A stretch of DNA of 28,008 nucleotides from Phycisphaerae bacterium. GTDB taxonomy: Bacteria; Planctomycetota; Phycisphaerae; UBA1845. The translations under genes were made by a program, and so were the position numbers. Of this stretch, positions 1 through 28,008 are shown in pieces. The notes under the pieces were generated by a model. That model worked only from the letters and a program-made list of their open reading frames with translations. It did not search any database and was not told the origin of the DNA. Where the stretch lies: assembly GCA_021604825.1 (NCBI GenBank), contig BQJS01000038.1, positions 1 to 28,008 on the forward strand, in the 5' to 3' direction. Each line of letters begins with the position of its first letter. Within the stretch, counting starts at the first letter, position 1.

Positions 1-827
1 GCGTCGGGCAACCAGACGTGCAGCGGGAATTGGGCGCTCTTACCCATCGCCCCGCAGAACAAGCCGATGCCCATCAACGTCGCCAAGCCCATGCCCGAGA
101 TCTGCCAACCGAGGATGTCGATGTTGGCGTCAAAGATGCCGGTGCCGGTGGCGTATTGCTGTCTGAAATTCGCGGCGGCTTGGTCGAGGTCAAACGTCTG
201 TAGGAAAACGAACACCAGCATCAAACCGAGCAAGAAACCAAAGTCGCCCACGCGGTTGGTGATGAAGGCCTTCATCGCCGCATTGGATGCAAACTTTTTG
301 TCGAAGTAGAAACCGATCAGCAGGTAGCTGCACAATCCGACCAGTTCCCAGAAGACGAAAAGGAAGAAGATGCTGCTCGAAATAAGCAAACCCAACATCG
401 AAAATTCAAACAGTGACAGGTAGCAGAAGAATCGATGGAACTTGCATTGGCCGTCTACTTCGTCGGAATGACCGGCCATGTATCCGATGCTGAATACGAA
501 AATGCAGGTCGAGACCAGCGTGACCATGAAGTACATCATGACCGTCAGCCCATCGAGTTTGACCTTGAACTGAATCGGCATTTCATTGCCGAACAGATTG
601 AGCACAACCCAGTCGTAACCCGTGGTGGCCATCAGAGCGGCTTGGTCGGTCGCGGAAAGCCAACCGGCGAGGACGTAGGTGGCGCACCCCAAGCTGATCA
701 AGACGCCAAGCACCGCCACCCAACCGGAGGTCGGCTTGCCGATGCGATGGCCGAAGAACGCCAACACCGCAAACATAAAGAGCGGTGCGACAACGCCGAG
801 GCATAATGCGATTTCGTAGTTACCCAT
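1..827 (-). CDS. nuoL: NADH-quinone oxidoreductase subunit L (NuoL), N-terminal part, runs off left edge
   Basis: Antiporter-like proton-pumping membrane subunit of respiratory complex I. I translated the minus strand from the ATG at 827-825: an open frame of 275 codons continues past base 1, so the C-terminal half or more of this roughly 600-residue family is missing. The N-terminus has hydrophobic helices (MGNYEIALCLGVVAPLFMFA). Family motifs follow in order: DGLTVMMYFMVTLVS, then FFLFVFWELVGLCSYLLIGF, then AFITNRVGDFGFLLG, and GAMGKSAQFPLHVWLPD at the very edge. These contain the conserved TM5 glutamate of the WELVG motif and the lysine of GKSAQ. A GGA-rich stretch (TTTGGAAACC) precedes the start. 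nuoK ends 40 bases upstream on the same strand, so this is the next gene of the operon; nuoM and nuoN would be expected further left. Confidence 0.97.
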   Translation of the reverse strand, partial: MGNYEIALCLGVVAPLFMFAVLAFFGHRIGKPTSGWVAVLGVLISLGCATYVLAGWLSATDQAALMATTGYDWVVLNLFGNEMPIQFKVKLDGLTVMMYFMVTLVSTCIFVFSIGYMAGHSDEVDGQCKFHRFFCYLSLFEFSMLGLLISSSIFFLFVFWELVGLCSYLLIGFYFDKKFASNAAMKAFITNRVGDFGFLLGLMLVFVFLQTFDLDQAAANFRQQYATGTGIFDANIDILGWQISGMGLATLMGIGLFCGAMGKSAQFPLHVWLPD

Positions 828-867
828 GGTTTCCAAAGTCAGTCGGCATTCATCGCCGGCGAAAGAA

Positions 868-1182
868 CTAGCCGGCTAGCGTATCACCGTGATCGACATC
901 GACGGTGTTCAGATTTTTGTAGAAGTTCATGCAAATCGCGACGGCCAGCGCTGCTTCCGCCGCGGCGAGAACGATGATAAACAGACTCACCATCTGGCCG
1001 TCGATGTTGCTCATCCCGTTATAACGATTGAACGCAACGAGATTGATATTGGCACCGTTCAGCACCATTTCGACGCCGATCAAAATACCGATCGCGTTGC
1101 GCTTGGTGATCATCACGAAAATGCCCATCACGAAGAGCAGCGTCGCAACAACCAGATAATGTGTCAGGCCAATTTCAAACAT
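868..1182 (-). CDS. nuoK: NADH-quinone oxidoreductase subunit K (NuoK)
   Basis: Small three-helix membrane subunit of complex I (homologue of mitochondrial ND4L and MrpC) that takes part in proton translocation. The protein is 104 residues, the usual length. Three hydrophobic segments are visible: about 7-24, 30-50 and 62-88. The conserved acidic residues within the membrane are present in GVEMVLNGANINLVAF (helix 2) and in LAAAEAALAV (helix 3), the two glutamates known to be needed for pumping. The start is ATG at 1182, preceded only by a weak GAGTG. It lies between nuoJ (stop at 1214) and nuoL (start at 827) on the same strand with short gaps, so it is certainly part of the nuo transcript. 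Confidence 0.97.
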   Translation of the reverse strand: MFEIGLTHYLVVATLLFVMGIFVMITKRNAIGILIGVEMVLNGANINLVAFNRYNGMSNIDGQMVSLFIIVLAAAEAALAVAICMNFYKNLNTVDVDHGDTLAG

Positions 1183-1213
1183 GAATCACTCAATCAACTG
1201 CACCAATCAACGA

Positions 1214-1840
1214 CTATTCCTGACGGGCCATATACGCGGCGCCGATCATGACCACCAACAGCAACACACTGATCGCCTCAAACGGAACGAGGTATTCGGT
1301 CAGCAAACCGGAACCAAACTGCGTCATCGATGAGCCGACGACGACCGCATCGGTCTCCAGCGGCCACTCGGCATTGACGACGACGAACAGCAGCATTCCC
1401 GCAAAGAGCGCACAGATAACGCTGGCTGCGATAATTTCGTTGCGCTTGACTTCAAACTTTGCCCACGGCGATTTGCTGGTCAACATGACGCCGAAGATCA
1501 ACAAAATCAGCGTACCACCGGCATAGACGATCAACTGAATGACGCCGATGAAGTTCGCGAGCAAGAGGAAGTACATCAACGCAACCGATGCGAGCGTACC
1601 AAACAGATAGACGGCCATCCGCACGATGTTTTTTGAAAGGCAGATGGCCAAACCGCTGCCCAAAATGACGGCAGCACACACGTAGAACATGAGGGCTTCA
1701 AGCAAACCGCCGTCGGCAGACTTCTGGATGCCCTGGTCGGACAGCGACAGGTCTGCAGCATGTGCGGGTGCAATCGCGACAAACATGGCGATCGCGAGCG
1801 GTGCGGTGAACTTCAAGATGTTTTGAAAACGAAGCGTCAT
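1214..1840 (-). CDS. nuoJ: NADH-quinone oxidoreductase subunit J (NuoJ) with signal-peptide-like N-terminus
   Basis: Membrane subunit of complex I (ND6 homologue). The open frame extends further upstream into nuoH, but the ATG at 1840 has a good GGAAG ribosome site nine bases away, so I chose it; this gives 208 residues. The first 34 residues look like a cleavable or uncleaved signal sequence (LAIAMFVAIAPAHAAD), which classical NuoJ lacks; the family core starts afterwards. Core motifs seen: FYVCAAVILGSGLAI, NIVRMAVYLFGTLASVALMYFLL, and the ND6 signature FIGVIQLIVYAGGTLILLIFGVML (given here in pieces, FIGVIQLIVYAGG then TLILLIFGVML). The last helix is ISVLLLVVMIGAAYMA. It sits 38 bases after nuoH and 31 before nuoK. 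The N-terminal extension is the only oddity; its function is unknown. Confidence 0.96.
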   Translation of the reverse strand: MTLRFQNILKFTAPLAIAMFVAIAPAHAADLSLSDQGIQKSADGGLLEALMFYVCAAVILGSGLAICLSKNIVRMAVYLFGTLASVALMYFLLLANFIGVIQLIVYAGGTLILLIFGVMLTSKSPWAKFEVKRNEIIAASVICALFAGMLLFVVVNAEWPLETDAVVVGSSMTQFGSGLLTEYLVPFEAISVLLLVVMIGAAYMARQE

Positions 1841-1878
1841 GACTGCTTCCAAAAAGCGAAACCCCAATGAAGGGAAAC

Positions 1879-3402
1879 TTACGCGCCTGGTAATTGCTTC
1901 ACCGCCAGATAGCCAACCATCTGGCGACCATTGCGGTATCCAAACGCCGCAACGGAAAGGAACCCAAACGTCACGGCTGCTGTAATCAACGCGAGTATCC
2001 ATCGGATGATGTCTGAAACCATCGTGCCATCCAACAACACCATCCAGACGGCATGCCCCACGAGCGCCACGCAGGCAATTGGGAACATCACCTGCACGCA
2101 AGAATAGAGCACTTGGTCAATGCGGATACGCGGCAACGTCCAGCGAATCCACAACTGGATATAGATGAAAATGAAGCACTTGAAAATGAACCAGAACGGG
2201 CTGCTAAACAGAACACCATTCAGGAATATCTTGATTAGCGAGTCTTCCTCAAATGCCCACGTCGTTGGTAGCGGCGTGTGCCATGCTCCGAGGAATAGCG
2301 TGACAGCCAACCCACTGACCACAAACATCGCGGCGTACTCGGCGAAGAAGAACAACGCCCAGCGGAAGCCGGAATACTCGGTATGGAAACCGGCCACCAA
2401 TTCACTTTCCGACTCGGGAAGGTCGAACGGGGCACGCTTGCAGTTGGCCAGCGACGCAATGTAGTACGTGATGAAGGCGATAAACGTGAACGGATTGTGG
2501 AACGCGTTCCACGAGAACCAGCCGCCCGACTGCATGTCGCCGATTTGCACCATGTTCAGGGTGCCAGCCGTCATGATCGGAATCAGCAAAACGGTCGTCA
2601 TGGGGATTTCGTACGAAACCATCTGGCACGCTTCGCGCATCGCCCCGTAGACGCTCCACTTATTATTGCTAGCCCAGCCAGCCACGATGACGCCCACGAC
2701 TTCAACGCCGATCATCGCGATGATGAAGATCAGCGCGACATCCACGTTGCGAAAGACCCAATATGAACCCAAGGGCAAGCACAAGAATGCGAGAAGCGAA
2801 GGTACAAACGCCAAGTACGGCGCCACGCGAAAGAGCATGCCGTCGGCTTGTTCGGGGACGAGGTCTTCCTTGCCCACGAGCTTGACGCCATCGGCAAACG
2901 ATTGCGCCCAACCGTGCCACCCGCCGACCCGCATCGGTCCCATACGCGACTGAATGCGACCTGCGACTTTGCGCTCCCACCAAATGGCGTAGACGGGAAT
3001 AAGATTGAAGAGTCCGAAGATGGCCCCCAGTCCGACGAGATCGCGGAAGAGTTCCATCTGGAGTGGCCAAAGCAGGTACTTGAGGACACCGGCGGCCACG
3101 ATCGATTGCGATTCAAGATATGCGCCGATTTCGGCAGGCGTTAAAGATTGGCCCCAAATGCTGCCTGAGGCGCCATTGAATTCACTGGCTGCGATTGTTT
3201 CGAGAAAACCGAACAGCATCCAGTGAGCCCAGACCAGCAATGTTCCACCAGCGATTGCACCCAAGAGAATCGGACCGGGGAATCGACTGACGATGGGCGT
3301 CGCCACCTTGTACACAAACTGGGCCAGCGCAACGATGCCCCGCGCGGGACCGCGATACACAAGCGGCGGATTTTGTTTCCAAGGGACGGAAAACTGCGTC
3401 AC
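1879..3402 (-). CDS. nuoH: NADH-quinone oxidoreductase subunit H (NuoH) with long N-terminal extension
   Basis: Membrane subunit of complex I (ND1) that forms the quinone-binding chamber with NuoB and NuoD. The protein is 507 residues, against about 325 in E. coli. The family core starts around residue 120 (FGLFNLIPVYAIWWERKVAGR) and contains the hallmarks QSRMGPMRVG, GWASNNKWSVYGAMR, MVSYEIP, KRAPFDLPESESELVAGFHT, and EYSGFRWALFFFAEYAAMF. The C-terminal segment has LPRIRIDQV. About 105 extra residues precede the core, with at least one predicted membrane helix (FPGPILLGAIAGGTLLVWAH). The start is GTG at 3402 with GGGAG seven bases upstream. It follows nuoD directly with a 133-base gap; in the standard order nuoE, nuoF and nuoG would lie here but are not present. 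Confidence 0.96.
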   Translation of the reverse strand: MTQFSVPWKQNPPLVYRGPARGIVALAQFVYKVATPIVSRFPGPILLGAIAGGTLLVWAHWMLFGFLETIAASEFNGASGSIWGQSLTPAEIGAYLESQSIVAAGVLKYLLWPLQMELFRDLVGLGAIFGLFNLIPVYAIWWERKVAGRIQSRMGPMRVGGWHGWAQSFADGVKLVGKEDLVPEQADGMLFRVAPYLAFVPSLLAFLCLPLGSYWVFRNVDVALIFIIAMIGVEVVGVIVAGWASNNKWSVYGAMREACQMVSYEIPMTTVLLIPIMTAGTLNMVQIGDMQSGGWFSWNAFHNPFTFIAFITYYIASLANCKRAPFDLPESESELVAGFHTEYSGFRWALFFFAEYAAMFVVSGLAVTLFLGAWHTPLPTTWAFEEDSLIKIFLNGVLFSSPFWFIFKCFIFIYIQLWIRWTLPRIRIDQVLYSCVQVMFPIACVALVGHAVWMVLLDGTMVSDIIRWILALITAAVTFGFLSVAAFGYRNGRQMVGYLAVKQLPGA

Positions 3403-3535
3403 GTTGACGCTCCCTATTCATTAATTGCAATCTGCGCACTAAATGAGCGGCGGATTGTAACGATTCAAATTCAACATACAAAAACGATCAACACACTATT
3501 GGATCTGGGCGTATCCGATTGCGAACCACCAACGG

Positions 3536-4738
3536 TTAGCGATCGACTTCACCCATCACAACATCCATGCTCCCGATGATCGCCGGAATGTCCGCCAATA
3601 GACAATTCTTCCCGGCGTGCTCTAGAACACAGAGATTGCAGAAGCTCGGCCCCCTGGCTTTGACCCTGGCTGGGATGGCCGAACCATCACCCTTCACATA
3701 GAAACCGAGCTGACCACGCGGATTCTCGATTTCTAGATAAACTTCGTCATCGGGCAATTTCACATTCTTGCACTTCTTGTGACAAATGCCCTCTTTTTCG
3801 TCGAGTTCGGGTAGATCGCGGAGACACTGTCGAATGATCTTGACCGATTCGACCATTTCCTTAACGCGAACGTAATAGCGACTCCAGCAGTCACCCACCA
3901 CCACACCACGCGGAATCTCGTCAGTTCCGCCGGGAAGCCCAACGGGTACGTCGAAATCAAAGCGATCATAGATTTCGTATGGCTTGGCTTTCCGCAGGTC
4001 GAATTTAACGCCGCTGCCTCGAAGCACCGGACCGGACAAGCCAAAGCGAATGGCATCTTCTGGCGAAATCACGCCAACGTTGCCGGTTCGTTTCACGAAA
4101 ATATGATTGTAGCTGAGCAGGTTGTTGTAGTCGTCGATTTTCGGCTCGAAGTAATCGAGGAATTCGCTGCACACATCGACGAAATTCTCGGGCAGATCAT
4201 CCGTCACGCCACCAATGGTAATGTAGCTATACGTCAAACGCGCGCCGCATGCCGACTCGAACAGATCAAGCAGCATCTCGCGCTCACGGAAGCAATACAG
4301 AAACGGTGTGAAAGCCCCCATGTCCAGGCCATAAGTTCCGACGGCCACCAAGTGCGACGCGATTCGGTTGAGTTCGGCAAACATCACTCGGATGTACTTG
4401 GCCCGTTCGGGCACTTCCAACCCGGTGAGTTTCTCTACCGCTAGGGCAAACGCCTGGTTGTTGTTCATGCCAGCCAGGTAGTCCATCCGGTCGGTATACG
4501 GCACGTACTGATATGGTGGAACATTCTCGCCGATCTTTTCGGCGCAGCGATGCAGGTATCCGATATGCGGAACCGATTGGAGCACCATTTCGCCGTCGGT
4601 TCGCAGAACCACACGCAACACACCATGCGTCGAGGGGTGTTGAGGCCCCATGTTGACGAGCATTTCTTCAGTGCGCACGTCGGCCTGCTTGGGAGCGGCT
4701 GCGTCGGCGGGATTGTTTGGAGCGATCGTGTCGGCCAT
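3536..4738 (-). CDS. nuoD: NADH-quinone oxidoreductase subunit D (NuoD, 49-kDa subunit)
   Basis: Peripheral-arm subunit of complex I related to the large subunit of NiFe hydrogenases; it lines the quinone-reduction site. The protein is 400 residues, normal for an unfused NuoD. Residues 1-24 are a variable Ala/Pro-rich leader. The family signatures follow: NMGPQHPSTHGVLR, the tyrosine- and histidine-containing HIGYLHRCAEK, YVPYTDRMDYLAGMNNN, and a C-terminus ENPRGQLGFYVKGDG ... IIGSMDVVMGEVDR that matches the family end exactly. The catalytic His of QHPSTHG and the Tyr of the YTDRMDY region are retained. nuoC and nuoD are separate genes here, with nuoC ending 45 bases upstream, rather than the fused NuoCD of enterobacteria. 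The start is ATG at 4738 with only a weak purine-rich leader. Confidence 0.98.
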   Translation of the reverse strand: MADTIAPNNPADAAAPKQADVRTEEMLVNMGPQHPSTHGVLRVVLRTDGEMVLQSVPHIGYLHRCAEKIGENVPPYQYVPYTDRMDYLAGMNNNQAFALAVEKLTGLEVPERAKYIRVMFAELNRIASHLVAVGTYGLDMGAFTPFLYCFREREMLLDLFESACGARLTYSYITIGGVTDDLPENFVDVCSEFLDYFEPKIDDYNNLLSYNHIFVKRTGNVGVISPEDAIRFGLSGPVLRGSGVKFDLRKAKPYEIYDRFDFDVPVGLPGGTDEIPRGVVVGDCWSRYYVRVKEMVESVKIIRQCLRDLPELDEKEGICHKKCKNVKLPDDEVYLEIENPRGQLGFYVKGDGSAIPARVKARGPSFCNLCVLEHAGKNCLLADIPAIIGSMDVVMGEVDR

Positions 4739-4783
4739 TGATCTCTAATGCCAATCTATCTCAATTGCCAAAAGGCACGCGAA

Positions 4784-5317
4784 TTAGTGTCGCGGGCTCT
4801 TCAATTCGTGTTCCGTGGTACTCGGGATTCCGTGATACTCAAGCGGATGGACATAATCTTTGCGAAGCGGATGGCCTACCCAATCATCGGGGCAGAGAAT
4901 CCGCTCAAGATTCGGATGGCCCGGAAAGTCAATTCCCATCAAGTCAAACGCTTCCCGCTCGTGCCAGTCAGCCGCAGCCCAGAGGTGCGCGACCGAAGGA
5001 ATCTGCGGGTTGTTTCGATCAGTGACGACGCGAACCGCCAACTCCCGGGCGTACGACATATCGTTGGTCGCCGACACCGGTGACATCGCCCCGAGGTCAT
5101 ACACGCAGGCCAGCTTGTCATCCGCCAGCAAATCAATCGCGGAAATGCATTGAACAAAATCAAACGCCATCCGCTGATCGTTTCGCAAAAACTTCGCCAC
5201 GTCCGCCCACTTGTCCGCGTTGACAACGACGTATGGACGGCAGCTATCGACGGCGGTCTCTTCAATCGCGTCGCCGAATTGGCTCTTTAATATTTGGCAG
5301 ATTTCTTCAAATGACAT
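4784..5317 (-). CDS. nuoC: NADH-quinone oxidoreductase subunit C (NuoC, 30-kDa subunit)
   Basis: Peripheral-arm subunit of complex I with no cofactor, holding NuoD and NuoB together. It has 177 residues, a usual size for separate NuoC. The diagnostic block is close to the C-terminus: AAADWHEREAFDLMGIDFPG, then HPNLERILCPDDWVGHPLRK and DYVHP. The N-terminal half (residues 1-100) fits the alpha/beta respiratory-chain 30-kDa fold, with FDFVQCISAIDLL matching the typical F..L..ItavD segment. It starts with ATG 27 bases after the nuoB stop, with no strong ribosome site, so translational coupling with nuoB is likely. Nothing unusual apart from a short polar tail (residues 160-177). Confidence 0.97.
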   Translation of the reverse strand: MSFEEICQILKSQFGDAIEETAVDSCRPYVVVNADKWADVAKFLRNDQRMAFDFVQCISAIDLLADDKLACVYDLGAMSPVSATNDMSYARELAVRVVTDRNNPQIPSVAHLWAAADWHEREAFDLMGIDFPGHPNLERILCPDDWVGHPLRKDYVHPLEYHGIPSTTEHELKSPRH

Positions 5318-5344
5318 TCAGTGTCACTCTTGCTAATAGATAAT

Positions 5345-5869
5345 CTAAACGTTTGCCAACTGCTTTTGGTTGCTTTCAGCCACCCGGTCAATTGCCCGTG
5401 TCTCGTGGCGAATCTTGTCCTGCAACCGCATCAAACCCTCCAGAAGCGCCTCCGGTCGCGGAGGACATCCAGGGATGTAAATATCAACCGGAACAACCAA
5501 GTCGACGCCCTTGACCACGTGGTATCCGTGTTTGAAATATGGACCGCCGCCAATCGTGCAAGCCCCCATCGCCATCACGTATTTGGGATCGGGCATTTGG
5601 TTGTAAAGTCGTTTGAGACGACTGGCCATCTTGTAGGTGACGGTGCCCGCGACGATCATCAAATCGCTCTGCCGCGGTGTGGCACGAAATGCCCCTGCAC
5701 CGAAACGGTCGATATCAAAACGTGATGCGCCGACAGCCATCATCTCGATGGCGCAGCACGCAAGGCCAAACGTCATCGGCCAAACACTGCTGGATCGGGC
5801 CCAGTTGAGCGCCCAGTCCAGCGAAGTCATCACCAGGCCTTCTTCAAATCGATTTTCGATCCAACTCAT
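5345..5869 (-). CDS. nuoB: NADH-quinone oxidoreductase subunit B (NuoB, carries cluster N2)
   Basis: Peripheral-arm subunit holding the terminal [4Fe-4S] cluster N2 that reduces quinone. The protein is 174 residues. The four ligands are visible: the tandem Cys38-Cys39 in [10 protein letters not shown], Cys104 in GACTIGGG and Cys135 in [14 protein letters not shown]. The surrounding family sequence [20 protein letters not shown] is intact, including the R-x-x-P-R-Q-S-D-L block that contacts NuoD. The ATG at 5869 overlaps the nuoA stop by four bases (ATGA), so translation is probably coupled. The downstream neighbour nuoC starts 27 bases after the stop. All expected features of a functional NuoB are present. 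Confidence 0.98.
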
Positions 5870-6387
5870 GAAAGAGACTCCGACGCGACTGCTGACGTCT
5901 TCCAGTCTGGTTCCTTTTGCCCCTCATCCGATCGGACCCAATCCAGATATCCGAATCGCCATTCGTAGAGAAAACCGACCAGGATCGGCACAAGGAAAAA
6001 TAGCATTCCGAATAGCGCCAGCGAACCATTGCCGGCATCTCTGAATTGACGGAACACCACCGCCCACGGCCAAAGCAAGGCGATTTCTACGTCGAACACG
6101 ATGAAAAACAGTGCGACGATATAGAAACGGAGGTCGAACTGAACCCAACTGTCGCCGATCGCGGGCTCGCCGCATTCATAGGTCGATGCTTTTTCGGGGT
6201 GCGGCAATTTCGGACGGATCAGGCTACCGGCAAACAAAGCCGATACGATGAACACAACTCCGGTCGCGGTAAATAAGAGGATGCCAAAAACCAGTTCAAC
6301 GTTGGTATCACCGGAATCAATTGGCGTGTTTGCAATCACATTGCTTGCCAACACGCTAGATGTTTGTGCCAAGAGGTTCATGAACAT
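5866..6387 (-). CDS. nuoA: NADH-quinone oxidoreductase subunit A (NuoA)
   Basis: Three-helix membrane subunit of complex I (ND3) at the junction of the two arms. Family marks are the loop cysteine in [15 protein letters not shown] and the second helix [20 protein letters not shown], with its conserved acidic residues D and E. Helices lie at about 31-55, 85-108 and 121-141. At 173 residues it is longer than the usual 120-147: there is a 30-residue N-terminal leader and a charged tail after residue 150. The ATG at 6387 shares one base with the nuoI stop codon (TGATG), indicating coupling; an alternative start is the ATG at 6381. Its stop overlaps the nuoB start. Being placed after nuoI rather than first is uncommon. 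Confidence 0.96.
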
Positions 6388-7052
6388 CAGGAATCAGATT
6401 CCTCCTTGGGCGTTTCGCTCTTGGCTGGTTCTTCTTTTTTTGCCGGAGCCTCTTTTTTGGCAGCGGCAGGCTTGGGCGGTGGCTTTTGCTCAGTCAATGC
6501 TTCGGCCATGATCTGATGCCGATCGCTCGCCTTATCAACCCATTCGCGTTTGCGATCGTCCGCCCACGTGGGGAGTTTGTCCTTCTGCATCCACAGCGGT
6601 TGCGGTGTTTGCAATCCTTCGACGGCCAACTCGGTGAACTCGACGACCATCGACTTGCGGTCGTACCCCGACATGTCATGGAGATTGCCCATGTGAATGC
6701 AATCGGTCGGGCACGGTGGAACACAAAGCGAGCAGAACATGCATTTGGAATAGTCGATGGCGTAACGTGTCATCGCCCCGCCCTTGGCCACCCCGCTTTC
6801 CTTGTCGATCTTGCGCGGTCCGGTCTTCTCGATGTAAATGCAATCGACCGGGCAGGCCTTCGCGCACATATCGCAGGCGATGCACTTTTCGATTTCGTAC
6901 CAGTGAAATCCGCGATATCGCGGTTGGAGTGCCGGTGCAACATCGGGATACTGCAGCGTGATGGTCTTCGCAAAGCAGTAGCGGATGGTGATCCGCATAC
7001 CGATCAGAATCGTCCTCAGTGACGAGTAGATATTATAGAAATAGTCGCGCAT
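6387..7052 (-). CDS. nuoI: NADH-quinone oxidoreductase subunit I (NuoI), first gene of the operon
   Basis: Ferredoxin-like peripheral-arm subunit that carries clusters N6a and N6b between NuoG and NuoB. The protein is 221 residues. The two [4Fe-4S] motifs are complete: Cys57, 60, 63 and 67 (CIACDMCAKACP), and Cys104, 107, 110 and 114 (CMFCSLCVPPCP). Each is followed by the extra Cys of the DCI sequence. The N-terminal amphipathic segment and FHWYEIEKC are typical. Residues from about 187 on are a low-complexity Lys/Pro/Glu/Ala tail not needed for the fold. In most bacteria nuoI follows nuoH; here it leads the cluster, immediately before nuoA. The start is the ATG at 7052; GGGAG lies only two bases upstream, so the initiation signal is not ideal. 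Confidence 0.97.
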   Translation of the reverse strand: MRDYFYNIYSSLRTILIGMRITIRYCFAKTITLQYPDVAPALQPRYRGFHWYEIEKCIACDMCAKACPVDCIYIEKTGPRKIDKESGVAKGGAMTRYAIDYSKCMFCSLCVPPCPTDCIHMGNLHDMSGYDRKSMVVEFTELAVEGLQTPQPLWMQKDKLPTWADDRKREWVDKASDRHQIMAEALTEQKPPPKPAAAKKEAPAKKEEPAKSETPKEESDS

Positions 7053-7133
7053 GGCTCCCGTTTCGCCTTCCGGTCACGCTCTCGAAATCCAACCACCTTT
7101 GAACTTTCGGCTCTGGCGTGACCGTGGGCTGGG

Positions 7134-7162
7134 ATTCTAGGCATCCCTTTCACAAGTCGCAA
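7134..7162 (-). promoter_or_regulatory. Candidate sigma-70-type promoter of the nuo operon
   Basis: Reading the minus strand, TTGCGA (7162-7157) is followed after 17 bases by TAGAAT (7139-7134), matching 4/6 and 5/6 positions of the -35 and -10 consensus. It lies about 80 bases before the nuoI start, in the 210-base gap after the thiolase stop. An almost identical pair (TTGCGA, 16 bases, TAGAAT) precedes smpB. Prediction from sequence only. Confidence 0.45.
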
Positions 7163-7262
7163 CCGTTTATCCCGAGAATCACTCGGCATTTACGAACATT
7201 TTTTCCAACACAAACCGATTGAAATCGTTGCCTGTGAATTGCCCAGATCGAAGCTGCAGAAT

Positions 7263-8444
7263 CTACTCCACACGCTCGATCGCGATCGCGCTGGCCTCCC
7301 CGCCGCCGATGCAAAGGGCTGCGATGCCAATTCGCTGCTTGGTGACTTCCAATGCCTGAGCCAATGTGACCGTGATCCGCGCCCCGGTCGCGCCCAGCGG
7401 ATGCCCCAATGATACCGCCCCACCAAACACATTCACTTTGGCATGATCCAGCTTGAGATCGTGAATTGCAGCCATCGCCACGACCGAAAACGCTTCGTTG
7501 ATTTCGAACAGATCGACGTCGGCTAACTTGAGGTTCAATCGATCGGATAGCTTGCGAATCGCGTGAATCGGTGCCACGGTAAACTGCGTGGGTTCCATCG
7601 CCACATTGACGTGCCCAAGAATGCGGGCTTGGGGTTTGATCCCCAGTGCTTTGAGTCGATCTTCACCGACCACGACGCAAGCCGCCGCCCCATCGTTGAT
7701 GCTCGATGCGTTGCCAGCCGTCACCGTGCCATCCTTGCCAAACGCTGGCCTGAGCGCTGCGATCTTCTCTTCGACAAACTTCTCGGGGTTTTCGTCTTTG
7801 TCAACCGTGACGCTACCCTTGCGACCTTTGACTTCGACGGCTTCGATCAACGCAGCACTGATGCCTTCGTCCCGGGCTTTGATCGCCCGTTTGAAGCTCT
7901 CGATCGCAAATGCGTCCTGCTGCTCGCGCGAAAAATGGTAGTCTGCCGCACACGAGTCGCCGCAGTTGCCCATGTGGACGTCGTTGTAGACATCCCACAA
8001 GCCATCGTGAACCATTGAATCGATGACCTGTCCATGCCCCATGCGGAATCCGCTGCGCGCCTTGGGAAGCAGATACGGCGCACCCGACATGCTTTCCACG
8101 CCTCCTGCAATGGCTAATTCCATATCGCCGCACTGTATTGCCTGCGCCGCGTGGATGATCGCCCGCATCGACGAACCGCACACCTTGTTGATCGTCGTGC
8201 AACCGACCTCGTTTCCGATGCCAGCCCCCAGGCTGCACTGCCTCGCGATGTTCTGACCGAGTCCCGCGCCGATGACGTTGCCCATGAAGACTTCGTCAAC
8301 GTCGGTTGGCTTGATGTCCGCGCGGTTGAGGCTTCCCTTGATCGCGGTCGCGCCCAATTGGGCTGCAGGCACGGTGGAGAGGGTTCCCTGGAATGCCCCA
8401 AAAGGGGTACGGCAACCGCCGGCGATGTAGATATTTTTGAGCAT
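7263..8444 (-). CDS. Acetyl-CoA C-acetyltransferase (thiolase)
   Basis: Degradative or biosynthetic thiolase that interconverts two acetyl-CoA with acetoacetyl-CoA plus CoA. It has 393 residues, the standard length. The catalytic set falls at the same residue numbers as in the well-studied biosynthetic thiolases: Cys89 (nucleophile, NKVCGSSMRAI), His348 (LGHPLGATGAR) and Cys378 (ALCIGGGEASAIAIE). NEAFSVVAMAA (the NEAF motif) is also present. The start is ATG at 8444 with a good GGAG nine bases upstream. It sits alone between the metal-transport operon (stop at 8532) and the nuo operon on the same strand. The neighbours do not reveal whether it serves fatty-acid breakdown, polyhydroxyalkanoate or isoprenoid supply. 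A weak promoter-like TTGGAT-18-TAAGAT lies in the 87-base upstream gap. Confidence 0.95.
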   Translation of the reverse strand: MLKNIYIAGGCRTPFGAFQGTLSTVPAAQLGATAIKGSLNRADIKPTDVDEVFMGNVIGAGLGQNIARQCSLGAGIGNEVGCTTINKVCGSSMRAIIHAAQAIQCGDMELAIAGGVESMSGAPYLLPKARSGFRMGHGQVIDSMVHDGLWDVYNDVHMGNCGDSCAADYHFSREQQDAFAIESFKRAIKARDEGISAALIEAVEVKGRKGSVTVDKDENPEKFVEEKIAALRPAFGKDGTVTAGNASSINDGAAACVVVGEDRLKALGIKPQARILGHVNVAMEPTQFTVAPIHAIRKLSDRLNLKLADVDLFEINEAFSVVAMAAIHDLKLDHAKVNVFGGAVSLGHPLGATGARITVTLAQALEVTKQRIGIAALCIGGGEASAIAIERVE

Positions 8445-8531
8445 TGGGCTGGCTCCTGAAGATTAAAGGTTGATGCGGGAATCTTACAGGGGCAGGCGAA
8501 AATCATCCAACCCGAGAAACTCAGCGTGCGG

Positions 8532-9836
8532 TCAATCCGGAATTTGGCGGCCATGAGGATCCTCACCCAGATCCCCCATTTCCTTTTTGAGCTGCTCGCT
8601 GAGGTCGTCGCTGATGTAATGCTCGACGCGCTCCGCCGGTTCGTGAAGGTGATCAAGCGGCAGGTCAAAGTGGGTGGCCATGTACCCTTCCCAGAGGCGA
8701 TGGTCGCGCACGAGTTTGGTAGCCGCGTCGCGGCCCGTGTCGCTGAGACGGATTCGATCGGCACCGACAGTTTCGACCGCCCGGCGACGTTGCAGCGCGG
8801 CAAGGGCGAATCGCGCAATGGTCCCGCGCCCCACTGCTTTCATAAGGTCATCCTTGAGAATATCTTCGTCGGGCCGGTGTTCGCCCCATCGATAAAGAAT
8901 CCCCAGCATGTCCTCGCGAACGATCTGAATGGTGAGTCGAGCGCGGTGATACCATTTCCCGACAAGCCCATACCGAGGCGCAAAGATCAACGCCAATAGA
9001 AAGATGGCCCCCGTCATCACTGCAATCATCGACGCCGTTTCGATCGAAACCGATGGGTCCAGTCCCAACCAGTACGGCCCTCGAAACGCGAAGACGTGTC
9101 CGAGAATTGCGGACATCGCCGAAATGAATGCCGCAAGCATCAACGTGATTCCCAGTCGATCCGACAGCAATCGCGCCGTCGCCGGCGGAACGATCAGCAT
9201 GGCAATCACTAGAATTGATCCCACAGCCTCGAAGCTGGCCACCGTCGTCACGGCCACGACGATCATCAAAAGATAATGCATCAAATTTGCATTGATCCCC
9301 AAGGTTGTTGCGAGTTGCGGATCGAAAGCGCAGATCTTCAATTCTTTGAACAGGACGCATACGAAAACGATGTTTAACAACAATGCGATCGCAACGTTCA
9401 CGACGGCTGGCGGTATGCCTCCATCAAGCGCATCAAGCGGAATCTGGGAAAGGTTGCCGTAAAGCACGCAGCCAGGATCGAGATCCACGTGGTCAGCGGC
9501 CTGGCGGATAAGCACCAGCCCCAGCGCGAACAGAATACTAAACACCACCCCCATCGCCGCCCCGGTTTCGACCTTCCCGTAGCGGGTAATGATTTGCGTC
9601 CCGACAGCGGTCAACACGCCAACGACCACAGCGCCGGCGAACATCGGAATGACTCCGCGACTGTGGGTGACAAGAAACGCAATGGCCAACCCGGGCAAGA
9701 CCGCGTGGGAGATGGCGTCGCCCATCAGACTCATCTTACGCAGGACCAGGAATGTTCCGGGAAGGGCGCACGCCACTGCCGCGAAGACGCCTGCCGCGAT
9801 GATCCAACCGTCAATGGCCCAATCCCATTCCATCAT
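8532..9836 (-). CDS. Metal ABC transporter permease (ZnuB/TroD family) fused to a C-terminal DtxR/MntR-like domain
   Basis: Second permease of the divalent-metal importer. Residues 1-295 form the multi-helix ABC-3 permease with family motifs: FLVLRKMSLMGDAISHAVLP near the N-terminus, and ASFEAVGSILVIAMLIVPPA followed by TARLLSDRL. From about residue 307 the sequence becomes soluble and resembles a DtxR-family repressor: a winged-helix region (MLGILYRWGEH to RRRAVETVGADRIRLSDTG), then the metal-binding and dimerisation helix DHRLWEGYM with His379. Next is AERVEHYIS, with Glu402, Glu405 and His406. These correspond to the MntR ligands His77, Glu99, Glu102 and His103. The Asp8/Glu11 pair is only half kept (D-M-L-G). 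The ATG start overlaps the preceding permease stop by four bases (ATGA). The fusion resembles chlamydial YtgCR. Whether the domain binds DNA or only senses metal is unknown. Confidence 0.93.
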   Translation of the reverse strand: MMEWDWAIDGWIIAAGVFAAVACALPGTFLVLRKMSLMGDAISHAVLPGLAIAFLVTHSRGVIPMFAGAVVVGVLTAVGTQIITRYGKVETGAAMGVVFSILFALGLVLIRQAADHVDLDPGCVLYGNLSQIPLDALDGGIPPAVVNVAIALLLNIVFVCVLFKELKICAFDPQLATTLGINANLMHYLLMIVVAVTTVASFEAVGSILVIAMLIVPPATARLLSDRLGITLMLAAFISAMSAILGHVFAFRGPYWLGLDPSVSIETASMIAVMTGAIFLLALIFAPRYGLVGKWYHRARLTIQIVREDMLGILYRWGEHRPDEDILKDDLMKAVGRGTIARFALAALQRRRAVETVGADRIRLSDTGRDAATKLVRDHRLWEGYMATHFDLPLDHLHEPAERVEHYISDDLSEQLKKEMGDLGEDPHGRQIPD

Positions 9837-11305
9837 GGTTTGACCCCCGAGGCGATTGGCCCATCGTCGTCGTGCGGCGACGGTGGAATCTCCTGGCCCG
9901 CTTCCAGCGCTTTTTCAAGTTCGTCGATTAGCTCTTCTGATAGGACGTGCTCAATTTCATCGGCATCGCGATCCACGTGTGACGGGGCGATGTCGGCGTG
10001 CTCGATCAAATAGGTTTCCCAGAGGCGGTGGTTGCGCAAGACGCGTCGGGCGTGGGTACGACCGAGCTTGGTCAATTCGAGTTCGGCCCAACTCTTTCGA
10101 GTAATGAACCCCGCACCTTTCGCGCGAATGGCCAACCGCCGCAAATCGTGCATCACCCAACTTCGCATCGTCAGTAAGTCGTTGGTATCGACTTGAGTTG
10201 GCTCACCGGTGCGCTCTTCGATTTCAGCCATCGCCCGAAGCAGATGTTGAAGTGCGATGCGACGACGCAACCTGATTCGTCGAAACGCGCCCGCCAACAT
10301 CCCCCGTCGAAAAGCAAACACCATACTTAGAAGGAACAGAACGCCCGCCGTCAAGACGATGATCGCGCCAGTCGGCATCTTGGGAAGCAGCGCGCTAAAC
10401 GACGCCCCCAGCCATCCACTGACCGCACCGATCCCGCCCGCAAGCACCGTCATCACCTTGAGATCATCGGTCCAGAAACGAGCGGCGGCGGCTGGGATGA
10501 TCAAAAGCGCGACGATCAAGATTAGCCCAACTGCCTGCAAACCGATGACCGTCGTCAGAACAACAAAACCCATCATGAGCAGGTCGATCGCCACCACGCT
10601 TCGCCCCATCGACGCAGCGAAATCCTGGTCAAAGCAGACGATGCGAAATTCCTTGAACATCGCGATGGTTCCGACGACCACGATGAATGCGGCGATTCCG
10701 ATCATCCAGGCGTCGCCACGCACCATCGATGCCGCTTTACCGTAGATGAACTGATTCAGCCCAGCCGCGTTGCCATTTGAAGTCGATTGAACCACGCTCA
10801 TCAAGGCCATGCCTGCGCCGAAGAAAACGCTTAGGACAATTCCGATCGCCGCGTCCTCTCGAATGCGCGAAGACTGACGGATGGCCAACACCGCAAGCAC
10901 ACCGAGTACGCCGGTGACCGTGGCTCCCAGCAGCAAGTAGGTGAGGTTTTTTTCGCCGGTGAACAAGAACGCCAAGGCGACACCGGGTAGGGTCGCGTGA
11001 CTCAGCGCATCACCCATTAACGCCCGCCGACGAAGGTACGCGAACGTCCCCACCAACCCTGCCGCCAATCCGAGGAGTGTCGTTCCGAGAACCACGATGC
11101 GCGTGTTGTGATCGCGCAGGAGTGCCACGCGTAGAATATTCTCCCACGTCGGCCAATCGAATCGGGTATCGGTAATTGTGCGATGCGAAGACGGTGCGCT
11201 CTGTCCGAATGCTTGATCGGTTGCGAAGCAGATCACGCCGAGCATTAATATGCCCATCAGGATCGTTGAAGTGGATCGCGCCGTTGATCGCATATGTTGA
11301 CTCAC
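9833..11305 (-). CDS. Metal ABC transporter permease (ZnuB/TroC family) fused to a C-terminal DtxR/MntR-like domain
   Basis: First permease of the importer, 490 residues. The N-terminus has a hydrophobic signal-like segment (ILMGILMLGVICFATDQAFG), then the ABC-3 permease core with FAYLRRRALMGDALSHATLP and VIGLQAVGLILIVALLIIPA. After about residue 347 comes a soluble domain: a winged-helix-like region (RIALQHLLRAMAEIEER to AELELTKLGRTHARRV), then RNHRLWETYLIEH with His426. Next is DADEIEHVLSEELIDELEKA with Asp449, Glu452 and His453, matching MntR positions 77, 99, 102 and 103 with Asp for Glu at 99. The Asp8/Glu11 ligands of MntR are not evident. A short Pro/Asp-rich tail ends the protein. The GTG start at 11305 overlaps the ATPase stop (GTGA); an ATG at 11293 is an alternative. 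Confidence 0.92.
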   Translation of the reverse strand: MSQHMRSTARSTSTILMGILMLGVICFATDQAFGQSAPSSHRTITDTRFDWPTWENILRVALLRDHNTRIVVLGTTLLGLAAGLVGTFAYLRRRALMGDALSHATLPGVALAFLFTGEKNLTYLLLGATVTGVLGVLAVLAIRQSSRIREDAAIGIVLSVFFGAGMALMSVVQSTSNGNAAGLNQFIYGKAASMVRGDAWMIGIAAFIVVVGTIAMFKEFRIVCFDQDFAASMGRSVVAIDLLMMGFVVLTTVIGLQAVGLILIVALLIIPAAAARFWTDDLKVMTVLAGGIGAVSGWLGASFSALLPKMPTGAIIVLTAGVLFLLSMVFAFRRGMLAGAFRRIRLRRRIALQHLLRAMAEIEERTGEPTQVDTNDLLTMRSWVMHDLRRLAIRAKGAGFITRKSWAELELTKLGRTHARRVLRNHRLWETYLIEHADIAPSHVDRDADEIEHVLSEELIDELEKALEAGQEIPPSPHDDDGPIASGVKP

Positions 11306-12111
11306 CCGTTTCGGGCGATGGCTTCAGCCGCTTCGGTCAGCAGGGTCAGTCGTCCGCCATATGTTTTCTGTAGGTTTTCTTCTGTAAATACCGAGGATGT
11401 TGGACCGGCAGCGACGATTCGCATGTTCAAGAGTAGCACCTCGTCGAAATATTCCGGGACGGATTGCAGATCGTGATGCACGACCAACACCGTGCGCCCG
11501 CGTTCCCGTAGCTCGCGAAGTAGCGTGACGATGGCGGCTTCCGTTGCGGCATCGACTCCCGCGAATGGCTCGTCCATGAAATAGACCCGTGCGTCTTGCA
11601 CCAGCGCCCGCGCGAGAAATACGCGCTGCTGCTGACCGCCCGAAAGTTTGCTAATCTGTCGGTTTGCAAAGTCGCCCATCCCGACTTGTTCGAGGGCGTG
11701 GCGGGCTGCATCTTTGTCTGATTTTCCCGGAGGAACGCACCAGGGGATGCGGCCATACCGCCCCATCGTGACGACATCGAGGGCGCTCGCGGGAAAATCC
11801 CAATCGACACTTTCGCGTTGAGGGACGTATCCAACGACGTTGCGCTGTTCCTTGTAATTCTTGCCGTAGATCCGAACGCTGCCCGACGCCCTGGGCACAA
11901 GGTCGAGACATGCTTTGATCAACGTGCTTTTGCCCGCACCGTTCGGTCCGACGATACCCACGAGTTTGCCCTGCGGCGCGGCGTAGTCGATGTCCCACAG
12001 CACCGGCTTGCGGTCATACGCCACCGTCATGTCGTGGATTGAAAGCGGCGCATCGTCGTCGTGATGGACTTCATCAAATTGAAACTTGGGATGCGCTTCG
12101 GAAGGTGCCAA
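11302..12111 (-). CDS. Metal ABC transporter ATP-binding protein, TTG start
   Basis: Cytoplasmic ATPase that powers divalent-metal import (ZnuC/TroB/MntB type). It has 269 residues from the chosen start. All nucleotide-binding motifs are intact: Walker A GPNGAGKST, Q-loop VPQRE, signature LSGGQQQR, Walker B VYFMDEP and the H-loop histidine in VVHHD. The family segment ESVDWDFPASALDVVTMGRYG is characteristic of Mn/Zn/Fe importers of this class. The open frame continues upstream into the binding-protein gene but has no ATG there. The TTG at 12111-12109 has GGAG seven bases upstream and lies 23 bases after the previous stop, so I take it as the start. Its stop overlaps the first permease start by four bases (GTGA). 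Confidence 0.93.
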   Translation of the reverse strand: MAPSEAHPKFQFDEVHHDDDAPLSIHDMTVAYDRKPVLWDIDYAAPQGKLVGIVGPNGAGKSTLIKACLDLVPRASGSVRIYGKNYKEQRNVVGYVPQRESVDWDFPASALDVVTMGRYGRIPWCVPPGKSDKDAARHALEQVGMGDFANRQISKLSGGQQQRVFLARALVQDARVYFMDEPFAGVDAATEAAIVTLLRELRERGRTVLVVHHDLQSVPEYFDEVLLLNMRIVAAGPTSSVFTEENLQKTYGGRLTLLTEAAEAIARNG

Positions 12112-12118
12112 AGGTGAT

Positions 12119-12122
12119 CTCC
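12119..12122 (-). promoter_or_regulatory. Ribosome binding site deciding the TTG start of the ABC ATPase
   Basis: GGAG on the minus strand, seven bases before the TTG at 12111-12109. There is no ATG or GTG in a suitable place in this frame after the binding-protein stop at 12135; the frame's first internal ATG falls well inside the nucleotide-binding domain. This site therefore fixes a TTG start. Confidence 0.6.
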
Positions 12123-12134
12123 AAAATGCCGGTG

Positions 12135-13118
12135 TTACTTGGAACTTGAAAGCTTCCCTCGTATGCCGTTGGCCGGTGCGTCTCCGCCCAATGCTCGGGT
12201 GATCGTCGTGATATTGTGATCGAGCATGCCTACGTACGTCCCTTCGTAGGTGCCGGATTCGCCCATCGCGTCGGAAAACAGAGTTCCGCCGATCGACACT
12301 TTGTGGTTGCGGGCTTTGGCACCTTCGAGGAGTGCTTTGATGTTCTTGTCCGAAACGGACGTCTCGACAAAGACGGCTTTGATGCCGCGCTGACAAATCA
12401 TTTCGACGATTTTGTTGATGTCGGCGATACCGGCTTCCGACTCGGTGCTGATGCCTTGAATGCCGCGCACTTCCAGCCCGTATGCCTTGGCAAAATAATT
12501 AAATGCGTCGTGAGCAGTCACAAGAATTCGATGATCTTCGGGGATCGTCGCTATGCACTTTTTGGCGTACGCATCGAGGCGATCGAGTTCTGCGGCGTAG
12601 GCTTCGTAGTTTTTCTGATAATACGACGCGTTCGGCGGGTCGAATTCACTGAGCGTTTGCATCACCATTTCGGTGCATTGCTTCCACAGGTCCACGTTCA
12701 TCCACACGTGCGGATCGGAATGGCCGGCAAACTCCGGCGGCTCGAGCAATAACTTCGGGTCGATCAATTCCGTCACGGCATAGACCGGGCGACGACGCCC
12801 CACCCGAACAAAGGCGTCCCCCATCTTGCCTTCAAGCATGAGTCCGCTGTAGAAAATGATGTCGCTCTTAATCAGACGAGCAACGTCGTTGCGCGTGGCG
12901 CTATATAGATGCGGGTCGATACCAGCACCGATGATGCTGCTCACCTTGCCCTTATCGCCAGCGATCTGTTGAACGATGTCAGCCACCATTCCCGTTGTAC
13001 AAGTCACGGAATACGGATATTGCGTCGGGGCTTTGGCGGTCTCCGCGCAAGCCACTGACGAGACGCCGCCCATTAAGAGCATCGCCCAGACCAGCGTCGA
13101 AACCTTTCTGCGATTCAT
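12135..13118 (-). CDS. Periplasmic metal-binding protein of Mn/Zn ABC transporter (TroA/ZnuA family)
   Basis: Solute-binding lipoprotein-like or periplasmic protein that delivers Mn(II), Zn(II) or Fe(II) to the permeases. It has 327 residues from the ATG at 13118, which has AGGGAG eight bases upstream; longer in-frame starts exist but lack such a site. Residues 1-25 form a signal peptide (LVWAMLLMGGVSSVACAE). The cluster A-I metal ligands are recognisable: His70 in GIDPHLYSA, His137 in SDPHVWMN, His203 in VTAHDAFNYFAKAYG and Asp283 in GGTLFSDAMG. The third ligand is His, as in TroA, ZnuA and chlamydial YtgA; PsaA-type Mn proteins have Glu there. There is no His-rich loop of the ZnuA kind. First gene of the transporter operon, divergent from mntR. 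Confidence 0.94.
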   Translation of the reverse strand: MNRRKVSTLVWAMLLMGGVSSVACAETAKAPTQYPYSVTCTTGMVADIVQQIAGDKGKVSSIIGAGIDPHLYSATRNDVARLIKSDIIFYSGLMLEGKMGDAFVRVGRRRPVYAVTELIDPKLLLEPPEFAGHSDPHVWMNVDLWKQCTEMVMQTLSEFDPPNASYYQKNYEAYAAELDRLDAYAKKCIATIPEDHRILVTAHDAFNYFAKAYGLEVRGIQGISTESEAGIADINKIVEMICQRGIKAVFVETSVSDKNIKALLEGAKARNHKVSIGGTLFSDAMGESGTYEGTYVGMLDHNITTITRALGGDAPANGIRGKLSSSK

Positions 13119-13162
13119 CCGTGGCACTCCCTGAAAAGTCATCAACCGATTATGCCGATGTA

Positions 13163-13192
13163 TTGACATAGTTACAGAATATTGCCTATGCT
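13163..13192 (+). promoter_or_regulatory. Predicted mntR promoter
   Basis: TTGACA (13163-13168, perfect -35 consensus), an 18-base spacer, then TATGCT (13187-13192) as -10. Transcription would start near 13200, giving an untranslated leader of about 138 bases before the mntR ATG. The -10 lies inside the palindrome at 13178-13197. Prediction only. Confidence 0.5.
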
Positions 13193-13197
13193 ATATT
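13178..13197. promoter_or_regulatory. Candidate MntR operator palindrome
   Basis: AATATTGCCTATGCTATATT is an imperfect 20-bp palindrome: 8 of 10 base pairs are symmetric (AATAT-x-GC / TA / x-GC-x-ATATT with two mismatched pairs). Its size and AT-rich arms fit DtxR/MntR-family operators. It covers the -10 element of both divergent promoters, so a bound repressor would block the repressor gene and the transporter operon together. A second, weaker 19-bp palindrome (GCATAATGCCGTATCATGC, 13231-13249; 7 of 9 pairs) lies in the mntR leader. Confidence 0.55.
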
Positions 13198-13216
13198 GAT
13201 AACCATCGACCGTCAA
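13188..13216 (-). promoter_or_regulatory. Predicted promoter of the metal ABC transporter operon
   Basis: On the minus strand TTGACG (13216-13211) is followed after exactly 17 bases by TAGCAT (13193-13188): 5/6 and 4/6 matches to consensus. The start of the binding-protein gene is 70 bases further on. The -10 overlaps the palindrome at 13178-13197. Prediction only. Confidence 0.45.
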
Positions 13217-13336
13217 GTATGATGCCATTAGCATAATGCCGTATCATGCTGTTGGCCGCGGTTAGAACGCTCGGAAGGCGTTGGCATTGATAGCAGCCAA
13301 AGAGACGGGATTCAGTCAGCACGCAGGAAATCGTAA

Positions 13337-13783
13337 ATGGGCAAGTCAGAATCAAAAACCGGCAGTGCGGCCAGCACAGTCGTCGCCAAGACCCGCTTTG
13401 CGCGGATTCGCAATGACCATGCGAAAGAGCTAGCCGAAGACTATTTGGAAATGATCGACGATCTTTCGGCCACCAATGGAGAGGCCCGCGCGGTGGATAT
13501 TGCTGCCCAGCTCGGCGTGAGCCATGTAACCGTCACGAAAACCGTCGCTCGATTAAAGCGCGACGGGCTGGTGACGTCCCAACCGTACCGCTCAATCTTT
13601 TTGACGCCCAAGGGCAAGCGCATCGCCGACAATGCCCGCCGCCGTCATCAGACCGTACTACAATTTCTGCTCGCTTTGGGCGTGCCAGCCGACTCGGCTG
13701 AAATCGATGCGGAAGGCATCGAGCATCATATCAGTCCTGCAACCTTGCGGGCGATGCGCGACTTCACTGAGAAGAATGCATAG
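13337..13783 (+). CDS. mntR: Manganese-responsive transcriptional repressor MntR (DtxR family)
   Basis: Metal-sensing winged-helix repressor, 148 residues. It resembles the proteobacterial MntR type in having an N-terminal arm of about 30 residues before the DNA-binding domain. All six MntR metal ligands can be placed: Asp35 and Glu38 (AEDYLEMI), His104 (RRHQTVLQFLL), Glu126, Glu129 and His130 (DAEGIEHHIS). Asp at the first position, with no Cys ligand, favours Mn(II) sensing over Fe(II). The recognition helix is in RAVDIAAQLGVSHVTVTKTV (residues 51-70) and the wing in PYRSIFLTPKG. There is no SH3-like third domain. The ATG at 13337 is preceded by GGAAA. It is divergent from the transporter operon, sharing a 218-base control region with a candidate operator. 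Confidence 0.93.
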   Translation: MGKSESKTGSAASTVVAKTRFARIRNDHAKELAEDYLEMIDDLSATNGEARAVDIAAQLGVSHVTVTKTVARLKRDGLVTSQPYRSIFLTPKGKRIADNARRRHQTVLQFLLALGVPADSAEIDAEGIEHHISPATLRAMRDFTEKNA

Positions 13784-13842
13784 TGTTCAGTCATGCGTTC
13801 GATGATGAATGATGACGTGCCACTTCTCTGTAAGCAGTGCTG

Positions 13843-13927
13843 ATGGGTGGCCCATGGCTTTAGCCGTGGGGAACTCGAATCAAAAACCGCAATCGACTCC
13901 CCCACCTCTAAAGAGGTGGGCTACCCA
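13843..13927. repeat. Pair of inverted REP-like hairpins between convergent genes
   Basis: Two related palindromic units face each other. Unit 1 (13843-13875) is ATGGGTGG followed by the hairpin CCCATGGC-TTTA-GCCGTGGG (13851-13870). Unit 2 (13896-13927, read on the minus strand) is ATGGGTAG followed by CCCACCTC-TTTA-GAGGTGGG with 8-bp stem, 13901-13920. Between the two units the flanks, the TTTA loop and outer CCCA/TGGG bases are conserved while the inner stem bases differ in a compensating way. The arrangement looks like a BIME (paired REP elements mobilised by Y1 RAYT transposases). No transposase gene is nearby. It sits between convergent mntR and folK and may also end transcription from either side. 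Confidence 0.6.
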
Positions 13928-13979
13928 TTTGCCGACGATGCATCCAAGCACCGGTCATAACGCACTCGTGCTGAATCGA

Positions 13980-14534
13980 TTATTGACCGGCTGTTGTTTC
14001 ACTTTGCCATCCAGCAGATGCGACTTGACGGACGAATTCCTCCTCTTTAGGAAGTTCGTAGAGCAATTCTTGAATAGTTTTGTCGATCAGCGGATGGCGC
14101 AGATCAGGGGCCAATTCGGCCAATGGCTCCAATACAAAACGGCGAACGTGCATTCGCGGATGCGGAACCGAAAGGCTAGGCGTATCAATCACATCACCTC
14201 CCGACAATAGCAAATCAATGTCGATGTTGCGGGGACCGTTGACCTCGTTGCGAACGCGACCCATCGAACGTTCAACCGACAAAATATGATTCAACAGTGT
14301 TCGCACATCGAGCCGACTGTCAACTGCGATGACCGTGTTTAGATAGTCAGATTGGCCCGGTGGACCTCCAACGGGTGATGTTTCGTAAATGCTTGCCGCC
14401 CCGCACAATTCGACCTCGTCGCAATCCGTTAACAATCGTACAGCCGCCTTGAGATTCTCTTTACGGTCGCCCAGATTCGTTCCCAGTCCTAAATATGCGT
14501 TGAGCGTGACGTCTGCGGATTCTTTCTTGCCCAT
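13980..14534 (-). CDS. folK: 6-hydroxymethyl-7,8-dihydropterin pyrophosphokinase (HPPK)
   Basis: Transfers pyrophosphate from ATP to 6-hydroxymethyl-dihydropterin in folate synthesis; cytoplasmic. The protein has 184 residues, the family's usual size. The N-terminal motif AYLGLGTNLGDRKENL and the signature GPRNIDIDLLL, with the Mg-binding Asp pair (D-I-D), are followed by VPHPRMHVRRFVLEPLAELA. These cover the pterin, ATP and metal sites. The start at 14534 lies only four bases after the upstream gene's stop, so it is probably the last gene of the sigma factor transcript. The functional link to that operon is not obvious. The short tail after residue 155 is unremarkable. Confidence 0.95.
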   Translation of the reverse strand: MGKKESADVTLNAYLGLGTNLGDRKENLKAAVRLLTDCDEVELCGAASIYETSPVGGPPGQSDYLNTVIAVDSRLDVRTLLNHILSVERSMGRVRNEVNGPRNIDIDLLLSGGDVIDTPSLSVPHPRMHVRRFVLEPLAELAPDLRHPLIDKTIQELLYELPKEEEFVRQVASAGWQSETTAGQ

Positions 14535-14538
14535 GTCT

Positions 14539-16536
14539 CTATCGCGACCCTGAGCTGTTTGGTTCCGGGGTATCAGACTTACGCGCCTTGGACTTTGTTT
14601 CGATCCGGTCTAATTCGATCGCGAGACGGGTCACCGCGATGCCGTTGATTGGACGCTCTTTGATGAACAAGGCAATGGTTGAATTGAGAAACAACGCTTG
14701 AAAGGGCTCGACTCCCGAGAGAAGTTTCTGAATGCGCGACGTAGGTTGCACGCGCGGTTGTGGTGCAATCGAAACATCAACGATTTGTTTGCCGCGAAGC
14801 ACACGCAGGCCGATCGCAGGGATCTTCGGCGCTAGCAAATCCTTCAAATGTTGATTTGGATTGTCGTAATCGAGGAGGATCGTGTTGCAAGCAAGAATCC
14901 GATCGCCCGGGTGGAGGTGGTCAGCCGCAACGCCATTTGAATCGACATGGACGACCACCGCCTGCCCTGGTGTCGTCTCGCTCTGAATCTCAATGCCCAG
15001 CCGCGAATCGTCATTTTCTGAAAGCGACCGGGCGCTCAGCTGACTTTGCCAGAATTGAAGAATGCCGTGAAGAAATGACGGCTGAACCAGGACGAGATCA
15101 ACCGCTCGACTGACCCTTTGCGTGTGGGCGTGGATCGGCAATACGTCTTCCAGTCGAGGTGACTTGCCCTGACTCGCTTCGATGATTTCCTTCACGTGAT
15201 CCGCCGATGTCGAAACGACAAACCAACCGTCGATGGCTGCGTACGACGGTGCAAGGTTTTCGGCAATGAGCGCCCCTATCGTATCGCCGTTCGGATTCCC
15301 CGTCTTCTCCGGCATTTTGATCGTGTGGATTTTGATTGGAACGTCGTCTTCATCGTCAACAGGGGCGTCGGTCGGTGGGTCCGATCCGGCTGAGTTTTGA
15401 ACATTCTGGTTGATGATGGACACGATGGCCTGACTGTCCACCGACTCAATCATAATTGCGACGCGGGGATGCAGATCCTTGTCGGCGAAATCGGCACCAA
15501 TGATGACCGTGCAGCGCGGTCCGAGATTCGCGACAATATCTTCGTGAAGTCCGGCGTCCCCTTCCTTGCTGAGTAAACCGAAGATCTTAAGCAACTCGGC
15601 GATCGTTGGGTTCAGGTCGGGGTCAGAAAACATGGATTGCCAATTGATCGACGTGGACCAGCTCGCCAAGGTCGTCTGCGGGAGCTGTCGGACCCGCTCA
15701 AATTTCACCCGAGGACGATACCCCGCGATGCCATTCGAGTTGATCTGCCCGACATGCGTGACTTCCAGAAGATTCTGCCGCCCCTGCAAACCGATGACAT
15801 TGCTCGGTGACATTTCCCAAAGGTGTGTGGTGATTTCGCGGCCAGGACTTTGAGACTCGTGGCTCGACGCTGAATCATGCCAATACACGCACGCTTTGCA
15901 TCCCGGAGGCAATCCCGCGAGGCACGATTTGAATTTCGGATTGGATGACAAGGGCGCATCATTTGAACCTGCGAGCAACTTGATGCTTCGTCGGAAAATC
16001 GAATTCGCGTCGGACCGCTGAGATAGAATCAACATGCGGCGGGTTGCAGCCACCCACAAACCACTCGATGACTGAACGATCTTGACATTGTTGGTCTGCT
16101 CTTGTTTCTTAACACGGCCACGCCCGGTGACCAACGACAGCAGCCGCGGATTGTACTCGTCGATAATGATCACGCCGTCTTCCAGATGATGCCAATCTGG
16201 AGCAGCGATCGCCAATCGCTCTTTTAATATCTCTTTAAGCGCCGCGTTTGATTCAACGCCGAGTGCTTGCGTGAGGATCGCCTTCCAACCTACGGGGTTG
16301 CCCCCGCTGAGTTTCAACATCAATTGGATGATACCGTCGTCGTGGGCTTCCAACTCGGTTGCCAGGATGCGATCGGAATAGACAAAAAGCCCGGTATCGA
16401 TCGGGACGTACTGCGATACTTTGGGAATTGGGAAACGCGAACTGCCCTTCGCTGGCTGGGCCTGAGCGAGATTCGGCAGACCGAATAGGCTTGCCAAGGC
16501 TATTGCCAGAAATTTGAAGCTTGGGCATCGATTCAC
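14539..16536 (-). CDS. Exported protein of unknown function with a C-terminal PDZ-like domain
   Basis: Not a family I can name. With the GTG start at 16536 it has 665 residues and opens with a clean signal peptide (FLAIALASLFGLPNLAQAQ). Longer in-frame starts reach 16668 inside the upstream anti-sigma gene (for example ATG at 16602) and cannot be excluded. The middle is a long alpha/beta region with no recognised catalytic motif; it repeatedly reads like the planctomycete family of periplasmic proteins that begin 'VPxDTxxFVYxD'. Residues about 519-595 look like a PDZ domain (TTPGQAVVVHVDSNGVAADH, then LHPGDRILACN and RVLRGKQIVDVSI). The gene follows the sigma and anti-sigma genes and precedes folK by four bases. 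It is a candidate effector or sensor of that envelope-stress-like regulon; this is inference. Confidence 0.75.
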   Translation of the reverse strand: MNRCPSFKFLAIALASLFGLPNLAQAQPAKGSSRFPIPKVSQYVPIDTGLFVYSDRILATELEAHDDGIIQLMLKLSGGNPVGWKAILTQALGVESNAALKEILKERLAIAAPDWHHLEDGVIIIDEYNPRLLSLVTGRGRVKKQEQTNNVKIVQSSSGLWVAATRRMLILSQRSDANSIFRRSIKLLAGSNDAPLSSNPKFKSCLAGLPPGCKACVYWHDSASSHESQSPGREITTHLWEMSPSNVIGLQGRQNLLEVTHVGQINSNGIAGYRPRVKFERVRQLPQTTLASWSTSINWQSMFSDPDLNPTIAELLKIFGLLSKEGDAGLHEDIVANLGPRCTVIIGADFADKDLHPRVAIMIESVDSQAIVSIINQNVQNSAGSDPPTDAPVDDEDDVPIKIHTIKMPEKTGNPNGDTIGALIAENLAPSYAAIDGWFVVSTSADHVKEIIEASQGKSPRLEDVLPIHAHTQRVSRAVDLVLVQPSFLHGILQFWQSQLSARSLSENDDSRLGIEIQSETTPGQAVVVHVDSNGVAADHLHPGDRILACNTILLDYDNPNQHLKDLLAPKIPAIGLRVLRGKQIVDVSIAPQPRVQPTSRIQKLLSGVEPFQALFLNSTIALFIKERPINGIAVTRLAIELDRIETKSKARKSDTPEPNSSGSR

Positions 16537-16573
16537 AAATTGACGCCGACCATAGACGGTGGGATTGACGAAT

Positions 16574-17299
16574 CTACAGTTCTTCCGTGGGGGGCTTGGC
16601 ATTGGTGGAATTGTCCGCATCGGATCCCGCGTTTTGCGAACCATTTTGCTGCCCCTGCGCTGCCTCATCCTGCGGCCTGGATGCGCTATCGGATTGAGCC
16701 GACTTGGATTGCGTCTTCTTTGAAGCCGCCCCGACGATTTCTCTTATCGCATCTTCACTGTAGTCCTGCAATAGTGATGCACCGTTGCGCGTATCGCCAA
16801 TGATTTTTTCGCTTTTGGCTCTCAGAAGATCCGCTTTCCTTTTCAAATCTTCATTTGTTGGATCGAGGCTTAAGGCCTTCAACACATTTTCGTAGATTTC
16901 TTCGGTCGATTCGACTTCATCATGGAAGCCCAATACTTTTACCTCACCTTCGTTCGGTCCCGCTGTATCAGTCGTGTCGTCACCGCCAAGCCATACGATC
17001 ATCGTAAGACACGCAGCCATCGCAGTCGGCAAACCGACCCAGAGGGCCCGCGAGAACTTCAGCGGTCGTTTGGTTGATGTGTCCGTCGCACATTCGACCA
17101 ACCGATTGGTGAATTCATCATCCAGCAGTGGCGCTCCGCCGTCCGTAGCCACAACATGACCAGCCACTTCCAACAGCGCCAGATCGCGCCGGCAATGACC
17201 ACACGCCAGCTGGTGTGCCCCGAATTCGGTCGCCAACGTTCCCGTCAGCGTCTTATCCAGATAGGCGTCGAATAGATTTTGTGATTGTTCGCAGTTCAT
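16574..17299 (-). CDS. Anti-sigma factor with zinc-binding ZAS motif and one membrane helix
   Basis: Probable membrane-anchored inhibitor of the ECF sigma factor encoded just upstream. It has 241 residues from the ATG at 17299 (a TTG one codon earlier is possible). The N-terminal anti-sigma domain has His29, Cys33 and Cys36 (HQLACGHC), the H-x3-C-x2-C zinc motif, within a short helical domain. A single membrane helix follows at about 85-105 (ALWVGLPTAMAACLTMIVWL). The remaining 135 residues are predicted extracytoplasmic, acidic then Gln/Ser/Asn-rich at the end (QSKSAQSDSASRPQDEAAQG), with no recognised domain. The sigma gene stops 90 bases upstream. This gene pairing is the usual one for ECF sigma control by signal-dependent release. 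Confidence 0.85.
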   Translation of the reverse strand: MNCEQSQNLFDAYLDKTLTGTLATEFGAHQLACGHCRRDLALLEVAGHVVATDGGAPLLDDEFTNRLVECATDTSTKRPLKFSRALWVGLPTAMAACLTMIVWLGGDDTTDTAGPNEGEVKVLGFHDEVESTEEIYENVLKALSLDPTNEDLKRKADLLRAKSEKIIGDTRNGASLLQDYSEDAIREIVGAASKKTQSKSAQSDSASRPQDEAAQGQQNGSQNAGSDADNSTNAKPPTEEL

Positions 17300-17389
17300 C
17301 AACTCTTGAACCTCAGGCCATCGCGGCCAATCTTAAACCCGATCGCAAGCGAAAACGATTCGTCTGGCGATCTGCTTTCTCTATCTCTT

Positions 17390-17986
17390 CTAACCCGCCA
17401 ACTCGCCCAGGATGCGTTGCGATCCAGACATTTCTTCAAGAACTGGCGAAAGCAGGCCTTTGAGCTTCGCCCGGGCTCGATGCAGATGACTCTTGACGGT
17501 GGCCACCGGCGTTTCGAGGATCGTCGCGATTTCCTGGCAGCCCATCTCTTGCTTGTAGAACAACAAGACCGTCGCTCGCTGCGCCGGCGTCAGTTGATCC
17601 ACCGATTGCCAGATCATTGCCTTGAGGCGGTCTGCTTCCTCGGAGGCGGCTAGCTCGTGTTCTGCATCGGGTTCGGATGAAGCGTATCGCGTCCAGTCCA
17701 TTTCACCGGAGACGGCCCGTTTCTTGCGCAACGTGTTCAGCGTCACGCGATAGGCAATGGTAAACAGCCAAGTGCTGAACCGATAATCGGGATTAAACGA
17801 ATCGAGTGCCGCGAACGCCTTCAAAAAAGCATCTTGGCAAATCTCTTCGGCGTCGTGGTGATTGCGATGCATCCGCCAAACGAACGCGAACAGCCGTTGC
17901 TTGTGGGCGTCGATCAGAGCGCGCATGGCGGCTGCATCCTGGCGCTTTGCCTTCTGCACCAGGCGCAGTTCCTCCGATCGATCCAT
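17390..17986 (-). CDS. ECF-type RNA polymerase sigma factor
   Basis: Alternative sigma factor of the sigma-70 family, group IV. From the ATG at 17986 (GGAAGGG nine bases upstream) it has 198 residues; an ATG at 18022 and a GTG at 18046 are in-frame alternatives. Region 2 shows HRNHHDAEEICQDAFLKAF and FSTWLFTIAYRVTLNTLRKK, the core-binding and -10 recognition segment. Region 4 shows LTPAQRATVLLFYKQEMGCQ then EIATILETPVATVKSHLHRA, the helix-turn-helix for the -35. The linker is short and acidic, without the extra domains of other sigma groups. The downstream gene is an anti-sigma factor. Divergent from smpB across about 200 bases. Targets cannot be read from this window. Confidence 0.93.
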   Translation of the reverse strand: MDRSEELRLVQKAKRQDAAAMRALIDAHKQRLFAFVWRMHRNHHDAEEICQDAFLKAFAALDSFNPDYRFSTWLFTIAYRVTLNTLRKKRAVSGEMDWTRYASSEPDAEHELAASEEADRLKAMIWQSVDQLTPAQRATVLLFYKQEMGCQEIATILETPVATVKSHLHRARAKLKGLLSPVLEEMSGSQRILGELAG

Positions 17987-18060
17987 CGGGGCCGTCCCTT
18001 CCTGTGATTTCTTCACATCCATATCACCCTGCACCCTTGTACTCACGAAAGGCTGATCCG

Positions 18061-18088
18061 TTGCGATTCATCTGGTCGGTCCTAGAAT
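18061..18088 (+). promoter_or_regulatory. Candidate promoter of smpB-tag-nfi
   Basis: TTGCGA (18061-18066), 16 bases, TAGAAT (18083-18088). The same two hexamers, with a 17-base spacer, precede the nuo operon. The predicted transcript would have a leader of about 100 bases before the smpB ATG. Prediction only. Confidence 0.4.
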
Positions 18089-18195
18089 ATGCCGCTGTAG
18101 GATCATTGTAGAATCCAATGGTGTCTTGGGCATCTGAGCTGCGTTTCTGTCACCCAGACCGGCATTTCTCCTAAGGGTAGTTTCGGCAAAGACTT

Positions 18196-18660
18196 ATGTC
18201 CAAGAACAGCAAATCAGATTCCCCCTCGATCCGCAACAAGAAAGCTACCCATAAGTTCGAAATTCTCGAAAAAATCGAATGCGGGCTGATATTGCTGGGT
18301 ACGGAGGTCAAAAGTCTTCGCCAGGGCGGAGCGTCGCTGGATGAAGCCTACGCCCGGATCGACGGGCATGAGGTGTGGCTGATCGGGGCTAACATTCCGC
18401 CATACAAGCATGGCAACGTGATGAATCACGAGCCGAAACGGTCCCGCAAGGCATTGATGCACAAACGCGAGATCCTCAAACTTCTTCCCAAAGTTCATCA
18501 GAAGGGCCAAACGCTGGTTCCGCTGCGGATCTATTTCAACGATCGAGGACTTTGCAAATTGACGCTTGCCTTGGCGAAAGGAAAGACGCAGGGCGACAAG
18601 CGGCATGACCTCAAGAAGAAAGACCAGATGCGCGAGATGAAACGGGCAATGCGTCGATAG
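18196..18660 (+). CDS. smpB: SsrA (tmRNA)-binding protein SmpB
   Basis: Partner of tmRNA in trans-translation that rescues stalled ribosomes. It has 154 residues, the normal length. The oligonucleotide-binding fold is covered by NKKATHKFEILEKIECGLIL, then GTEVKSLRQGGASLDEAYAR, HEVWLIGANIPPYKHGN and EPKRSRKALMHKREI. The basic C-terminal tail (KGKTQGDKRHDLKKKDQMRE, residues 128-147) enters the decoding centre and is intact. The ATG at 18196 has no recognisable Shine-Dalgarno sequence, a common situation in this phylum. No tmRNA gene was seen in this window. tag follows after 31 bases. Confidence 0.98.
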   Translation: MSKNSKSDSPSIRNKKATHKFEILEKIECGLILLGTEVKSLRQGGASLDEAYARIDGHEVWLIGANIPPYKHGNVMNHEPKRSRKALMHKREILKLLPKVHQKGQTLVPLRIYFNDRGLCKLTLALAKGKTQGDKRHDLKKKDQMREMKRAMRR

Positions 18661-18691
18661 TTTCCGCACGATCAATGGCATGCGATGACCG

Positions 18692-19291
18692 ATGGCCAAG
18701 AAAAAAACAAGCGACAAAGTCCGCTGTGCGTGGGCGGCGAATGAATTGGCCGTCGAATATCATGACCTCGAATGGGGCGTGCCGGTTCACGATGATAGGC
18801 TGCTGTTTGAATTCTTGATACTCGAAGGCGCCCAAGCCGGACTGAGTTGGGATACGATTCTCAAGAAGCGCCCCCACTACCGCAAAGTCTTCGATCGATT
18901 CAACGCCAAGAAAATCGCCAAGTACGATGAGAAGAAAATCGAAGCGTTGCTGACTGATCCAGGCATCGTGCGTAATCGCCTGAAAGTCAATTCGACGGTG
19001 ACCAATGCGCAGGAATTTTTGAAGGTTCAGAAAGAGTTCGGCAGTTTTGACGCGTACCTCTGGCAATTCGTGGGCGGCAAGCCGATTCAAAACAAATGGC
19101 GACGCATGAATGATGTGCCGGCGATGACGGCAGAATCCGACGTGATGAGTCGCGACCTAAAACGCCGGGGTTTTCGCTTCGTCGGTTCGACGATTTGTTA
19201 CGCGCTCATGCAAGCGGTGGGTATGGTCAACGACCACACCACCAACTGCTTTCGATACAAAAAACTCGGTGGGAATTCCGACAAGCGATGA
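18692..19291 (+). CDS. tag: DNA-3-methyladenine glycosylase I
   Basis: Base-excision repair enzyme that removes 3-methyladenine from alkylated DNA. It has 199 residues. The zinc-snap ligands are present: Cys12 (RCAW), His24 (YHDLEWGVP), then His and Cys near the C-terminus in VNDHTTNCFR. The block LLFEFLILEGAQAGLSWDTI contains the conserved Glu of the base pocket and the Trp of the glycosylase fold. A short Lys-rich start (MAKKKTSDK) and a short polar tail frame the domain. The start has no clear ribosome site; the ATG at 18692 fits the family N-terminus. Its stop overlaps the endonuclease V start by four bases (ATGA), so the two repair genes are probably co-translated. Confidence 0.97.
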   Translation: MAKKKTSDKVRCAWAANELAVEYHDLEWGVPVHDDRLLFEFLILEGAQAGLSWDTILKKRPHYRKVFDRFNAKKIAKYDEKKIEALLTDPGIVRNRLKVNSTVTNAQEFLKVQKEFGSFDAYLWQFVGGKPIQNKWRRMNDVPAMTAESDVMSRDLKRRGFRFVGSTICYALMQAVGMVNDHTTNCFRYKKLGGNSDKR

Positions 19292-19980
19292 AATTCAAAC
19301 CGACGCCCCACCGCTGGTCGCTCACGCCCAAACAGGCGATCCGGATTCAATCAAAACTTGCCGGAAAGGTCATTGTTCGCAAGCCGACCCGCCAGCTGCG
19401 CTACATTGTTGGCGTCGATCTCGCTTTCACATCTGGATTGTCCCACTGCATCGCAGCGGCAGTCGTTTGGGATCGACGAGACAAACACATCGTCGAATCC
19501 GCGTACGCGAAACGGCCAGTACGGCTTCCTTACATCCCTGGATTACTCTCGTTTCGCGAAGCACCGGCAGTGTTGGCCGCACTTCGCAAAGTTCGCCATC
19601 CGGTTGACGCCATCATGTGTGACGGGCATGGACTTGCTCACCCGCGCCGCTTCGGCATCGCATGTCACGTCGGGTACATCTGCAACGTGTCGGCCCTCGG
19701 TTGCGGTAAAAGTCGATTGATCGGCGAACACGATGACCCTGCGGTCAGACGCGGATCGTCGCGACCGCTGAAAGTTGGCACTGAAAAAGTTGGACTGGTG
19801 CTACGAACCCGTGACTACGTCAAACCGGTTTACATCAGTGTCGGGCATCTGATCGATCTGGACACTGCCCGCCGCGTTGCTCTCGATTGTGCGTGCGGGT
19901 ATCGCCTACCGGAACCCACCCGCCAAGCCGACATTCTCGTTGCAAAATTGACGCGATCTGATCGTGGCGTTACCAATTGA
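19288..19980 (+). CDS. nfi: Endonuclease V (deoxyinosine 3' endonuclease)
   Basis: Repair nuclease that cuts DNA one base 3' of deaminated adenine (hypoxanthine) and some other lesions. It has 230 residues from the ATG at 19288, which lies in the tag stop (ATGA). The open frame continues further back but inside tag, so the overlap start is preferred. The catalytic acids of the family are seen: Asp44 (GVDLAF), Glu91 (PGLLSFREAP) and Asp112 (DGHGLAHPRRFGIACHVG). The YIPG wedge that senses the lesion is present (residues 82-85), as is a basic SRPLKVG segment. Downstream, a small lipoprotein gene starts 36 bases later on the same strand. Confidence 0.97.
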   Translation: MKFKPTPHRWSLTPKQAIRIQSKLAGKVIVRKPTRQLRYIVGVDLAFTSGLSHCIAAAVVWDRRDKHIVESAYAKRPVRLPYIPGLLSFREAPAVLAALRKVRHPVDAIMCDGHGLAHPRRFGIACHVGYICNVSALGCGKSRLIGEHDDPAVRRGSSRPLKVGTEKVGLVLRTRDYVKPVYISVGHLIDLDTARRVALDCACGYRLPEPTRQADILVAKLTRSDRGVTN

Positions 19981-20015
19981 GCCAACCTTGGATCGGGCGC
20001 TATCGGAGGATTACC

Positions 20016-20414
20016 ATGAACTCAACCCGCAATAGAATCTTTATCGGTCTGGCCGCACTTGCCTTTGTCGGAACTGGGTGCGCGCAATCCAAAAAATCCG
20101 ACTGGACTGGCACCTGGAAATCGCAAGGCAGCGGACCCGGCGGAAAGCTGGAGTGCGTCGTCGAACCGCTTGACGGTGAGCAATGGAAAGCCACGTTCAC
20201 CGGCTATTGCAATCGCGAATTTGCGTACAAAGTGCAAATGGATGGGCGACAGAAAAAGAAGAACATCTTTTTTCAAGGTCATGCCGACTTGGGTGAAACC
20301 GACGGCGGAACGTACACGTGGACCGGACAAATTAAGGGTGACACGTTCGTTGGAATTTATTCAGGTGCGAAGGGTCGAAAGGCTGGCAGCTTCTCTATGC
20401 GCCGAAAGAACTAG
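20016..20414 (+). CDS. Small lipoprotein-like exported protein, function unknown
   Basis: 132 residues from the ATG at 20016, which has GGAGG eight bases upstream, the best ribosome site in this part of the window. Longer in-frame starts lack such a site. The N-terminus is a signal sequence (IFIGLAALAFVGTGCAQSKK) with a Cys at residue 24. The lipobox GTGC is imperfect at position -3, so lipidation is likely but not certain. The rest is a Trp/Gly-rich beta-strand pattern (DWTGTWKSQGSGPGGKLECV, EQWKATFTGYC, GGTYTWTGQIKGDTFVGIYS), compatible with a small lipocalin-like or beta-sandwich fold. I do not recognise the family. It follows the tag-nfi pair but need not be related in function. Confidence 0.7.
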   Translation: MNSTRNRIFIGLAALAFVGTGCAQSKKSDWTGTWKSQGSGPGGKLECVVEPLDGEQWKATFTGYCNREFAYKVQMDGRQKKKNIFFQGHADLGETDGGTYTWTGQIKGDTFVGIYSGAKGRKAGSFSMRRKN

Positions 20415-20461
20415 CTCATGGATTGACAGTCGATGGACTGGCTGAGACGGCACTTCATTCA

Positions 20462-21223
20462 TCACACCGTTCGCATGCAAGACACGCCTTCGCGCGAGGA
20501 CACATCAAACGGGAACGATTTGCCGACAGTTCGGTGGTGAGTTTCCAGTGCAATGTCGGGTGTGTTGTTCTGACCACTGAGGTGTGAAAGCGCAATCCAT
20601 TGGTGACGCTTCGAGGCGACCCGTCGCAGCACGCCCGCCGCCTCACAATTCGAGAGGTGACCGCCCTTGCCTCGAATCCGCGCCTTGAGAAATGCAGGGT
20701 ATTCGCCCATCTGCAACATATCGACGTCGTAGTTGCTTTCAAGATACGCCGCGTCCACCGAATCGAGCAAACCGTCGAGTTTCTTAAACGCATATCCGAG
20801 ATCGGTGAGAATCGCCAATCGCGTTCCGTCGTGTTCTACGACAAACACCACGCCATCGACCGCATCATGAGGTGTTGAAAATGTATGGACTTTCGTAACC
20901 CCGAATTCGAGCGTGTGCCCTGCGATGAAATGTCGAACTTGGTCAGTCTTACCGAGATCGCACTGAACCGCGTAATGCGTCGGGCGGGTCATGTAAATCG
21001 GCAAGTCAAACTTGCGATGAAAAATGCCCGCGCACCGGACGTGATCGCTGTGTTCATGTGAAATCAACAATGCATCAACGTCGCGTGGTGAACGGTTATG
21101 CTCGGCCATTCGTTGCTCAAGCTGCTTTCCACTCACGCCAGCATCGAATAACAAGCGGGCATCATCCGTTTCAACATAGATGCAGTTGCCATTGGAACCC
21201 GATTGGACGGAAAATGTAACCAT
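20462..21223 (-). CDS. Metallo-beta-lactamase-fold hydrolase, WalJ/YycJ type
   Basis: Probable metal-dependent nuclease-like hydrolase of the YycJ/WalJ branch. From the ATG at 21223 it has 253 residues, as in the family; a longer in-frame start at 21271 is possible. It opens with VTFSVQSGSNGNCIYVETDD, the family N-terminus, then LLFDAGVSGKQLEQRM. The HxHxDH motif (SHEHSDHVRC) gives the two-metal site; TFSTPHDAVDGVVF and ILTDLGYA add further metal ligands. The C-terminal block SHLSGQNNTPDIALE is typical of YycJ. In Firmicutes this gene sits beside the WalRK two-component system; here it is divergent from birA and convergent with the small lipoprotein gene. Its substrate is unknown. Confidence 0.88.
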   Translation of the reverse strand: MVTFSVQSGSNGNCIYVETDDARLLFDAGVSGKQLEQRMAEHNRSPRDVDALLISHEHSDHVRCAGIFHRKFDLPIYMTRPTHYAVQCDLGKTDQVRHFIAGHTLEFGVTKVHTFSTPHDAVDGVVFVVEHDGTRLAILTDLGYAFKKLDGLLDSVDAAYLESNYDVDMLQMGEYPAFLKARIRGKGGHLSNCEAAGVLRRVASKRHQWIALSHLSGQNNTPDIALETHHRTVGKSFPFDVSSREGVSCMRTV

Positions 21224-21321
21224 GCTGTGCGATCGCTTCGATGCTGACCATCGTTCGTGCGGACAATTCAAAGTCGTTGCAGGTGTTGACCAAACGCCGA
21301 TCCTTAGCCTACCCTCCGATC

Positions 21322-22125
21322 ATGGAGCTTGGAAGACTCAATTCGACAAAAGTTGCCGACGCGCTGACCACCACGCGCATCAAGCGCTCGATCACGGTCC
21401 TAAGCGAAGTCGACAGCACCAATCGGCACGTGCTCGATATGCCGGACGATGCACTGGACGGCGTCGTCGTGGTCGCAGAGAGACAAACGCAAGGTCGCGG
21501 TCGCCGAGGCAATCAATGGCAATGCCCAGCCGGCGCGGGTTTGCTGTGTACCGTCGGATTGGCCGACCTCAACAGCACGATCGATGCGAATTTGCTATCG
21601 CTGGTCGTCCCGATCGCGCTCAGTGAAGGCATATTCAATGAGACCGGACTCCGCACTGAAATCAAGTGGCCGAACGATCTGGTGTTCCGGGGTCGCAAGC
21701 TATCGGGCATATTGATCGAAGCCCAAACGTCCGGTGCAAACAACATCCGGTACGCGGTGGGATTCGGCATCAACTGCCTTCAGCACCGCGGACACTTCGA
21801 TGAATCAATTCGCGACCAAGCCACCTCGCTGGATCTGGAATCGGATTCACCCATTAATCGAGAGGCGGTCTTGGCGTCGGTCCTAAATGCCCTCGACGCC
21901 AGGTTGCTGCAATCCGGGCGATGGTCGGCAGACCGCATTTGCGGAGAGTGGCGATCGCTGGCTGCCGGGCTGGGCGGTCGATGTGAAGTCCAGGAGAATG
22001 GCCGGGCATTCTCTGGAAACCTAATCGACATCGATCCCAACGCGGCGATCATTGTGCAGCTGGATGAGGGCGGCCGGCGGTTGTTCAATGCGGCTAGTAC
22101 GACCGTCCTGAGCCTGACGATGTAG
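21322..22125 (+). CDS. birA: Biotin--[acetyl-CoA-carboxylase] ligase, class I (no DNA-binding domain)
   Basis: Activates biotin with ATP and attaches it to the biotin carrier protein of carboxylases; cytoplasmic. The start at ATG 21322 gives 267 residues and begins at the family core. The open frame starts 81 bases earlier, but that part has no family similarity. Motifs: SEVDSTNRHVL, the biotinyl-AMP loop GRGRRGNQW (residues 58-66), KWPNDLVFRGRKLSGILIEA and AVGFGINC. The small C-terminal beta domain (LGGRCEVQENGRAFSGNLID) is present. There is no N-terminal helix-turn-helix, so it is not the E. coli repressor type. Divergent from the WalJ-like gene, 98 bases apart. Confidence 0.96.
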   Translation: MELGRLNSTKVADALTTTRIKRSITVLSEVDSTNRHVLDMPDDALDGVVVVAERQTQGRGRRGNQWQCPAGAGLLCTVGLADLNSTIDANLLSLVVPIALSEGIFNETGLRTEIKWPNDLVFRGRKLSGILIEAQTSGANNIRYAVGFGINCLQHRGHFDESIRDQATSLDLESDSPINREAVLASVLNALDARLLQSGRWSADRICGEWRSLAAGLGGRCEVQENGRAFSGNLIDIDPNAAIIVQLDEGGRRLFNAASTTVLSLTM

Positions 22126-22482
22126 AGGCTACTTCCCTGTGACTTGTTCCTGTGAACGGTTAAATCTGGATCTCGGACGCGAAATGTGAACCGGAAGTTC
22201 AATTTCGTTGAATCGGAACGTCATCGAATCACGGAATAGGACCTCGGTAACAATGTTTTGTTGATCACACCTTGCCGATACACAATTGGCGATCACCAGC
22301 TCAGATTTCAAAGTCACGTTGGCTGGGTCTTGCCGGAGTGGACGCCCTATCTGGCGACTGCTAGAATCGAACGACAGCGGTCAAGATTAGGTTTTTTGTT
22401 GGTCAGCCGTAGGGTAACGGACTAAGAATGGTCGGCCTCTAGTGTTGCCCAAATTATCAACGTGTGAGCGGGAGCAGATATA
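22126..22482. other. Intergenic region between birA and clpC (357 bases)
   Basis: No convincing gene. The only open frame of note is a 62-codon GTG-started one on the minus strand (22317-22129), convergent with birA; it has no ribosome site and no recognisable motif. TAGAAT (22372-22377) could be a -10 without a matching -35. TAAGAAT near 22424 with an 18-base-upstream TTGGTC is another weak option. No CIRCE element or CtsR-type heptad repeat was found by eye. The clpC ribosome site GGGAG (22470-22474) closes the region. Confidence 0.5.
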
Positions 22483-25017
22483 ATGTTCGAACGGTTTACG
22501 GATCGGGCACGAAAAGTCATGGCGCTGGCCAATCAGGAAGCCCAGCGATTTAACCATGAGTACATTGGTACCGAACACGTCCTTCTTGGCTTGGTCAAGG
22601 AAGGGTCAGGTGTCGGTGCAAACGTCCTTAAGAACATTGACGTAGACCTTCGCAAGGTTCGCCTTGAAGTTGAGAAGCTCGTCAAGAGTGGTCCGGACAT
22701 GGTGACCATGGGCCGGCTTCCACAGACGCCGCGCGCTAAGAAGGTCATCGAATACGCCATCGAAGAAGCGCGCAATCTCAATCACAACTACGTCGGAACC
22801 GAGCATCTGTTGCTGGGGCTGCTGCGCGAGCAAGATGGCGTCGCTGCCCAGGTACTGATGAATCTGAATCTCAAGCTTGATGAAGTGCGCGAAGAGGTTC
22901 TGAATCTGTTGGGTGCAGGTGCCGAGTCGGAAGAAGTCGGCGGTGCCGTCGCCGGTGAAGCGCAGCCCAACAAGAAGAGCAAGACGCCTGCGCTGGATTC
23001 CTTCGGGCGTGATCTCACTGAGTTGGCTCGTACCGACAAACTTGATCCGGTCATCGGACGATCGCACGAAATCGAACGCGTCGTCCAGATTCTTTGCCGT
23101 CGCCAGAAGAACAACCCCGTATTGCTGGGTGAAGCGGGCGTCGGTAAGACGGCGATCGTTGAAGGCCTTGCGACCAAAATTGTTGAAAACGATATCCCTG
23201 AAATTCTCGCCGATCGCCGCATTGTCGTGTTGGACCTGGCGATGATGGTGGCTGGCACAAAATATCGTGGTCAGTTTGAAGAGCGTATCAAGTCGGTCAT
23301 GAATGAAGTGCGACGGGCTCGTAACGTCATTCTCTTCATCGATGAACTCCATACGCTCGTTGGTGCCGGTGGTGCTGAAGGCGCAATCGATGCATCCAAC
23401 GTGCTCAAGCCTGCTCTTTCACGTGGTGAGATTCAATGCATCGGTGCGACGACGCTCGACGAATATCGCAAGTACATCGAAAAAGACGGTGCCTTGGAGC
23501 GCCGCTTCCAGCAGATCATCGTCGAACCACCATCAGAAGAAGAAACGGTCGAAATCCTCAAGGGACTTCGCGACCGTTACGAAGCGCACCATCGCGTGCG
23601 TATTACCGACCAAGCCCTCAAGACGGCTGTCGAGCTTTCGGGGCGGTACATTTCAGGCCGCGTTCAACCGGATAAATCCATCGACATCATCGATGAAGCC
23701 GGTGCCCGCGTCCGATTGAAGTCAATGACCAAACCGCCAGACCTCACCGAGTTGGAGCGTGATGTCGATCGCGTCAATGCGGAGAAAGACGAAGCCGTCC
23801 GTGGTGCAGACTACGAACGTGCGGCTGAGCTGCGCGACAAGTCCGAGACGCTCAAGACGCAAAAGATCGAGATGAAAAAGCGTTGGCGCGACCGCATTCA
23901 AGAATTCGACGGCGAAGTGGACGAAGAAATCATCGCTGAAGTGGTCAGCTCGATGACCGGCATTCCACTCATGCGGATGGAGAAGGACGAGATCGAGCGT
24001 CTGCTGCAACTCGAAGCCGAACTCCATCGCAAGGTTGTCAGCCAGGACGAAGCCGTCAAGGCGATCGCCCGTGCGGTGCGTCGTTCGCGCAGCGGTTTGA
24101 AAGATCCAAATCGTCCGATGGGCAGTTTCATCTTTGTCGGTCCGTCAGGCGTCGGAAAGACGTACCTGGGCAAGTGCCTCGCCGAATTTATGTTTGGCGA
24201 TCCCGATGCGCTGATGATTCTCGACATGTCGGAATACATGGAGAAGCACAACGTTTCGCGTTTGGTTGGTGCGCCTCCAGGATACGTGGGCTACGAAGAA
24301 GGCGGTCAGCTAACAGAGCGCATCCGTCGTCGACCCTACTCGGTCGTGCTGTTCGACGAAATCGAAAAAGCGCATCCAGATGTCTTCAACATGTTGCTTC
24401 AGATCATGGAAGAAGGCCGCTTGACCGATTCGTTTGGCCGCTACGTCGACTTTAAGAACACAATCATCATCATGACCAGTAACGTCGGTGCCGCGAAGAT
24501 CACGCACGAAACATCGTTCGGCTTCCAACAGCAGGACGAGGACGTGAACTATGGCAAGATGAAGGAAACGCTGCAGGGCGAGTTGGAAAACCACTTCCGT
24601 CCAGAGTTCATCAACCGTCTCGATGAGATCGTCGTCTTCCACAAACTGGTCCACGACGATCTGGTGCAGATCATCGATCTCGAGGTGGCCAAGCTTGCAG
24701 ACCGCTTGCGTACGAAGGGCTTGGAACTCGAATTGACCGACGAGGCCAAGGACTTCCTGATCGAACGTGGCACCGACGAGAAGTTCGGCGCTCGTCCGCT
24801 GCGTCGTGCGATCGAGCAATACGTCGAAGATCCGCTGTCCGAGGCGATGCTGCGAGATTCGTACGCGGGCAAGAATCGCGTGGTGGTTTCGGTTCGACCG
24901 GCTGCCACCGATGATGACCTGCCGATGCTGGTATTCGAAGGCATTTTCGTCGCAGGCGACAAGCCAGCCGAAAACGAGGCCGTCGGCGCCGGATCCGATG
25001 TCGCCGACGCGACCTAG
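22483..25017 (+). CDS. clpC: ATP-dependent Clp protease ATP-binding subunit ClpC
   Basis: Hsp100 unfoldase that feeds substrates to ClpP. It has 844 residues. Domains in order: two Clp-N repeats (about 1-145), a flexible linker, AAA-1 with Walker A GEAGVGKT (216-223) and Walker B VILFIDE (282-288), then a short middle domain with a UVR motif ([11 protein letters not shown], about 443-453). AAA-2 follows, with Walker A GPSGVGKT (553-560), Walker B VVLFDE (621-626) and the Clp D2-small domain. The short M-domain with UVR marks it as ClpC and not ClpB or ClpA. The ClpP-docking loop reads SFGFQ (about 678-682), close to the LGF consensus. The start has GGGAG eight bases upstream. A strong terminator follows, so it is probably monocistronic. 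mcsA, mcsB and ctsR are not adjacent. Confidence 0.98.
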
Positions 25018-25042
25018 ATCGCCATCAAATCCAAGCGCTTTC

Positions 25043-25081
25043 GGGCAATGTGAGCAGAGATGTTCACATTGCCCTTTTTTT
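25043..25081 (+). terminator. Rho-independent terminator of clpC
   Basis: A stem of 14 pairs with one G-U: GGGCAATGTGAGCA (25043-25056), loop GAGA (25057-25060, a GNRA tetraloop), TGTTCACATTGCCC (25061-25074), then seven T (25075-25081). It begins 26 bases after the clpC stop. This is the clearest terminator in the window. Confidence 0.95.
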
Positions 25082-25191
25082 GTTTCCGGTGGGTGCGAAT
25101 TCGACCATCATGGCAAACGCGGTTAGAGTCTCTTCCATACGCCGGGGGCGCGTAGGGAACAAAATTACCGCAACGGATTGCCATCAACATC

Positions 25192-25875
25192 ATGCCTGTC
25201 GAATCGCCAACGCAGCAACATGCCGACGAAATGAAAGCGCTGGCCCGCGAGGAATTTGAATCGTGGGCGGGCAGTTACGACCGGTCGCTCCTGCACGTGT
25301 TCTTATTTCGCCCGTCATATCGGGTGTTGACCGAAGAAATCGCAAGCTGGTATCGCGATCATCAGCGTCCCATGCGTGTGTTGGATATTGGCTGCGGAAC
25401 CGGTGAGTTGGCCTCCATCTTGTCGCGTGGCGATTGGCCCATTGATGTGGTCGGCCTGGATTATTCGCCAGCGATGTGCGAAGTCGCCAGCAAGAAGTTC
25501 GAGCAAGTCGAACTCCCCCACCGCGTTCGGTTCACCGCCGCCGACAGTGAGTTCTTACCCTTCGCCGACAACACCTTCGACTTGGTGACGTGCTCAAACT
25601 CGTTCCACCACTACCCGCACCAAGACGCCGTCGTCCGCAACGTTCACCGCATCCTTCGCCCGCAAGGCCGTTTCGTTTTGATCGATGGGTTCCGCGACAA
25701 TGTGGTCGGCTGGGTGACGTTCGACGTGGTAATCGCCCACATCGAAAAAAACGTCCACCACGCCCCGTGGTCACAGATCGACGGTTACTTCCGCGACGCC
25801 AACTTCAAAAACATTCGCCGCCGCAAGTTCAACTTCTGGATGCCGCTCTGCGCGACGATCGGCGAAGTCGCGTAG
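25192..25875 (+). CDS. Class I SAM-dependent methyltransferase
   Basis: Transfers a methyl group from S-adenosylmethionine to an unknown substrate. It has 227 residues. Motif I is VLDIGCGTGELASIL (about residues 63-77), motif II has VGLDYSPAMCEVA with the ribose-binding Asp, and motif IV-like positions are FDLVTCSNSFHHYPHQDAVV. RILRPQGRFVLIDGFRD completes the Rossmann fold. It resembles the UbiE/Methyltransf_11 group that methylates small molecules, but the sequence does not identify the acceptor. Start ATG at 25192 without an evident ribosome site. It follows the clpC terminator by about 110 bases and is convergent with the carbonic anhydrase gene. Likely transcribed alone. Confidence 0.9.
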   Translation: MPVESPTQQHADEMKALAREEFESWAGSYDRSLLHVFLFRPSYRVLTEEIASWYRDHQRPMRVLDIGCGTGELASILSRGDWPIDVVGLDYSPAMCEVASKKFEQVELPHRVRFTAADSEFLPFADNTFDLVTCSNSFHHYPHQDAVVRNVHRILRPQGRFVLIDGFRDNVVGWVTFDVVIAHIEKNVHHAPWSQIDGYFRDANFKNIRRRKFNFWMPLCATIGEVA

Positions 25876-25931
25876 CATTCCACACTCGGCTCGGTGTATC
25901 GCTGTTGACATCCCCAGCTAAAACACGGCGA

Positions 25932-26570
25932 TCAGAATGCCGGCTTAGCCCCTTCGGCAACGTCGACGAATCTTTTTGAAGCTGGGTCGTATGTGGTCAC
26001 CACACCGGTCTCAAACGTGTACACCCACCCGTGAATCTCCAGCGTTTTCGCCGCGACGGCCTCAGCAACGGCTGGATGCGTTCGCAAGTTCTCGATTTGG
26101 TTGAGGACGTTTTGCTGTACCCCTACCGCCAATCGCTCTTCTGGTTCAGTCACATCTCCGAATTCCTCGCGCATCACCTGCGCGGTTTTGTCAGCGAACT
26201 TGAGAACGGCCTGAACAGCCGGAAGGGTCTTAATTGAAGATGGCGCGAGCAGGCCTCCGACAGCCCCACAATGCGAGTGCCCACAGATGATGATGTCCGG
26301 AACCTGCAGGACCTTAACGGCATATTCAATCGTCGCCGCCTCACCGCTGTGCAAAGCATCGTATGGCGGGACAATATTGCCCGCCGTCCGCAGCACAAAG
26401 ATTTCACCAGGCTTGGTCTGCGTGACAAGATTCGGATCGATCCGCGAATCGGAGCACGTGATAACCAACGCCACCGGATGCTGGCCATTGGCAAGTTCTT
26501 CAAAAAGCTGCTTCTCAGTAGGAATAACATCCTGCTGAAACCGCTGAATTCCGTCAATCAGTTTACGCAT
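25932..26570 (-). CDS. Beta-class carbonic anhydrase
   Basis: Zinc enzyme that interconverts CO2 and bicarbonate; cytoplasmic. The ATG at 26570 has GGAG nine bases upstream and gives 212 residues; a TTG two codons earlier is too near the ribosome site. Zinc ligands and the catalytic dyad are seen: Cys39 with Asp41 and Arg43 (CSDSRIDPN), and His98 with Cys101 (GHSHCGAVGG). These match the plant-type beta-CA pattern of C-x-D-x-R and H-x-x-C. GNIVPPY and the AATIEYAVKVLQV helix are the expected next elements. The C-terminal portion HGWVYTFETGVVTTYDPA closes the fold. It is convergent with the methyltransferase gene (56 bases apart) and divergent from the zinc-ribbon gene. Confidence 0.95.
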   Translation of the reverse strand: MRKLIDGIQRFQQDVIPTEKQLFEELANGQHPVALVITCSDSRIDPNLVTQTKPGEIFVLRTAGNIVPPYDALHSGEAATIEYAVKVLQVPDIIICGHSHCGAVGGLLAPSSIKTLPAVQAVLKFADKTAQVMREEFGDVTEPEERLAVGVQQNVLNQIENLRTHPAVAEAVAAKTLEIHGWVYTFETGVVTTYDPASKRFVDVAEGAKPAF

Positions 26571-26700
26571 CGTCAAAGTCTCCTCTGGCGTGTGAAATTA
26601 ATCTCTACTCGATTCGGACATTGGGAAGGAATTCTATGCGGCCAACGAAACGAGGCCACCCCACACCAGTTTGATTTTGTAAATACCGAAAATGACGTAG

Positions 26701-26718
26701 GGTGCGGCTTGCCGCACC
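26701..26718. repeat. Perfect 18-bp palindromic hairpin (REP-like)
   Basis: GGTGCGGCTTGCCGCACC is an exact inverted repeat (8-bp arms, TT centre) preceded by TAG and followed by TG. It lies in the 216-base gap between the divergent carbonic anhydrase and zinc-ribbon genes. Sequences of the form GTAGGGTGCGGC...GCCGCACC recur as scattered palindromes in several genomes; this looks like one copy. It lacks a T tract, so it is not an obvious terminator. It differs from the hairpins at 13843-13927. Confidence 0.5.
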
Positions 26719-26786
26719 TGTTAAAATCGAAGCCAGAATCCAGAAAGTTGGATTGCTTCCCCCTAAGCGGGTCACATCATAAACGC

Positions 26787-27273
26787 ATGTATTGCCTGAA
26801 TTGCGGATACAACTTGTTCGGTCTGCCTCGCAACGTTTGCCCGGAGTGTGGGGGCAAATTTGATCCAAACGATGTTAGATCGTTCAACATTCGGGCAAAG
26901 CGACGGGGAATTCTTCCGTTTTGGATTCCTGCGTCTATGGCGTTCTATCCAATCCTGCCACTTGTCCTAATTTATTTATGCGTCGTGGATTGCCGCCGAA
27001 GCCCATCTTGGACGCGCACCGAAAGCAATGGCCGACGACCCAAAGCAATTGGGCGGATGGGTTCCGCTCGTTTATGGCGTCGCCCAAGTCTCATTGCTTG
27101 GACTTGTCGTTTGGGCCCCTTTGACGCTGTCCGCCTTTGCAACCTACGTGCTGGCCGGTCGTGAAGACGATCGGTTACTTCGTGCTTTGCTCTTGTTGGT
27201 TGTCGCGACCGTATTAGCTGGTGCGTTCATTTTGTTCCTGCAAAGTTTCATCGGCAATTGGTTCCTCGATTGA
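26787..27273 (+). pseudogene. Zinc-ribbon membrane protein gene broken by a 4-bp duplication
   Basis: From the ATG at 26787 the frame encodes a zinc ribbon, CLNCGYNLFGLPRNVCPECG (residues 3-22), then a basic stretch and a hydrophobic helix ending at LVLIY. There it runs into the tandem duplication TTTATTTA (26971-26978). After this point the original frame is Arg/Pro/Ser-rich and non-membrane-like. A shift by one base gives ASWIAAEAHLGRAPKAMADD, then two further membrane helices (GVAQVSLLGLVVWAPLTLSA; LLLLVVATVLAGAFILFL) ending at 27273. Removing one TTTA restores a single frame of about 160 residues with three helices. The function is unknown; the ribbon-plus-helices plan is typical of planctomycete genomes. 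A sequencing error or a phase-variable site would explain it as well as a true pseudogene. Its 3' end overlaps the convergent gene by 60 bases. Confidence 0.65.
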
Positions 27274-27858
27274 AGCGTTCTCACCTGTTTGCAACTCATT
27301 CGCCCCGCCGCATTCCGGACATCGCGGTTCTACCAAGCCGATTAAGCTGTAACCACAGTGAACACATTCGTTTCGCAACCGCCGACGTCGCCGGCGCATC
27401 GGTCCGCGAAACAGAGCAAATATCGGATAGGCTGCAAAGAAGAAGAACGCGATCCAAATCGGAAACACGAGAAACCCGAATTGATTGGTTCGGGGAGTCC
27501 GGCCCTTGGGGTTCCACGATGGAATCCGGCCACTCATTCGCGTGGCGTTTGACGATTGACGGAAACAGGGATCAAACAACGCCGACTGCAGCATCATCTG
27601 ACGTCGATAAGCCTTGGCCGCGTCGAAAACGTCGGGATCTTCCGCGTGAAGTCGCTCGGCCGCTTCGTCCATTGCGACGGTTATGCGACCAATGAACATC
27701 ATGAAACTGCCACGGTGGGCCCTGGCAACGATAACCGTGTCTCGCCCGTCGACGATATCGCGGACGACGCCATGCTCGTTTGAAAAACCGAGTACAAACA
27801 AGAACACGCAACCCATGGAAAGCACAGTAAATATAGTGATGCAAAACTTGTGGGTCAT
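27214..27858 (-). CDS. Membrane protein with C-terminal zinc ribbon, function unknown
   Basis: 214 residues, start ATG at 27858, no clear ribosome site. An N-terminal hydrophobic helix (CITIFTVLSMGCVFLFVLGF) is followed by a soluble region of about 110 residues with a coiled, charged segment (VAMDEAAERLHAEDPDVFDA). A second helix is FPIWIAFFFFAAYPIFALF, then an Arg cluster (RRRRRR). The C-terminal zinc ribbon is CVHCGYSLIGLVEPRCPECG, and an acidic tail ends the protein. The ribbon has the same pattern as the N-terminal one in the neighbouring convergent gene, so both belong to the same planctomycete-typical class. The 3' end overlaps that gene by 60 bases. No function is recognised. Confidence 0.75.
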   Translation of the reverse strand: MTHKFCITIFTVLSMGCVFLFVLGFSNEHGVVRDIVDGRDTVIVARAHRGSFMMFIGRITVAMDEAAERLHAEDPDVFDAAKAYRRQMMLQSALFDPCFRQSSNATRMSGRIPSWNPKGRTPRTNQFGFLVFPIWIAFFFFAAYPIFALFRGPMRRRRRRLRNECVHCGYSLIGLVEPRCPECGGANELQTGENASIEEPIADETLQEQNERTS

Positions 27859-27958
27859 TTCGCTGGCCCAAGCGATGTGGCGCAGTCACAAAACGCGACT
27901 AGACCGCACCCATCAATGCGACGAAGTCGTCGTCCGGCTCTCGCGGTGAAGAATTGAA

Positions 27959-28008
27959 TGAAGGCGCTGGGGCTCGAACCCAGGACCTACGGCTTAAAAG
28001 GCCGTTGC
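27959..28008 (-). tRNA. tRNA-Lys (anticodon UUU), 3' part, runs off right edge
   Basis: Read on the minus strand, the window edge gives a complete anticodon arm: ACGGC, loop CTTTTAA, GCCGT, with anticodon TTT (27998-27996). A 5-base variable loop follows, then a perfect T arm (CTGGG-TTCGAGC-CCCAG) and the acceptor strand CGCCTTC with discriminator A (27959). CCA is not encoded. The 5' half (acceptor, D arm) lies beyond the window. Confidence 0.95.

Follow-up and report, generated by a model that had tools for sequence, protein, structure and literature searches.

Organisation of the locus

The stretch of DNA analysed in this study (the window: 28,008 nt from a Phycisphaerae bacterium of UBA1845, GCA_021604825.1, contig BQJS01000038.1, positions 1-28,008) carries on its reverse strand two adjacent permease genes, P1 (8532..9836, −, 434 aa) and P2 (9833..11305, −, 490 aa), which share 4 bases where the P2 stop meets the P1 start. 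Pfam places an ABC-3 transmembrane domain at residues 13-285 of P1 (8982..9800, −; E 5.7e-49) and 69-330 of P2 (10316..11101, −; E 4.3e-62) and, within the same frame of each gene, a DtxR-like metal domain in a C-terminal tail. Alongside lie the genes for the importer ABC ATPase (11302..12048, −, start codon provisional) and for a ZnuA-type periplasmic metal-binding protein (12135..13169, −; Pfam E 6.3e-78), and the permeases, ATPase and binding protein together identify, by their Pfam domains, an ABC-3 importer of the ZnuABC/MntABC type. A separate MntR repressor, with its DNA-binding and metal domains intact, is encoded on the other strand (13337..13783, +).

The 167-base gap ahead of the MntR gene contains an imperfect palindrome read from the sequence, AATATTGCCTATGCTATATT (13178..13197, no strand assigned), a candidate MntR operator which resembles the E. 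coli MntR box. This palindrome is mostly retained in two relatives (L001 and L002) and has a similar counterpart in L005 and L008; it was not seen in the aligned stretches of L003, L004 and L007, and a repeat search with a 12-base minimum did not return it. With this MntR-box-like palindrome ahead of the MntR gene, repression could be the work of the stand-alone MntR.

The first half of the P1 tail (residues 300-363; 8748..8939, −) holds a helix 1 with a conserved Asp309, followed by a winged-helix scaffold whose sequence and length drift across relatives, while the second half (residues 364-434; 8535..8747, −; PF02742, 1.7e-20) is a metal-binding/dimerisation domain that carries H379, E383, H398, E402, E405 and H406 and ends in DPHGxxIP. 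The P2 tail is built in the same order, with Gln353-His354 in helix 1 and a drifting winged-helix scaffold in its first half (residues 345-410; 10076..10273, −), and H426, E430, D445, D449, E452 and H453 in its metal-binding second half (residues 411-478; 9872..10075, −; PF02742, 2.1e-17). Single-chain AlphaFold models predict a winged-helix fold in both tails and, with the second halves, the two-domain DtxR/MntR fold. In these models, helix 1 begins about 5 residues past the last transmembrane helix in P1 and P2, and there is therefore no long linker to cut. In DtxR, helix 1 moves on metal binding.

The first-pass annotation of this DNA had claimed that both permeases end in DtxR-fold tails and that a stand-alone MntR is encoded beside them. 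Both claims hold, the former through PF02742 matches over the Pfam cut-off in both tails and through the predicted fold, which still includes the winged helix. The profile search that it proposed gave a divided answer, since the metal domain was found and the DNA-binding domain PF01325 matched neither window tail at E<=1. A chance motif match is ruled out by the Pfam E-values.

Recurrence of the double fusion

A scan of GTDB contigs returned at least 559 relatives, of which the best 80 were fetched; by title they are mostly Planctomycetota MAGs, with some Latescibacterota, Gemmatimonadetes and Kiritimatiellae. The search used patterns from P1, one of them inside its tail, and so favours tailed P1, which was present in 80/80 loci as this bias would have it. 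The P1 proteins of L001 (titled Phycisphaerae) and L002 are 85% and 83% identical to that of the window; the L002 record is titled Alphaproteobacteria and is probably a mislabelled bin. A P2-type permease occurs in 70 of the 80 loci and is tailed in 68 of the 70, the exceptions being L030 and a contig-end fragment in L057 (these locus counts include a P2 fragment in L039 that fell below the filter for the P2 set). The ten other loci have a tailed P1 with the P2 permease absent from the fetched stretch, some of the contigs being short. In L018, however, no P2 permease was found although there are 7 kb on each side, and in L012 a P2-like tail lies where the contig ends, the P2 permease itself not being found. 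The pairing of two tails is uncertain in these ten loci because the P2 permease was not found there. A separate regulator lies inside the fetched stretch in 39/80 loci, and 37 of these were used below.

Of 118 genomes sampled from the phylum of L001, 67 have a PF02742 match and 103 an ABC-3 match. By eye, among the matches listed, 30 tandem ABC-3 pairs could be recognised, and the commonest layout was PF02742 in both permeases (15 pairs, counting G032 although its reported frames differ), followed by the upstream permease only (6), the downstream only (5) and neither (4); weak matches are missing from the listing on which this reading is based. In the phylum of G006, scanned for PF02742 only, 53 of 56 genomes have the domain and at least 25 have two long-frame matches in tandem; among these genomes are G005 and G007, whose loci carry the titles Latescibacterota or Latescibacteria. 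The double fusion is not peculiar to the window locus. A frameshift or assembly artefact is ruled out, as independent relatives have the identical fused gene arrangement.

That both partners are tailed in 68/70 loci could also be expected if the tails were a metal-dependent module for assembly or stability, which would bring P1 and P2 together or make the importer susceptible to proteolysis, with no gating of the transport cycle. The 4-base gene overlap, which suggests coupled output, and the Pfam description of the second DtxR domain as a dimerisation domain agree with such a module. Nevertheless, mere pairing needs no seven conserved ligand positions and a tail-less ABC-3 pair exists (L097, from G088), so that we regard this explanation as unlikely, if still worth serious attention.

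Ligand positions in the tails

We aligned 78 P1 tails (77 of the 80 loci and the window; L058, L059 and L063 were omitted as near-copies) and 66 P2 tails (65 of 69 references and the window; omitted were the near-copies L059 and L063, the contig-end fragment L057 and L030). The P2 of L030, which has no tail, counts as a case against a sensor role and stands outside the alignment. PF02742 matches 78/78 P1 and 63/66 P2 tails (E<=0.01). In the metal half, the P1 numbering is that of DtxR plus 300, and the ligand positions follow those of DtxR and MntR. On that basis, the P1 tails retain H379, H398, E405 and H406 in 78/78, E383 in 77/78, D309 in 71/78 and E402 in 50/78, and the segment D426-P427-H428-G429-x-x-I432-P433 is almost invariant among the 78. 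The P2 tails have D445 in 64/66, E430 in 61/66, D449 and E452 each in 60/66, H453 in 59/66, H426 in 58/66 and H354 in 47/66 (Asn in 13). Where DtxR has Met10, His98 and Cys102, the P2 residues are His, Asp and Asp.

When D, E, H, C, M, N and Q are allowed, all seven ligand positions are filled in 71/78 P1 and 56/66 P2 tails, and the four positions of the primary metal site in 71/78 and 59/66, respectively. With the strict set D, E, H, C and M, the four primary positions are filled in 68/78 P1 and 47/66 P2 tails and the seven in 67/78 P1 and only 44/66 P2, the last pair of counts weighing against a sensor role. The ligand positions have a mean of 3.97 (P1) and 3.67 (P2) bits, compared with a tail mean of 2.11, and when seven tail positions were drawn at random 20000 times, the ligand mean was reached once in P1 and never in P2. 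As judged from these alignments, the metal ligands of the tails are conserved and not decaying. The first-pass annotation had described the helix-1 ligands as lost in one tail and half-lost in the other; instead they are mostly kept, as Asp309 in P1 and with His354 in place of Asp in the 47 P2 tails. Asp/Glu ligands go with Mn2+ and, because P1 has such ligands, its sequence suggests Mn2+ rather than Fe2+.

The sets of conserved ligands on the cytoplasmic side of the importer would also suit a metal buffer or hand-over site, where the tails would capture the ion on entry and transfer it onward. We consider this very improbable, since a buffer would seem to need neither a complete repressor-like fold nor a helix 1 conserved on the membrane side.

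A tree was built from 74 of 86 metal-domain rows (P1 24/26, P2 20/22, MntR 13/20, DtxR 17/18), the 12 other rows being dropped because the motif filter failed to excise their domain. It places the P2 domains together (98% support) and the MntR domains together (88%); the P1 group is unsupported, and two changes are required for the DtxR group.

Drift of the DNA-binding half

For comparison, we used 38 separate regulators, namely 37 of 42 matches and the MntR of the window; second matches in L056, L058, L059, L063 and L068 were omitted, and two others, those of L067 and L078, had already been excluded by a length filter. They were located through similarity to the window MntR or to the tails, which favours intact regulators, and PF01325 and PF02742 are both present in 38/38. 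At E<=0.01, PF01325 is found in 1/78 P1 and 0/66 P2 tails, as against 38/38 separate regulators. Profiles built from the regulators agree: at E<=0.001, the metal-half profile matches 78/78 P1 and 57/66 P2 tails, and the DNA-half profile 1/78 P1 (L042) and 1/66 P2 (L040). From the latter profile, the single PF01325-positive P1 tail is probably that of L042. The L042 P1 and L040 P2 tails still resemble the DtxR DNA half, and we count them against a sensor role.

The two halves also differ in sequence identity. Among pairs whose metal halves are 60-70% identical, the DNA halves have a mean identity of 22% in P1 and 19% in P2, 63% in MntR-type regulators and 46% in DtxR-type regulators. Expressed as the ratio of DNA-half to metal-half pair identity, this is 0.35 (P1), 0.34 (P2) and 0.96 for MntR-type regulators (0.94 with a second column set), the DtxR-type regulators, at 0.68, being the harder control. 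The DNA-contact positions of DtxR, 37, 39, 40, 42 and 43 (P39G and Q43A are named in PDB titles), have equivalents that average 1.14 bits in P1 and 1.04 in P2; the separate regulators have 3.41 bits (20 MntR-type) and 3.28 (18 DtxR-type). The DNA half is 43 aa long in 38/38 regulators, and 27-78 aa in P1 and 30-58 aa in P2. In the tails it is basic, with a mean net charge of +2.7 (P1) and +3.5 (P2) versus +2.0 and +1.8 in the regulators. Contact with DNA, RNA or lipid is possible for such a basic region, and its positive charge might serve in the binding of lipid or of the ATPase. This split, in which strongly conserved metal-ligand positions stand beside a DNA-binding half that drifts in both sequence and length, is the new point here.

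Chlamydia YtgCR is the precedent for reading the fusion as a repressor: a 28 kDa repressor is released from it and binds DNA (PMC5599777, PMC7755916). As YtgR binds DNA (PMC5599777, PMC7755916, PMC6504234), the presence of a fusion is not enough to assign a function; a review has suggested the idea of a cleaved repressor for fusions in 11 phyla (PMC5599777). Applied to our loci, this would mean that released tails repress the importer genes with or beside MntR. The domain order is identical to that of YtgCR, a winged-helix fold is still predicted in the tails and the region is basic. Against this, the DNA-binding signature is missing from 143/144 tails and present in 38/38 separate regulators, the DNA-contact equivalents are unconserved and the region varies in length. 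Moreover, PF01325 is available elsewhere in the genome: it is found at E<=0.001 in 35/35 fused-permease genomes, and in 34 of these, all but G079, a match passes the cut-off; among the matches listed for these genomes none lies in a frame with a listed ABC-3 match. Cleaved repressors are therefore, in our judgement, an improbable account of these tails. The suspicion raised by the first-pass annotation, that these tails differ from ordinary DNA-binding repressors, is supported by the absence of PF01325 from the window tails and its near absence from those of the relatives. Its interpretation thus stands as regards the DtxR-fold tails, the separate MntR and the non-repressor idea, and fails as regards ligand decay.

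A proposed sensor on the permeases

Based on these results, we infer that the tails act on the importer and not on DNA, because features of a metal sensor have been kept and the marks of a DtxR repressor lost. Our working model, in which belief and doubt are evenly balanced, is that both tails are exapted DtxR/MntR modules serving as cytoplasmic metal sensors that throttle the importer, while MntR handles transcription; metal binding, tail pairing and gating are the conjectural parts of this model. Imported Mn2+ (or Fe2+) would bind between the metal domain and helix 1, which comes shortly after the last transmembrane helix; beneath the transporter, the tail of P1 would pair with that of P2 in the manner of DtxR subunits; and the metal-bound tails would pull on or lock the permeases, so that import is slowed when metal is abundant (trans-inhibition). 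Transcriptional control would be left to the separate MntR.

The tails resemble DtxR, MntR, IdeR and SloR in predicted fold, in the primary and ancillary metal-ligand positions and, in P1, in the DPHGxxIP segment, and differ from them in being membrane-tethered with an unconserved DNA half. In YtgCR too, a permease of the ABC-3 type and a DtxR-like domain at its C-terminus are encoded by a single gene, within a metal importer of four components. Unlike YtgCR as described, in which only one of the two permeases, YtgC, is fused, both permeases are fused here, the tails nearly always lack the DtxR DNA-binding signature and there is a separate MntR.

MetNI and ModABC, whose regulatory domain is not known to be DtxR-like, offer a likeness in working: a cytoplasmic regulatory domain reads the substrate and stops import, as we propose here. 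In those transporters trans-inhibition comes from a sensor domain on the ATPase (PMC10710835), whereas here the domain is on the permeases and not on the nucleotide-binding subunit, which lowers the case for membership of the same class and leaves the likeness in working unaffected. OpuA is an ABC importer in which a basic, membrane-near helix-turn-helix acts as a sensor and not as a DNA reader (PMC10710835); unlike the tails, its motif is on the ATPase, is not DtxR-like and modulates the response to osmotic change. The same 2023 review of transporter regulation describes ATPase-borne trans-inhibition and makes no mention of DtxR (PMC10710835). In the open-licence PMC literature, we recognised no description of DtxR tails on both ABC-3 permeases, or of such tails as gates.

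Our data suggest that, among the relatives analysed (mostly Planctomycetota and Latescibacterota), the YtgCR architecture is a transporter sensor in which DNA reading has been abandoned. The wider proposal, that an entire class of "permease-repressor fusions" in these two phyla are paired metal-operated gates, derived from DtxR on both halves of an ABC importer, which close import from the cytoplasm and are not repressors, is plausible at somewhat short of an even chance. If true, it would provide a clear example of a transcription factor turned transporter gate, that is, a trans-inhibition domain made from a transcription factor and borne by permeases, and it would add a fast, protein-level layer to manganese/iron control.

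Other fusion layouts and related proteins

Twenty stretches from the sampled genomes, with tails judged by eye, illustrate further layouts. In six (L081-L086), the upstream permease has a winged helix and a metal domain, whereas the tail of its downstream partner is winged-helix-like only; the four downstream proteins scanned gave weak helix-turn-helix Pfam matches, none over the cut-off. Three (L098-L100) have a winged-helix-like tail on the downstream permease only, and the two scanned with Pfam gave one weak match and none. The downstream tails of these nine lack the metal domain, and several have a common FGW motif. Five (L092-L096) have one permease with a winged helix, a metal domain and an extra C-terminal piece, making three DtxR-type parts; among the three scanned, a FeoA match was found in L094 only (E 0.0019, under the cut-off). 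The tails of another five (L087-L091) have degraded ligands, and the last, L097, is the ABC-3 pair without tails mentioned above. The degraded ligands in L087-L091 and the 4/30 tandem pairs without PF02742 imply that the sensor is dispensable.

Such tails, with degraded ligands (L087-L091) or with a winged helix alone (L081-L086 and L098-L100), are what would be expected of relics, fusion tails that persist by inertia and are functionless at present. For the tails as a whole, such an explanation is barely credible given the strong ligand conservation over 78 and 66 diverse sequences.

Two related proteins were also observed. Read by eye, the 337-aa protein at L102:119-1132 (−), noted along with L109:2768-4429 (−), comprises a membrane helix at the N-terminus, a DtxR-like winged helix and metal domain and two FeoA-like repeats; it adjoins a separate DtxR-like gene, with a FeoB-like gene close by, and a frame of 346-376 aa with a strong PF02742 match occurs in 12 genomes from the same phylum sample. 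It may be another membrane-tethered DtxR, in this case on the uptake of ferrous iron. Finally, a 309-aa ORF at L103:427-1356 (+) consists of two MntR-like units head to tail, with two PF02742 matches, and is perhaps a single-chain MntR dimer.
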